From Candidatus Sulfopaludibacter sp. SbA3 (GTDB lineage: Bacteria; Acidobacteriota; Terriglobia; Bryobacterales; Bryobacteraceae): a stretch of 64,000 nt of DNA. Under the pieces are notes generated by a model, which had not been told where the DNA came from, did not search any database, and saw only the letters and a program-made list of their open reading frames with translations. Both the position numbers and the translations under genes were made by a program. Within the stretch, counting starts at the first letter, position 1. Each line of letters opens with the position of its first letter. This document shows, one piece after another, positions 1 to 64,000 of this stretch. The stretch spans positions 62,001 to 126,000 of the forward strand of contig CAMDCN010000019.1 of NCBI GenBank assembly GCA_945890485.1. The letters run 5' to 3'.

Positions 1-988
1 CCGAAAAACCGAGAAAGAAAAAGAGTTTGTTGCGGCCGTCCACCACTTTCGGGATGAAGATCGGTCCACTGATCGTCGCCTGATAGTTCAGCGTCTTGCC
101 GGAGTTCAGCATGGGCCGATCTGCCAGGGCGTCGGCCGCCGCGGTATTGCCAGCCGTATTCAGCGCGGAGACTTGCGCCCAGCGGGCCTGCTTCACAAAG
201 AACGAAGCGGCGTTCCAACGCTGATTGATGAATTGCAGCGTGCTCGTGCCATGAAATTGGTTCGCACCCGACTTGGTGGACATCGAGATGCCCAAGCCGG
301 TGGCGTGTCCGAACGAAGCATCGAAGTTCGAGGTCTCCACCTTGAACTCATCGATCACGTCCGGGCTCGGCATCACCGATGCCCGCCGGTCTGTGCCGTT
401 GGTGGAAGCGCCGTCAATCGACCACTCGTTGCCGCCGACGGAACCGGGCGAATTGTAGGCCGAACCGCCCCCGATTTGTCCTTGCACGAGAAACTGCGTC
501 GTGCCCGGAACCTGAACGCCGGGGGACATGCGCGCCAGGGCCATGACGTTATTGCCGATCACGGGTAGGTCCATCACTTCGCGGTTGGTGATGTTCCGGC
601 CCGTGCTCACGGTGCTGGTATCGAGCATGGGCGCTTCGGACGAGATCGTGACAGACTCGGTGACGCCGCCCACTTCGAGCTGTACATTGACTTTCAGCTG
701 ATCCCCCAGGCCGACGGTCACTTTCGACTGGACGGCTTTCTTAAAACCCGTCGCTTCGACGGAGACGGAGTAGAGCCCTGGCAGGAGAAGAGGGGCCTCG
801 TAGTAGCCGTTCTCGTTCGTCGTCAGCTTGGTGACGGTGGAGGTGCCCGTATTGGTGACGGTAACATTGGCTCCGGCGACGCTAGCCCCCTGGGGGTCTG
901 TCACGGAACCGGAGATGATGCCACGGGTGTCCTGCGCGACGAGTATGGCAGGAAGCACGAGAGCGACGGCCCAGATCGAATAGCGCAT
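1..988 (-). CDS. TonB-dependent receptor with N-terminal carboxypeptidase-regulatory-like domain (partial, runs off left edge)
   Basis: My minus-strand translation from ATG at 988: MRYSIWAVALVLPAILVAQDTRGIISGSVTDPQGASVAGANVTVTNTGTSTVTKLTTNENGYYEAPLLLPGLYSVSVEATGF... then plug-like ...EVMDLPVIGNNVMALARMSPGVQ...; open to the window edge, so absent from the ORF track. Confidence 0.88.
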   Translation of the reverse strand, partial: MRYSIWAVALVLPAILVAQDTRGIISGSVTDPQGASVAGANVTVTNTGTSTVTKLTTNENGYYEAPLLLPGLYSVSVEATGFKKAVQSKVTVGLGDQLKVNVQLEVGGVTESVTISSEAPMLDTSTVSTGRNITNREVMDLPVIGNNVMALARMSPGVQVPGTTQFLVQGQIGGGSAYNSPGSVGGNEWSIDGASTNGTDRRASVMPSPDVIDEFKVETSNFDASFGHATGLGISMSTKSGANQFHGTSTLQFINQRWNAASFFVKQARWAQVSALNTAGNTAAADALADRPMLNSGKTLNYQATISGPIFIPKVVDGRNKLFFFLGFS

Positions 989-1163
989 ACGAGAACTCCT
1001 TGGTCCAAACATGGTGCTGCCGACACTATCACAGTCGCGAGTCCGTGTAAAACGCACTGAAGGGTACAAGAATCTCTCAATTCCTAGCATCTCATCGCTT
1101 TGGCGTTGGCTGTTGCGGCGATTGACTGGCCTTTCTGGAACCTCGATTATAGAAAGTGTGCCG

Positions 1164-2051
1164 ATGAAGAAGCTGAGTTTCTGCTTGCTGTGGGTGGGGT
1201 TGGCCACTGGGGCCGTGTTCCGGAGCGAGGACGGCGGGCGGAGTTGGGTGCGGGCCGATGCCGGATTGCCGGCTGTGCGCGTGAACGCTCTTGGGGAGAG
1301 CGGCGACCACTGGTTGGCGGGCACCGAGACGGGAATCTATGCTTCCGCGGACCGGGGCCGGACCTGGGTGGTGGCGGCGGGCGACGCAGGGCGCATCCTC
1401 AGCTTTGCTACCTCCGGCGCCAACGTCTATGCGGGGACGGACGGCGGCTTATTGCTCTCCGGTGACGGTGGGCGGCGGTTCGCCCCTGTGGCCTCGTTTG
1501 CTCCGAAACGAGTGCGGAGCCTGGCGGTGCTGGGCGCGACTGTCTTCGCTGGCACGGATCGAGATGGCGTGCATGCGAGCGACGATGCCGGGCGGACTTG
1601 GCGGCGGCTTGATGCTGGTTGGCCGACACAAGGGCAGGCGTTCGCGCTTGCCGTCTCCGGTGGCCGCGTATTCGCCGGCCTCTATGCCAAGGGCCTGTGG
1701 GTGTGGGAGTCGGGACGCTGGGAGAAGCGTGGCGATACGACGCCCTTGGCGCTGGCGGCCGTTGAGGGGACTCTAGTCGCCGGGCACAATCCGGGTGGGC
1801 TGCGGCGTAGCGACGATGGTGGCGCGAACTGGCGGGAGACGATGCCGACAGCGCCAGTGTGGGAGTTGGGGGCCGGAGGTGGCCGCGTGGTGGCGGGTGT
1901 GGGCGGCGGCGTGTTTGTATCGGAGGACCAGGGCCGGACATGGCGGCGGGCCGCGCTGCCGGAGCAGACCCCGGGGATCAGCATGGTGGTGCGGGGCGAG
2001 ACGATGCTGGTGGGGGTGCTTCTGCGCGAGGGAGGGAATACGCGTGAGTGA
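1164..2051 (+). CDS. BNR/Ycf48-like beta-propeller repeat protein, secreted
   Basis: Repeated SxDxGRTW motifs (FRSEDGGRSW, YASADRGRTW, HASDDAGRTW, FVSEDQGRTW); signal-like N-terminus MKKLSFCLLWVGLATGA. Confidence 0.8.
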   Translation: MKKLSFCLLWVGLATGAVFRSEDGGRSWVRADAGLPAVRVNALGESGDHWLAGTETGIYASADRGRTWVVAAGDAGRILSFATSGANVYAGTDGGLLLSGDGGRRFAPVASFAPKRVRSLAVLGATVFAGTDRDGVHASDDAGRTWRRLDAGWPTQGQAFALAVSGGRVFAGLYAKGLWVWESGRWEKRGDTTPLALAAVEGTLVAGHNPGGLRRSDDGGANWRETMPTAPVWELGAGGGRVVAGVGGGVFVSEDQGRTWRRAALPEQTPGISMVVRGETMLVGVLLREGGNTRE

Positions 2052-2856
2052 AACGGCAGCCGGGGGCCGGAAGCGGCGACGCAGCCGATGGATCTTTGAG
2101 GTGGCCGGGGCGGAGGAGAGCCTGGGGCCGGACTTCGACTCGTCGCTGCTGGAAGATGCTCTGAGCGGTCTAGACTTGACGTTGACGGACCGGGAGACGG
2201 CAATGTCCGGTTCTTCGGTTCTCGTTTACAGCCTCGCCGTCGAAAGCGCGGCGGACGAGTACCTGGCGAGGATCGTGAAGGCGTACCCGGCGCCTCGGTT
2301 CCGGGTGACTCGCCGATTGGAGAAGCCGAGGAAGCGTACGACGGCGGCGCAGCGGGTGAAGCCGCTGCCGGGCGACGTGTTTGCGGTGCCGCTGCCACAT
2401 CGCCAGTATGGCTATGTGTGGTTGGTCCAAGATTTACCGGAACGTTATGGCCATGCCGTTGCGTTTCTCGATTTGATTACGGCCGAACGGTTGGCCAGCA
2501 TCGAAGAGTGCGAGGCGGCGCCGACGATGCTCGCACCGCTGGTTACGGCGGTCGATGTAGGCTTGCAGGTGTTCGGATGGGTGAAAGTTGGGAACCTGCA
2601 ACGTCCGGCCCCTCCACTTCGATTTCGCCGGTCCTTTATGCACGACGTTACCGGAGACACGTCCCATGAGGATTGGCAGGTGTGGGAGATTGGCGTTGGC
2701 TGGCAGTTTGTGGGCGCTCTGACCGATTCGATGCGCCGTCTGCCGCTAGACGCATCCTATGGACTGCGGGTGATTTCTGGCGAAATCGCAAAAGAGAAAG
2801 GCATCCCCGACGACGGGTCGCTGGGGGTGGATTTGGCGCTGTGGGTGGTTCGCTAG
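2044..2856 (+). CDS. Hypothetical protein with possible Imm26-like (immunity protein 26) domain
   Basis: Central PLPGDVFAVPLPHRQYGYVWLVQ resembles the GDVFAIPL opening of Imm26; start ambiguous (GTG 2044 or ATG 2203). Confidence 0.45.
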   Translation: MSETAAGGRKRRRSRWIFEVAGAEESLGPDFDSSLLEDALSGLDLTLTDRETAMSGSSVLVYSLAVESAADEYLARIVKAYPAPRFRVTRRLEKPRKRTTAAQRVKPLPGDVFAVPLPHRQYGYVWLVQDLPERYGHAVAFLDLITAERLASIEECEAAPTMLAPLVTAVDVGLQVFGWVKVGNLQRPAPPLRFRRSFMHDVTGDTSHEDWQVWEIGVGWQFVGALTDSMRRLPLDASYGLRVISGEIAKEKGIPDDGSLGVDLALWVVR

Positions 2857-2884
2857 AAACGTCCTACTGATTCGAGTACGGTGC

Positions 2885-4117
2885 TCACTGCGCCGCCGCG
2901 CGGTCGCGAGGGAAGAGGCGCAGCGTGGCGTAGAGGATCAGACCGGCTGTGCAGAGGTAGCCAATGGCGGTGAATGCCATCAGTTGGCCGACGCCAATTG
3001 TGTCTCTGGCCACGCCGCCGAGATACGGCGCGAAGCCGGAGACGAAGCAGCCTAAGAAGTTCAACACACCAATCGCTGTTGCACGAAAGGCGCTGGGTAC
3101 CACGTCGAACGCGGCAGCCGCTTGATTGCCCGTGACCAACCCCGCGCAGAATCCGAATAGCGCGGCCGCAACACGCATCGACAGCAGCGACGGTGCCGCG
3201 CCGAGAAGGAAGATGCACGGCCCGGCCCCGCAGAAGGCTGCAAAGATCAGCCAGTAGCGGGCTGCGTTCGTCCGCTTGTAGGCCGCATCGGCGAGGAGGC
3301 CGCCAACTAATAGCCCCGTCAGGCTGCCGATCTGCGGATAGATCGCCGCTTCATAGCCAGCCTGGAAGAGCGTCAGCTTAAACTTGTCGTAAAGGAAGGT
3401 CGGGAGCCATGTGTAGACAAGGAAGAGGCCGAACGTGGCGACGGCGACGAAGGTGGAAACGACCTGTAGCGTCGGGATGCGGAGCAAGCGAGTGAAGTCA
3501 GCGAGGCGCGCCGGGGCAGCGGACTGAGGCGAGATACGGATGCTGGCGGGAAGCCGGCACAGGTAGCCGTAGAGCGGCCAGGCGTAGAGCAGGCCGATGG
3601 CGCCAAGCACGTAGAACGCAACCTGCCACTGGAAGCGCTCCGCGATGTAGCCGCTGATGGAGCCGCCGAAAGCGACACCCACCATCTGACTCGTGGCGAA
3701 CAGGGCAATGGCCTTTGAACGCGTCTCCGGGCCGTGGGCGTTGGCCATCAGAGCGTAAGCCGCTGGCATGAAGCAGGACTCGGCGATGCCGAGCAGGGCG
3801 CGGCAGAGGATCAGCAGCGGACCAGAGGGCGCAAGGCCGGAGAGCACTGTGAAAAAACTCCAAAGCGCGAGGCTGCCGGCAACCATCGCCGGCTTGGGCC
3901 AGCGATCGCCCAGGATGCCTGCCAGCGGGGAAAAGAGCCCATAGATCCAGAGAAACAGGGAGCCGGTTAGGCCAAGGGTCTCGTTCGAGAAACCATAGTG
4001 GGCCTGAAGCGCGGGGAAAAGGGTATAGAGGACCTGGCGATCGGCGTGGTTGAGAACGTAACAGAACCAAAGTAGGCAGATGAGGAGCCATTTGGGCTGA
4101 ATGGCGAAATGGCTCAT
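2885..4117 (-). CDS. MFS transporter
   Basis: 410 aa, multiple TM helices, MFS-like N-terminal half (LNHADRQVLYTLFPALQAHYGFSNETLGLTGSLFLWIYGLFSPLAGILGDRW). Confidence 0.9.
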   Translation of the reverse strand: MSHFAIQPKWLLICLLWFCYVLNHADRQVLYTLFPALQAHYGFSNETLGLTGSLFLWIYGLFSPLAGILGDRWPKPAMVAGSLALWSFFTVLSGLAPSGPLLILCRALLGIAESCFMPAAYALMANAHGPETRSKAIALFATSQMVGVAFGGSISGYIAERFQWQVAFYVLGAIGLLYAWPLYGYLCRLPASIRISPQSAAPARLADFTRLLRIPTLQVVSTFVAVATFGLFLVYTWLPTFLYDKFKLTLFQAGYEAAIYPQIGSLTGLLVGGLLADAAYKRTNAARYWLIFAAFCGAGPCIFLLGAAPSLLSMRVAAALFGFCAGLVTGNQAAAAFDVVPSAFRATAIGVLNFLGCFVSGFAPYLGGVARDTIGVGQLMAFTAIGYLCTAGLILYATLRLFPRDRAAAQ

Positions 4118-4135
4118 AGAAGAGAACTATACTGC

Positions 4136-4990
4136 ATGAACATGGTGCTCTTTTTGTTGGCAGCGGAAGTACTTTTCGTGGCGACGCCTTTCACGGCGGA
4201 GCGGAGCTTTACGGGCGAGATCGAAGGACCGGCAGTGGACCGGGCCGGGAACGTCTACGCTGTCAGTTTTGCGAAGAAGAACACGATTGGCCGGGTGACA
4301 CCGGAGGGGAAAGGCGAGGTCTTCATCGAGATGCCGGGGGCGAGCCTGGCGAACGGTATCCGCATCGCGAAAGACGGGATGCTCTACGTGGCCGACTACA
4401 CAGGGCATAACATTCTAAAGATCGACCCGGCAACGCGGCGGGTGAGCGTTTTCGCGCACGAGCCGAAAATGAACCAGCCGAACGATCTGGCGATGAGCAA
4501 AGACGGAACGCTATGGGCTTCGGACCCGGACTGGAAGAACGGGACCGGGCAACTATGGCGAATTGGGACGGATGGGAAAGTGGCGCGGGTGGCCGAGGGG
4601 ATGGGGACGACGAACGGAATCGACTTGAGCCCGGATGGGAAATTCTTGTACGTGAACGAGTCAGTCCAGCGGAAGGTATGGCGGTTCCGGGTGATGCCGG
4701 ATGGGAGTTTGGCGGAGAAGCACCTGCTCATCGAGTTTCCGGACTTTGCGATGGACGGAATGCGCGTGGACCGCCGGGGGAATTTGTTCATCTCTAGGCA
4801 TGGAAAAGGCACGGTGGCGATGGTGTCTCCGGAGGGCAAAGTAATCCGGGAGATTGCCACATTGGGCGCGAAGCCGAGCAACGTGGCATTTGGCGGGAAA
4901 GACGGCAAGACGGTGTATGTAACGGAGATGGAGAAAGGCCGGCTGGTGCAGTTCCGCGTGCCCACGGCTGGGCGCGAGTGGGGGCGGTAA
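4136..4990 (+). CDS. SMP-30/gluconolactonase/LRE-like beta-propeller protein
   Basis: GPAVDRAGNVYAVSF, PNDLAMSKDGTLWASDP, TNGIDLSPDGKFLYVNE motifs. Confidence 0.85.
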   Translation: MNMVLFLLAAEVLFVATPFTAERSFTGEIEGPAVDRAGNVYAVSFAKKNTIGRVTPEGKGEVFIEMPGASLANGIRIAKDGMLYVADYTGHNILKIDPATRRVSVFAHEPKMNQPNDLAMSKDGTLWASDPDWKNGTGQLWRIGTDGKVARVAEGMGTTNGIDLSPDGKFLYVNESVQRKVWRFRVMPDGSLAEKHLLIEFPDFAMDGMRVDRRGNLFISRHGKGTVAMVSPEGKVIREIATLGAKPSNVAFGGKDGKTVYVTEMEKGRLVQFRVPTAGREWGR

Positions 4991-4998
4991 ACTGAGAT

Positions 4999-6444
4999 AT
5001 GGGTGCAACTTCCGGAACTAACCTTCATCCCGAACGGCCGCGGCTGAGTACGCATCAGAAGGCCCTGAGTATTAACTTAGATCCCGTGCGATATGGGACG
5101 TTTGCAGAGATCGGCGCAGGGCAGGAAGTGGCGCGCTGGTTCTTCAAAGTGGGCGCTGCGGCGGGGACGATTTCAAAATCGATATCCGCTTATGACATGA
5201 CCGTCAGCGATGCCATTTACGGCAAGTGCAAACGATATGTTTCGCGGGAGCGCCTGGAGCGCATGTTGGACTATGAACATAGTCTGAACGTGGAGCGACT
5301 GGGGAACTCGCGGGGGGATACGACGGCGTTTTTCACATTTGCCGATACGGTTTCCGCGCTGAACTTCAAGGGAACGAACGAGTGCCACGGCTGGATGGGC
5401 GTGAAGTATCAGGCCTTTCCCGGCGACGCGGACAATACGATTATTCTGCATGTGCGGATGCTCGATCGGGAGAATCCGCTGCAGCAGGAGGCGCTGGGAA
5501 TCGTTGGCGTGAACCTGCTCTACGCAGCGTTTTTCCTGCACCATACGCCGAACCAGATGCTCGAATCCTTGCTCGACAATCTGACCACGGATCGCCTGGA
5601 AATCGACATGGTCGACTTCTCCGGCATTGAGTTCCGGCGGGTGGATAACCGCGTGATGAGTCTGAAACTGGTGCAACTGGGGCTGAGCGGGGCGGCGATG
5701 TTCGGGCCGAAGGGCGAGGTGTTGCAGCCGAGCGAAGTGCTGCGGAAAAAGCCGATTCTGGTGGAGCGGGGCAGTTTCCGGCCGGTGACCAAGGTCAACA
5801 TCGACATGATCGAGAGCGCCCGGAAGCAGTTCGGCGAAGAGCCGGAGGTGAAGGACAAAGAGGTGGTCGAGTTGATGGAGATCACGATGCGGAACCTGCT
5901 TTCGGGCGGGGGCGACATCGACTTGCGCGACTTCCTTTCGCGGGCGGATCTGCTATCGACGGCGGGCAAGACGGTGCTGATCTCGGACTACTTCGAGTAC
6001 TACCGGCTGGCGGCCTATCTGGGCCGGTATACGAATGAACCAATCGCGATTACGATGGGCGCGCAGAGCGTGCGGGACCTGTTTGCTGAGGAGTTCTACC
6101 GGACGCTGGAAGGCGGCATTCTCGAAGCATTCGGGCGGCTGTTTACTCGGGATCTGCGGCTGTATGTGTATCCGCTACTGGAGCCGGGCACGGGCGAGTT
6201 GACGACGGCGGAGAACATCGAGATGCCGGAGTCGCTACGGAACCTGTACAAGCACTTGGTGGAGCGGGGGCGGATCCGGTCCTTGGAGTCCTTTGACCGG
6301 AGCGTACTACATATCTTCTCGCGAGACGTGCTGCGACGGATCAAGGATCAGGACGATTCGTGGGAAGAGATGGTGCCGGCAGAGATCGCCGCCGTTATCA
6401 AGAAGCGCCGGTTCTTCGGATATCGGGACAAAGACAAGCCTTAA
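4999..6444 (+). CDS. Conserved protein of unknown function (481 aa)
   Basis: Long ORF with good codon structure; no catalytic motif recognised. Confidence 0.75.
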   Translation: MGATSGTNLHPERPRLSTHQKALSINLDPVRYGTFAEIGAGQEVARWFFKVGAAAGTISKSISAYDMTVSDAIYGKCKRYVSRERLERMLDYEHSLNVERLGNSRGDTTAFFTFADTVSALNFKGTNECHGWMGVKYQAFPGDADNTIILHVRMLDRENPLQQEALGIVGVNLLYAAFFLHHTPNQMLESLLDNLTTDRLEIDMVDFSGIEFRRVDNRVMSLKLVQLGLSGAAMFGPKGEVLQPSEVLRKKPILVERGSFRPVTKVNIDMIESARKQFGEEPEVKDKEVVELMEITMRNLLSGGGDIDLRDFLSRADLLSTAGKTVLISDYFEYYRLAAYLGRYTNEPIAITMGAQSVRDLFAEEFYRTLEGGILEAFGRLFTRDLRLYVYPLLEPGTGELTTAENIEMPESLRNLYKHLVERGRIRSLESFDRSVLHIFSRDVLRRIKDQDDSWEEMVPAEIAAVIKKRRFFGYRDKDKP

Positions 6445-6689
6445 CCGCCAGAAATCGCGGCGATGAAGTGAACCTCCGAATCCGGGCGAACCGGTTCGAG
6501 CACCCCAAGCGGCGTGACCTCGTCATCGACGGAGATGGCGAGGTTGGGCCGTAGGAGGTGTTTGGAGATGCCGGGGAAGCGGGCTTCGATCCCGATGATG
6601 AGCTCACCGACCGTCGCGCCGGCGACCTCGATTTGCGCGAGGCCTCCGGTTTGCTGGCGGACGAGCGTGGGGAAGAAGACCGTGGCCAC
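6441..6689 (-). CDS. MoaD/ThiS-family ubiquitin-like sulfur carrier protein
   Basis: 82 aa, beta-grasp-like, ends ...VHFIAAISGG with C-terminal diglycine. Confidence 0.85.
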   Translation of the reverse strand: MATVFFPTLVRQQTGGLAQIEVAGATVGELIIGIEARFPGISKHLLRPNLAISVDDEVTPLGVLEPVRPDSEVHFIAAISGG

Positions 6690-6691
6690 GC

Positions 6692-8887
6692 TTACAGACC
6701 CAGAATGGTGGCCGGGTTCATGGGAACGCGGTTGAGCCGCTTGCCGGTGGCGCGGTAGAGCGCGTTGGCGACGGCGGCCAGAGGCGGGACGATGTTGGCC
6801 TCACCGACGCCGCGGACACCGAAGGGATGGCCGGGGTTCGGCACTTCGACGATGATGGTCTCGATCATCGGGAGGTCGAGAGCGGTGGGCATGCGGTAGT
6901 CGAGGTAGCTGCCGTTGCGCATGTCGCCGTCAGCGTCCATGAAGTACTCTTCGTTGAGCGCCCAGCCGATGCCTTGCGCGGTGCCGCCCTGCATCTGCCC
7001 TTCGACGTAGGCCGGGTGGATCGCTTTGCCGGCGTCCTGGACGGAGGTGACGCGGAGAACATCGGTCTTGCCGGTTTCGGGGTCAACTTTGACATCGATG
7101 ATGAGCCCGGCGATGGAGCCGCCAACGCCTTTGGGGTTCACCGTGGCGCTGCAGGAAACGGGTCCGCCGGTGGCGCCGAGTTGAGCGGCGAGTTGGGCGA
7201 AGGTGAGGGACTGGCCGTTCGCGGAGAAAGTGCCGTTGCTGAAGGAGACTTCGTCAACCGCCCAGAGACGGGCCGCGCGGGCCTTCATCTGTTCGACGAC
7301 CATCTGAGCCGCGTCGTGGACCGCGAGGCCGGTGGCGAACGTCGTTCGGCTACCGCCGGTGACGCCGGTATAGCCGACGGAGTCGGTATCAACAATAGTC
7401 GGGTGGATGTCTTCGGCACGAAGGCCGAGGACTTCGGCGGCCTGCATGGAAAGCGACGTGCGGGAGCCGCCGATGTCGGTCGAACCTTCGATGAGGTTGA
7501 CGGTGCCGTCTGCATTGACGGAGAGCGTGGCGGAGGAGGGCAGGCCGGCGTTGAACCAGAAGCCGATGGCGACGCCGCGGCCGCAGTTCGGGCCGGGGAG
7601 CGGGGCATTGTATTGCGGCGAAGCCTTCATGGCTTCGAGCACTTCAATGCAGCCGATGCGCTTATAACGGGGGCCGTCGGCGCGGCGGGTGCCTTCCTTG
7701 GCCGCGTTGCGAAGGCGCAGTTCGAGCGGATCGATGCCGAGCTTTTCGGCGATCTCGTCAAGGACCGTTTCCGTGGCGAGGGCCGAGTTCGGCGCGCCGG
7801 GGGCGCGATAAGCCGACGTGGAGGGTTTGTTGACGACGACATCGAAGCCTTCGATGAGAACGTTCTCGATGTCGTAGCAGGCGAAGACGGTCATCGCGCC
7901 GGGGCCGACCATGGCGCCGGGATAGGCGCCGGCTTCATAGGCCAGCCAGGCTTGGGCGGCCGTGATTTTGCCGGCATCGTTGACGCCGATCTTGACGCGA
8001 ACGCGCGAGCCAGGCGTCGGCCCCGTGCCGGTGAAGACGTCGCGGCGGGACATGACGAGCTTGACGGGACGCCCCGCCTTCTTCGAGAGCATCGCGGCAA
8101 CGGGTTCGAGATAGACGTTGATCTTGCCGCCGAAGCCGCCGCCGATCTCCATCGGCGTGACTTTCACCTGAGAGACAGGGACGTCAAGAACGGCAGCCGA
8201 AGCGTCGCGGGCGACAAAGGAGCCTTGGGTGCTGCACCAGATGTGAATCCGGCCGTCGCTGCTCCAGAAGGCGGTGGCGTTCTGGGGCTCGATGTAGCCC
8301 TGGTGAACCGTGGCGGTATCGAGTTCGCGTTCGACGATCACCGTGGCTTCGGCGAAGCCGGCGGCGAGGTCACCCATCTCGTAGCGGATGAGTTCGGCGA
8401 CGTTGCCGTTGGGCAGATTCTCATGGAGGATGGGCGCGCCGGGGGCCATGGCTTCGGGGGCCGTCAGGACACACGGGAGCGGTTCGTAGTCTACTTCGAT
8501 CAGCGCGGCGGCCTCAGCGGCGACGTGGGCATTGACGGCGGCGACAGCGGCGACGGCGTGACCGCTATAGAGCACTTTGCCGGAGGCAAGGATGTTGCCG
8601 CGGAGGGAGGACAGCAGCGTATCGCCTTCGCCGAAATCGACAATCTTGTCAGCGGGAGCCGGGGGGAAGTCGGCAGCAGTGACTACGGCGAAGACGCCGG
8701 GAAGGGCTTCGGCCTTTGACGTATCGATGCGGAGGATGCGCGCGTGAGCGTGGGGGCTGCGGAGGACCGCGCCGTGGATCATGCGGGCGAGTTGAAGGTC
8801 CGCTCCATAGAGGGCACGGCCCGTGACCTTATCGGCGCCGTCGTGGCGGATGGGGCGGGTGCCGATGACGTTATAGGTGGTGCTCAT
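6692..8887 (-). CDS. Xanthine dehydrogenase-family molybdopterin-binding subunit
   Basis: 731 aa; RPIRHDGADKVTGRALYGADL, GGGFGGKINVYLEPVAAMLSKKAGRPVKLVMSR, YRAPGAPNSALATE, GVRGVGEANIVPPLAAVANA. Confidence 0.95.
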   Translation of the reverse strand: MSTTYNVIGTRPIRHDGADKVTGRALYGADLQLARMIHGAVLRSPHAHARILRIDTSKAEALPGVFAVVTAADFPPAPADKIVDFGEGDTLLSSLRGNILASGKVLYSGHAVAAVAAVNAHVAAEAAALIEVDYEPLPCVLTAPEAMAPGAPILHENLPNGNVAELIRYEMGDLAAGFAEATVIVERELDTATVHQGYIEPQNATAFWSSDGRIHIWCSTQGSFVARDASAAVLDVPVSQVKVTPMEIGGGFGGKINVYLEPVAAMLSKKAGRPVKLVMSRRDVFTGTGPTPGSRVRVKIGVNDAGKITAAQAWLAYEAGAYPGAMVGPGAMTVFACYDIENVLIEGFDVVVNKPSTSAYRAPGAPNSALATETVLDEIAEKLGIDPLELRLRNAAKEGTRRADGPRYKRIGCIEVLEAMKASPQYNAPLPGPNCGRGVAIGFWFNAGLPSSATLSVNADGTVNLIEGSTDIGGSRTSLSMQAAEVLGLRAEDIHPTIVDTDSVGYTGVTGGSRTTFATGLAVHDAAQMVVEQMKARAARLWAVDEVSFSNGTFSANGQSLTFAQLAAQLGATGGPVSCSATVNPKGVGGSIAGLIIDVKVDPETGKTDVLRVTSVQDAGKAIHPAYVEGQMQGGTAQGIGWALNEEYFMDADGDMRNGSYLDYRMPTALDLPMIETIIVEVPNPGHPFGVRGVGEANIVPPLAAVANALYRATGKRLNRVPMNPATILGL

Positions 8888-9369
8888 TGGGCGGCTCCGT
8901 TAATTTCGATAGCGGCGGCTTGTACCGCGCGGATGATCTTGTCGTAACCGGTGCAGCGGCAGAGATTGTTCGAGAGCCAGAAGCGGGTCTGCTCTTCTGT
9001 GGGGTGCGGATGCTTCTGAAGCAGCGCGTCAGCGGCGATCAGGAAGCCGGGGGTGCAGATGCCGCACTGGAGCGCGGCGTGGTCCAGAAAGGCCTTCTGC
9101 AAGGGGTGGAGGGTGCTGCCGTGGGCGAGGCCTTCGACGGTGGTGATGGACTCCCCGGCGGCTTCGACGCCGAGCACGAGGCAGGAGGTAACGATGCGGT
9201 CGCCGAGCTTGACGGTGCAGGAGCCGCAGTTGCCATCGCCGCAGCCTTCCTTCGTGCCGGTTAGTCCGACGATGTCGCGGAGGCACTCCAGGAGGGACTG
9301 GCGGGGTTCGCAGAGAAACTCGACGGGCTCGTTGTTGATGGTGGTTTGGACTTGGACTTTGGCGGACAT
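8884..9369 (-). CDS. Xanthine dehydrogenase-family [2Fe-2S] subunit
   Basis: GCGDGNCGSCTV and CGICTPGF...NLCRCTGY cysteine motifs; start at MSAKVQV. Confidence 0.95.
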   Translation of the reverse strand: MSAKVQVQTTINNEPVEFLCEPRQSLLECLRDIVGLTGTKEGCGDGNCGSCTVKLGDRIVTSCLVLGVEAAGESITTVEGLAHGSTLHPLQKAFLDHAALQCGICTPGFLIAADALLQKHPHPTEEQTRFWLSNNLCRCTGYDKIIRAVQAAAIEINGAAQ

Positions 9370-9370
9370 G

Positions 9371-10240
9371 CTAGTTAATCTCCAGGGCGCGGGCGACGGC
9401 GAGTTCAAGAGCGCGGCGGACCATTACGGCGCATAGATGGCGACGGTAGGCGGCGCTGCCGCGCATGTCGGAAATGGGGGACGCGGCTTCCTGCGCAATT
9501 TTGGCGGCGGTTTCGAGGGCCTCCGCCGTAGGCATCTGGTTGACCAATGACTCGCCGGCGGCAGGGACGTAAAGCGGCGTGGGGGCGACGGAGGAGAGGG
9601 CGATGCGGGCGCCTGCGATGACGCCATTTGAAAGCGTGACAGCGGCGCCGGCGCCGACGACGGCGATATCCATTTCGTTGCGCGGGATGAAGCGGAGGTA
9701 GGCCGCGCCGGAGAACGGGGCGGGCGGGGGAATCTGAATGGAGACGAGCAGTTCGCCGGGGGCGAGTTGGTTGCGGCCCGGTGCTGTACAGAAATCTTCC
9801 ACCGGAACGGATCGGCTGCCGGCCGGTCCGGCGATCAGGGCCGAGGCTCCTAATGCGATCAACAGAGGAATGGAGTCCGCGCTGGGGGCGGAATTGCAAA
9901 GATTGCCGCCGAGGGAGGCGCGGCCTTGAATTTGCGTGCCGCCGATCCAGGAGGCCACTTCAACGAGGGCGGGGTAGTGAGACTGGATGCTGGCATCGGC
10001 GGTGAGCCGGTAGCAGGGCACCGCGGCGCCGATGGTGAGACCGCCGGCGGGGCTGAAGGCGATCTCGTTCAGTTCGGGAATCTTTTTGACGTCGATGACG
10101 ACATCAGCTTCCTTGCGGCCGGAGCGGAGCTGAACGAGCAGGTCCGTACCGCCGGCCAGAAGGCGGGCGGAGGGTTGACTGGCGAGCAGACCGACGGCTT
10201 CCGGAAGGGAGGCGGGAGCAGCATAGTCGAAGGCTTTCAC
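9371..10240 (-). CDS. Xanthine dehydrogenase-family FAD-binding subunit
   Basis: LLAGGTDLLVQLRSGR; TQIQGRASLGGNLCNSAPSAD; adjacent to the other two subunits. Confidence 0.95.
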   Translation of the reverse strand: MKAFDYAAPASLPEAVGLLASQPSARLLAGGTDLLVQLRSGRKEADVVIDVKKIPELNEIAFSPAGGLTIGAAVPCYRLTADASIQSHYPALVEVASWIGGTQIQGRASLGGNLCNSAPSADSIPLLIALGASALIAGPAGSRSVPVEDFCTAPGRNQLAPGELLVSIQIPPPAPFSGAAYLRFIPRNEMDIAVVGAGAAVTLSNGVIAGARIALSSVAPTPLYVPAAGESLVNQMPTAEALETAAKIAQEAASPISDMRGSAAYRRHLCAVMVRRALELAVARALEIN

Positions 10241-10264
10241 ACCGTTTAGTGTACCTTTGAGAAG

Positions 10265-10813
10265 ATGCGTTGGTTGATGATTTTCGGGTTAACACTGTGC
10301 CTGCACGGACAGGTGCTGCAGATGGGCGAAGCGAGCGAAGGGTTTGTGCCAATGTTCAATGGGCGCGACTTCGGGCGCTGGGAAGGGGACGAGCAGGTTT
10401 GGCAAATTGAGCGGGACCGCATCTGGGGTTCGACCGACAAAATGACTGGGCGGAAACGCAGCTTGGCGCTGGTGCACCGGGGCGAACGCTATCAGGATTT
10501 TGAACTCCGGATGGAGGTACGGCTGCGGAACGGCCGCATGAAGCTGTGGGTGCAGAGTGAGGACCGCGGAGAAGGGGTGATGGAGGGGCCGTTCGTTGAA
10601 ATCACGGATTCGCGCAAGCTGCTGAAGGTGAACGAATGGGTGGAGTATAAGCTGCTTTGCAAAGACGGAAAGATGACGGTTTCCGTGAACGGGGAAGTGA
10701 AGCAGGACGACCTTCCGGCAACCGCCCAAGCGGGGTTGATCGCAGTTGAAATTGAGGCGGTTCCGGCCATGGAAGTACGCTTGCGGACGATTCGGATCAA
10801 AACATTGAAGTGA
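10265..10813 (+). CDS. DUF1080 (3-keto-disaccharide hydrolase-like) domain protein
   Basis: GFVPMFNGRDFGRWEGDEQVWQIERDRIWG start and jelly-roll-like pattern. Confidence 0.75.
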   Translation: MRWLMIFGLTLCLHGQVLQMGEASEGFVPMFNGRDFGRWEGDEQVWQIERDRIWGSTDKMTGRKRSLALVHRGERYQDFELRMEVRLRNGRMKLWVQSEDRGEGVMEGPFVEITDSRKLLKVNEWVEYKLLCKDGKMTVSVNGEVKQDDLPATAQAGLIAVEIEAVPAMEVRLRTIRIKTLK

Positions 10814-10874
10814 AGTCAGTTTGGGTGGAGACGGCCGGTTCGGGCATCCGCGGCTAGTATACTGGGGCTCGACA

Positions 10875-11741
10875 ATGCGTTTGCTAGCCTTCTTCGCCAC
10901 CCTTAGCCTATTTGCCGCCGAGCCCCATCGCCCGAAGCTTATCGACGCCCACGTCCACTACAACGGCGACCCTGCCTTCCTCACCAAATTTCTAGCCAAA
11001 TTGGAGTCCGTCGATGGTCAGGCACTCCTTATCGCTCAGCCGAAGGACATCGCCGCCATCAAAGAGTTCACCGCCGCCCACCCCGGCCGCTTCCATGGGC
11101 TCGGCCAGATGTCGCTCGACCACCCCGACGCCGTGAAGCTCGTCGACGAGTTCCACAACGCCGGCTTCCGCGGTCTCGGCGAACTCACCGGCCCCGAATA
11201 CTCCTTCGACGATCGCCGCTACTGGCCCATCTACGAGCGCGCCGAAAAGTACGGCATGATCATCATGTTCCACACCGGCATCGTCAACCGCCGCAACTTC
11301 GCCGAACCGATGAATGTCTCCTCGGATCGCATGCGCGTCTCGACGCTCGACCTCATCGCCCGCCGGTTCCCGAAACTTACACTCATCGCCGCCCACCTCG
11401 GCAACCCCGATTACGAATGGGCCGCCGAGATCGGCCGCTGGAATCCGAACCTCCTCTTCGATGTCTCCGGCTCCACGCTCTACAAGAAACAAGCCGACCT
11501 GACGTTTTTCAAGTCCATCTTTTGGTGGGACAACGTCGTCAGCCCTCATACGCCAAAATCCAATGTCAGCGCCTTTGAGAAGCTCGTCTTCGGGTCCGAC
11601 GTTTTCGGCGGTGAAATTGCCGAGTTCGACCGCGAACTTGACCTGTACAAGAAGCTCCTCGCTGCTTGCGGCGTCGCCCCGGCTTCTCAGGAGAACATCT
11701 TCAACGGAACCCTCTGGAAGGTTCTCCAGAAGAAAAATTAG
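10875..11741 (+). CDS. Amidohydrolase family protein (secreted)
   Basis: KLIDAHVHYN; signal peptide; LTLIAAHLGNPDYEWAAEI; LVFGSDVFGGE. Confidence 0.85.
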   Translation: MRLLAFFATLSLFAAEPHRPKLIDAHVHYNGDPAFLTKFLAKLESVDGQALLIAQPKDIAAIKEFTAAHPGRFHGLGQMSLDHPDAVKLVDEFHNAGFRGLGELTGPEYSFDDRRYWPIYERAEKYGMIIMFHTGIVNRRNFAEPMNVSSDRMRVSTLDLIARRFPKLTLIAAHLGNPDYEWAAEIGRWNPNLLFDVSGSTLYKKQADLTFFKSIFWWDNVVSPHTPKSNVSAFEKLVFGSDVFGGEIAEFDRELDLYKKLLAACGVAPASQENIFNGTLWKVLQKKN

Positions 11742-12042
11742 GTCGGCCTCCGGTTAACGCAGAGGTCCGTTCCGCATCGCGGACGGCGACCGCCGGACTC
11801 CAGTACGCCTCACCACACGCTTCCGCCCGGATCCGCATCGAGATTGCCGTCTCCTCGGCTGGACGATTCAGCGCCCGCCGCCTTGCTCTGGTCGGCCCCC
11901 GGGCGCCCTTGGCTTTATCCTGCTAGGAGCTTCTCATCCACGGGACCCGGAGCAGCCCCGCCAACGGGCCGCCGCCGAGTTGCCCCCCAAGCACCATTCG
12001 CGTGCCCGCGCCCATTCCGCACTCAGCTATACTCGCCGAATC

Positions 12043-13497
12043 ATGCTCTCCCGGCGCTTGCCCCTAATCTTCCTGGTCCCGCTCGCTCTTCTCGCACAGC
12101 CCCCCTACGACCTCGTCATCGCCAACGGCCGCGTCATGGATCCCGAAACGCGCCTCGATGCGCCCCGCCATATCGGCATCCGCAACGGCAAGATCGCGGC
12201 TATCTCCGCTCAACCGCTCACCGGCAAGGCCACCCTTTCCGCCGCGGGCCGCGTCGTGGCCCCAGGCTTCATCGATCTCCACTCCCACGGCCACACCAAC
12301 GAATCAAACGAGTATCAAGCGCACGACGGCGTCACCACCGCTCTCGAACTGGAAGTGGGCGTCCCCTCCGTCGGCGCCTGGCTCAAGCAGCGCGCTGGCC
12401 ACGCCATCCTGAATCACGGCGCCACCGCCTCCCACGGCGCCATCCGCACCATGGCCCTCCGCGAATTCGCCGCCGAGGCGCCCGCATGGATGGACTCGCC
12501 CACCAGTTGGCGCGACCTCATGATGAAGGGGCGCTATAAGGCCATCAATTCCCCCGAAGAGCTTACCGTCCTTGGCGCCACCCTCGAACGCGGACTTCGC
12601 GAAGGCGGACTCGGCGTCGGCATCGCCAACCAGTACTACCCTGGCGCAACTCGCGATGAAGTCTTTCGCGTCTTCGAAATGGCCCGCCGCTGGAATGTGC
12701 CCATCTATACTCACGTTCGCTCCATGGGCGCCGACGCCATGCAGGAGGTCATCGCCAATGCCGCCGCCACCGGCGCCTCTCTCCACATCGTCCACGTCAA
12801 CTCCATGAGCCTCGGCGAACTCCCGCTGGTGCTCGACCTGATCGAATCAGCCAACAAGCGTGGCCTCGATATCACCACCGAAGCTTACCCCTATACCGCC
12901 GCTTCCACCTTCCTCGAAACCACGATGTTCGACGACGGCTGGCAGCAGCGCCTCGGCATCTCCTACGGCGAACTCCAATGGGTGAAGACCGGCGAACGAC
13001 TCACGGAAAAGACGTTCACTGAATACCGCAAGCAAGGCGGCGCCGTCATCATGCACTTCATGAAACCGGAGTGGATCCAGCGCGCCATGGCCTCGCCCTT
13101 CGTCATGGTCGCCTCGGACGGCATGCCCTTTGCCCCTGGCGCGCATCCCCGCAGCGCCGGCACCTTCGCGCGCGTCCTCGGCCGCTACGTCCGGGAGCAG
13201 AAGGTTCTCTCTCTCATGGACGCGCTCGGCAAGATGACCATCATGCCCGCCCGGCGCCTGGAAGCCATGGCCCCGCAGATGAAAAACAAGGGCCGCCTCC
13301 GCGTCGGCGCCGATGCCGACATTACCGTCTTTGACCCCACCTCGGTCATCGACACCGCCACCTTCGAAAAGGGCCTCAGCTTCTCGGCCGGGATCGATCA
13401 TGTCCTCGTCAACGGCGTCCCCGTGGTGCGTGATGGCAAGACCGTACCCAACGTGTTCCCCGGCCAACCTGTCCTCGGCAACTACGGCAAGCGCTGA
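12043..13497 (+). CDS. N-acyl-D-amino-acid deacylase/amidohydrolase
   Basis: YDLVIANGRVMDPETRLDAPRHIGIRNGKIAAIS, GFIDLHSHGHTN, VASDGMPFAPGAHPRSAGTFARVLGRYVRE. Confidence 0.88.
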   Translation: MLSRRLPLIFLVPLALLAQPPYDLVIANGRVMDPETRLDAPRHIGIRNGKIAAISAQPLTGKATLSAAGRVVAPGFIDLHSHGHTNESNEYQAHDGVTTALELEVGVPSVGAWLKQRAGHAILNHGATASHGAIRTMALREFAAEAPAWMDSPTSWRDLMMKGRYKAINSPEELTVLGATLERGLREGGLGVGIANQYYPGATRDEVFRVFEMARRWNVPIYTHVRSMGADAMQEVIANAAATGASLHIVHVNSMSLGELPLVLDLIESANKRGLDITTEAYPYTAASTFLETTMFDDGWQQRLGISYGELQWVKTGERLTEKTFTEYRKQGGAVIMHFMKPEWIQRAMASPFVMVASDGMPFAPGAHPRSAGTFARVLGRYVREQKVLSLMDALGKMTIMPARRLEAMAPQMKNKGRLRVGADADITVFDPTSVIDTATFEKGLSFSAGIDHVLVNGVPVVRDGKTVPNVFPGQPVLGNYGKR

Positions 13498-13533
13498 CGG
13501 GAAACGCCGCCCGCTTCCGCGTCACTAGGCAGT

Positions 13534-13875
13534 ATGGAACTCATGGGCGTTCAGTCAAACGAAATCCGGGCTATCAATAAAAAGCACGGCGGTACGAACG
13601 AGATGAACGGCAACGTCGATACGACCTTCGCCAACGCCTTGTACCACAAGAGCTTCTGGCTCCGCGTCGCGGCCGTCGTCCGCAGCATCGTCGGTGGCCA
13701 TCTATTTAACGATGGCAACAAGCGAACCGGTTTCGACACGGTGCGTCTTTTTCAATCGCGAAACACTGTCGTCACCGGGGTGCTCGATGCCGGCCTCCGC
13801 GACGTGATGCGCGACATCGCGACGGGTCGTCTCTCCGAGGTTGAAGACATCGCTGCCCGCCTCCGCGGATTCTAA
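13534..13875 (+). CDS. Doc-type Fic family protein
   Basis: Fic motif HLFNDGNKRTGFDT; 113 aa; no recognisable upstream antitoxin gene. Confidence 0.8.
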   Translation: MELMGVQSNEIRAINKKHGGTNEMNGNVDTTFANALYHKSFWLRVAAVVRSIVGGHLFNDGNKRTGFDTVRLFQSRNTVVTGVLDAGLRDVMRDIATGRLSEVEDIAARLRGF

Positions 13876-13888
13876 CTATACTGGAGTT

Positions 13889-14464
13889 GTGGCCGCACTA
13901 ATCGACGCGCTGAACATCAAGCGCCGCACCTTTTTTGAACTCGACAACACCCCGTTCTGCTGTCTCGAAGCCGAGGTGAGCACTCCCACCGCTCGCGGTG
14001 GCCAGACCTTGGTCCGGCTGAAGATGCGCAATCTGCTCACGAACGGCGTTTTCGACAAGACCTTCAAAGCCGGCGAAAAGTTCAAGGAGCCGGATCTCCA
14101 AACCGTCCAGGCTTCCTACCTCTATCGCGATAATGACGGCGCCTATTTCCTCGACCAGGAAAGCTTCGAGACGATCAATCTCCCCGACGCCATCCTTGGC
14201 AGCGCCCTCGATTTCCTCATCGAAGGCGCCATGATCGATCTGCTGAAGTTCAATGGCAATCCCATCGGCCTCGAACTGCCTCCCAGCGTCGAACTCTCCA
14301 TCGCCTACACGGAACCCGGCGTCCGTGGCGACACGTCGAGCGGCAGCGTTACCAAACTCGCCCGCCTCGAAACCGGACTCGAAATCAAGGTCCCGCTCTT
14401 CATCAAAGAGGGCGAAAAGGTGAAAGTTTCGACGGAAACGCGCGAATTCGGCGGCCGCGCTTAA
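13889..14464 (+). CDS. Elongation factor P family protein, EfpL/YeiP-like loop
   Basis: AEVSTPTARGGQTLVRLKMRNLLTNGVFDKTFKAGEKF...IGLELPPSVELSIAYTEPGVRGDTSSGS...LETGLEIKVPLFIKEGEKVKVSTETREFGGRA; proposed GTG start 13889. Confidence 0.88.
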   Translation: MAALIDALNIKRRTFFELDNTPFCCLEAEVSTPTARGGQTLVRLKMRNLLTNGVFDKTFKAGEKFKEPDLQTVQASYLYRDNDGAYFLDQESFETINLPDAILGSALDFLIEGAMIDLLKFNGNPIGLELPPSVELSIAYTEPGVRGDTSSGSVTKLARLETGLEIKVPLFIKEGEKVKVSTETREFGGRA

Positions 14465-15861
14465 ATCATTTCCAGGATCTCGTGCCTCACGAGCTGGTCC
14501 ACCACCCCTAGCGCCTTTTCCCGATCCGACTCCGAAAGTCCACCGAGGCACGAACCTAACGTCTCGCCCCGTGTCACCCAACGGATCAGGTCTAAGATTC
14601 CGTCCCCCACCTGCGGGTTCGCCCGCAGGCTCCTCCGGCCGCTGCGGAGTGTCCATAGCCGGACCTTCTCTCCCAGCGGACACTCGCCTTCCATCGTCGT
14701 TCCGGGCACCACGCGCGCTCGCTGTTCCAGCCAATCCGCAGCTGTCCCCGCCACCCAAAGCGAATCAATGAGCCCCCGATCGATCTGGCCCCATCGCTCC
14801 GCGGCCACCACTAACGGCTGACCGTCGCCCGCCCCCACGACCATGAGCGTCAACCGTACCTCCGTCACTCCGCACCGCCGCAAATGCTCCACCGTGCGGT
14901 AAGCTTCGTCCCACCACCGCCGATCCCGCTGCCGATGGGCCTGCGCACAATAGACTGCCGCATCGACTTCCAGATCCACCATCTCCGAACTCACCAGCGC
15001 GGTCACTCCTTCCGGCGTCGAAACCATGTCCGCCAACACAAATCCAACCCCGTTCTCCGTCAAATATCCCGGCATCTCCTTCACCACCAGGCGCGCCATC
15101 TCGTCGCCCGTCCGGCCACCGTGCAGGTAAACCACCTTCTCCTGATCATCCCGCAATGGCAGAAATGGCGGCTGCGATACGATCAGGTCGAATCGTTCTC
15201 CCACGACAGGCGAGTACCAGTCGCCCACCCGGAACTCGGCGTTCGCGATTCCGTTCAGCATCGCGTTCACACGCGCCATCTCGATCGCCCGCGCGTTCAG
15301 GTCGGTTCCCACCACGCGGTCTGCCGCCCGCGCCAGCAGCAACGCCAATACTCCGCCGCCACAACCCAGGTCCAGCGCACTCTCCACACGCTGATCCGGA
15401 TAACTCGCTCGCGCCAACAGTGCCGTGGTGGTCCCGACGCCCATCACGTTATCCGCCGTCTCCTCTGGCCGGTCGGCCAGGATATACAGGCTGTCGAGCA
15501 GGGACAAACGCAACGGACTCCGCCAGCCCTTCGCTGTTTCTTCAATCAAACTACAATCCCGCGCGAATGCGAACGACTCCTCGCCCAAGGCTCGAATGGC
15601 CTGCGCCGTGGACACCGGCTCATCCCGTGTAAGCATCCGCAATGCCAACGCCGCCGGCTCATCACTCACTTCGAACTGCAGGCGCAACCAGTCGGTTCCA
15701 AACGCCGCAGGAAATCTCCCAATCGACTTTTCCTGTTCCTCAATCCACGCGCTGGTCAAGCCTATGGCCCGAAACCGGTCCGCCAGCGCCGTCCATTGCG
15801 CTACTGTGCCTTGTGGGATCGCAATCATATCGTTCAATCCTAACCGGAAATTCTGGCGCAA
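14461..15861 (-). CDS. Class I SAM-dependent methyltransferase (HemK/RlmG-like)
   Basis: ALDLGCGGGVLALLLARAADRVVGTDLNARAIEMARVNA and LIVSQPPFLP; start may be at internal MIAIPQG. Confidence 0.82.
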   Translation of the reverse strand: MRQNFRLGLNDMIAIPQGTVAQWTALADRFRAIGLTSAWIEEQEKSIGRFPAAFGTDWLRLQFEVSDEPAALALRMLTRDEPVSTAQAIRALGEESFAFARDCSLIEETAKGWRSPLRLSLLDSLYILADRPEETADNVMGVGTTTALLARASYPDQRVESALDLGCGGGVLALLLARAADRVVGTDLNARAIEMARVNAMLNGIANAEFRVGDWYSPVVGERFDLIVSQPPFLPLRDDQEKVVYLHGGRTGDEMARLVVKEMPGYLTENGVGFVLADMVSTPEGVTALVSSEMVDLEVDAAVYCAQAHRQRDRRWWDEAYRTVEHLRRCGVTEVRLTLMVVGAGDGQPLVVAAERWGQIDRGLIDSLWVAGTAADWLEQRARVVPGTTMEGECPLGEKVRLWTLRSGRRSLRANPQVGDGILDLIRWVTRGETLGSCLGGLSESDREKALGVVDQLVRHEILEMI

Positions 15862-15890
15862 CCTTTCGCGCAGTTTGCCGACAATGAGGT

Positions 15891-17045
15891 ATGCCGCGCT
15901 TCCATCTCATGGTTTTACGTCCGCTGCTCGTCCTTATCCTCACGAACGGCCTCTCCGCGCAACCGGCCCGCTTCGTCGAAGGGAAAGACTACGTCGTCTT
16001 CAAACGAGTCCGGTTCCTGGACCAGATGGGTTTCGACCGGCCCGTTGAGGCGTTCAGCATGCTCGTCCCCAGCGGGTGGAAGGCCGAAGGCGGCATTAAG
16101 TGGGGCTCGATCGGCGGCTGCCGCGGCGAGATTATCAAAAGCGTGGTAACGCTGACGTCTCCCGACGGCGCCTTCAGCTTCCACGCCCTCCCTATTCGCG
16201 CGTTCTCTTTCGCCAGTGACCAGATGATGCTCCAGGCAATCCGCGCCGGCGCGCAGGCAGGCGGCTGCGCCGTCAACCAACCCTTCAACGCCAGCCAGTT
16301 CGTGGATGGCTACGCCCGCATGGACCTCCGCGCGCAAGCCTCCAACATTCATCCCGACGAGGCCTCCATCGCGTACCTTCGCCCTTTTGACCAGATCGCG
16401 AACGACGCGGCCCGGCAGTACGGCAACAACTCCCAACAGGAATCCACTGTAGCCAAAGGGGACCTCCGTTTCCCGGACGGTTCGGAAGGTCTCTTGCAAG
16501 GAACGGTTACCAACATCGTCACCAGGAAGCCCGATGCCTTCACCGGCGGCATGACCATGTTCTCCGTCACCACGGTAGTCCCGTTCATGATGCGCTTCCC
16601 CGCCGGCCGGCGGGCGGAAGCGCTGAAGCTCTACCACACCATCATGACCAGCCACCGGGTTAGCCCCATCTGGAAACAGGCCAAAGAACGCTTTATGACC
16701 CAACTCGGCAACATCGAGCATCGAGGCAACATGGAGCGTATCCGGCTGATGGGAGAGCAGTCCCGTGCTTACGCGCGAGAGCAGAGCGCCGCCAGCGATC
16801 AGCGCATGCGCGACTGGGAAAATCGCCAAGCGTCGCAGGACCGGCAGCATACCAACTTCATTCAAGCCATCCGCGAAGTCGAGACGTGGAAGGACTCCTC
16901 TGGCGCCAGCGTCGAACTCTCCTCGGGCTACAGCAACGCTTGGACCAGCGGCGACGGCAGCTACATCCTGACAAATAGCCCGTCATTCGACCCCAGTTCC
17001 GCCTTCCGCGACCAGCAGTGGAAGCCCCTGCAGCGCGCGCGCTAA
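15891..17045 (+). CDS. Hypothetical secreted protein
   Basis: 384 aa, signal-peptide-like N-terminus (LRPLLVLILTNGLSAQ). Confidence 0.7.
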   Translation: MPRFHLMVLRPLLVLILTNGLSAQPARFVEGKDYVVFKRVRFLDQMGFDRPVEAFSMLVPSGWKAEGGIKWGSIGGCRGEIIKSVVTLTSPDGAFSFHALPIRAFSFASDQMMLQAIRAGAQAGGCAVNQPFNASQFVDGYARMDLRAQASNIHPDEASIAYLRPFDQIANDAARQYGNNSQQESTVAKGDLRFPDGSEGLLQGTVTNIVTRKPDAFTGGMTMFSVTTVVPFMMRFPAGRRAEALKLYHTIMTSHRVSPIWKQAKERFMTQLGNIEHRGNMERIRLMGEQSRAYAREQSAASDQRMRDWENRQASQDRQHTNFIQAIREVETWKDSSGASVELSSGYSNAWTSGDGSYILTNSPSFDPSSAFRDQQWKPLQRAR

Positions 17046-18004
17046 GGCAATTGCAGACTCCACACCTCATTGCTCAATGGCTTGGCGTGGCCCCCAGCGA
17101 CCCAAAGCTTGTCGTTAAACACAAAGACCGAATGCTCATGCCGCGCCTTCCATATCTTTTCGGACTTCACCTCCACCCAGTCACGGCCATTGCGCGAGGT
17201 CCAAACGTCGCCCCAGTTCTGCTCCGGGACTTTGGACCATCCGCCGAGGACCCACATCGCCCCCCGATACACCGCCGCGCCAAACCACAAGCGGGGGTGC
17301 CAAGGTGCGGCGCCCGTCTCCTTTCGCCAGTTCTTACCGTCGGCCGATGACCAGACATCGTTGAATGCGGCATACTCCGGCACATAGTTGCCGCCTCCCA
17401 TGACGTAGAGCCGTCCGTCGAGCACCACCGCTTGGTGATAGGCCCGCGCGACCCACGGCGCGGCCGCGGTCTCTAGCCGCCAAGTCTTCCCGTCCGCGCT
17501 GGACCACACGTCGTTCTTCAAACTCTTCGCATCCCCGAAGTAGTAGTCCTCGGTCCCCCCGAGAATCCACATCCGACCGTTAAACGCCACCGCCGCCGCC
17601 GCCAATCGCGGCGACCAGCCCGCCGCTTCCGTTGCCTGCGTCCAGTTCTTTCCGTCCTGGGAGTGCCACACGGCGTTACTCGCGGAATGACCCGGCAGGC
17701 GGCCGTTGTACCACCCGCCCATCATCCACATTCGGTCTCGAAAGCTGAGCGTCATCGGCAGGTCGCTGTGCAGCCACGGCGCCGCCGCCGTCACCCGCTC
17801 CCATTGCTTTCCGTCGCCCGAACTCCAAACATCGCGCGGCGGTGCTTCAAACGAGTTGAACCACCCGCCCAGGATCCACAGGCGGTTGTTATGGACCAAC
17901 TCGCCCTGCGAATCGCGCGGCGTCCAGGGCGCTTCGGCGACCCTGGTCCAATCCTGACCGTACAGTCCGGTCACCGTCATCACGGCGATTCCAAGCATTT
18001 TCAT
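17042..18004 (-). CDS. Kelch/galactose-oxidase-like beta-propeller protein
   Basis: Repeated R(M/L)W(I/M)(L/M)GG and DVWSS.DGK.W motifs; signal peptide MKMLGIAVMTVTGLYG. Confidence 0.85.
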   Translation of the reverse strand: MKMLGIAVMTVTGLYGQDWTRVAEAPWTPRDSQGELVHNNRLWILGGWFNSFEAPPRDVWSSGDGKQWERVTAAAPWLHSDLPMTLSFRDRMWMMGGWYNGRLPGHSASNAVWHSQDGKNWTQATEAAGWSPRLAAAAVAFNGRMWILGGTEDYYFGDAKSLKNDVWSSADGKTWRLETAAAPWVARAYHQAVVLDGRLYVMGGGNYVPEYAAFNDVWSSADGKNWRKETGAAPWHPRLWFGAAVYRGAMWVLGGWSKVPEQNWGDVWTSRNGRDWVEVKSEKIWKARHEHSVFVFNDKLWVAGGHAKPLSNEVWSLQLP

Positions 18005-18067
18005 CACGAATCCACAATACAAGAGTGGTCCGTTTCTGAGTGAAAGTCCGCGGTATCTACCAAAGCC

Positions 18068-18367
18068 ATGGGACTCACTACCACCATCCATCCAGCGAAG
18101 AAATCGCTGTCCGCCGTCACTTGGGCCGTCAACAAAGTCTACGTCACGAACACCTACGTCATCAACAAAATGGGAGGCATCGCCGCCGTTGCGGGCGCGA
18201 TCCTGGCCGCTGTTACCGCTTTCACGTCAGCCACCGTCGGCAAGGCGGCCAACTGGATCGAGGAAAAACTGGCGAAAGGCATTCCCATCGTCATGGGATT
18301 TATCTCCAAGCAGCTCGGCGTCAGCGAAAAGTGGGCGATTCGGCAGATCCTGGAACACCTGACGTGA
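18068..18367 (+). CDS. Small hypothetical membrane-associated protein
   Basis: 99 aa with hydrophobic segment GGIAAVAGAILAAVTAFTSATVG. Confidence 0.55.
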   Translation: MGLTTTIHPAKKSLSAVTWAVNKVYVTNTYVINKMGGIAAVAGAILAAVTAFTSATVGKAANWIEEKLAKGIPIVMGFISKQLGVSEKWAIRQILEHLT

Positions 18368-18442
18368 CCAAATAACGTCAGCATGACTGCCAGCCGTCAC
18401 TCTCCGGGGCCTCATCCTTCGACGTCGTAATCATTTCCGGTA

Positions 18443-18458
18443 CGGCACTCCATCTGCA
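18443..18458 (+). promoter_or_regulatory. Putative sigma54 (-24/-12) promoter
   Basis: cGGCACtccatcTGCA versus consensus TGGCAC-N5-TTGCA; GG and GC separated by 12 nt; upstream of a sigma54 activator gene. Confidence 0.6.
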
Positions 18459-18504
18459 CTGTAGAATCGGTTGTCCGTTAAGAGTGCTGGAGGAATTCCG
18501 AAAC

Positions 18505-20643
18505 ATGAGTTTGAGTATTGAGGCCGGTCCGATTCTCCCCTGCCAGGCCGATCCCACCGCGTCCGCCAGCCGCTGGCTTATGGAGAACGGCCCCCGCGAG
18601 TTGGAGTTGTTGTTCCGCGCCATCGTCTATCACCCCGCGGCTCCCATCCTTCTCGCCGATGATGATCGCCAATACCAGGAAGCCAGCGTGGGTGCGGGGA
18701 GACTGCTCGGTTTGCCGCGCGAGCAAATCATCGGCCGCCGCCTGGAAGACTTTGCCGTCCCAACGACGCAAGAACAGCTCTCGGCCCAATGGCAGGAGTT
18801 CCTGAAGGCCGGCGACCAGCTCGGAACTTTGAAGCTGCTCGGTGCGGACGGGGTGGAGCGCGAGGTCGAATACCGCGCGAAAGGGAATCTGCTTCCCGTT
18901 CGTCATCTGCTGCTTCTGCGCAACAAGCGCAGTGAACCCGACGAATCCCCCGCCTGGACGGAAGACTATGCGCTCTTCCTGCTCAATCCAGACGGCGCCA
19001 TCGTGGCTTGGTACTCCAGGGCCGAACGGATCTATGGCTATCAAAGCAGCGAGATTCTCGGCTTGAACATGGCGTGCCTGTATCCTACTCTCGACCGCCA
19101 AGCAATCCGCGTTGCCCGCAAACTCGAGCGCGTTGCTACCGAAGGCCATGCCGGTGGCGAAGGGTGGCATCTCAAGAAAGACGGCTCCACCTTCTGGGCC
19201 AATGCCGTCACGATGGCCCTCCGGGATCATGCCGGCGTTCTCCAGGGCTTCGCCCGTGTGGTCCGCGATTTCAGCGACCGCTATGAGCAAGATGAGAACC
19301 TGGGTCGCCGCCGGCCGCGAGTTCGTTCCGTCGCAGCCGAATCCACCGTTGCTGGAGTAGTCTCCGGCGAGTTTGATCGCATAGTCGAAATGAGCGACCG
19401 GTTTCTCGAGATCGTTGGCTACACCCGAGACGACCTCCAGTCGGGCCGGATCCACTGGGCGAGTCTTACTCCGGCCAGTTGCGCCTCGCTCGATGAGTTC
19501 GCCCACGAGGAAGCCTTGCGATTCGGCGCTTGCAGCCCCTACGAAAAGGAGTTCATCCGTAGTGATGGAAAACGGGTCCCAGTTCTCATCGTCACCGCTC
19601 TCACCAAGATCTCTCCGTTCCGGTGGATCACTTTCGTAACCGATCTCCAGGAACGCAACCGGCGCGAACGGATCGATTCCGCCGTCACTACGACCAAGCA
19701 GGAGTTCTCGGAAATCATCGGCAACAGCCGCGCGCTGAGGCGCGTTCTCAATCAAGTCGAACTCGTCGCCCCGACCGATGCCACGGTTCTCATCCTTGGT
19801 GAAACTGGCACGGGAAAAGAGTTGATTGCTCGCGCCGTCCATCGCCTCAGTCCCCGCCGCAACCTTCCGTTCGTCAGCGTGAATTGCGCCGCCATCCCCA
19901 CGGGTCTGCTCGAAAGCGAGCTCTTCGGCTACGAGCGAGGCGCCTTTACAGGTGCTCTCCAGCGAAAGATCGGCCGCTTCGAAATGGCCCACGGTGGCAC
20001 GCTTTTTCTGGATGAGGTCGGCGATATCCCCCTCGAACTCCAACCGAAACTGCTTCGTGCCCTGCAAGAGAAGTTGATCGAACGCCTTGGCAGTACCAAG
20101 GCTTCGGCGGTTGATATCCGCTTGGTCGCCGCCACCAACCGTAACCTGTCACAGATGGTCGGCGACAACCTCTTTCGTAGCGACCTCTACTACCGGCTCA
20201 AGGTCTTTCCGCTGGTGCTGCCACCGCTCCGGGATCGGCCGGAAGATGTCAGCCTCCTGGCCCGCCACTTTGCGCATAAGTACGCGGAACGGATGGGCCG
20301 CAAGATCGATCGCATCTCCTCTGCCACCATGAGCGCCTTGATGGATTGGCCTTGGCCGGGCAACATTCGGGAACTCGAGAATTTCATAGAGCGCTCGGTC
20401 ATCCTTTCGCAGGGGCACACACTGAACTCCCCGCTCGCCGAACTGTGCGATCCGAATGTCGACTCCGCCGGCAGCTCAGCCATGGAAGACGTGGAACGCG
20501 AGCACATTCTGCGGATTCTGCGCGAAACCGGTGGCGTTGTCAGTCTAACGGCTAAGCGCCTCCGCCTGCCCCGCACGACGCTGAACTACATGATGAAGAA
20601 ACACGGCATCTCTCGCGCCGATGCGTTCAATACGAGGCCCTGA
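18505..20643 (+). CDS. PAS-domain sigma54-dependent transcriptional regulator
   Basis: Walker [19 protein letters not shown] sigma54 contact loop, [20 protein letters not shown]-terminal HTH; SD ggagga upstream of ATG 18505. Confidence 0.95.
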
Positions 20644-20650
20644 GGATCGG

Positions 20651-21124
20651 CTACCCCAATAGAGTTTCCTGCATCCCGGCCCGCAAACCTGTTACCACAT
20701 CGCCGTCGGTCTCAAACGCTAGCGCGTGCACCTTCCCGCGCACCAGCAGAACGTGCCCCCGCGGGTCATAGGTGTGTGGCTTCACCTCCACCCGGTTCTT
20801 GAAGATTGCCCGAATCTCGGTCTCCAGGCTTCCCACACGCCCCCCGCCCACCGTACGCCAACGGCCCCCGCCCACGTCAATCCGCGCGAGCGCTCCATCC
20901 ACCAACAGAAGCCCCAGAAACGGGTCGCCCCATCCGGCATACACTCCCGAATCCCGTGTCTCAATCCGCAGCGCCGTCCCCAACTCTTTCCGCAGCGCCG
21001 GCTCCTCCATCCCGATCCGCAACCGGCCCACCCCATCAAAACGAACCCGGTGCCGGGGCGTCGGCGCCGCCGCGAATAGCTCACCGGCCAGGGGAAGCGT
21101 CGAGAGCAGCAGCCGGCGAGTCAT
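20651..21124 (-). CDS. Hypothetical secreted protein
   Basis: MTRRLLLSTLPLAGELFAAAPTPRHRVRFDGVGRLRIGMEEPALRKELG. Confidence 0.65.
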   Translation of the reverse strand: MTRRLLLSTLPLAGELFAAAPTPRHRVRFDGVGRLRIGMEEPALRKELGTALRIETRDSGVYAGWGDPFLGLLLVDGALARIDVGGGRWRTVGGGRVGSLETEIRAIFKNRVEVKPHTYDPRGHVLLVRGKVHALAFETDGDVVTGLRAGMQETLLG

Positions 21125-21132
21125 CGGTTCCG

Positions 21133-21429
21133 CTACGCCTGAACCGCAACCCACATCCCAGGCTTCTCCAGTCGAATGGCGACTCGCTTGCCCTTCCACG
21201 CATTCATTTCGGTGGGCACCCGTATCGCACCGTCTTTGTCCACGGCAACCCTGCGTGAAATCACGCGGATTGGCAACGGCAACGCCCGCTCGCCTTCCTT
21301 CGTCACAAGCCACACCCCGCCGCCGTTGCGCGGAGCCACAATCACGCTGTAGAGCCCATCTGCTCCCAGCATCGACGGAAGCGGCATCCGCCCCTGCGAA
21401 TCTATAGCGGTTTTCAACTGCGCTGACAT
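21133..21429 (-). CDS. Hypothetical protein (98 aa)
   Basis: MSAQLKTAIDSQGRMPLPSMLGADGLYSVIVAPRNGGGVWLVTKEGE...; divergent from the 21441 gene. Confidence 0.55.
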   Translation of the reverse strand: MSAQLKTAIDSQGRMPLPSMLGADGLYSVIVAPRNGGGVWLVTKEGERALPLPIRVISRRVAVDKDGAIRVPTEMNAWKGKRVAIRLEKPGMWVAVQA

Positions 21430-21440
21430 ATCTTCAAAGT

Positions 21441-21797
21441 ATGCCAACTTCCCGAATTGATTGGAGCTATCACCGCCCTGGTTGAAAAACCTGCGGCAAA
21501 ACGCAAGAGTTTCTTGCGCACGCCGGCCTGTCCACGGCCGTACAAGTGGACGCGAAAAAGAAGGCGATTGATCGAGCCGGAGCGATTGCTCTGGCGCGCG
21601 AGTCAGATACTGTTTATGCCACCAAAGGCAAGCAAGTGTTGCGCCTTGATATGAAAGCAAACCCGCCTGATGAGGAGATCGCCGCCCTAATCGTAGGCCC
21701 CAGCGGCAACCTCCGCGCGCCTACCCTCCGCCTCGGCACAACCCTGCTGGTCGGGTTCGATGAGGCGACGTACGCTACGCTCCTAACTCCAAAATAG
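21441..21797 (+). CDS. ArsC-family selenoprotein (in-frame UGA = Sec at 21483-21485)
   Basis: Translation MPTSRIDWSYHRPG-U-KTCGKTQEFLAHAGLSTAVQVDAKKKAIDRAGAIALARESDTVYATKGKQVLRLDMKANPPDEEIAALIVGPSGNLRAPTLRLGTTLLVGFDEATYATLLTPK; UxxC in place of CxxC; in frame with the truncated ORF call 21546..21797. Confidence 0.82.
21502..21518 (+). promoter_or_regulatory. Putative bacterial SECIS hairpin
   Basis: cgcaaga-gtt-tcttgcg: perfect 7-bp stem, GUU triloop, 23 nt between the UGA and the loop G. Confidence 0.7.
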
Positions 21798-22578
21798 ACA
21801 CCTCCGGCCGGCAGCCGAACCGGACGTGTTTGGGCGAACCTGCCCCACGCGTAATGAACAGTTGCCGGCCTCCCCACTCGTAGAGACCCGCCAAATAGCG
21901 TTTGTCCTGCACAGGAGCCCACACCGTTGGCACCGGCCACACCCGCACTTGCCCGCCGTGCGTGTGGCCGCTCAACATCAGGTCCCATCGATGCCCGGCC
22001 AGACTATCCTTGCCGTCCGGGTTATGGCATAGAACAATTCGCGGCGCCGCCGACGTCCCCGTAAACCGCCGGAACTCGTCGGCGAACACGTCGCCCATCC
22101 CCACCAGTTCCACGCCCTGCGGCAGCAGCGCCGACTCGTTATGCAGCACGTTCACGCCCTCTCCCGCCAGGATCTGCCGCATCCCATAGGAACTGGAACT
22201 TCCCCCAAACCGGCTCAGCCACCGCCCACCGTCGTGATTGCCCATCACGGCATACACCGGCGCGCTCTCAGTCGCCCGCCGGAAGATTCTGCGCAATCCC
22301 GTCTCGTCAAAACCCTTGGTCGTCGTGACGTAGTCCCCCGTCAGGCAAATCAGATCCGGGCGCCGCTCCAAGCCCATCTCCAGCGCCCGCAGCAGCGCCG
22401 GCGCCGGCAATCCGTCAGAACAGTGCAGGTCAGCAAGGTGCAGAATCCTCAGTCTGGGGAAACCCGGCCGGCGGATCCGCGTCACCGTTACTTCGTGCCA
22501 CTCCGGCTCCACTTGGGTCGCCCACATCGCTGGGCCAGCGATAGCACCCAACCCCAAAAACACCCGCCGGGAGATCAT
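21775..22578 (-). CDS. Metallophosphoesterase
   Basis: LRILHLADLHCSDG, CLTGDYV, VMGNHDGG, LSGHTHGGQVRVWP. Confidence 0.92.
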   Translation of the reverse strand: MISRRVFLGLGAIAGPAMWATQVEPEWHEVTVTRIRRPGFPRLRILHLADLHCSDGLPAPALLRALEMGLERRPDLICLTGDYVTTTKGFDETGLRRIFRRATESAPVYAVMGNHDGGRWLSRFGGSSSSYGMRQILAGEGVNVLHNESALLPQGVELVGMGDVFADEFRRFTGTSAAPRIVLCHNPDGKDSLAGHRWDLMLSGHTHGGQVRVWPVPTVWAPVQDKRYLAGLYEWGGRQLFITRGAGSPKHVRFGCRPEVSILELGA

Positions 22579-22629
22579 TTCTTGATACTAGCTTTGCAAC
22601 AAAAAGAAGTCAACGAAACAATGGCAATT

Positions 22630-23259
22630 TTACTTCGGAGGCGCCACTTCGCCTTTCCGCTTCAGGGTCGGCGCCTTCCGCTTCGACTCTGCCGCGGCCT
22701 CTTTCTTCTCGGCCACTTTCTTCTCACCCAACTCCTTCTCGCCCATCAAAGCTTCGCGTTCCTTCCGCTCGTTTTGTTCCCGCGTTGCCAATTGACCGCT
22801 CCGGTCCTTCACATCGGACTGGGCAATTTCCAATGAATCGGTCGTCGTCTCCAGCGCGGTGTCGAGCACCAGTTCGTACCGGGCGATGTCCTTCGGGGGA
22901 TCCTCTTTGATCTTCGTCAGCCGTTCGGCAAAAACGCGCTCGGCTTTGATCACCGCCATCAACCCTTCGTCGAGCGCCACCTTCCGCTTGATTGCATCAT
23001 CGGCCACCGTGTCCGCCGCCTCAATGATCTTTGTGAACTCATCGAGCAGGTCGTGCAGCAGTGCACTCCGCCCGGGCTTCTCTCTTTTGAGCAAACTATC
23101 CACTTGATCCATCCGCTGCTTGGCAAACAGCATGTAGAGCTGCAAGCGGGCATTCGGCTCCTGCACCAGACGGACCTGATCGACCTCATCGCCCGTCAGG
23201 AAGTCCTTCTGCGCCACGAGCGGCACCATCCCGCAAAGCAACAAAACCAGCAGTTTCAT
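22630..23259 (-). CDS. Hypothetical secreted protein with charged C-terminus
   Basis: 209 aa, signal peptide, K/E-rich tail; start overlaps next gene (ATGA). Confidence 0.65.
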   Translation of the reverse strand: MKLLVLLLCGMVPLVAQKDFLTGDEVDQVRLVQEPNARLQLYMLFAKQRMDQVDSLLKREKPGRSALLHDLLDEFTKIIEAADTVADDAIKRKVALDEGLMAVIKAERVFAERLTKIKEDPPKDIARYELVLDTALETTTDSLEIAQSDVKDRSGQLATREQNERKEREALMGEKELGEKKVAEKKEAAAESKRKAPTLKRKGEVAPPK

Positions 23260-23687
23260 TTGCGCACCCCCATCGTCATCTCCACCAGTTCATCCTGGAG
23301 CTTGTCGACATACGCGATGACTTCGTCCATCTTCGGCCGGTCATCCACCGCAAGAAATACTTGCAGGCCTTTTAAGCGGCGGCCTAGTTCCCGTAGTTTC
23401 AATTCCGCCCGCTTGAAGTACTTTGGGTTCCGCCGCGCATTCTTCCCCGTAGCCTTCAGCGCCGCAAACGAAAGATCCACCGCCGCCCGAAACTCCTCAA
23501 TCTCCGGCGCTACCGCCGCCCACTCCTTCGTCTCCAAGTCCGGGCGCAGTTTCGTCAGAACCTCGCCGGCATAGTTCAGCGCCAGTTCGCTCCGGCGTTC
23601 CAGATTCGGCTCCGCCTTCACCGCCTCCAGCCCCGATTCAGCGGCCACGGCCCAGGTGAGTGTTAGTGCGATCAGTAGCAGCCTCAT
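23256..23687 (-). CDS. Hypothetical secreted protein
   Basis: 143 aa, signal peptide MRLLLIALTLTWAVAAES; overlaps neighbours on both sides. Confidence 0.65.
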   Translation of the reverse strand: MRLLLIALTLTWAVAAESGLEAVKAEPNLERRSELALNYAGEVLTKLRPDLETKEWAAVAPEIEEFRAAVDLSFAALKATGKNARRNPKYFKRAELKLRELGRRLKGLQVFLAVDDRPKMDEVIAYVDKLQDELVEMTMGVRK

Positions 23688-24892
23688 CGTTTCTCCGCCA
23701 TCCGCTTCACGATCCGCAGCCGTTGCCGGCCCTTGAACTCTTCTTCGGGCATCTTGCCCGCCGCCGCCGCCAGAAACTTCTCATAAGCCGGCAGAGCTTC
23801 TTTATACATCTGCTGCCGGTCGTAGCAAAGGGCCTCCAGGTACAGCACCGGAGCGTTTTGCTCCTCCCCCAAAGCCTTTAGACGCGCGAACGCCTTCAGC
23901 GTTTGCGGGTAGTCGCCCAAGAGGAAAAGCGTTGCGCCCAACTCGCTCCACGCCGGCTTTAGCTTCGCATCGATCTGCGCCGCCGCCAGAAACTCGCGCG
24001 CCGCGTCCGGCAACCGTTTGTCTTCGCGATAGATCCGTCCTAGCGTTAACCGAAGCTCCGCGTTGCCCGGCTCCGCAGCCGCGGCCTGCGACAGCAGTGG
24101 GGCGGCCTTTGCGTTCTGCTTCGCCTTCAAATACGCCGTCGCCAATGCCAGGCGGTTCGCTGTTGTCGGTGACTCGGCTACTGCCTTTTCCAGTTGAGCG
24201 ATCGCGTCCGCAGCCTCGCCCTGCTCGAGCAGCAATACGCCAAGCCGTTCGCGCGCCGCCCCGTTCTCCGGAAACAATCGATACAGCGCCGCAGCTTCCG
24301 CCTTCTGTCCCGCCGCCTCGTGAAAACCCGCCAGTTCAAGCAGCGCTTCCTTGTACGAAGGGTCTGTCTTTACCGCGCTTTGGTACCAGGTCGCCGACTC
24401 CTTCACGCGACCCTGCTTCGCCAGCGCCTTCGCGAGCGAGGCCATCGCCGGGGCACTCGCCCCGTCGATCGCCAGAGCCGCCTGCAGCGCGGTTTCGGCG
24501 GCCTCCCAATGCTGCAGGTCCACATGGGCCTCGCCCAGGTAGTAGTTCGGCCGAAACTGCTTTGGTTGCTGTGCCTGCGCCTTCTCGAGCAGCGGCAGCG
24601 CCTCTTCCGCTCGCTTCGTCCGCAGCAGCAACACGCCCAAATTCAACTGTGCCTCGAACAGTTCCGGCTGTTTGACCAGCACTTTTTGATACGCCGGGAT
24701 CGCCTCGGCATCACGGTTCACCATGCTCAGGGCCAGACCATAGTGGAAGTTGGCCGAGAGGTCCTCGGGCTCCGCCTTCAGCGCCGCCGCGAAGTGCAGC
24801 ACGGCTTGTTCGTACTTCTGCTCTTCCAGGGCCTTCATGCCGAGGGCCGCCGGGTCCGATTGCAGAAGCAGAAGCAACGCCAGTAGGGGCAT
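23684..24892 (-). CDS. Tetratricopeptide repeat protein
   Basis: Multiple TPR-like repeats (A..LGV.L...G...EA...LEKA); start MPLLALLLLLQS. Confidence 0.88.
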   Translation of the reverse strand: MPLLALLLLLQSDPAALGMKALEEQKYEQAVLHFAAALKAEPEDLSANFHYGLALSMVNRDAEAIPAYQKVLVKQPELFEAQLNLGVLLLRTKRAEEALPLLEKAQAQQPKQFRPNYYLGEAHVDLQHWEAAETALQAALAIDGASAPAMASLAKALAKQGRVKESATWYQSAVKTDPSYKEALLELAGFHEAAGQKAEAAALYRLFPENGAARERLGVLLLEQGEAADAIAQLEKAVAESPTTANRLALATAYLKAKQNAKAAPLLSQAAAAEPGNAELRLTLGRIYREDKRLPDAAREFLAAAQIDAKLKPAWSELGATLFLLGDYPQTLKAFARLKALGEEQNAPVLYLEALCYDRQQMYKEALPAYEKFLAAAAGKMPEEEFKGRQRLRIVKRMAEKR

Positions 24893-24967
24893 AGCTTCAG
24901 TGTAGCGGCTGCGCGCATTAACAAATTCATCATTTACAGCCGCTACGGATCTCGTACAATACCGCCT

Positions 24968-25273
24968 ATGAAACTCCAAAAGACTCTGCTTCTGCTCCTG
25001 GTTGCGCTCTGCGTCTCCATCGCGCCCAGCTTTGGCCAAGGCGCCGCCAAAAAGGCTGCCGCGGCGAAAACCGAAGCCGCCGCCGGCCTCATCGACATCA
25101 ACTCCGCCGACGCTGCCACGCTCAAGTCCATCCCTGGCATTGGCGATGCATACTCTGCCAAGATCATCGCCGGCCGCCCCTACAAGGGAAAGGACGAGAT
25201 TGTGAGGAAAGCCGGCGTTCCGCAGGGCGTCTACGACAAAATCAAGGACAAAATCATCGCCAAGCAGAAGTAG
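24968..25273 (+). CDS. ComEA-like helix-hairpin-helix protein
   Basis: LIDINSADAATLKSIPGIGDAYSAKIIAGRPYKGKDEIVRKAGVPQGVYDKIKDKI. Confidence 0.88.
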   Translation: MKLQKTLLLLLVALCVSIAPSFGQGAAKKAAAAKTEAAAGLIDINSADAATLKSIPGIGDAYSAKIIAGRPYKGKDEIVRKAGVPQGVYDKIKDKIIAKQK

Positions 25274-25337
25274 CCTCGAAGGTTCTACGGAACTGCGCGG
25301 CTACGCCCGCCGTATGCCAAAATAAGGGAGAACTCTC

Positions 25338-25766
25338 ATGGCAGACAAGAGCGTAGCCGCCGCACTCAATCCAAAGAAAAGCGTACCGATTATGCAGTGG
25401 GTCACCCCAGTGCTCGTCGGGTGGCTCGTACCCGGAGCGGGTCACATTTATCAGGGCCGCATGCAGCGGGGCCTGCTGCTTGGTATCTCGACGCTAATCT
25501 GCTTTCTGTTTGGTCTGATGATGCGCGGAGCATTCTTCGAACCGCAAAGCGGCGACCTGCTCACCACGCTCATCTACACCGGTGGCAATATTGCCAATAA
25601 AATGGTGGGCCTGCCCTATTTTCTCGCCACTTGGCTTGGTTATAACCAGCCCGACGTCGCCGGTCACGTCCACGATTACGGCACCAAGTTCCTTGCCGGC
25701 GCCGGTCTGCTCAATGTGCTCTCTCTCGTAGACGCGTACGAAATCGCCACGGGGAAGAAAGACTAA
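25338..25766 (+). CDS. Membrane protein of unknown function
   Basis: 142 aa; WVTPVLVGWLVPGAGHIYQGRMQRGLLLGISTLICFLFGL hydrophobic segments. Confidence 0.7.
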   Translation: MADKSVAAALNPKKSVPIMQWVTPVLVGWLVPGAGHIYQGRMQRGLLLGISTLICFLFGLMMRGAFFEPQSGDLLTTLIYTGGNIANKMVGLPYFLATWLGYNQPDVAGHVHDYGTKFLAGAGLLNVLSLVDAYEIATGKKD

Positions 25767-25772
25767 ATCCTT

Positions 25773-25958
25773 ATGCCGAAGATTAACCTATCGCATCTTG
25801 AAATGGCCATTCTGCTCGCGCTGCTCATCTCGGTCGTCCTCGGCGTGGTGACCAAGAAGTCGGACAAAGAGCGCCTTCACTACGGCCTCTACTGTTTTGC
25901 CTGCTTCATCGGCACCATCTTCGGCCTCGGCTGGCTCATGAAGCTCGGCCACGGATAG
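25773..25958 (+). CDS. Small membrane protein
   Basis: 61 aa, two hydrophobic segments, 6 nt after the preceding gene. Confidence 0.55.
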   Translation: MPKINLSHLEMAILLALLISVVLGVVTKKSDKERLHYGLYCFACFIGTIFGLGWLMKLGHG

Positions 25959-25974
25959 TCGCTACTCTTTTTCT

Positions 25975-26316
25975 ATGCCCACAGCTACGCGAACCTCCAC
26001 AGATTGGGAGACGGGCGAAGAGAATAAGGAAGAGCACGCAAAGCTCTATAACGTCGTGCTGCTCGATGATGACGAGCACACCTATGACTACGTCATCGAA
26101 ATGCTGATGCGCCTTTTCTCTTTGAGCGAAGCCCGTGCCCTCCGCCACACCGTTGAAGTGGATACTCTCGGCCGCACCATCGTCCTCACCGGCGAAATCG
26201 AAGAGGCCACGGTGGCTCGGGAAATGATCCACGGCTACGGCGCCGATCCTCGTATGGCCGTCTCGAAAGGGTCAATGACCGCCGTTGTTGAACCCGCTAC
26301 CCAAGGAGCCGAGTAA
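25975..26316 (+). CDS. clpS: ATP-dependent Clp protease adaptor ClpS-like
   Basis: YNVVLLDDDEHTYDYVIEMLMRLFSLSEARALRHTVEVDTLGRTIVLTGEIEEA. Confidence 0.85.
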   Translation: MPTATRTSTDWETGEENKEEHAKLYNVVLLDDDEHTYDYVIEMLMRLFSLSEARALRHTVEVDTLGRTIVLTGEIEEATVAREMIHGYGADPRMAVSKGSMTAVVEPATQGAE

Positions 26317-26318
26317 AC

Positions 26319-27080
26319 ATGGCTGTGGCTCTGATCACCGGCGCATCGCGCGGCATTGGCCGTGCTACGGCAATGCGCCTCGCCCTCGATGGAATTCCCG
26401 TCGCGCTCAATTATCGCGAGAACGCGGACGCTGCCACGAAGGCGGTGGATCTCATTCTTCGCTCCGGCGGCCGCGCCATCGCCGTTCAGGGCGACATCGG
26501 CGACCCCGCCTGCGCCCCCCGACTTGCCGAGGAAGTTGCCAACCGCCTCGGCCCCGTGACGATTCTGATCAACAACGCCGGCATCCTCAACCGGGGCGAC
26601 CTCGCTGATTTCGATTTCAGCCAAATGGAGCCCATGCGCCGGGTCAACGTCGACGGGCTCGTCCATGTAACCCGAGCCATCACTCCCGGGATGCAGGCCG
26701 CTGGCTACGGGCGCATCGTAAACCTCACCTCCATCGCGGCGTTCGGGACCTCGATGCCGGGCACGACCTTCTACGCTGCTACCAAAGCCGCCGTCATCGC
26801 CCTCACCAAGCGCTTCGCGCTCGATCTCGGCCCCCATGGCATTACCGTAAACGCCGTCGCCCCAGGCTTCATCGGCACGGACATGGTCTATAGCGTACGA
26901 ACCCGGGAAGAAGGCGAAAAGCTACTCGCGCTCATGGCCGGCAAAGCCATGGTCCGGCGCTGCGGCACCCCGGACGATATCGCCGATGCCATTGCCTTCC
27001 TCGCCAGCGAACGCTCCAGTTTTATCACCGGACAGGTGTTGGTGGTCGATGGGGGGCGGACTGACTATCTGGCGCCTTAG
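26319..27080 (+). CDS. SDR-family oxidoreductase (FabG-like)
   Basis: ALITGASRGIGRATA, ILINNAGI, YAATKAA, VNAVAPGFIGTDM, SSFITGQVLVVDGG. Confidence 0.93.
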   Translation: MAVALITGASRGIGRATAMRLALDGIPVALNYRENADAATKAVDLILRSGGRAIAVQGDIGDPACAPRLAEEVANRLGPVTILINNAGILNRGDLADFDFSQMEPMRRVNVDGLVHVTRAITPGMQAAGYGRIVNLTSIAAFGTSMPGTTFYAATKAAVIALTKRFALDLGPHGITVNAVAPGFIGTDMVYSVRTREEGEKLLALMAGKAMVRRCGTPDDIADAIAFLASERSSFITGQVLVVDGGRTDYLAP

Positions 27081-27723
27081 GACGGTTCTGCCGCCGCTGC
27101 CGCCGCCGCTCGGTCTTCTCGTGACGTTCGAGTGTGATTAGCTCTCGCCGCCGCCGCTGCTTAGTCTGCCCGTCAATGTGCTGCCAGAACTTCGCAAAGT
27201 ACTGAATCGCGCTGACCAGGGCAAAGAACACGACGCCGTACATCCAAAGCATCGCGAAGCTGTACCACTCTCGATACCGGATCGAAACCAACATCAACGA
27301 GATAGCAATCACCTGTGTCGCCATCTTCGTCTTGCCCAGGTCCGAAGCCTGAATCGTATAACCCTCCGCGGAGGCGATCGATCGCAGCCCGGACACCGCG
27401 AACTCCCGGGCGATGATCAGGATTGCCAGCCAGCCCGGGATCATCCGGATCTGCACCAGGGAAATGAGGGCCGCCGAGATCAGCAGTTTGTCGGCCACTG
27501 GATCCAGCAGCGTTCCCACTGTCGTCACCTGCTTCCACCGGCGCGCCAGGTAGCCATCCAGCAGATCCGTCAGCGCCGCCGCCAGAAACGTCGCCAGCGC
27601 CAGATACTCCTGGGCAATCGGCATCCCGAACAACTCAATGCGCAGATCTTCCTGTACCAACGCCGCAACCAACAGCGGCACGAAGAAGATGCGAAGGATC
27701 GTGAGCAGGTTAGGGAGGTTCAT
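27025..27723 (-). CDS. pgsA: CDP-diacylglycerol--glycerol-3-phosphate 3-phosphatidyltransferase
   Basis: MNLPNLLTILRIFFVPLL; DLLDGYLARRWKQVTTVGTLLDPVADK (CDP-OH transferase motif). Confidence 0.93.
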   Translation of the reverse strand: MNLPNLLTILRIFFVPLLVAALVQEDLRIELFGMPIAQEYLALATFLAAALTDLLDGYLARRWKQVTTVGTLLDPVADKLLISAALISLVQIRMIPGWLAILIIAREFAVSGLRSIASAEGYTIQASDLGKTKMATQVIAISLMLVSIRYREWYSFAMLWMYGVVFFALVSAIQYFAKFWQHIDGQTKQRRRRELITLERHEKTERRRQRRQNRPKAPDSQSAPHRPPTPVR

Positions 27724-27749
27724 CCCGGTCTATCCACTATAGCCCGACC

Positions 27750-29015
27750 CTAACCTACCAGAAATTCGGCCAAGCGGCGGCGGGCCGACTCGGGCGCAAC
27801 AGCCTCAATCACCAGCATCTCGTCTTCGTAGGTCTTTGAAAGCACCCGGCTCGTCTCGTGCAGCAGGTTCAAGGCTCCGCCATCCGATGCCGGGATCCGC
27901 AGCACACAAGGCGCCACAGGGTCCAACGTCAGGCCGTCGTCGATGCGCTCGAGCAACTGCTCAATCCCCACACCCGTCATGGCCGAAACGCCCACGGCGC
28001 CCTCGGGCAACTGCGCCGAACCTTCCCGGTCCTGCTTATTCCAAACCAGAATCTGCGGGGTTTCGTGCGCCTTGATCTCTTCCAGCACGGCCTGCACATG
28101 CGCCATCTGCTGCTGCGCCGCCTCGGCCGTCGAATCGACTACGTGAACCAGCAAGGCCGCTTCCACCACCTCTTCGAGCGTGGCACGGAAGGCCCTGACC
28201 AGCGTCGTCGGTAGGTTCCGGATAAATCCTACGGTGTCGCTCAACAGGACCTTTCGGCGCGAAGGCAATTGCACCGCCCGCACCGTCGGATCGAGCGTTG
28301 CAAACATGCGAGCGTCCGCAATAACACCCGCCTGGGTCAACCGGTTGAAAAGCGTCGACTTTCCAGCGTTCGTGTAGCCGACCAAGGCCACCGTCGCCAG
28401 GGGCACGCTCTGCCGCTGGCTCCGCTGAATCAGCCGGGTTCCCCGCACATTCTCGAGGCTCTTTTCAATCTTCGAAATCCGCAGCCCGATCTTGCGGCGA
28501 TCCACTTCCAGCTTCGTTTCGCCCGGACCGCGAGTGCCGATGCCGCCGCCCAATCGCGACATCGCGACACCTTTCCCAGTCAGCCGCGGCAGCAGGTACT
28601 GCAACTGCGCCAGCTCGACTTGCAGTTGGCCTTCCCGCGTCCGCGCCCGCTTGGCGAAGATGTCCAGAATCAACTGCGTCCGGTCCACGACGCGCGTGTC
28701 CAGCCGCTTCTCGATATTCCGCAGCTGCGTCGGCGTCAGTTCGTTGTCGAACACCACCAGATCGGCCTGCGTCGCCTCGACGGCGGCGGCCAACTCATCC
28801 AGCTTCCCTTCTCCGATCATGTGCGCCGAATCAGCTACATCGCGGATCTGGGTGTAGACATCGACGATCTCCGCACCGGCGCTACCCGCCAATGTGCGTA
28901 GTTCATCGAGGGACTCTTCCGCCGTAAAGCTCTGCTTGGCGCGGCGGCGTAACTCAACACCCACAAGAATTGTCTTCTCGGGGCCGGACTGCGTCGTTTC
29001 AAGGGTACGGCTCAA
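27750..29015 (-). CDS. hflX: GTPase HflX
   Basis: [46 protein letters not shown]; next to hfq. Confidence 0.95.
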
Positions 29016-29305
29016 GCTTCGCTCGGCTCTCCAGGCATACCGGGGAGGCCGCCGGCCGAAGGAGCGGCAGTTGCTGCCGGTGCGCTATGGGAGTGCACGG
29101 GCCGGGAAACCACCACCGTTGATATGGCGTGCTTGAAAATCAGTTGCTCCTGATTGTTCGATTCGAGCACCACGGAGTACTTGTCAAAGCTCTTGATCCG
29201 GCCGGAGAGCTTAACGCCACTCATCAGATAGATGGTGAGGAAGGTCTTGTCTTTGCGCGCGTTATTTAGAAATGCTTCTTGTATGTTTTGCGCCAGTTTA
29301 TCCAT
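29012..29305 (-). CDS. hfq: RNA chaperone Hfq
   Basis: Sm-like: [57 protein letters not shown]. Confidence 0.95.
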
Positions 29306-29402
29306 AAAAAGTCCTAGCGCCCAAAATGGGCCCAGACTCCTCCGAGTCGAAAAGGTGATCGTGAGGATTTTCCGTATTGTAGCATTGCCCTTCCAGGGAA
29401 GG

Positions 29403-30410
29403 TCACGCCATTTGCAGGCCGAACGCCGTCAGTAGCAAGCCGCCGAGGAACAGCGCCACTGCCAAAAAGATCCGTCCGCGCGCTGATCCGGAGGCCGCGC
29501 CGAACTCTTTCCATACCAGCAGACCGCAAAGCGCCGCCACCACCGCGCTGCCATATTGCAACGCCAATGTTAACGCAGGGCCCGCGCTCGCTTCGCGCGG
29601 CGCGCTTCCCGCCGTGAAGAGCGCTAGGGCGCCCATGCTCCACAACATGCCACCCGCCAATCCCCACGCATGCGGACGATGTGGCTTCTTCCAATAGTGC
29701 TTCAGCGGAACCGCTTCACCCTGCACCGGCAAATTCATGAAGTAGAGGCTGTAAAGCAGAGTGCTCAGGGCAATGCCCACCGAGAAGAACACCAGCGCGC
29801 CATATGGCGACAGCCCAATATCGCCTGCCCGGCTCTGCGCCAGGGCCGGAGCGTAGAGACCGAGGAACACTCCTCCGAATACTCCCAACAAAGTTGCCTT
29901 AACTCCTGAATCTTTCTTCTTTCCGGTCGCCGTCTCGAGAGTCCGCATCCGGTGGGCCAACGCCGTCATCACCACCGCCACCAGCACCACCACTAACCCG
30001 CCCGCCTGAAGACTAATCGAACCCGCCGGATTCGCCACCATGTTCCAGCAAACGCTAACGATCATCGCCATGCCGATTGCCAGCGGAAACGCCACGGCCA
30101 TCCCCGCCAGACTCGTCGACCCAGCAAGAAGCATGTTTCCGAGGTTGAAGATCGCGCCACTCCCGGCCGCTAACGCCATCTGTCGCTTGCCCGTGATCGC
30201 CATGTTGTCTTCGAACGTAAATCCGTCGCCCATGGAGCCCAAAGTGAAGGCGCCCAAGAGGGCGAAAAGCACTGTCCCGATCGCAAAGTCGACGTAGTAA
30301 AGCTCAAACCGCCATTTGCCGGCCGCTTTTTGTGTATTGGCCCAGGTTCCCCAACACAGAAAAGAGAACACGAGAGTAATGATCGCGAAGGACGGAGAGG
30401 TAGGAATCAT
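29403..30410 (-). CDS. Sugar/DMT-type permease (GRP-like)
   Basis: 335 aa, about 10 hydrophobic segments, [29 protein letters not shown]. Confidence 0.7.
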
Positions 30411-30434
30411 CGAGAACCGACACTGGAGAGTAAC

Positions 30435-30932
30435 TTAATTCTGTTGATCATGGCAATAAGTGCAGTTCAAGGGAGCTTTCTTCTGCCGGTGACAGGTCAT
30501 GCAACCGCCCATCGAAATATCCGTCTCCCGCTTCAAGACCTCGGTTGACGCCACCGCCCCATGGCACTCTTGGCATGTCGCGCCAGCTTCCGTATGAGCA
30601 CGGTGCGAGAAGTAGACGTAGCCGGGGATTTGATAGACCCGAACCCACGGCACCTCCCGCTTGCTGTCAAAGTAACTCTTCAGCTTCTGAATCGGCTCCG
30701 CGTCCGTTTTCACCGCCTGATGGCACGTCATGCATTTGGCCGCCGCGGGGATCCCCATCGTCTCGCCGGGATCTTTGTTCTCGTGGCACATCGCACATTT
30801 TAATTGCAGCTTGCCCGCGTGCAGTGCGTGGCTGTAGGGAATCGGCTGCACCGGCGCAGGGACCGGCGCCGGACCCTGGGCAATCAGCAGTACACCCGCC
30901 AAAAGAACGGCGACGAAAATTAAAATCCGCAT
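30435..30932 (-). CDS. Pentaheme c-type cytochrome
   Basis: Five CxxCH motifs: CAMCH, CMTCH, CQECH, CMTCH, CTYCH. Confidence 0.9.
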   Translation of the reverse strand: MRILIFVAVLLAGVLLIAQGPAPVPAPVQPIPYSHALHAGKLQLKCAMCHENKDPGETMGIPAAAKCMTCHQAVKTDAEPIQKLKSYFDSKREVPWVRVYQIPGYVYFSHRAHTEAGATCQECHGAVASTEVLKRETDISMGGCMTCHRQKKAPLNCTYCHDQQN

Positions 30933-30934
30933 AC

Positions 30935-32527
30935 CTATATCTTGCCCTGCTTTTTCTGCGCCATCAGGTATTCGCTCGCCCGCATCGTTAGCGCCATGAT
31001 CGTCAGCGTCGGATTCTGCACCCCACCGCTCGGAAATGCGCTGCCGTCCAACACGAAGAGGTTTCGAACGTCGTGCGCCTGATTAAAGGCGTTCAGTACG
31101 GATTTCTTGGGATCGGAGCCCATCCGGCACGTCCCCAGCTCATGAATCGATTCGCCCGGCGGCACCATTTGCGAGTGCGCCGCCAGCACCTCGAAGCCGG
31201 CCCCTTCACAAAGCGCGACACCCGTCTCCATGGCGTCCTTCGCCATGTTGTGCTCATTCTGGGTGTACCGCTGTTCAATGTGCGGCGCCGCGATTCCCCA
31301 CTCGTCTTTCAACGTCGGATGAATGCTGATCTTATGCTCAAACCGCGGCAGGCTTTCGCCCATGGTCGTCATGACGAAGCCTGCGCCCTGCACGTCCGCC
31401 ATCGTCTGCGCCAGTTCCGCGCCCCACTGCGGAAACAGCTCTGGTGAAGGCGTTCCGCCGCTGCCAAAGTCCCACGCCCAACCGCGCAGATAGTTTTTCT
31501 CCGGCTTGCCCGGCTTCAGATTCGTGAACCGCGGGACGTACCCCGCCCCGCCCATCAGGTTCCGGGGGCCCTTTCCGCCGCGCGCTTCCGGCACCAGCGC
31601 CGTCACCGTGTTCTTGACATAGAACTGGTCGAAAAGATACCGGCCCAGCACCCCGCTCGAATTCGCCAGCCCCGCCGGGTACTGCCGGCTCTTGCTATTC
31701 AACAGCAGCCGCGTCGATTCGAGCGTCGAAGCACCCAACAGCAGCACTTTGGCCGGAACCGTATATTCGCGTTTGGACCGACGGTCCACATAGTGCACGG
31801 CGTTCACCAATCCCGTCTTCGGGTCGACGCCCAGTTCCCGCACAATCGCGTTCGGCACAATCGTCAGGTTGCCGGTTGCCTGCGCCACTGGCAGGAGCAG
31901 ATTCACCGAACTGGCGAGCGTTCCGGTAGCGCGGCGCGGCCTCGTCGTTGGCACGCCCAGCTTTTTCGCGCTTGCGTTGAACCGCTGAATGCTGAGCGAA
32001 TCGGTCGACTCATCCGCCAGCAGCTTGCCGTCGGGCATCTGCGCCCAGCCTTCGTTGCGGCCCGAGACGCGGATCAGAGGCTCCACGCGGTCATAGAACG
32101 GCGCGATATCGGCCAGCGAAATCGGCCAATTTTCGCCCCAGCCGTCATGGTCCTTGCACTTGAACTCGTAATCGGAAAGCCGCCAGGAGGCGCGGCCCCA
32201 CCGCAACGTCTTGCCGCCCAGCAGGCGGATGCGCACCCAATAATACGGATCGTTCTCCGGGTGCGTGTACGGATTCTTTTTCTCGTCGATCCAAAGGTTC
32301 GCGTCGAACTCAGAAGCCTGGGTGATATGCGGAAACCGCCCCGGTTCGCCGAAGCCGCGGTAGGGCAAATCGTAGACGGCCTTCATCGAGCGGTGCCTGG
32401 TGAAGTCGACCATCGGCCCGGCTTCGAGCATCAAACATTTCACGCCGGCCTGCGCCAGCACATACGCGGCCATCCCGCCCGAGGCGCCGGAGCCGATAAT
32501 CACGACATCGTGGTCAAAGTTTGCCAT
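30935..32527 (-). CDS. GMC family oxidoreductase
   Basis: [65 protein letters not shown]. Confidence 0.93.
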
Positions 32528-32540
32528 TGGGTTCGTTTCG

Positions 32541-33104
32541 TTAATCGATGACGTGCCAATACGGGTTCAGTCCCGTGGCCCGGCGGCGCCCCGCCACGTT
32601 GGCTTCCGCCACGGCGCGCGAATTGGTGGTGGCTCGGATGATGTCGGCCTTCGCCGCACGCAGGAACGCGGCCTGCGCATCCGCCGGCACTGCGTACGTC
32701 CACTTCGTTTTCAAAGGCGCCAACAGCGCATCCGCCTCCGCTCCACTTAAGTCCGCAAAACCCTTCTGATGCTTCGTCCGCGCCGCGCGGTCAAGAGTAT
32801 CGAGGCCCCGCTGGTAGAGCGTCTGCCGGGTCCGTGGCGAGTTCGCCACCAGGAAGTCCAAGAACGCCGCCACCTCTGCCTCTTTAGCCCCGGGACGACC
32901 CCCGATCGAGGGCGCAATCCGGTCGGCAAGGGCCCCAAGCGTCGCAAACTGCGCGGGAGTGAAGAACCGTCGAACGGGTTGTCCCGCCGAGTCCGGCGAG
33001 TCGGCCTTTAGTACCGCGGTTTCGTCGGGGGAGGGGTTGATCTGCTGCGCGGGCAGCAGTACAGGGGTAGCCGCAATGGTCTGCAGCAAGCGCCGTCGAT
33101 TCAT
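32541..33104 (-). CDS. Gluconate 2-dehydrogenase subunit 3 family protein
   Basis: [58 protein letters not shown]. Confidence 0.85.
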
Positions 33105-33151
33105 ATACCTGACACGGTATCGTTCCCAGCCGCCATCCTGCAACCTGGAAC

Positions 33152-33823
33152 CTATTTCTGAGGGAATTCCCTCTTCGTGCCCTTGGGCAAGTTCAGTCCC
33201 AGCTCAGTGTCCTTCACCGGCGGGTTCACCTTCACGCCGGTGTATGCCGACAGAAAGTAGTCGCCACTCGGCTGGTAGAACTTTTGCTGAATCGGGTTGC
33301 CGTCGTTCGACGGAATCCACATCTCCACCCGTTTCAAATGCTCCCGCACGCTCGCCGATTTCGGAACCAGTTCAATCTTTGTGGTCGCCTTGCCGTCCAT
33401 CGTCTCCGCGCCAAGCACCTTCATGTCATAGCTCTTCAACAGTTCGCGCGTCGGCGTGCCGAAACCCAGGAGCAGGAACTGATCCACCAGGCTCCGGTAT
33501 TTGCCCAGATCGAACTCCTGCACGGTCTTGATGTTCGGCAGGTACAGCTCATACTTGTTCCGGCTCAGCGCGATCGACTTCACGTTCGGCTTGGCGATCT
33601 CCATCCGGACTCGCAGGTCGCCCGCCTTCACTTTTTTCAAAGTGAACGTGCCCTCCTCGGTCTGCGTATCGCGAATCACCGCCGTGTAGGTGACCTTGCG
33701 CACGTCCGCGGTAAGCGATTGGAACGCATTCGCCGCGGCGTCCATCCGGGCGCGGACCTGATCGAGGGTTTCGGCGGCGCTTAGGCTAGCCGCGGCCAGG
33801 CAAAGCAGAATGAGGGGTCGCAT
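33152..33823 (-). CDS. LolA-like outer-membrane lipoprotein carrier family protein
   Basis: AANAFQSLTADVRKVTYTAVIRDTQTEEGTFTLKKVKAGDLRVRMEIAKPN. Confidence 0.75.
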   Translation of the reverse strand: MRPLILLCLAAASLSAAETLDQVRARMDAAANAFQSLTADVRKVTYTAVIRDTQTEEGTFTLKKVKAGDLRVRMEIAKPNVKSIALSRNKYELYLPNIKTVQEFDLGKYRSLVDQFLLLGFGTPTRELLKSYDMKVLGAETMDGKATTKIELVPKSASVREHLKRVEMWIPSNDGNPIQQKFYQPSGDYFLSAYTGVKVNPPVKDTELGLNLPKGTKREFPQK

Positions 33824-33861
33824 ATCACTTGGTTGGATGGTTTTCCTGCCGCCGCCGTTTC

Positions 33862-34215
33862 CTACTTGCGGAAACGCGTGTAGGCGGCAAAGCCGATAAT
33901 CTCTTTTTCGGAGTTGTATAAGGGCTCGACCCGCTGCACGTCCAGCTTCTTGCCATCTTTGTTCTTGAGCAGTTCGCCCGCCTTCGCCAGCCGTCCGGCG
34001 TCGTCGAGATCCGCTAGCAGTTGCCGTTCCACGTAGAACACCTCATCGGCTCCCGCAATCGGTAGCATCACAATCGACGACGCGCGCGGCTGATCTTTGA
34101 AGAACTCCCGTGGCGTGAAGAAGATGAACACGACAATCAGCAGTACGACGACATCGTACTGCCAGGAGGCGCGCGGGTAGTCCCACAAAATAAAACGTTG
34201 GAATGCCGAGGCCAT
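33862..34215 (-). CDS. Hypothetical protein with N-terminal TM segment
   Basis: 117 aa; YDVVVLLIVVFIFFTPREFF then soluble domain. Confidence 0.6.
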   Translation of the reverse strand: MASAFQRFILWDYPRASWQYDVVVLLIVVFIFFTPREFFKDQPRASSIVMLPIAGADEVFYVERQLLADLDDAGRLAKAGELLKNKDGKKLDVQRVEPLYNSEKEIIGFAAYTRFRK

Positions 34216-34226
34216 AGTGCCCTAGT

Positions 34227-35021
34227 TTACCGAACCGTGGCGCCCAGCGTCCCGACGCCCTCAATTCTCGCGCGCACCGTATCGCCGGACTTGATCCGCG
34301 CACCCTTCGGGCAGCCCGTGGAGATGATGTCGCCCGGATAGAGCGTCATCGCCTGGCTGTGGAAACGCACGAGCTCGAGCGGACGGTGTTTCATATTGCG
34401 AACGAAATCTCGCGACCACACCGCACCGTTGTGTTCCGTGATCACCTCAAGATCGTTAACTTCCTCAATTTCGTCCTTGGTCACGATCACCGGCCCGAAC
34501 GAAAAGAAAGTGTCCATCGACTTGGCGCGTGTCAGATAGCGCGGATTCTTGGCGAGGACATCGAGCGCCGTCAGGTCCAACGTCGTCGTGTAACCGAAGA
34601 TCGCGTCCAACGCTTCGTCCAGCGACACCAATCCCTTCACCTTCTTCCCGATCACCACGGCCAGCTCCCCCTCCGCATCGACATCGTTCGACACGGCCGG
34701 TGGCGGCAGCACGATCTCGCCTTCCGGCGGAAACATACAGGAGGCCGGCTTCATGAAACTGCCGGGCTCTTCCGGCTGAACAGCATTGATATCCAACGCA
34801 TGCGAGTGATAGTTCAGCCCGATGCACCAGATCTTCGGAGGCACGTCGTAAGGCAGCACCGGCGTCACTTCCGCCAGCGGAATCGCGACGCCGCTCGCGG
34901 CGGGCAAACTACCCGACTGAATTAGACCAAGCAAGTCGGCGGTGGCGAACGGAACAACGCCCTCGGCGGTCAGAGACCCGGCATGGAGCTGCCCTTGATA
35001 GAGAAAACGGAGAACTTTCAT
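34227..35021 (-). CDS. Fumarylacetoacetate hydrolase family protein
   Basis: KIWCIGLNYHSHALD, DVDAEGELAVVIGKKVKG, GDIISTGCPKGA; ATGA overlap with upstream gene. Confidence 0.92.
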   Translation of the reverse strand: MKVLRFLYQGQLHAGSLTAEGVVPFATADLLGLIQSGSLPAASGVAIPLAEVTPVLPYDVPPKIWCIGLNYHSHALDINAVQPEEPGSFMKPASCMFPPEGEIVLPPPAVSNDVDAEGELAVVIGKKVKGLVSLDEALDAIFGYTTTLDLTALDVLAKNPRYLTRAKSMDTFFSFGPVIVTKDEIEEVNDLEVITEHNGAVWSRDFVRNMKHRPLELVRFHSQAMTLYPGDIISTGCPKGARIKSGDTVRARIEGVGTLGATVR

Positions 35022-35977
35022 AGTTGTTGTGCGATATCGACTAGGTCGGCAAACAGCCCATAGGCGGTCTGCTCCACGCCCGGGGTGACGGACACAATTC
35101 CTTGTGTCCCCATCAGGTCCGTGTGCAGCAATAATACATTCGATGTGCCGTCGACGTTGGCTAGCAGATCGTCCTCCGGCAGACGCTCGGGACGCGTTGT
35201 CAACGTCAACGACCCGTCGGCCTCCCGTTTGGCCCGGCTCACTAGCGTGATGACAAACCCTGCCGCCGCTGCCGCCTGAATTTCTGAAGGCGTAATCGCG
35301 CCGATCCCGGTACGGTCCACCATTTGCGGCGTCACGTTGGCGTCCATCAGTACGTTGGCCAACGCCGCCGTCTTGGCCGCGGCGTCCCATCCGTCAATGT
35401 CGTATGCCGGGTCCGCCTCGGCGATGCCCATCTCCTGTGCCAACCGGATGCCATCGTCAAGAGATCGCCCCTTGGCCATCTCCGCCAGGACAACCTTCGT
35501 GGTGGAGTTCAGCACGCCGCTCACGCCCTGAATGGTTACCCCGGGCAGATTGTTCCGCACCAGGTTGAACACCGGCGACCCGTCCATCACCGTCGACTCG
35601 AACCGAAATAGAATGTGGTGCGATGCCGCCTCGGCCCGCAGAGAGGAGTAAGCGTGAGCGATCGGGCCTTTGTTCGCGGTAATCACTGGCAAGCCGCGCG
35701 CAAACGCCGCCCGGATGTGGCTGATCGCCGGCTCCCCGTCCACCGGGTTCAGCGACGTGATCTCAATCACCACCTCCGGCTGGGCTTTGTCCAAAAACTC
35801 CGGCACGGTCGCCGGCGGGCCCCATTCCGGTTCAATCGGCAATCCCTTCGGGTCGTACGCCGTATACTTCCGCGTCTGGATCGCCGTGATCCGGAACGGA
35901 AAGCGTTTGCGCTGACTTTCGAGAAGCCGCGCAAACGCCTTGCCGACGCTGCCGTAGCCGATCAGTGCGATGCGCAA
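35018..35977 (-). CDS. Homoserine dehydrogenase
   Basis: IALIGYGSVGKAFARLL; VITANKGPIAHAY; FESTVMDGSPVFNL; LAQEMGIAEADPAYDIDGWDAAAK. Confidence 0.92.
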   Translation of the reverse strand: MRIALIGYGSVGKAFARLLESQRKRFPFRITAIQTRKYTAYDPKGLPIEPEWGPPATVPEFLDKAQPEVVIEITSLNPVDGEPAISHIRAAFARGLPVITANKGPIAHAYSSLRAEAASHHILFRFESTVMDGSPVFNLVRNNLPGVTIQGVSGVLNSTTKVVLAEMAKGRSLDDGIRLAQEMGIAEADPAYDIDGWDAAAKTAALANVLMDANVTPQMVDRTGIGAITPSEIQAAAAAGFVITLVSRAKREADGSLTLTTRPERLPEDDLLANVDGTSNVLLLHTDLMGTQGIVSVTPGVEQTAYGLFADLVDIAQQL

Positions 35978-35986
35978 GCGCGCTCC

Positions 35987-37951
35987 TTAGAACGTAACGG
36001 TAGCCAGAAATGCATTTAGCTCCGATTCTAACGCAGCCTTTTTCTGCTGTTCCGCTTGGGCTTGATCTCGAAGTTCCACAATCTTCGTTTCCCTTGCCGC
36101 CAGGTCCCGCGCATACCGCTGCACTTGTTGCTCCTGTCCGCTGACCGAATTCAACGACCGGATGTTCTCGCGCAGCCTCTCCTGGTCTTTCACCAAGCCC
36201 GCCGACTGCGTCTGGTTCGCTCGCAACGTTTGGTCCACTGTTGCAATCTGCGCCTTCATCGCTTGGATTTTTTCGAGCGCCTGCTTGCCGGCCGGTGAAA
36301 GTGAGGCGTTGCGCAGGAAGATGTTGATCTGGTCTGGCGACGTCGACGAAATCACGTAGGACTGGTCGTAGACGTACTCTTCCTTCACAACGAGCGTCTG
36401 CTCCGCGTTGGGCTTCAAATCCAGCGAGAAGCGGTAGTCCGTTGCGGTCTTCTCGGTCGGCGTCAGGCCGATTAGCTTATAGCCGCTCCGCAGTGGGTGC
36501 TCGATGATCAGAGTCTTCGCCCGCGGATCGACGTTCTTAATCGTGTATGTCTTCGTCTCTTCCGTGCTGGCCTTCGCGAAAATCACCCCACGGTTAGCTC
36601 GGATCTCCCGAACCTGCCGCTGTTCGCTGTCAAACTTAGTGGTGATCCGGGTCCCCAGGTCGACGCCGTATGAAATGAGCCGTTTGTCACCCGCCTTAAC
36701 GGTTTCGACAAGCGCTTCGCCGGCGTAGGCTCCGTTGTCGAAGACGGTGATCGGGCCGCCGTCCAGCGTCTTGCCCGTATTGTTGGTGATCTCAGATGCC
36801 GTCCGGGGATTGGCCTGGGTTTCGTCGGTGTAGATGAGCAGCTTCCGCGCTTCTACTTTCTGCTGCAGAAACGGTAGCATCGCCGACTCATTCTTCTTAA
36901 CGGTCACGGGCGTTGAAAACGCGTACTCGAACAGCTCGCCCAGGTCCCGTCCAGCCGTGTTGACGGCAATGTTGCTCTGCGCCGGGGCCATGTCCGCCAT
37001 CGCCTCCGCCGCCATCTCGCGCCGCATCATGGAGCTCTTTGCCATCTGTGCCGGCGCCGGCGCCGGGGGCGGTCCGCCCGCCATCGCCCCTCCCATCGCA
37101 GCCCGGTATAGCTCCGGTGCTACCGCCCGCTCCTCGGCTAGTTCCGCAAACGGCCGGTCGATAAACTTCGGATCGTACAACCGGCTTTGAAAGCTCACCG
37201 GCTTTCCGGAAACCAGCGACAGAGTGATTCCCGTCCAGTCGCTGTCGGTGGTGTTGTCGACGATTGCCCATCCTTCGAGCATCGGCGCCGTACCCAGAAT
37301 CAGCCGGTAGCTCGACTTCCAAATTGGCGTCGGCAGCAGATAACTGGCGCGAATCTGCCGCGAGCGCGTCGATTCGCCATCAATGTAGACAGCCCGCTGC
37401 TCCTGCGTTCGCAGCCCCGCCATCGACTGCAGATACTCCCGCAACTTCAGCTGCAGCAGCGGGTCAGTCAGCCGCACCGAGTTCGCACTCGCCAGGTCCA
37501 AGGTCCGCAAATCGCCGGCCTCTGTCAGCAGCACCACCAACTCCTGCTGCGACTTCTGCTCCGTCGAAGGCACGACTCGCCCGCTGACGATCGCCCCGGA
37601 AACTTTGCCGGAGACGAGCTCTATGTCCACCTTGGCGCCTCGCAACCCGTCCAGAAATTTCGCCAGCGCGACCTCGTTTTCAACGTTGAGCGAGCTCCGA
37701 GCCGGCTTCGCCGAGTCGTAGCGGACTCCAGTCACCCGGCCGCCACCCTGTTCGTCGAGGACAAGAGACTTCAAGACATCGTTCATTTCATTCGGTTTGA
37801 ACTCCAACCGGGCGGTCTGCCCGCTCGGCACCTCCCCGGCGCGTTCGAAATAGCCGACGCCATGCTTATACAGGACTACTCGCTTTACGGGCAACTCCGC
37901 GGCGACCAAAGAGGTTGCAGCCAAAAAGGCGGGGACAAGACGATTTTTCAT
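35987..37951 (-). CDS. DUF4139/MuiA-like protein, secreted
   Basis: Start MKNRLVPAFLAATSLVAAELPVKRVVLYKHGVGYFERAGEV; coiled-coil C-terminus. Confidence 0.78.
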   Translation of the reverse strand: MKNRLVPAFLAATSLVAAELPVKRVVLYKHGVGYFERAGEVPSGQTARLEFKPNEMNDVLKSLVLDEQGGGRVTGVRYDSAKPARSSLNVENEVALAKFLDGLRGAKVDIELVSGKVSGAIVSGRVVPSTEQKSQQELVVLLTEAGDLRTLDLASANSVRLTDPLLQLKLREYLQSMAGLRTQEQRAVYIDGESTRSRQIRASYLLPTPIWKSSYRLILGTAPMLEGWAIVDNTTDSDWTGITLSLVSGKPVSFQSRLYDPKFIDRPFAELAEERAVAPELYRAAMGGAMAGGPPPAPAPAQMAKSSMMRREMAAEAMADMAPAQSNIAVNTAGRDLGELFEYAFSTPVTVKKNESAMLPFLQQKVEARKLLIYTDETQANPRTASEITNNTGKTLDGGPITVFDNGAYAGEALVETVKAGDKRLISYGVDLGTRITTKFDSEQRQVREIRANRGVIFAKASTEETKTYTIKNVDPRAKTLIIEHPLRSGYKLIGLTPTEKTATDYRFSLDLKPNAEQTLVVKEEYVYDQSYVISSTSPDQINIFLRNASLSPAGKQALEKIQAMKAQIATVDQTLRANQTQSAGLVKDQERLRENIRSLNSVSGQEQQVQRYARDLAARETKIVELRDQAQAEQQKKAALESELNAFLATVTF

Positions 37952-38200
37952 GAGAGCTCCTTTCTCAGAGGGATGCCGCGGGGATGTCGATCCTTTCACA
38001 GGAATTTTCCTTTTCGCCATGGTGAGGACTCGCTAAGATGATGACGCGTTTCAACAATTTAGGAAAGGAGTACCAGCGAAGCTAAGGCGTTCGTAGTACT
38101 TTCTTGCTAACTTAGAGGGGTTGTCCAACGATAGGGGAAAGGTTTGAGTTCCCGCTAAAGGACTCGCCTGAGTCTGTCGATAACCCTTCAGGGAGCGCAA

Positions 38201-39568
38201 GTGTTCAAAGTTCTGGTTCGAGTTTGCATGGCGTCAACGATTGTTGCGACCCTGATGGCCCAAGCCACGGGGGATGGGTCTAATTCCAGCGGTAGCTCTA
38301 CTTCTACTTCCTACGACGGTCCGAACGTAATGGGACGCGGTCCGTTGCGCATCGGGCTCTTCGGCGCCGACTCGACGCCGATCCGATTCTCGTTCAATGT
38401 CGGCGGCACCTATGACACCCTGCTCGGCGCATTTCGCACGGATGCCAATGGAAATCTGGCTCCCGGCGCTGGCTCTTATGGGGTAGAAGGCGGCTTCAGC
38501 GTTTCCGGCCAGAAGCAATACCGGCGAGCGGTGCTCGGGGTGTCGTATTCCGGATCCTACAACTACATCGCCAATATTCAGGGCTTCAGCGGCGCCAACC
38601 AAGCCCTGAATTTGGGCTATTCCCGCCGGCTTACCCGCCGCCTGGAGATGAGTTGGACTACTACCGGCAGTATCACCAACCGGCTTCTCGGTAATCCTTT
38701 GAATCAGCAGAGTGTCGGCGCGGATCTCGTCGCTGCGCCGGTCAACGAACTTTTCGATAATCGCCTCTATTTCTTACAGTCGCAGATGTTGTACTCCTTC
38801 CGGCTCAACTCGCGCTGGCATGTGCAGGGCGGGGGGAGTGGTGGTACGGTACGGCGCCAAGCCGCCTCGCTTGCCGACGTCAACATCTATGGCGGAAACG
38901 CTGCCTTGATGTACCGTTGGAATCGTAACACCACCATCGGCTTCGGATACAACTTTTCCCATTTCAACTTCGGCCGATTTTTCGGCGAATCGAATCTCCA
39001 CGGGCTTACCGTCGATTTTGGCCGAAGAATTGGACGCGATTGGCAGCTCACTGTCTCCGCCACGGGCCAAACCATCCGTACCATCGGGGTTCGGCGGGTG
39101 GCCCTGGATCCTGTCATTGCGGCCCTTCTCGGTACCAGTTCTGGTGTCGAAGCGTTTGATTCCTCTCGGAGAATTGCCGGATACGGAATTGGCGTCGAAC
39201 GCCGGTACCGTCGCAGCCTCTTTTCGGTTCGGGCAGATCGAAGCGTCGTTCCCGGCAATGGGCTCATGCTCACCTCCGTGATCAACATGCAGTCCGTTGG
39301 CTTTAGCACCAGCGCCTCCCGCAATTGGAGTATCAACGCTGGGGCCAGCCGCAGCTCGATGGGCGAAGTTGCCGGGTCCACCCTCGGCGCATTTGATGTC
39401 TGGCAGATTCAAACCAGCGTCAACCGCAAATTCACCACCGAACTCGGAATGATGGCTAGCGTGGAATACCGCAGCTTCAAGCTTGGCAACTCGACGCTTG
39501 ACCGCCGCGGGACCCGCTTCATGATCGGGCTAACCTACTCGCCCACCTCGTTACCGTTCGGCCGGTAG
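38201..39568 (+). CDS. Putative outer-membrane beta-barrel protein
   Basis: 455 aa from GTG; signal-like N-terminus; alternating aromatic/polar strands (FGYNFSHFNFGRFFGESNLHGLTVDFGRRI...). Confidence 0.65.
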   Translation: MFKVLVRVCMASTIVATLMAQATGDGSNSSGSSTSTSYDGPNVMGRGPLRIGLFGADSTPIRFSFNVGGTYDTLLGAFRTDANGNLAPGAGSYGVEGGFSVSGQKQYRRAVLGVSYSGSYNYIANIQGFSGANQALNLGYSRRLTRRLEMSWTTTGSITNRLLGNPLNQQSVGADLVAAPVNELFDNRLYFLQSQMLYSFRLNSRWHVQGGGSGGTVRRQAASLADVNIYGGNAALMYRWNRNTTIGFGYNFSHFNFGRFFGESNLHGLTVDFGRRIGRDWQLTVSATGQTIRTIGVRRVALDPVIAALLGTSSGVEAFDSSRRIAGYGIGVERRYRRSLFSVRADRSVVPGNGLMLTSVINMQSVGFSTSASRNWSINAGASRSSMGEVAGSTLGAFDVWQIQTSVNRKFTTELGMMASVEYRSFKLGNSTLDRRGTRFMIGLTYSPTSLPFGR

Positions 39569-39583
39569 CCTCGGCCTTCTCGT

Positions 39584-39961
39584 ATGAGTGATCCTTGCAT
39601 CCCCGGTCGGGTGTTGGTGGTCGATGACGATCCCTTGCTTGGCCGATTGCTCCTCCGCTACCTTGACCGCGCAGGCATTACCGCCGACATCGCCGCCTCC
39701 GTGGCCGAGGCCCGCACCACCTTCGAAGCCGGCGTACACTCCCATGCCGTCGTTGATCTGACGCTCCCCGATGGCTCCGGAGCCGAGTGGCTTACCGATG
39801 CCCTCATGCAGGACCCCAGTCTGGCCGGTGTTCTCGCCAGCGGTTATCCCATTTCGACCGACCTTCTGCCGTTGGCGTTCCGGCATCGCGCAACGGCACT
39901 TCAAAAACCGTTCTCTCCCCCGGAGCTCCTCCGCGCCCTCGGTTTCGCCGTCGCTGACTAA
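39584..39961 (+). CDS. Single-domain response regulator
   Basis: VLVVDDDPLLGRLLLRYLDRAG; AVVDLTLPDGSG; LQKPFSPPELLRAL. Confidence 0.88.
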   Translation: MSDPCIPGRVLVVDDDPLLGRLLLRYLDRAGITADIAASVAEARTTFEAGVHSHAVVDLTLPDGSGAEWLTDALMQDPSLAGVLASGYPISTDLLPLAFRHRATALQKPFSPPELLRALGFAVAD

Positions 39962-40845
39962 TCCTCTTCTATGCTGCGGTGTACCTGCGTGTTCACGATG
40001 AGCTGAAACAAATCCGGCCGTCCGTAGTGCCCGACCACATCCAAATCAAACTGCGCCTCCCGTATCTTCCCTAGCTCCAAATCAGCCACCAGGATTCCCT
40101 CCCCATCCCGCTTCGGTCCAGCCAACACCTGACCCAGCGGATCGATGATCACGCTCCCCCCGGTTATCGCCGACCAGTCTCCCGGCGGCTGCCATTGGCA
40201 CGCGCTCAGCACAAAGCAACGACCCTCCATCGCAATATGCCGCATCGTCGGCAGCCAAGTCTCTCGATCGTCCACCGTTGGCGCGCAATACAATTCAACA
40301 CGCTGCCCGTATAAAGCAAGCCGCAATTGCGGCATATAATTCTCCCAACAGATCGCTGCCCCCACCCGCCCCAGAGGCGTCTCCACCACCTTTAGCGTGC
40401 TCCCGTCCCCAAAGCCCCAGATCAGCCGTTCCATCGCTGTTGGCATCACTTTACGATGCTTCCCGGCCACCATCCCGTCCGGCCCCAGATAGTACACCGT
40501 GCAGTAGAGCGTCCCTCCGTCCCTTTCAATCGCTCCAACCACCAGCCAAACCCGATGCGCGGCCGCCACCGCCGCCAACGCTGCCGCATCGCCAATCGCC
40601 CCTTCGGCATACCGCGCAAACTGCTGCCGTCCCGCCTCCGTCCGCCGCCCGACTGTCACCCCGAAATCCATTCCCTTCGGATATCCCCCGATGAATGCCT
40701 CCGGAAACACAACCAATTCCGCCCCCGCCGCCACGGCTTCCGCCGCCCACTGGTCCAGCCGCTCCAGGCTCGCCGCCGTGTCCCATGGCACCGATCCCGC
40801 TTGCACCACCGCCACCCGCACGACTGATTTCTTTTCCTGGCTCAT
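39958..40845 (-). CDS. Nitrilase/carbon-nitrogen hydrolase
   Basis: LVVFPEAFIGGYPKG; HRKVMPTAMERLIWG; VGAAICWENYMP (Glu-Lys-Cys triad context). Confidence 0.92.
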   Translation of the reverse strand: MSQEKKSVVRVAVVQAGSVPWDTAASLERLDQWAAEAVAAGAELVVFPEAFIGGYPKGMDFGVTVGRRTEAGRQQFARYAEGAIGDAAALAAVAAAHRVWLVVGAIERDGGTLYCTVYYLGPDGMVAGKHRKVMPTAMERLIWGFGDGSTLKVVETPLGRVGAAICWENYMPQLRLALYGQRVELYCAPTVDDRETWLPTMRHIAMEGRCFVLSACQWQPPGDWSAITGGSVIIDPLGQVLAGPKRDGEGILVADLELGKIREAQFDLDVVGHYGRPDLFQLIVNTQVHRSIEED

Positions 40846-40867
40846 CCGCTTAAAGATACACTAAAGG

Positions 40868-40903
40868 CTTGAAAAGGCCGCTAAACTTGAAAAGGCCGCT
40901 AAA
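40868..40903 (+). repeat. Perfect tandem 18-bp duplication
   Basis: cttgaaaaggccgctaaa repeated twice (40868-40885, 40886-40903). Confidence 0.95.
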
Positions 40904-41642
40904 AACGTTGGAACGGGTGATCTCAAAGGCGGGCTTGGGCTCCCGCACCGAGGCCCGCAGTTGGATCGGCGCTGGGCGCGTCTCGGTCAACCGCCGGGTC
41001 GTTCAGGACCCCGACCACTGGATCGACATGGAACGGGATAAGGTCCTCTTCGACGGTAAGCCACTCGTCAAGAAAGAGCACGTCTATCTCATGCTCTACA
41101 AACCCAAGGGCTACCTCACGACGTATAAGGACCCCGAAAATCGGCCCACCGTCTACGATCTCCTCCGCGATGTCGGTACTTTCGTCGTCCCGGTCGGCCG
41201 GCTCGATCTCGATACCAGCGGCCTCCTCCTGCTCACGAACGATACCCAGTTCGCCGAGCGCATCATGAACCCCGATTTTCATGTCGCCAAGCGCTATCTG
41301 GTCAAGGCCAACCGTCTCCTTACCGACGACGAACTCGCCCGCCTTCGCGACGGCCTCGACCTTGACGACGGCCCCACCCGGCCCGCCACCGTCAAGCGCG
41401 TTCGAGATAGTGAAAAGTACACCCACTTTGAAATCACGATCACGGAAGGACGAAACCGTCAGGTTCGCCGCATGGTCGAAGCCCTAGGAGCCATGGTCCT
41501 GAAGCTCGTCCGCGTCGCGATCGGCCCACTTGGCATCGGCGCCCTTGAAGTCGGCAAGTGGCGCTACCTGCAACCCGAAGAGATCGCCCGGCTCGGCCCT
41601 CAGCGCACCTTCGCCCGCAAGGCCTCCACCCGCTTCACGTAG
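40869..41642 (+). CDS. RsuA/RluB-family pseudouridine synthase
   Basis: ERVISKAGLGSRTEARSWIGAGRVSVN (S4), VPVGRLDLDTSGLLLLTND, ITEGRNRQVRRM; start may be about 40 nt downstream of the ORF start. Confidence 0.93.
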   Translation: MKRPLNLKRPLKTLERVISKAGLGSRTEARSWIGAGRVSVNRRVVQDPDHWIDMERDKVLFDGKPLVKKEHVYLMLYKPKGYLTTYKDPENRPTVYDLLRDVGTFVVPVGRLDLDTSGLLLLTNDTQFAERIMNPDFHVAKRYLVKANRLLTDDELARLRDGLDLDDGPTRPATVKRVRDSEKYTHFEITITEGRNRQVRRMVEALGAMVLKLVRVAIGPLGIGALEVGKWRYLQPEEIARLGPQRTFARKASTRFT

Positions 41643-42730
41643 CTGGATTCGAAGCTCCGCCGCGGCACCGACAATTTCTTCCGTAGTTCAGGCTCCCGCA
41701 ACAGTTTCTTGCCGCTACCCGGCAATCCCTCCGCGGCCCTCTCGAAACTGCGGGCGTGCGCGTTCTGCCAGCCGGCCAGCGCGCGAAAATAGCCCAATTG
41801 GTTGTCGATCTTTTTGCACCCCCGCAGCAACGCATCCAGAATCTCCGCGCGGTCCCCATCGTTCAGCAACGGACTGCCCCCGATCACCGCGCCCCAGTCG
41901 TCGAGAAACGGACCGAGCGGCAGCAGCAGCGTCGGGGACTGCCGTAGCGCCTTCACTGGCCGCAACGGGTAGTGCCGATGGCCCTCGGCACTCAAACAAT
42001 CCTTATACAAGTTGGAAATATGCTGGAAGATCCCTCCGAATGGAGTCTTGTTCTCGTGCGCCAGACGGTTGAACCGCTGTTTCTGTGCCGAATGTTTCGC
42101 CGCGCCCTCCCAATATCCGATCCCTTGGTCCAGATCCCCGACGTTGTGCGTGATGGAAACCGCCAGCAGCAGCGTGTCGATCTCGCGGCCCGGCGTCCGC
42201 AACGCCTTCCGGAATGCCTCCGCCTCCCGTTCCAGCTCTGCCTCAATCTGCTCGGTAAACGGCTCTTCCATCCCCAATTGCAGATACCGCCCCAACCCGC
42301 CGCTCGCAACCGAAAACCATTCGCCGTTGTGCCCGGACACCGGCCCCAGCTCGGGGTCCATCGTCACCCGCGTTGAAATCCCCTCCACGGTCCAATCTTT
42401 CATCTGCATCGCGAACGCGGCCATCCGGCCCAACACTTCCGGGTCCCGCGTCTCGTTCCACAACACGCCGCGGATTTTGCTGTCCACGTCGGTCGGCACG
42501 AACGTCGCCACCGTCACCTGATGGGCAGAGCAGCACAGCGCGAAGTAGTCTTCGAGACTCTCCACGGCTCTCGCCGCAGCCAGCACTCGCAAATAGCCCA
42601 CCGGTGTCCCGCCCATACCGATCAGCGGACCTGCCTCGGCCGCGCCCAGTTTCAAAAACGGCGCTGTGTTTTGAACTTGCTCAAGAATTGTGTCCGGATG
42701 AATAAATTTCGACCATATCGGTTCTGCCAT
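41600..42730 (-). CDS. Conserved hypothetical protein (376 aa)
   Basis: Long ORF, no motif recognised; overlaps convergent pseudouridine synthase gene by 43 bp. Confidence 0.7.
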   Translation of the reverse strand: MAEPIWSKFIHPDTILEQVQNTAPFLKLGAAEAGPLIGMGGTPVGYLRVLAAARAVESLEDYFALCCSAHQVTVATFVPTDVDSKIRGVLWNETRDPEVLGRMAAFAMQMKDWTVEGISTRVTMDPELGPVSGHNGEWFSVASGGLGRYLQLGMEEPFTEQIEAELEREAEAFRKALRTPGREIDTLLLAVSITHNVGDLDQGIGYWEGAAKHSAQKQRFNRLAHENKTPFGGIFQHISNLYKDCLSAEGHRHYPLRPVKALRQSPTLLLPLGPFLDDWGAVIGGSPLLNDGDRAEILDALLRGCKKIDNQLGYFRALAGWQNAHARSFERAAEGLPGSGKKLLREPELRKKLSVPRRSFESSYVKRVEALRAKVR

Positions 42731-42756
42731 TCGAACCTCTAGTGTAAAGTACCCGC

Positions 42757-44313
42757 ATGTGGCGACTCCTCTTTATCCTCAGTGCGATCTCGGCAGCCTA
42801 CGGCGTCACTCGCGAGGAAATCGTCTATCGCTCGACGCCGCAGGGCGAGTTGAAGATGACGATCTTCTATCCCGACCGCTGGAAGCCGTCAGACTCCCGG
42901 CCCGCCATCGTCTTTTTCTTCGGCGGCGGATTCACGCAGGGCAGCCCCCGGCAGTTCTTCTCCAAAGCCGGCTATCTCGCCAGCCGCGGCATGGTGGCAG
43001 TCAGCGCAGAGTACCGGCTGAAAATCGGCCGCGAAGAACCGCTCCTTGATTGCCAGGCAGCCTACAAGTTCCTGCAGGACCACGCCCATGAGCATGGCAT
43101 CGACGCCGCCCGGATCTCGGCCGGCGGTGGATCGTCCGGCGGGCGCTGCGCCCTCTCCATCGTTGAGGCCGGCCAACGGCCCGCTTCGCTGGTCCTTTTC
43201 AACCCCGGCGGACTTCTACAGAACGAACCCACGGCAACCCAGCCGCCCACCATTCTTTTCTTCGGCTCTGCGGACCCCAGCTATCCCGCTGCTCAAGCCT
43301 ATTGGCGAAAAGCCCAAGCCCGGAAGCTTCCCATTCAGCTCTACGTTGCCCAGGGTCGGCCGCACGGCTTCTTCAACGATACCGGCGACGGCGCGTGGCA
43401 CGCCTCCACCACGTATCTCGCCGACGCCTTCCTCGCGCAGCAGGGCTTCCTCCAGGGCAAACCCACCATCGCACTCCCGCAAGGCAGCCGGGCTCCGCTT
43501 TTCGCCGAAAGCGCCATGCTGCCCTCACCTCGAGTGCCGCAACGTCCGATCCCGGATAACGTAGAGGCGCACCAGAATCTCGAATACTCCCCCGGTCTGC
43601 TCCTCGATGTCTATATCCCGAAGACGAAAACAGCCAAGCCCCCGCCCCTCGTCGTCTGGATCCACGGCGGCGCCTGGCAGAATGGTTCCAAAGAGAACCC
43701 GCCCTCGCTCGCCCTCACCGCACATGGCTTTGCCGCGGCCAGCATCCGCTACCGCCTCAGCCAGCAAGCTCCCATGCCGGCCCAGATCGACGATTGCCGC
43801 GCAGCCATCCGGTGGCTCCGCCAGAATGCGGCCCGCTTCGGTTACGACGGCGCCCGCATTGGGGTTTGGGGCTCCTCCGCCGGCGGCCACCTGGTTGCTC
43901 TACTCGGTACCCTCGGCGAGGGCGATTCCAAAGTTCAGGCCGTTGTTGACTGGTTTGGCCCCACCGCTCTCCGCCGTATGTCCATGTACCCCTCGCGCAT
44001 GGATCACGACTCCCCTGAATCGCCCGAGTCCCGTCTGGTCGGCGGACCGGTGCAACAGAACGCTGAACTCGCCGACAAGGCCAACCCCATCACCTATGTC
44101 GACAAAACCGACCCGCCGTTCCTCATCCAGCACGGCGATGCCGACCCTCTCGTCCCCATGGAGCAAAGCGAGCTACTCCGGGATGCCCTCGTCAAAGCCG
44201 GCGTTACAGTAGAACTCACCATTTTCCACCAGGCGGGCCATGGAGGACCCGCCTTTCAAACACCAGAAAACCTCGCGAAAGTCGTCGACTTTTTCCGGAA
44301 ATCGCTGCGCTAG
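42757..44313 (+). CDS. Tandem (two-domain) alpha/beta hydrolase, BD-FAE/esterase-like
   Basis: Two hydrolase repeats: domain 1 [12 protein letters not shown]...GGGSSGGR...; domain 2 [12 protein letters not shown]...WGSSAGGH...[12 protein letters not shown]...HQAGHGG. Confidence 0.88.
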
Positions 44314-45548
44314 CGGAACAGTCGCCGCTCACGCCGCATGAACGCGGGCGTATCCACATCGTCAAACGGATCGGCCGGATTCTGAGGATCAGCCGCAGGC
44401 GCCACTGGCTCCACCCACTCGGCTCCTGGGGTCTCGCCCTCCACCTCTTCAACCACCACCGGATCGCTGATCGGCGGAGGTGGTGACGGCAACTCCACGA
44501 ACGGCGTGGACATCGCCGGCTCCGGCGCGTGCGGCCCACCCAACGGATTCCGCCGCTGAATCTGCGGCAGCGTCTGCCGTTCAAATCCCGTTGCGATCAC
44601 GGTCAGCTTCACCGTTTCGTCCATCGAATCGTCCACCACCACGCCGAAGCTGATCTGCACATCTTCGTTCTGCGTGGCCTCACGCACCAGCGTGCAAGCC
44701 TCACTGACTTCGAGCAGCCCCAGCTCGCTCGAACCCGTAATGTTGATCAGAATTCCCTTCGCCCCTTCGACGCCGCCCTCTTCGAGCAACGGCGAGTTAA
44801 TCGCCTGCTCCGCCGCCGTAATCGCTGCATTCTCGCCGGTCGCCGTCGCGGTGCCCATCATCGCGTAGCCCATGCCGGACATGATCGCCCGGATATCCGA
44901 GAAGTCCCGATTGATCACACCGGGCGTCGTGATGATATCCGCGATCCCTTGCACCGCCTGCCGCAGTACGTCGTCGGCCATCTGCAGCGCCTGTTGAAAG
45001 CTCGTGCCCTTTCCGGCCAGCTTTAGCAGCTTGTCGTTCGGGATCGAAATCACCGTGTCGACTACGCTCGCGATCTCCGCCAACCCCTGTTCGGCCTGTT
45101 TCATACGCCGGGGGCCTTCAAAACTGAACGGCTTCGTCACCACGGCCACCGTCAACGCGCCGAGTTCCCGGGCGAGCGAGGCCACAATCGGCGTCGCTCC
45201 CGTCCCCGTCCCACCGCCCAAACCTGAAGTTATAAACACCATATCGGCATCTTCCAGGATTTCGATGATCCGATTCGTATCTTCCATGGCCGCCTGCCGC
45301 CCAACTTCCGGGTTCGCCCCCGCTCCCAACCCGTTGGTGATCTTGCCCCCAATCGGCAATTTGTTGGGAACCGGCGACGCTTGCAACGCCTGCATGTCGG
45401 TGTTCAAAACGTAGAATTCCACCCCCTGCAATCCAGCGTTCATCATGCGGGCCACGGCGTTGCAGCCACCGCCGCCAACGCCGATCACCTTGATCCGGGT
45501 GCCGAGATCGGTGTCTTCATCTTGAATCTGAAATTTAAGCTCTGCCAT
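44310..45548 (-). CDS. ftsZ: Cell division protein FtsZ
   Basis: [33 protein letters not shown]-terminal peptide [14 protein letters not shown]. Confidence 0.98.
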
Positions 45549-45570
45549 GGCGAATCGAGTCCTTCGGTGC

Positions 45571-46773
45571 TTAGCGCATCAATAAGTTAAGAAAAGGGGG
45601 GGGCGGCTTGCGGCCGCCGCGATCTTGCTTCAGTCTGCCCGAGTACATCGCCAGCCCTGCGGCTGTCGTCCAACTGGGGTTATTCAACCGGCCCGGCCAG
45701 TCCAGGATGCCCACCGGCAATCCGTTCCGGGCAGGGCAATTCAGCACTTGCTCGGCAACGTCGCACATCCCATTGAGACGTGCCCCGCCACCGCACAGCA
45801 CGATACCTTCGAGCAGCTTGCGATCCATGCCGGCCTCAATCACTTTCCGTTGCACATACTCAAACAGAAATTGCGCCCGAGCCTCCAGCATATCGTTTAA
45901 CTCCCGCCGCGGCGCTTCCCGCGATGGCCGCCCATCGGTCGACGGGACTTCAATGTATGTATTGTCCGCCGTTAACCCCAGAATGGCGCAGCCATATTCA
46001 ATCTTCAGTCGCTCGGCGTCTTCGTGCGTCACATGGAACCCGGTGCTGACGTCCCGCGTGAAGTGGTCGGCATTTACGCGAATACTCGCCGCCTGCACCA
46101 TCGCCTCGCCTTCATAAATCGCGATCTCGGTCGAATGCAGCCCGATGTCCGCTACCGCCACGCCCTTCGCCCGCTCCTCGGGCAGCACGCTCGCGTACGC
46201 AGCCGCCATCGCCTCGAACACGGTCTCTTCCACCGCCAAGTGAGCATGGTGCACCGCGCTCACCAAGGCTTGGTGATCGATCGCCGAGGTGGTCACGACA
46301 TGAACATTGGCCTCAAGGCGAGAGCCCCGATACCCGCGCGGATTCAGAATCTCCGTCCGGCCGTCCAGCGTAAAATCCTGTGGCAACACCTGCAGCAGAA
46401 TCCGGTCATCTTCCAACCGAACCCGGCACGCCAATTCCACCGCGTACCGCATGTCGGACTCGTCGATGTCCCTCGGCCGGCCCAACTCATAAACGCCGCG
46501 CGCGTTCGCGCCCTGAATCGCTTCTCCGCCCAACCCCACTACGGCAGCGTCGAAGGAGATCTGCGCCTGCCGTTCGGCCTCTCGCGCCGCGAGCTTCACG
46601 GACTCCGACAACTGCGCCCGATCGGCGATTCGCCCCTTCGCCCAACCCTTGGCCTCCGCCTCTCCCGAGCCCAGAAAACGGATCTTTCCGTCTTCCACCA
46701 CGCAGACGACGCAACGCGTCAGGGAACTCCCGGCGTCCAACCCAACTGCCAACTTTACGCGGCTACCAGCCAT
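45571..46773 (-). CDS. ftsA: Cell division protein FtsA
   Basis: [49 protein letters not shown]-terminal short hydrophobic tail PPFLNLLMR. Confidence 0.95.
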
Positions 46774-47629
46774 GAGAGATCCCTCCGTGCAACGCCAATC
46801 CAGCCGCCACTGCCCAACTGGGCGCCGAAAGCTCCAGTGGCCATTCCGCTACACCGACCACCTGTCCCAAGCGCACCGGACATTGCAGCAACTCCTCAGC
46901 GTAATCGCAGAGTCCAGGCAGGCACGCGCCTCCACCCGTCAGGATCAATCCCCCTGGCGGCGGCAACTGACCCGCCAACTCTTCAATCCGGAATTCCAGC
47001 ATGTGCAGATACTGTCCGGCGCGCGCTTCGAGAATCTCCTGCAACGGCGTCGATTTCTCCTCGGTCGACGACCTGGCAATGCTCCCCACTGTCACCTTCC
47101 GGTGCTCTGCCTCGGCAAACGGCAGATCAAACAGAGTCGCGATGTCTTCGGTGAACTCGCGCGCCCCCATCGGCAAACTCATGGTGCGAACGCCGCCGGT
47201 TAAGTCGCTGTAAGCCAACTCCGTCGATTCCACGCCAATCGCCGCCGCACTGATCCCGCCCTGCCGCATCAGATCCGACGTCGTCGCCAAAAGCGCCGCT
47301 TCGGCTTCCACCACGTAGTCCGCCACGCGGAGTCCGCTCCGCTCCAGCGCCGCGTTCAGCGCCTCCATCTGGTTGAAGGAGTCCGCATAGCCCGCGGTCA
47401 CCGTCTCGATCTCCGCTCCGGCCCGGATCCCAGCGGCCATCGCCGCCGCCGATACTGACCCCGCCACCGCCTCCACATTCCGGATCCTGCCCTGCTCCCA
47501 TCCCTGCGATGGCACGATGCTCGCGCTCCGTAGCCGCGGGCGCCCGTTCACCCATTCGATCAACACACATCGGGTATGGGCAGTCCCTGCGTCGAGGCCC
47601 GCGCGGATCAACGGGGCGCTAGGCTCCAC
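46763..47629 (-). CDS. FtsA paralog, short form
   Basis: IRAGLDAGTAHTRCVLIEWVNGRPRL...GGLILTGGGACLPGLCDYAEELLQCPVRLG parallels FtsA; proposed GTG start 47629. Confidence 0.85.
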   Translation of the reverse strand: MEPSAPLIRAGLDAGTAHTRCVLIEWVNGRPRLRSASIVPSQGWEQGRIRNVEAVAGSVSAAAMAAGIRAGAEIETVTAGYADSFNQMEALNAALERSGLRVADYVVEAEAALLATTSDLMRQGGISAAAIGVESTELAYSDLTGGVRTMSLPMGAREFTEDIATLFDLPFAEAEHRKVTVGSIARSSTEEKSTPLQEILEARAGQYLHMLEFRIEELAGQLPPPGGLILTGGGACLPGLCDYAEELLQCPVRLGQVVGVAEWPLELSAPSWAVAAGLALHGGISHGW

Positions 47630-48512
47630 TGGGAACCTCGGGCGACGCAATCCGCTCCGCTTTCCCGCCGTCCTGCGGCACAGAGAGAATGTTCCCCTCG
47701 ATCCGCAAATCAAACACGTTCGATTCCGGCGCCCGCTTCAGAATCTCGGGGTAGCTCAGCCGGAACTTTTCGAGGCGCCGCCGGAACTGCCGGTCCCCGA
47801 TGAAGAGCATAACCACTCGCCCATTCTCGTCCTGCATCACTTTTAGGTTACCCGGATCCGTCGCGTCTACCTCGGAAATTTTCTCCGCCAGTGGTCCGGC
47901 GTCCTGCAACAACTTTACAAACCGGTGTACCCGCACCTTCCGTTCAGCTTCGTCCTGCTGCAATCCCACGCCGCGCAAGACAGGAAGTTGAAACTCACCG
48001 GGCTGCTGTAGACGCAGAATATTTCCGTCCGTGTCGATCAAGGCTGGCTCCTGGGTCTGTTCCGGTCCCGTGATCTGCACCCAAGCTACCGGCTCCCGCT
48101 CTTTCACTTCCACGCGAATCTGGTTCGGCCACACGCGCGTCACCGACGCCTCGGCGATCCAAGGATTTCCCAGCAACTGCAGGCGCCGCTCCCGGATCGG
48201 CAGCATGTAAAGGCTCCGCCCGTAGTCAGACTGAAAGACTGCCGATACCTGCGACCGCGCGGCATTCTTGAGTCCCCGAATTTCGAGCGCCGGGCTGTCC
48301 TCGCCCAGATCCGGCGGCGCCGCCACCAAAAACTGGGAATCCCTCAGCAGAAAGCGTTGTAATTCCTGCCAGCCAAACAGCAGCCCCACCACGGCCACGG
48401 AAAACGCAGTCGCCCAGACCAGCCCGCTCCACACCGTGCGAAATCGCGCCTTCCGCGCCGCATCTTTCTGCGGTGCCCGGTCAGCGGCGGTACTGTTCTG
48501 TTTGCGTGCCAT
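47619..48512 (-). CDS. ftsQ: Cell division protein FtsQ
   Basis: N-terminal TM; POTRA-like region; RRLQLLGNPWIAEASVTRVWPNQIRVEVKEREPVAWVQ. Confidence 0.93.
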   Translation of the reverse strand: MARKQNSTAADRAPQKDAARKARFRTVWSGLVWATAFSVAVVGLLFGWQELQRFLLRDSQFLVAAPPDLGEDSPALEIRGLKNAARSQVSAVFQSDYGRSLYMLPIRERRLQLLGNPWIAEASVTRVWPNQIRVEVKEREPVAWVQITGPEQTQEPALIDTDGNILRLQQPGEFQLPVLRGVGLQQDEAERKVRVHRFVKLLQDAGPLAEKISEVDATDPGNLKVMQDENGRVVMLFIGDRQFRRRLEKFRLSYPEILKRAPESNVFDLRIEGNILSVPQDGGKAERIASPEVPSGA

Positions 48513-48525
48513 GTTCGGACTCCTC

Positions 48526-49896
48526 TTACTGCAGCCGGGTCAGGATCTTGTCCCCGGCCTGCCATACGCTACCTGCGCCCAATGTCACAATCACATCACC
48601 CGGCTGTGCCGCCGCCACCGCAGCATCGATCGCCAATTCCATCGAACCGGAATACTGCGCGCCGCGATGGCCGAAGTCCTGCAACCGCCCCGCCAGCGCC
48701 TCCGACGTCACGCCGGCAATCGGCTGCTCGGAAGCGGCATAGATGTCCATCAGATAGACGGCATCCGCCTGATGAAAACTCCGCGCGAACTCGTCCATTA
48801 AGTGCTGCGTCCGCGTGTACCGATGCGGCTGGAAGATCACATGAATGCGCCCAAACTGGCAGAGTCGAGCCGCCGCGAGCGTCGCCCTCACCTCGGTCGG
48901 ATGGTGCCCGTAGTCGTCAATCACCGTCACACCGCCCGCCACGCCGCGCAGCTGAAAGCGCCGGTCGACGCCCGAGTATTCAAGCAATCCGCGCGCGATC
49001 ACCTCGTGGGGAACATCCAACTCCAGCGCCAGCGCCACCGCCGCCGTCGCGTTCAGCACATTATGTACGCCCGGCACTCGGATCTGAAACGAACCCAGCT
49101 CCTCGCCCCGCAGCCGCAGTTTCCATTTGGAAGCAAAGTGCCCGCACTCCGCATCCACGATCTGCAAATCGGCCTGCGCGCTAACGCCGTAAGTGATCGT
49201 CCGCCGCTTTACGTCGGGCAGAATCTGCTGCACGTTTTCATCGTCCAGGCACAGTACCGCCGCGCCATAAAACGGCACTTTGTTCACGAAATCACGAAAA
49301 GCGGCGCGAATCTCTTCAATCGAATGATAGTGGTCCAGATGCTCCCGGTCGATGTTCGTCACGACAGCCAGAATCGGCGCGAGCTTCAAGAACGAGCCGT
49401 CGCTTTCATCGCTTTCCACCACCAGAAAATCGCTCTGCCCCAGCCGCGCGTTGTCTCCGCCCAGCGTCCCCACTTTCCCTCCCACCACCACGGTCGGGTC
49501 CAGTCCCGCATGGGCCAGAATCGCCGCGGTGATCGAAGTTGTGGAAGTCTTGCCGTGGCTCCCCGCAATCGCGATGCCATACTTCAGCCGCATCAGCTCC
49601 GCCAGCAGCTCCCCGCGAGGTATCACGGGAATCCCTAAACGCCGTGCCTCCACCAGCTCCGGGTTGTCCGGCCGAACCGCTGACGTTACGACCAGCGCCT
49701 TCGCTCCGGCCACGTTGGAAGCTTCATGGCCCTCGTAGATCGTCATGCCCATCTTGGCGAGCCGGTCCGTCGTCGCCGAAAATTTCTGGTCCGATCCCGA
49801 AATCGTATAGCCCAGATTATGCAGCACCATCGCAATGCCGCTCATGCCGATGCCGCCGATGCCCGTGAAATGAAGGTGCTGTGGCTTAAAAAACAT
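48526..49896 (-). CDS. murC: UDP-N-acetylmuramate--L-alanine ligase
   Basis: [40 protein letters not shown]. Confidence 0.97.
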
Positions 49897-49905
49897 TCTA
49901 GCCTT

Positions 49906-50946
49906 CTATTGTTTCAATACTCCGGCGCATTCCTCAAGCAGGTCCGCCGCCCGTTCCGCTGCGCCGGGCCGCGCAAACCCGCGTACCGCCGCCGCCATAC
50001 TCTCCAAAGCGCCTGGCTCCAGCAGAGCAGTTATCTCTTTTCGCAGCCGTTCCGGCGTACATTCGGCGTCGCGTATCATCCGCGCTGCCCCCCTCCGCTC
50101 CAGCGCCTGCGCGTTCTTCGCCTGGTGGTCGTCCGCCGCGAATGGATAGGGCACCAGAATCGCCGGTTTGCCCGCGGCCGCCAACTCCGCCACCGCGCCA
50201 GCCCCCGCCCGGCAGATCACGAGGTCCGCCGCCGCGAACGCCCCCGGCATGTCGTTGATGAATGGAGTCACGCTGACTCCCGAAATGTCTTCCGCCTCCG
50301 CCCCGGCCTGCAGCACCACCCGCACTGGCTGCCCAGCCAGCCACGGAGCCAGCCCTTTGATCGCCTCATTCAACCGCCGCGCCCCTCGGCTCCCGCCCGT
50401 CACAAGGATTTCAAGCCGCTCCCCCCGCGCCTTTGGCGGGAGGGCGAAAAACTCCTTTCTCACCGGCAGCCCCGTCAACTCCGCATTGCCCACGGGAAAG
50501 TACTGCACCGCCTCTTCAAAACTCACCAGCGCCCGACGCGAGAAGCGCGCCATGTACCGATTTGTCAACCCCGGTATCGCGTTCGGTTCCATGAGCAACA
50601 GAGGCAGCCGCCGCAGCGCCGCCGCCACGCCCACCGGCCCCGCCGCGTACCCGCCCATACTGAACACTCCCGCCACGTTCAGCCGCCGCGTCAGCGCCAC
50701 GCATCGCGCCACGCTCACCGGTAACTGCAGCAGCGTCCGCACCTGACGCATTCGCCCCTGACCTTGCAAACTCCCGATCTCAATCAGTTCGAGTGGAAAA
50801 CCAGCCGCCGGCACCAGCTTGGTTTCGAGGCCTCGCGCCGTCCCCACGAACACAGGCTCATGCCCGCGCGCCCGCAACTCCCGCGCCACCGCGATGCCCG
50901 GAATCACATGTCCGCCCGTGCCGCCGCCTGCCATCAGAAACACCAT
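49906..50946 (-). CDS. murG: UDP-GlcNAc:undecaprenyl-PP-MurNAc-pentapeptide GlcNAc transferase
   Basis: AGGGTGGHVIPGIAVARELRARGHE; VTGGSRGARRLNEAI; CRAGAGAVAELAAAGKPAILVPYPFAADDHQ. Confidence 0.97.
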   Translation of the reverse strand: MVFLMAGGGTGGHVIPGIAVARELRARGHEPVFVGTARGLETKLVPAAGFPLELIEIGSLQGQGRMRQVRTLLQLPVSVARCVALTRRLNVAGVFSMGGYAAGPVGVAAALRRLPLLLMEPNAIPGLTNRYMARFSRRALVSFEEAVQYFPVGNAELTGLPVRKEFFALPPKARGERLEILVTGGSRGARRLNEAIKGLAPWLAGQPVRVVLQAGAEAEDISGVSVTPFINDMPGAFAAADLVICRAGAGAVAELAAAGKPAILVPYPFAADDHQAKNAQALERRGAARMIRDAECTPERLRKEITALLEPGALESMAAAVRGFARPGAAERAADLLEECAGVLKQ

Positions 50947-52095
50947 TTAGTTCGATCGCTCACTCACACTCAGCAACATCCCTACCGAGAACAGCGTGGC
51001 CAAGAGCGAACTGCCGCCATAGCTAATCATCGGCAATGGAATTCCCTTGGTCGGGCCCAGACCTGTCACCACCGAAAGGTTGAACAATGCTTGAAACACG
51101 ATCATTGTGGTTACGCCCAACGCTATGTAGCGCCCAAAATCATCCGGCGCCACCAGGAACGTCCGGTATCCCCGCCACAAAACGACGAAAAACCCCAACA
51201 GCACCGCCGTCGAGCCCAACAGACCAAACTCCTCGCCAATCACAGCGAAGATGAAATCCGTATGCGGCTCCGGAACGTAGAACAGCTTCTGCTTCCCGTC
51301 CATCAAGCCGAGTCCAAACAAGCCGCCCGAACCGATCGCGATCTTCGCCTGCTGCGCCTGATACGCCGGATCCGGTGGCGCCCCGGAACTTTTGACGTAC
51401 GTCAGAATCCACCCGTTCGGATCCACTTTATTTAAGACCACGTGGTTCGGATCCAGGATCACAATCACGCGGCCTACGCGATACGGCTTCGCCGCAATGC
51501 CTGCGACGAGGAGTAGCGCCGCCAGCGGTATCGCTCGCACCATGTACTTCCGGTCCAGCCCCGCTACGAAAAACGTCAACACCGTCGACCCCACCAGCAC
51601 TACCGCCGTGCCCAGGTCGGCTATCGAGACAAGAAAGGCGACAAACCCCAGCACCAGCCCACAGCCCGCTAGCGTGAATCGCGCGTTGTTCACCGCCCGG
51701 ATGCGTCGCGACAGAAAGAATGCCAGAAAGAGCACCAGCGCCGGCTTGGCAAATTCGCTCGGCTGCAATCGGCCGATGCCCAAGTTCAGCCACCGGTGCT
51801 TCGAGCTGTCCATGACAAAGGCCGCCATCAGCATCACCAGGACAACGCCAATGCTGCCGAACGCCCACGCAGGACCATTAAAGATGCGATAGTCGATGCG
51901 CTTCATGGCCATCAGCACCAGGAAGGAGATCACCGCCCAGCCCAATTGGTGCAGAAAGAAGAAGTTCGAGTCCACGTCGTATTTGCCCTGCACGGCGATA
52001 ATCGAACTGGCTGAATACACCATCACCAAACCGAAAGTGACCAGTGCCACGATCGTGAAGAAGAGAACCTTGTCTGTGTAAAGTCGTTTGCCCAT
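50947..52095 (-). CDS. ftsW: SEDS glycosyltransferase FtsW
   Basis: GRLQPSEFAKPALVLFLAFFLSRR; PEPHTDFIFAVIGEEFGLLG; LGPTKGIPLPMISYGGSS. Confidence 0.96.
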   Translation of the reverse strand: MGKRLYTDKVLFFTIVALVTFGLVMVYSASSIIAVQGKYDVDSNFFFLHQLGWAVISFLVLMAMKRIDYRIFNGPAWAFGSIGVVLVMLMAAFVMDSSKHRWLNLGIGRLQPSEFAKPALVLFLAFFLSRRIRAVNNARFTLAGCGLVLGFVAFLVSIADLGTAVVLVGSTVLTFFVAGLDRKYMVRAIPLAALLLVAGIAAKPYRVGRVIVILDPNHVVLNKVDPNGWILTYVKSSGAPPDPAYQAQQAKIAIGSGGLFGLGLMDGKQKLFYVPEPHTDFIFAVIGEEFGLLGSTAVLLGFFVVLWRGYRTFLVAPDDFGRYIALGVTTMIVFQALFNLSVVTGLGPTKGIPLPMISYGGSSLLATLFSVGMLLSVSERSN

Positions 52096-52104
52096 GCTGC
52101 CTTC

Positions 52105-53427
52105 CTAGCTCAACTGCTGAACCAACTCTTTGAACACGCGCCCGCGATGCTCATAACTTTGAAACTGGTCGAAGCTGGCGCACGCCGGTGCCAGCAGTAC
52201 CGTATCGCCACTGGCCGCCTCGGCGCGCGCTAAAGCCACCGCCTCGGCCACCGTTCCGCAATCCCGCAACGGCAACTCCGCGTCCACTTCCGATAGCTGC
52301 GAGCGAATAATCCCCGCCGCTGCCCCGATCAGCAACACGCCCTTGGCCTTGGCCCGCAGCCGTCCGGCCAACGTTCGGTAGTCGCTCTGCTTGTCTTTGC
52401 CGCCCAAGATGATCCAAACGCCCCCGTCAAAAGCGTCCAGCGCCTTCTCCGTGGCGTCGACATTCGTCGCCTTCGAATCGTTGTAGTAGGCGACGCCGTC
52501 CAGAGTCCGTGCGAACTCAATCCGGTGCTCTACGCCCGGAAACGTGCGGATAGCCGATTCAATCGCGTCCAGCGAAACATTCGCCAGCCAAGCGGCTGCC
52601 GCGGCCGCCATCGCATTTTCAACGTTGTGGCGCCCGCGCAGCGGAATCGCCGAAACAGGCATCAGCGTCTGTTCATCCACTGTGATCACGCCGTCCTGCT
52701 CCGCCACCACCCACGGCCCTGGCGCAGCCGCGTTGAAGTAGACCACCTTTGCCCGCGTCCGTTTCGCCAGCGCCGCCGCCCCCGGGTCCCCAGCGTTCAG
52801 TACAGTCACGTGGCTACGGCCCTGCGTCTCCACCAGTCTCGCCTTGGCGTCGATGTAGCGCTCCATCGTGCGGTGCCTGTCCAGATGATCCGGCGTAATA
52901 TTCAAAACCAGTGCAATATCCGCGACGAAGCTCTCAATCGTCTCGAGCTGGAAACTCGACAGCTCCAGCACGTTCCACTGCCCCACCCGTGAAGTCTCCA
53001 CCATTGCCGCCGGCGGTATGCCGATATTCCCGCCCACCTGCACTGGCACTTCGGCTTCCCGCAGAATATGGCCAATCAGCGCCGTCACGGTGGTCTTCCC
53101 GTTCGATCCCGTAATCCCGATCTTCCGGCCCATCAGCAGCGGCGCTGCAAACTCCAACTCTCCAGTCACTCGTGCGTTCGCGAACACCGGTGCCTCCAGC
53201 GGCACCCCCGGCGACTGGATCACCAGGTCGAACTCCGCCCCCCGCGCCTCGGCCTGCGGCTCATACGCCACGCCCAGTGCCGCCACCTCCGCCGCGAACC
53301 TCGTGTCGGCTAGCGGCTTCTCGTCGCACACCGTCACCTTCGCGCCCAACCCTTGCGCCAGTTGGGCCGCGGCCAGCCCGCTCTTACCCAAGCCCACGAC
53401 GAGAATATGTTTGCCGGTCCAATTCAC
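52105..53427 (-). CDS. murD: UDP-N-acetylmuramoyl-L-alanine--D-glutamate ligase
   Basis: VVGLGKSGLAAAQLA; GITGSNGKTTVTALI; YYNDSKATNVDAT; LLAPACASFDQF. Confidence 0.97.
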   Translation of the reverse strand: MNWTGKHILVVGLGKSGLAAAQLAQGLGAKVTVCDEKPLADTRFAAEVAALGVAYEPQAEARGAEFDLVIQSPGVPLEAPVFANARVTGELEFAAPLLMGRKIGITGSNGKTTVTALIGHILREAEVPVQVGGNIGIPPAAMVETSRVGQWNVLELSSFQLETIESFVADIALVLNITPDHLDRHRTMERYIDAKARLVETQGRSHVTVLNAGDPGAAALAKRTRAKVVYFNAAAPGPWVVAEQDGVITVDEQTLMPVSAIPLRGRHNVENAMAAAAAAWLANVSLDAIESAIRTFPGVEHRIEFARTLDGVAYYNDSKATNVDATEKALDAFDGGVWIILGGKDKQSDYRTLAGRLRAKAKGVLLIGAAAGIIRSQLSEVDAELPLRDCGTVAEAVALARAEAASGDTVLLAPACASFDQFQSYEHRGRVFKELVQQLS

Positions 53428-53439
53428 GGGTCTCTCCGC

Positions 53440-54570
53440 TTAGCGCAACTTCAACGTGGTTAAGGCACACAAAGCCATAATCAAACCCAGAATCCAGAAG
53501 CGGGTAATGATCTTCGTCTCTGTCCAACCTAAAATTTCAAAGTGATGATGCAGCGGCGCCATCTTAAAGATCCGTTTCTTCCGGAGCTTATAGCTGCCCA
53601 CCTGCAAAACCACACTCATCAACTCGATAATGTATACCCCGCCCAAAAACAATAAAAGCAGTTCCTGTTTAATCAAAACCGCAACCGTTCCTAACGCCCC
53701 GCCCAACGCCAGCGAACCCACGTCCCCCATGAACACTTCCGCCGGGTGCGCGTTAAACCACAGGAACCCCAGCGAAGCCCCCGTCATCGCGCCGCAGAAC
53801 ACCGTCAACTCGCTCGCGCCCGGCAGCCGCACCAGGTCCAGATACTCGGCAAACGTCCGGTGTCCGCTGACGTAGGTCAACATCGTCATCGCACTCGCCG
53901 CGATGATCATCAACCCGATCGCTAATCCATCCAAGCCGTCGGTCAGGTTCACCGCGTTCGACGAACCCGCCAGTACAATCACCAGGAAAAGGAAAAAAAA
54001 GCCAAACGCCAACGGATACGTCCATGGGCTTGAGAGAAACGCATCCAACAGCAGATTCGGCTTAAAAGTCTTGAAAAACGGCACGTTCATTGACGGGTCG
54101 TATCCGCCCCGCGACCGCAGCAGCAACAGCATGCACCCGATCACGCAGCTCGCCACCACCTGCCAGAAGAACTTCCGCCGGGCTGTGAAGCCCATGTTCT
54201 GCATCTTCTTCACCTTGGCGTAGTCATCGAAGAAGCCAATCGTGCCAAAGCTCACCAGGCCAAACAAGGCAATCCAAACGTAGGGGTTCCGCAGGTTCGT
54301 CCACAGCAACGTCGGCACCACGATCGAAATGATGATCAGCAAACCGCCCATCGTCGGCGTACCGGCCTTCTTCTGATGCGCGGTCACCTCCTCGCGGATC
54401 TGTTGGCCGAACTTAAACTCCCGCAGACGGCGGATCAACCACGGCCCCAGGAAAAGGGAGAGAAAAAGCGCCGTCAAGCTGGCGAAGGCGGTCCGGAACG
54501 TGACGTAGCCGAAGAGCCGGGCCGGTCCCCAGACCGGCGAAAGTTGTTCAAAAAGAAGCCAATAAAGCAT
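53440..54570 (-). CDS. mraY: Phospho-MurNAc-pentapeptide transferase
   Basis: HQKKAGTPTMGGLL; SNAVNLTDGLDGLAIG; HHHFEILGWTETKI. Confidence 0.97.
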   Translation of the reverse strand: MLYWLLFEQLSPVWGPARLFGYVTFRTAFASLTALFLSLFLGPWLIRRLREFKFGQQIREEVTAHQKKAGTPTMGGLLIIISIVVPTLLWTNLRNPYVWIALFGLVSFGTIGFFDDYAKVKKMQNMGFTARRKFFWQVVASCVIGCMLLLLRSRGGYDPSMNVPFFKTFKPNLLLDAFLSSPWTYPLAFGFFFLFLVIVLAGSSNAVNLTDGLDGLAIGLMIIAASAMTMLTYVSGHRTFAEYLDLVRLPGASELTVFCGAMTGASLGFLWFNAHPAEVFMGDVGSLALGGALGTVAVLIKQELLLLFLGGVYIIELMSVVLQVGSYKLRKKRIFKMAPLHHHFEILGWTETKIITRFWILGLIMALCALTTLKLR

Positions 54571-55910
54571 TACCCAGCCCGATACCTTTCCACTGCAAGT
54601 TCCATCCGGGTTCCCCGGGAACCCTTGAACAACACCAAATCGCCCGGCCGCGTCAAACCGGCCAAAGCCGCGCCCGCTTCGGTCGGGCCGGGGAAGAAGA
54701 GCGCGTCCGCCCCTCCTCCCCTCGCCGCCTCCGCCAAGGCTGCCGCGTCTCCAGTCACGCCGATTACAAGATCAAATCCCAAAGCCGCGGCCCGTTCGCC
54801 CACCCCGCGGTGTAGCTCCGTCGACCACGATCCCAACTCCCGCATCTCGCCCAATACGGCGATCCGCCGGCCCGCCGGCAATAGCGCCGCGTATTCGAGC
54901 ATCGCCTCCGCAGCGTCCGGGTTGCTGTTGTAGCAATCGTTTAAAATCGTGACTCCGTTATGTTCCTGCCGCTCGCCGCGCATTTTGCCCGGTTGCAGCG
55001 CACGGGCCCGTTCGGCCATGGCCGCCGCCGGAACTCCCAGCTCACTGCCCACCGCCACCGCCGCCGCTACATTTAGGACAGAGTGTTTTCCTGCCACGGG
55101 AGTTTCAAACTGCGTGGCGCCAATCCGGAATCGCGATCCGTTCTCCCCCATCTCGAGGGCTTCGACGCGGAAGTCCGCGCCTTCGCTCAAGCCAAACGTC
55201 ACCGTCCGACCCGGATGAATTTCGCCGAAGCGCGCGGCGAAACGGTCGTCCGCATTCACCACCGCCACGCCATCTGGAGGCAGACTCTCCACCAGCTCCC
55301 GCTTCGCCAAGGCGATGGCCTCCCGGCTCCCCAGGTTCTCGATATGCGCCGCCCCCACGTTCGTCACCACCGCCACCTGCGGCCGCGCGATCGAGGCGAG
55401 AAATCGAATCTCTCCCAGATGGTTCATGCCCATCTCGAAGACGTAGACCTGCTCCGTCGGTCTCTGGCGCAGAATGGAGAGCGGCAGACCGATGTGATTA
55501 TTCAGATTGCCCTCGTTCTTGCCGACGCGAAACGAACCCAGCAGCATCGCCGCCAACATCTCTTTCGTCGTCGTCTTGCCCGCGCTGCCGGTCACTCCAA
55601 CTACCGTTCCGGGCAAACGCAACCGCGCCCGCCTGGCTAACTCCTGCAGCGCAACAAGGGTATCCCGAACCCGGAACCGCGGCACCCCGCAAGGCGCCAC
55701 CTCCTGGTCCACCATAACTGCTACGGCCCCTTTCTCGGCCGCCTGCGGGACAAAGGCATGTCCGTCATGGACGTCGCCCCGCAACGCCACGTATAGCGGA
55801 TCCTCTCCGCCCAGCGTCCGCGTGTCGATGCTCCAATCCCCAACGCTTCCGAGGGCTTCCGGAACGGCGCTCCCGGTCGCCGCCGCGATTTCGGCAAAGG
55901 TCATCCTCAT
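54570..55910 (-). CDS. murF: UDP-MurNAc-tripeptide--D-Ala-D-Ala ligase
   Basis: SIDTRTLGGEDPLYVALRGDVHDGHAFVPQAAEKGAVAVMVD; GVTGSAGKTTTKEMLA; LNDCYNSNPDAAEAML. Confidence 0.96.
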   Translation of the reverse strand: MRMTFAEIAAATGSAVPEALGSVGDWSIDTRTLGGEDPLYVALRGDVHDGHAFVPQAAEKGAVAVMVDQEVAPCGVPRFRVRDTLVALQELARRARLRLPGTVVGVTGSAGKTTTKEMLAAMLLGSFRVGKNEGNLNNHIGLPLSILRQRPTEQVYVFEMGMNHLGEIRFLASIARPQVAVVTNVGAAHIENLGSREAIALAKRELVESLPPDGVAVVNADDRFAARFGEIHPGRTVTFGLSEGADFRVEALEMGENGSRFRIGATQFETPVAGKHSVLNVAAAVAVGSELGVPAAAMAERARALQPGKMRGERQEHNGVTILNDCYNSNPDAAEAMLEYAALLPAGRRIAVLGEMRELGSWSTELHRGVGERAAALGFDLVIGVTGDAAALAEAARGGGADALFFPGPTEAGAALAGLTRPGDLVLFKGSRGTRMELAVERYRAG

Positions 55911-57394
55911 ACGGCCGTCCTGAATCCCAGACGTCCCAGCGCCACCCGGGCCACCACGCGGTCATCAAAATCAATGGTGCCGCTCCGCAGTACCTGATAG
56001 GTCTCGTGCCCCTTCCCCGCCAGGATCACGATGTCTCCCGCCCGCGCCTGCCCCACCGCCGAGGCAATCGCCGCCGCCCGGTCCGGCTCCACGACATGAG
56101 GCGTATCCGTCCGCCGCAGCCCCACCATCACGTCGTTCAGAATTGATAGCGGATCCTCGCTACGCGGATTGTCACTCGTTAGGATTACGGCATCGCTCAA
56201 CTCGCCCGCCGCCATGCCCATCCGTGGCCGCTTCGTCCGGTCCCGGTCGCCGCCGCATCCGAACAGCGTGATCAGCCGCCCGACCGTTAACAGTTGCCGC
56301 GCCACCCGCAGGGTATTCCGCAGCGCATCCTCGGTATGCGCATAGTCCACCACCACCAAAAACGGCTGCCCCGCATCCACCCGCTCAAAACGCCCCGGCA
56401 CGCCTTTACACTCTGCAATCCCGCGTAGCATCGTGGGCCAGTCCAAACCGTAGCTCAGCCCGGTCCCCAGCGCCGCCAGGATGTTGTAGACGTTGATCTC
56501 GCCCGTCAACGCAGACCGCACTTCGTGCCGCTCTCCCTGGTAAGCAGCCACAAACCGCAGGCCCGCAAACGTGCTCTCAATCTCTTCCGCCCGTAGCGCC
56601 GCGCCCTCGCCCAATCCGTAGGTCAACACCGTCGTCCCCGCCGCCGTCCGGATCCGCCGCCCGTACTCATCGTCCGCGTTAACTACGGCAAACTGTGGCG
56701 CAAACTCCTCGCCGAACAGCCGCTCCTTCGCCGTGAAATACTCGTCCATCGTCCCGTGATAGTCGAGATGATCCTGCGTCAGATTCGTGAAGACGGCGGT
56801 GTGAAACCGCACCCCGCTCACCCGTCCCTGCGCCAAGGCGTGCGAGGAGACTTCCATCGTCGCGTATCGCCCGCCCGCCGCCACAGTTCGCGCGAAGATC
56901 GAAAACAGGTCCAGCGACTCCGGCGTCGTATTCACCGCCGGCTCCGCCACTCCCGCCACGTCGTAGCCAATGGTGCCAATCCGCGTCGTCGTGTTTCCCG
57001 CCGCGCGCAGCACCGAGTCCACAACATAAGTGCAGGTCGTTTTGCCGTTCGTCCCCGTGATTCCGGTCACCCCCAACCGCTCATCCGGAGCCCCGTATAA
57101 CCGCTTCGCTGCCGCCGCCAAAGCCTGCCGCCCGTGGGCGACCTGGATCCAAGGCATCGTCATGCCGTCCGGTCGCGGCGCATCGCTCACCACCGCCACT
57201 GCCCCGTTCACCATCGCCTTCGGCGCATAGACTCGCCCGTCCTGCACTGCGCCCACAAACGCGAAAAACAGACTTCCCAACGTGGCGCGGCGCGAGTCGT
57301 AGGCGAGGTCCAGGAACGGCAGCGACAGCACGGCGGCATCGCTCACCGCCACGATGTCACTCGCTCTCAATACGTCATGGATTTGCCGGCTCAC
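55907..57394 (-). CDS. murE: UDP-MurNAc-L-Ala-D-Glu ligase (tripeptide synthetase)
   Basis: GVTGITGTNGKTTCTYVVDS; FTNLTQDHLDYHGTMDEYF; TSDNPRSEDP (DNPR motif, typical of meso-DAP-adding MurE). Confidence 0.96.
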   Translation of the reverse strand: MSRQIHDVLRASDIVAVSDAAVLSLPFLDLAYDSRRATLGSLFFAFVGAVQDGRVYAPKAMVNGAVAVVSDAPRPDGMTMPWIQVAHGRQALAAAAKRLYGAPDERLGVTGITGTNGKTTCTYVVDSVLRAAGNTTTRIGTIGYDVAGVAEPAVNTTPESLDLFSIFARTVAAGGRYATMEVSSHALAQGRVSGVRFHTAVFTNLTQDHLDYHGTMDEYFTAKERLFGEEFAPQFAVVNADDEYGRRIRTAAGTTVLTYGLGEGAALRAEEIESTFAGLRFVAAYQGERHEVRSALTGEINVYNILAALGTGLSYGLDWPTMLRGIAECKGVPGRFERVDAGQPFLVVVDYAHTEDALRNTLRVARQLLTVGRLITLFGCGGDRDRTKRPRMGMAAGELSDAVILTSDNPRSEDPLSILNDVMVGLRRTDTPHVVEPDRAAAIASAVGQARAGDIVILAGKGHETYQVLRSGTIDFDDRVVARVALGRLGFRTAV

Positions 57395-59373
57395 CGCGAG
57401 AACACCACGCGAATCCGCCGCGTCGCATCCAACACGGCGCCCGGTGGCGGCTGTTGCCGCTTGGCGATTCCAGATCCCACCGCATCCACGCGCAATCCCG
57501 CCGCCGCTGACTGCTGCAGTACCGCACGCAGAGTCATGCCCTTGAAGTTCGGAGCCTTAGGCCCCGCAACCAGATTCGGGTCCACCTCCGCCACGTTCAT
57601 CTCGCGCTCTTCTTCCTCTTCCTCGTCTTCGGCGCCAATCACCGGCGCCGGCGTCGGTTCAGTATCCGGCACGTCCCGCTGCACGCCCAGAATCCGCAAC
57701 GCGTTCTGCGCTACCTTTCGAAACACCGGACCTGCCACACCGCCCGCCAGTTTCGATGTGCGGTTGAGCGTCACGACGACCACAATTTCCGGATTCGACA
57801 CCGGCGCAAAACCCATAAACGTCGAGTTGTACAGCCGCTGATACCCTTTGCCGACCTCGAAGATTTTTCCCGTGCCGGTCTTCCCACCCGAGGTGTAGCC
57901 CTTCAGTTTGGCTGCTTTGCCCGTCCCCTCAAGCACTACCATCTCCATCATCCGCCGCATTTTGATCGCCGTCTCCGGCTTAATCCGCTGCTCGGGAGGC
58001 GGCATCACCTCTTTCACCGGCTCCTCACCCGGCTCCTGCCGCTCCATCACGATGTGCGGCTTCACCCAAACGCCATTGTTGGCGATGATTCCCGCCGCCT
58101 GCGCCAACTGCAGCGTAGTCGTCATCATCTCGTGGCCGATCGCCACCGACGCGATCGAATCCGGCTGCCACTTCCGCAACGGGTATAGCACCCCGGCCGA
58201 TTCGCCCGGCAGCCCCAAACCCACGGCGCTCCCGAACCCGAAACGCCGCATATACTCGTGCAGGTTCTCCTTGCCTACCCGCATGCCGATATTCACGGAC
58301 CCCAAATTGGACGACTTCGCCAGCACCAGCTCCATCGGCAGCACGCCGTAGGCATGTTCATCGTGGATGTCGCGCCCCAAAATACGCATCACCGTTCCAC
58401 CGCACAGAATGGGCGTCTCCGGCCGCAGATTCGTCGTCTCCAGCGCCGCCGTCATCGTCACCACCTTGCACACGGAACCAGGCTCAAAAGGCACGCTCAC
58501 CGCATGGTTCACCCGGCTAGCCATCTCGCCCTTCTGGAGGAGCTTCACATTGGGATCAAACGTCGGCCAACTCGCCATGGCCAGAATTTCGCCGGTCTTC
58601 ACGTGCAGGACCACCAACGAGCCGAACGGAATCTTTCCCTCGACCAACGCCTCGCGCAGCGCGCTCTCGGCGGAGAACTGAATGCCCTCGTCAATCGTCA
58701 GGCGGACGTTCGCCCCCGCCGTCGGCGCGCCGCCTTTGTACTTCCGGCCGTAGCCCCGGCTGCGGGAATCCCGCTCCACCAGCACCTTCGCGTCCAGTCC
58801 GGCCAACTCTTCGTTCAAGCTGAACTCCAGGCCGCCTTCGCCCTCCCCATCGCCGTTCAATGAGCCCAGCAGGTTCGCCGCCAGCGTTTGCTTCGGGTAG
58901 ATCCGCCGCCCGGTTCCACGAATCGACACATAGTCCAGATGGAACGAACGAATTCGATCCACCTGCTCGAGCGTGGCATGTTCCTTTAAGCGGAGATCGC
59001 CGCGGCCGTCCCGCCGCGCCGTCATGATCCGCCGTTCCACTTCAGCCGGATCCAGATCGAGCGCCGTCGATAGCAGGCTGGTCGCAAAGTCCACGTCCGG
59101 AATCTGCAGCGGCGTGACGTGAATCGAATCCACCGGCACGCTCATCGCCAGCTTGCCCTGGCCCCGCGTCAGAATCTGGCCGCGCATCGCCGCCACATTC
59201 AGCTCTTTCGTCTGCTGAGCCTTGGCGCGATCCGCCAACTGCTCGTGTTCCACTACCTGCAGTTGCACCAAACGCCCGAAGATAATCAATCCCCAAACGA
59301 GCGAACACCAGGTAACGATAATCAATCGCTTGTGCGATTGCGGCTCCGCCGTCGTCTCCAAGTTGCTGTCCAT
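57391..59373 (-). CDS. ftsI: Penicillin-binding protein FtsI/PBP2 family with C-terminal PASTA domain
   Basis: Transpeptidase SSNLGSVNIG, GGKTGTGK motifs; C-terminal PNFKGMTLRAVLQQSAAAGLRVDAVGSG...PPGAVLDATRRIRVVF. Confidence 0.95.
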   Translation of the reverse strand: MDSNLETTAEPQSHKRLIIVTWCSLVWGLIIFGRLVQLQVVEHEQLADRAKAQQTKELNVAAMRGQILTRGQGKLAMSVPVDSIHVTPLQIPDVDFATSLLSTALDLDPAEVERRIMTARRDGRGDLRLKEHATLEQVDRIRSFHLDYVSIRGTGRRIYPKQTLAANLLGSLNGDGEGEGGLEFSLNEELAGLDAKVLVERDSRSRGYGRKYKGGAPTAGANVRLTIDEGIQFSAESALREALVEGKIPFGSLVVLHVKTGEILAMASWPTFDPNVKLLQKGEMASRVNHAVSVPFEPGSVCKVVTMTAALETTNLRPETPILCGGTVMRILGRDIHDEHAYGVLPMELVLAKSSNLGSVNIGMRVGKENLHEYMRRFGFGSAVGLGLPGESAGVLYPLRKWQPDSIASVAIGHEMMTTTLQLAQAAGIIANNGVWVKPHIVMERQEPGEEPVKEVMPPPEQRIKPETAIKMRRMMEMVVLEGTGKAAKLKGYTSGGKTGTGKIFEVGKGYQRLYNSTFMGFAPVSNPEIVVVVTLNRTSKLAGGVAGPVFRKVAQNALRILGVQRDVPDTEPTPAPVIGAEDEEEEEEREMNVAEVDPNLVAGPKAPNFKGMTLRAVLQQSAAAGLRVDAVGSGIAKRQQPPPGAVLDATRRIRVVFSR

Positions 59374-59386
59374 CGTATATGCTCCA

Positions 59387-59454
59387 CTGGAAACCGGGCG
59401 GGCGTGTCGTTGGCCTTACTCACTTCGCAGTAAGCACGCCCGCCCCACTTCCAG
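59387..59454. repeat. Palindromic (REP-like) element in ftsL-ftsI gap
   Basis: Nested arms: ctggaa/ttccag; gggcgggcgtg/cacgcccgccc (perfect 11 bp); cttact/agtaag. Confidence 0.85.
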
Positions 59455-59518
59455 GGCCTTGCGGCCTTTCCTTCGGGGGAGGAAACTCAAAAAACTGACA
59501 AAGATCTAAAGAATCCGA

Positions 59519-59579
59519 GGGCGGCTGTTGGGCGAATTTTCATTCGCGCCGGGGGAGTAGGATTGGAAGGCAGCCGCCC
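59519..59579. repeat. Second inverted-repeat structure in ftsL-ftsI gap
   Basis: gggcggctg (59519-59527)/cagccgccc (59571-59579) enclosing gcgaat/attcgc (59532-59537/59542-59547). Confidence 0.75.
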
Positions 59580-59597
59580 CCGGAATGGAAAAATTGT

Positions 59598-60104
59598 TTA
59601 CTTCTTCGAAGCGGGCGCCTGGTTCATCGCCAGTGCCGTGCTCCGGTCCACGTTCAAAACCACCAGCGCTTCCGGCGAGGGCTCGGTAAAGTTCCGGCTC
59701 TCCGCCTCACGCGCCAGCACGCCGGGGCTCAGCAATTGGTCTTCAATCGCCTCCAATTGCGCCAGCTCTTTCTCAAGGCGAGCTTGCTCGTCCCGCGAAC
59801 GCTCGATCTGGTAACCGGCCAGCTTGCCGTACGCCGTCGGCACAATCATGCCCACCGCGACAACGGCGGCCACACAGGCCATGCCGATCGTCTTCCAGCA
59901 GGTGGCCGTCGCGGCCTTGTCTTCCGTGCGAAGAACGAGAGTGTTGTCGATTTTCTTCCGGAACAGGTGGATTTGCTCGTTGGGCATCTCCCGCAACATA
60001 CCCGGCTCCTGCCGTTTCTCGTCGCGCTCAGCGAATGCACCGCGGGTACCCGCCGCGGTACGCGGCAGCATGCGGCTGAAAAAGTCATTTACGAAGGTTG
60101 CCAT
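59598..60104 (-). CDS. FtsL-like small divisome protein
   Basis: Between rsmH and ftsI; one TM (IGMACVAAVVAVGMIVPTAYGKLAG) then coiled coil (ERSRDEQARLEKELAQLEAIEDQLLSP). Confidence 0.7.
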   Translation of the reverse strand: MATFVNDFFSRMLPRTAAGTRGAFAERDEKRQEPGMLREMPNEQIHLFRKKIDNTLVLRTEDKAATATCWKTIGMACVAAVVAVGMIVPTAYGKLAGYQIERSRDEQARLEKELAQLEAIEDQLLSPGVLAREAESRNFTEPSPEALVVLNVDRSTALAMNQAPASKK

Positions 60105-60155
60105 TTTTTCTACTCTCCCCTGAACAATTGCTTTTGCGGTTGGCGCCTTCCGGCC

Positions 60156-61016
60156 TTACAATATTTCCAACACCCGAAGCGTGGCGCTCCGGCTGGCGGA
60201 GTTCTCATACACTTCGCGATCCGAAGGTTTGACAGCGTGTTTGGTTAATAGTCGAGCCCGCCCTTCCCTGTGCAGGCGTTGGAAATGTGTTTTGACAATT
60301 TTTGCTTCGCCCGAATGAAATGCTATGACTACCGCTCTTCCACCCGGTTCGAGTAAGTCCGGCAGCGCTTCCATCAACGCTGTAACTTCCTCTAACTCCT
60401 GGTTCACTGCCATGCGGAGCGCCATGAAGGTCAACGTAGCCGGATGGAGCTTGGATCCCCCACGGGGTACCGCCCGGGACACAATCTCGGCTAACTGCAG
60501 AGATGTATGTATCGGACGGTTCCGTAGAAGTGCTCTGGCTATGGTATACGACCTCCTCTCCTGGGCTAAGTTGAACAACAAATTGGCTAACTCGCGTTCC
60601 GGTAACTGGTTGACTAAGTCCGCCGCGGTAAATCCCTGCGACGTATCTTGTCTCATATCCAGCGGTCCGTCCGTCGAGAACGAAAATCCCCTGTCGCCGG
60701 TGAGCTGGACTCGCGATACGCCCAAGTCCGCCGTCAAACCGGCTAGCTTCCCCACGCCCCGCTCCGTCAGCGCCTGCCGCGCCCGCGAGAACGCCGTGTG
60801 GATAAATTCGATATTCCGTGGCCCATCCGCCAAGTTCTGCTTGGCCATCTCGAGCGCCGAAGCGTCCCGGTCCAGGGCATACACCATTCCGGGAGCCGAC
60901 CGCTCCGCGATGGCCCTTGAATGCCCCCCCATGCCGCAAGTAAAGTCCCCATACGGGCGCCCCGAATGGATGTTCATCCATTCGATCGTCTCCGGTAGTA
61001 GGACTGAATAATGCAT
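60156..61016 (-). CDS. rsmH: 16S rRNA (cytosine-1402-N4)-methyltransferase
   Basis: HYSVLLPETIEWM; DFTCGMGGHSRAI; ADLGVSRVQL; GPLDMRQDTSQGFTAADLVN. Confidence 0.95.
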   Translation of the reverse strand: MHYSVLLPETIEWMNIHSGRPYGDFTCGMGGHSRAIAERSAPGMVYALDRDASALEMAKQNLADGPRNIEFIHTAFSRARQALTERGVGKLAGLTADLGVSRVQLTGDRGFSFSTDGPLDMRQDTSQGFTAADLVNQLPERELANLLFNLAQERRSYTIARALLRNRPIHTSLQLAEIVSRAVPRGGSKLHPATLTFMALRMAVNQELEEVTALMEALPDLLEPGGRAVVIAFHSGEAKIVKTHFQRLHREGRARLLTKHAVKPSDREVYENSASRSATLRVLEIL

Positions 61017-61031
61017 GCATTGGAAAACCCG

Positions 61032-61598
61032 TTACAGCAACCGCGCGCCTTCCGGCTTCGAGATCTGCTCTGCGGCCGACTGCTTCGCCACCTGAATCCG
61101 CGCCTCGTATTCCGAGGTCAACTTCCCGCGCAGCGTGCCCTGATGGTCCATCATGGTCAGTTCCGCGCCCTTCAAATTCAATTCCGTCCGCAGCGCAGGG
61201 TTCGGCGTCAGCTTCTTGCTCTGGTCCAGCGTCGTCATCCAGCCGTAGTGCTGCATGGCCAAGCTCCAGTTCTCGTACTCCTCTTCACTCTTCTGCGCGT
61301 ACGCCGCTGCTTTCTGCTTCATCCACAAACACTTCGGAAAAATCTTGATCCAGCCCTTCTCCCAGGTCACGAAAAAATCCCGTTCCCCCAGCGTCCCCTC
61401 GAAGTACGTCACCCATTCCCCCGGCACCTGGATGCGGCCCTGGCCATCCACTTTGAGAGTAAAACTCCCAGAGGGGGCCTCAAGCTGCTTGATGCTGAGT
61501 TCCTCGGCTGTCACTTCGTAAATCCTTCGAACCACTTTGGAGGTGCTTTGGAAGCTACTTCCGGCTGCTAAAATTGAGAATAGTCTCGATCGGACCAA
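61032..61598 (-). CDS. Divergent MraZ-like SpoVT/AbrB-fold protein
   Basis: PSGSFTLKVDGQGRIQVPGEWVTYFEGTLGERDFFVTWEKGWIKIFPKCLWM at the mraZ position upstream of rsmH; start uncertain. Confidence 0.7.
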   Translation of the reverse strand: MVRSRLFSILAAGSSFQSTSKVVRRIYEVTAEELSIKQLEAPSGSFTLKVDGQGRIQVPGEWVTYFEGTLGERDFFVTWEKGWIKIFPKCLWMKQKAAAYAQKSEEEYENWSLAMQHYGWMTTLDQSKKLTPNPALRTELNLKGAELTMMDHQGTLRGKLTSEYEARIQVAKQSAAEQISKPEGARLL

Positions 61599-61808
61599 AT
61601 TGCAAGGCTTTTCCCCGAGAAAGTTCTGCTTTGCCTGAGCCCCCTAAATTATTGTCTTCAAACGTCTTACGGAAAAATCCCTCGCCCCGGGCGATAGAAA
61701 AGCGAAGACAGCATTACCCCCACAACCTGTAGTTGCCGCTCCCCCCAAATACCCCAATCAAAGTGCCGCTCCTTCCCATCCCTCCCGCCGTTTTGCTACC
61801 CTGAGCGG

Positions 61809-62378
61809 GTGTACCCGCCCCCCAGCCTTTACGACATGGAACCCGGCCCGGAATGCCCCGAAATCGTACGGGCCATCGTCGAGATCCCCAAAAATTCCGC
61901 CAACAAGATTGAGTACGACGGTAAGCTAGGCATCTTCCGCCTCGACCGTGCCCTGTACTCGCCAATGCACTACCCCGGCGACTACGGATTTATCCCCGGC
62001 ACCCTTGCCGAAGACAACGACCCCATGGACGTTCTCGTCCTGGTCCAGGAGCCCAGTTTCACCGGCTGCCTCATCGAAGTCCGCCCCGTCGGCGTCCTCA
62101 ACATGGTCGATGCCAACGAAGGCGACCAGAAGATCCTCGCCGTCCCCACCAAGAACCCGCGCTACGATCAGATCCACACGATGGACCAGATCTTCCCGCA
62201 CGTCCGCCGCGAAATCGAGCACTTCTTCTCCATCTATAAGGAACTCCAAGGTTCCATGCCGAAGATGGACGGCTGGGGCGGGCCCATTGAGGCCCGCAAG
62301 GCGATCATCGAAAGCCGCGCTCGCTACCTGGACGTCAAAGCCGCCGCCGAAGCCGCGGCTGCCCCTCCGAAGGAATAG
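61809..62378 (+). CDS. ppa: Inorganic pyrophosphatase (family I)
   Basis: VRAIVEIPKNSANKIEYDGKLGIFRLDRALYSPMHYPGDYGFIPGTLAEDNDPMDVLVL; start may be ATG 61836. Confidence 0.95.
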   Translation: MYPPPSLYDMEPGPECPEIVRAIVEIPKNSANKIEYDGKLGIFRLDRALYSPMHYPGDYGFIPGTLAEDNDPMDVLVLVQEPSFTGCLIEVRPVGVLNMVDANEGDQKILAVPTKNPRYDQIHTMDQIFPHVRREIEHFFSIYKELQGSMPKMDGWGGPIEARKAIIESRARYLDVKAAAEAAAAPPKE

Positions 62379-62382
62379 GCCT

Positions 62383-62652
62383 ATGGCCGCCTGCCGCCGA
62401 TATCTCGTCCGCGGCCGCGTCCAGGGTGTCGGCTTTCGGTACTTCGTGCAGAAGGAAGCAGTGCGCCTCGGCCTCCGGGGCTGGGTGCGTAATCTCGACG
62501 ACGGTCGTGTAGAAGCCCTCGCTGAAGGGCCCATGGCCGTTCTCGACGAATTCGAGGGCGCTCTCCACCGCGGCCCCCGCTGGGCGGAGGTTCGTGGTGT
62601 CGATATCGAAGAGGCGCCCGCCGGCGCCCCTCCCGGCTTCTCAATCGTCTAA
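62383..62652 (+). CDS. Acylphosphatase
   Basis: YLVRGRVQGVGFRYFVQKEAVRLGLRGWVRNLDDGRVEALAEGP. Confidence 0.95.
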   Translation: MAACRRYLVRGRVQGVGFRYFVQKEAVRLGLRGWVRNLDDGRVEALAEGPMAVLDEFEGALHRGPRWAEVRGVDIEEAPAGAPPGFSIV

Positions 62653-63998
62653 GCCAGAACCTCGGTCACGACCCGCGCCGGGAACTGGTCCGTGAGCCGC
62701 TCCTGCAGCCCGTGCCGCTCATAGACCAGCTTCCGGTAGTTCAGACCCAGCCGATCAAGAATCGTCGCATGGAGGTCATGTACGCTCACCCGGTTCTCCA
62801 CGGCCTTGAACCCAATCTCGTCCGTCGCCCCGTGCATCGTCCCGCCCTTCATCCCCGCCCCGGCCATCCACACGCTGAATCCATTTGGTCCGTGGTCCCG
62901 TCCCGCGTCCTTTCCGGTGCCACCCTGCGACATCGGTAATCGCCCGAATTCCCCGCCCCACACCACGAGCGTTTCGTCCAATAGGCCCCGCTGCTTCAAA
63001 TCCTTCAACAGCGCCGCCGCGGGCTTGTCGGTCTTCCCGCACGCGTACCGCAGACTCGCCTCCAGGCTCCCGTGCGAATCGAAGATCTGGCTTTCAATGT
63101 AGATCTGTACGTACCGAACGCCACGCTCTACCAGCCGCCGCGCCATCAGGCAACGCTTCCCGTAGGAAGCCGTCAACGGGTCGTTCAACCCGTAAGCCTC
63201 CCGGGTCGCCTCGCTCTCCTTCATCACGTCCAGCGCGTCGGAAGCGGCCATCTGCATCCGCGCCGCCAGCTCATAACTGGAAATCCGCGCGTCCAACTCC
63301 GGCTGATACGGCCTCTGCTTCTGATGCGCGCTGTCCAACTTCCGCAGCAGGTTCCGCTCCGCCTCCACGAGCGGGGTAGGAATCTCCTCCCGCGGCTGCA
63401 GGTTCAGCACCGGCGGACCCTCCGTACGGAACCGGGTGCCCTGGTACAACGGCGGCAGCCAAGCCGACTGCCAATTCGAAATCCCGTTGATCGGCAACCC
63501 CTTCGGATCGTCCAGCACCACATACGCCGGCAGGTTCTGATTCTCCGTCCCTAACCCATAGGCCACCCAGGCCCCAATCGCCGGCCGGCTCGCAATCGTC
63601 CGCCCTGTATGCATCAGGAACAACGCCGGCTCATGGTTAGCATGTTCGCCGTACATCGACCGGATCAGCGCGATATCGTCCACGCACTCCGACAGATGCG
63701 GCAGCGCGTCGGAGATGTCCATGCCGCTCTTGCCCGCCTTCTTGAACGCGAACGGCGAAGGCATCAGCACGCCCGGCTTGTCGCCGTTCGAGATCGCAAA
63801 GCTCAGCTCCCGGCTCGGCGCCGAACCGGCCAGCCGCGTCAAGGTCGGCTTCGGATCGAACAGGTCCACTTGGCTCGGCCCGCCGTTCATGAACAGTTGG
63901 ATCACCGCCTTCGCCTTGGCCGGAGCGTGGGGCGCCTTTGGCTTCAAATCGTAAACGCCGGAATTGGCATAAAGGTCCCGGCCCAGCAGTCCTGCCAA
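62649..63998 (-). CDS. DUF1501 family protein (partial, probably continues past right edge)
   Basis: AVIQLFMNGGPSQVDLFDPKPTL; LVVWGGEFGRLPMSQGGTGKDAGRDHGPNGFSVWMAGAGMKGG. Confidence 0.92.
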   Translation of the reverse strand: MAGLLGRDLYANSGVYDLKPKAPHAPAKAKAVIQLFMNGGPSQVDLFDPKPTLTRLAGSAPSRELSFAISNGDKPGVLMPSPFAFKKAGKSGMDISDALPHLSECVDDIALIRSMYGEHANHEPALFLMHTGRTIASRPAIGAWVAYGLGTENQNLPAYVVLDDPKGLPINGISNWQSAWLPPLYQGTRFRTEGPPVLNLQPREEIPTPLVEAERNLLRKLDSAHQKQRPYQPELDARISSYELAARMQMAASDALDVMKESEATREAYGLNDPLTASYGKRCLMARRLVERGVRYVQIYIESQIFDSHGSLEASLRYACGKTDKPAAALLKDLKQRGLLDETLVVWGGEFGRLPMSQGGTGKDAGRDHGPNGFSVWMAGAGMKGGTMHGATDEIGFKAVENRVSVHDLHATILDRLGLNYRKLVYERHGLQERLTDQFPARVVTEVLA

Positions 63999-64000
63999 CG

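Follow-up and report, generated by a model that had tools for sequence, protein, structure and literature searches.

The cell-division actin FtsA has modules for self-assembly, FtsZ binding and membrane attachment. Lateral contacts between FtsA molecules are almost entirely of the 1C-1C type, longitudinal contacts join 2A to 2B, and FtsN binds in the 1A-1C cleft (PMC7613929). In E. coli, deletion work (Rico et al. 2004, cited in PMC4281207) reported that interaction with FtsZ depends on strands S12-S13 of subdomain 2B, and that self-interaction and the recruitment of FtsQ and FtsN depend on 1C; both modules were called essential in that account. The picture differs in Neisseria gonorrhoeae, where FtsQ, FtsZ and FtsN are contacted by 2A and 2B, and FtsW by 2A (PMC5727935). 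The essential status of 1C and of the 2B hairpin comes from deletions in one model organism.

Two other actin-fold proteins are relevant. PilM keeps a 1C subdomain and has its PilN site in the 1A-1C cleft. EutJ (3h1q), an ethanolamine-utilisation protein, has no 1C insertion and amounts to a minimal core of some 270 residues. Among the open-access papers searched, none was found to describe an FtsA devoid of 1C or a paralogue of FtsA encoded in the dcw cluster.

The gene described here, designated X, encodes an FtsA paralogue stripped to the bare actin-fold core 1A-2A-2B. It shares with FtsA this predicted fold, the phosphate-1 and adenosine motifs and the dcw position, but is devoid of 1C/SHS2, the S12-S13 hairpin, the membrane tail and the phosphate-2 Asp. 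In this it resembles the E. coli deletion alleles described in PMC4281207, since both modules removed there are naturally missing. Unlike them, it is encoded by a further, conserved gene next to an intact FtsA, and its tail and phosphate-2 Asp are missing too. X is a naturally conserved protein without 1C, 2B hairpin and membrane tail that is retained next to a normal FtsA, and its sequence suggests a new candidate regulator of bacterial division.

An additional ftsA-like gene between ftsQ and ftsA

The window analysed (64,000 nucleotides from Candidatus Sulfopaludibacter sp. SbA3) displays the minus-strand gene order murC, ftsQ, X, ftsA, ftsZ. A preliminary description, made from the sequence alone, had placed a second FtsA-like gene at 46763-47629, flanked by ftsQ and ftsA, and this location was correct: the ORF runs from a GTG at 47629 to a stop at 46763 and encodes an FtsA homologue.

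48526..49896, minus strand: murC, upstream neighbour and source of the species tree
47619..48512, minus strand: ftsQ
47619..47629, minus strand: 11 nt shared by the end of ftsQ and the start of X, of equal length in nine species
46763..47629, minus strand: X, FtsA paralogue lacking 1C, S12-S13 and tail (288 aa, GTG start)
46763..46773, minus strand: 11 nt shared by the end of X and the start of ftsA
45571..46773, minus strand: ftsA, canonical, 400 aa
44310..45548, minus strand: ftsZ, C-terminal peptide present, ending in (L/M)RRERRLFR

A 316-residue version of X with a TTG start was discarded, as the orthologues have a GTG or ATG start at the 47629 position in common and one ORF opens just three codons upstream of it.

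Pfam FtsA (PF14450) matched X with 49.4 bits (cut-off 31.8). SHS2_FTSA (PF02491), which matched residues 83-161 of the neighbouring FtsA (65 bits), gave no match to X in the Pfam search. Against a cut-off of 175.85, NCBIfam ftsA (TIGR01174) scored 93.1 bits on X and 288 bits on its neighbour. X belongs to the FtsA family in the broad sense, its nearest relatives being FtsA proteins by profile, tree and fold.

The AlphaFold2 model of X (pLDDT 91.7, pTM 0.90) displayed an actin fold with 1A, 2A and 2B, a prediction partly carried by the FtsA rows that its alignment contained. In it, strand 76-81 runs into helix 88-97 with no 1C between them. The model of the window FtsA showed an intact 1C as well as a strand pair (273-276 and 285-288) without counterpart in the X model. 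Best PDB matches of X in Foldseek were all FtsA (TM 0.89 by query length). EutJ reached TM 0.73/0.78 and resembles X as a minimal core, yet no EutJ family model appeared among the profile matches of X at E 0.1.

Lost modules and the nucleotide site

When nine X orthologues were aligned with 26 FtsA sequences, three losses common to all nine emerged: the 1C block, a stretch of 2B (about 20 residues) and, at the C-terminus, linker and tail. The first is an 80-residue block (residues 84-163 of the window FtsA) whose ends match the SHS2 domain boundaries. The second takes out strands S12-S13 (named here from our own strand count along the window FtsA model) and had escaped the preliminary description. 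As for the third, X ends with GG(I/V)(S/A)HGW right after the last core helix.

47378..47386, minus strand: X junction (residues 82-84), where FtsA has its 80-residue 1C/SHS2
46285..46524, minus strand: ftsA 1C subdomain (residues 84-163), absent from X
47048..47083, minus strand: X short variable loop (residues 183-194) replacing the S12-S13 beta-hairpin
45910..45957, minus strand: ftsA 2B strands S12-S13 (residues 273-288), absent from X
45574..45618, minus strand: ftsA linker and membrane-targeting tail (residues 386-400), absent from X
46973..47047, minus strand: X long 2B helix (residues 195-219), 21/25 positions invariant in nine species

What remains is unevenly conserved. The adenosine motif and C-terminal helix are best kept (44-53% identity to FtsA), and subdomain 2B is among the least FtsA-like regions (25-30%). 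Among 68 FtsA-conserved positions present in X, 36 are retained in all nine orthologues and 32 are changed; 12 further ones disappeared with the lost modules. The hairpin region of 2B, which includes the E. coli R286 position, is gone or altered. Arg203 of the 2B helix, kept in 9/9, corresponds to R300 of E. coli FtsA, a residue implicated in FtsZ binding.

The nucleotide site is only partly preserved:

47567..47599, minus strand: X phosphate-1 loop GLDAGTAHTRC (residues 11-21), Asp13 kept in 9/9
47240..47242, minus strand: X residue 130, Ala/Val where FtsA has the phosphate-2 Asp (E. coli D210)
46904..46951, minus strand: X adenosine motif (residues 227-242, GLILTGGGACLPGLCD), its most FtsA-like part

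At the position of E. coli Glu14, X and every FtsA row of the alignment have Asp. The phosphate-2 Asp, present in 26/26 FtsA rows, is replaced by Ala (eight orthologues) or Val (one). In our preferred reading X is probably ATP-binding but non-cycling; its nucleotide use is nevertheless uncertain, since E. coli FtsA(D210A) failed in complementation and ring formation, and its purification did not succeed (PMC10213515).

The preliminary description had read X as an FtsA paralogue lacking 1C, the phosphate-2 motif and the amphipathic tail. All three absences were confirmed, that of 1C by the missing PF02491 match, by the gap in 9/9 orthologues and by structure prediction, which it had proposed as a check. 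Its suggestion of a soluble protein is supported by the absent C-terminal membrane helix. If the E. coli roles transfer, X would be without lateral pairing and without FtsN binding in the 1A-1C cleft, and would probably be unable to bind FtsZ; binding in the manner of FtsA is unlikely because S12-S13, to which the account in PMC4281207 ties that interaction, is lost and 2B has diverged. The same account reports 1C as needed for self-interaction, which makes the proposed non-polymerising state of X plausible.

Distribution, selection and origin

Within a sample of 19 genomes from one Bryobacteraceae-type genus, full-length X occurred in nine (nine species), each time in the same place. The other ten displayed ordinary FtsA only, whose match to X breaks at 1C. 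In those X-less congeners with the junction on one contig, no FtsA-like ORF was found between ftsQ and ftsA (gap of 8-23 nt in six genomes; some of the ten are incomplete). A profile search over 396 genomes of the phylum gave no further full-length match, and no second copy of this kind turned up in 395 other genomes of the phylum. Outside the phylum, coverage was by a scan of one genome per species (85,462 species) that detects close relatives only; it retrieved just eight X loci, all from metagenome assemblies with near-identical gene order and one of them titled Bryobacteraceae. A survey of dcw clusters across Acidobacteriota had been proposed, and X did not turn out to be a phylum-wide feature: among the genomes searched it was restricted to nine species of one genus. 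In the MurC tree these species form one clade (100/100) with the X-less congeners as its sister, so that a single gain, alone or together with one loss, is enough to explain the pattern.

No further X-like copy occurred in the genome itself, where the other FtsA/PilM-like matches were MreB beside MreC and a GspL-like protein, and no gene exceeded the pilM model cut-off. The GspL-like actin-fold protein (contig C2, L076, 1282-2544) adjoins a GspK-like protein. An apparent second FtsA in another Acidobacteriota genome (G333; L077 and L078) was dismissed as two contig-end ftsA pieces, 83% identical and probably from mixed strains in one metagenome bin, not from a duplication.

X is a real gene under strong purifying selection. 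Its orthologues are 80-97% identical and all have 288 codons, without indels or stops. Pairwise dN/dS ranged from 0.03 to 0.14 (median 0.083; the FtsA proteins of these species gave 0.049), and both gene overlaps measured 11 nt in 9/9 species. X is preceded by GAGG and ftsA by GGAGG(G/T) or GGGGGG; in the window the ftsA ribosome-binding GGAGGG sits within the X codons for GG(I/V). Owing to this sequence and to the overlap, the invariance of the last X residues is partly due to the ftsA start region.

In the tree, X formed one clade (100/100) within the FtsA of the genus, set off by a stem 2.5 changes per site long. As to exact branching and duplication date, the AU test rejected neither a grouping with FtsA of the X-bearing species only (p 0.44) nor a position outside all genus FtsA (p 0.46). 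X is 33-40% identical to genus FtsA, and FtsA models score it far above PilM and MreB models. Most likely, X arose by duplication of the FtsA of its lineage, diverged fast and was then frozen. Rapid divergence along the stem that later gave way to strong constraint points to a new specific interface.

Possible roles of X

Our preferred reading, at a probability of roughly 45%, is that X is a functional, lineage-specific FtsA core acting as a soluble, non-cycling ATP-binding accessory that docks on FtsA or on a partner of the FtsA core. X would be made together with FtsQ and FtsA and would bind ATP as a soluble monomer. Through core surfaces of 2A, 2B and 1A it could then dock on the longitudinal 2A-2B face of FtsA or, alternatively, on one of the membrane divisome proteins that contact the FtsA core as well (FtsQ, FtsW). 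Once docked, it would tune FtsA assembly or activation, bringing no FtsZ link, lateral 1C contacts or FtsN site of its own. The good conservation of the adenosine motif and C-terminal helix, together with the near-invariant 2B helix, fits a nucleotide-binding core with one partner-facing surface. Yet docking on FtsA itself may have been lost, because 2B, which provides half of the longitudinal interface, is so weakly FtsA-like. More tentatively, X might be a pseudo-FtsA, i.e. a stripped FtsA duplicate that one clade has come to require as a regulatory partner for FtsA or for FtsQ/FtsW, in analogy to the actin-related proteins that regulate actin. Should FtsA be the target of X, bacteria would offer a case of an actin-related regulator that descends from the filament protein, and X would be a ready natural mutant separating the FtsA core's own role from what the modules add.

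X could also act outside division despite its position. It is conceivable, if rather doubtful, that X left the A-ring as a neofunctionalised actin-fold core with a new partner and is merely co-inherited with ftsA. That partner might come from the same gene series, for example an enzyme of the cell wall or of lipid II, or X might have a chaperone-like role, as has been proposed for small actin-fold cores. The long stem with near-freezing afterwards, the 32 altered FtsA-conserved positions and the resemblance to EutJ are in line with such a departure, against which stand the position and overlaps between ftsQ and ftsA, fixed in 9/9 species, and top structural and sequence matches that are all FtsA.

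A special case of the accessory reading, which gives specific form to the cap suggested in the preliminary description, is that X co-polymerises with FtsA filaments or caps them as a "blank" 2A-2B subunit, thereby lowering 1C pairing and FtsN binding. X indeed keeps 2A and 2B, of which longitudinal contacts are made, and not 1C, the lateral one (PMC7613929). This is nonetheless fairly unlikely, as the loss of S12-S13 and the strong divergence of 2B, which forms half of the longitudinal FtsA-FtsA contact, weaken a simple capping model.

X as a decoy competing for the FtsZ C-terminal peptide, and so freeing FtsZ from the membrane, is more unlikely still. The kept Arg203 and the conservation of the peptide would suit it; yet the hairpin reported as essential for FtsZ interaction (PMC4281207) is missing and the rest of 2B is poorly FtsA-like. 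The FtsZ peptide differs little between species with and without X and gives no sign of adaptation to X.

The preliminary description had itself named PilM and a decayed pseudogene as readings that might explain X better. That X is a PilM-type pilus protein or another actin-fold protein misread as FtsA is very improbable and was rejected: Pfam PilM_2 just passes on X (27.6 bits, cut-off 27), but it passes on the true FtsA next door too (32.8 bits), NCBIfam pilM gave X 28.9 bits (cut-off 133) against 93 for ftsA, the tree (which has no PilM rows) places X with genus FtsA, and PilM has the 1C subdomain (PMC7613929) that X is without. A decaying duplicate, to which the lost modules might point, has a negligible probability, since domain-precise losses common to nine intact, indel-free orthologues with the above dN/dS values exclude both chance and decay.

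Differences between X-bearing and X-less species were observed at both ends of FtsQ. At the N-terminus (48420-48512 in the window), its cytoplasmic tail extends further in X-bearing species (MARKQNSTAADRAPQKDAARKARFR...) than it does in most congeners without X (MAKRQSEENEQRF...) and carries a basic stretch of the RKARFR/RQARYR type, a possible candidate docking site for X and a lead only. At the other end, the FtsQ C-terminus (47619-47660) overlaps the ribosome-binding site and start of X in the X-bearing clade. In BLAST comparisons, FtsQ matches from X-less congeners mostly ended 6-18 residues before the C-terminus of X-bearing FtsQ, so that gain of X may have extended FtsQ.
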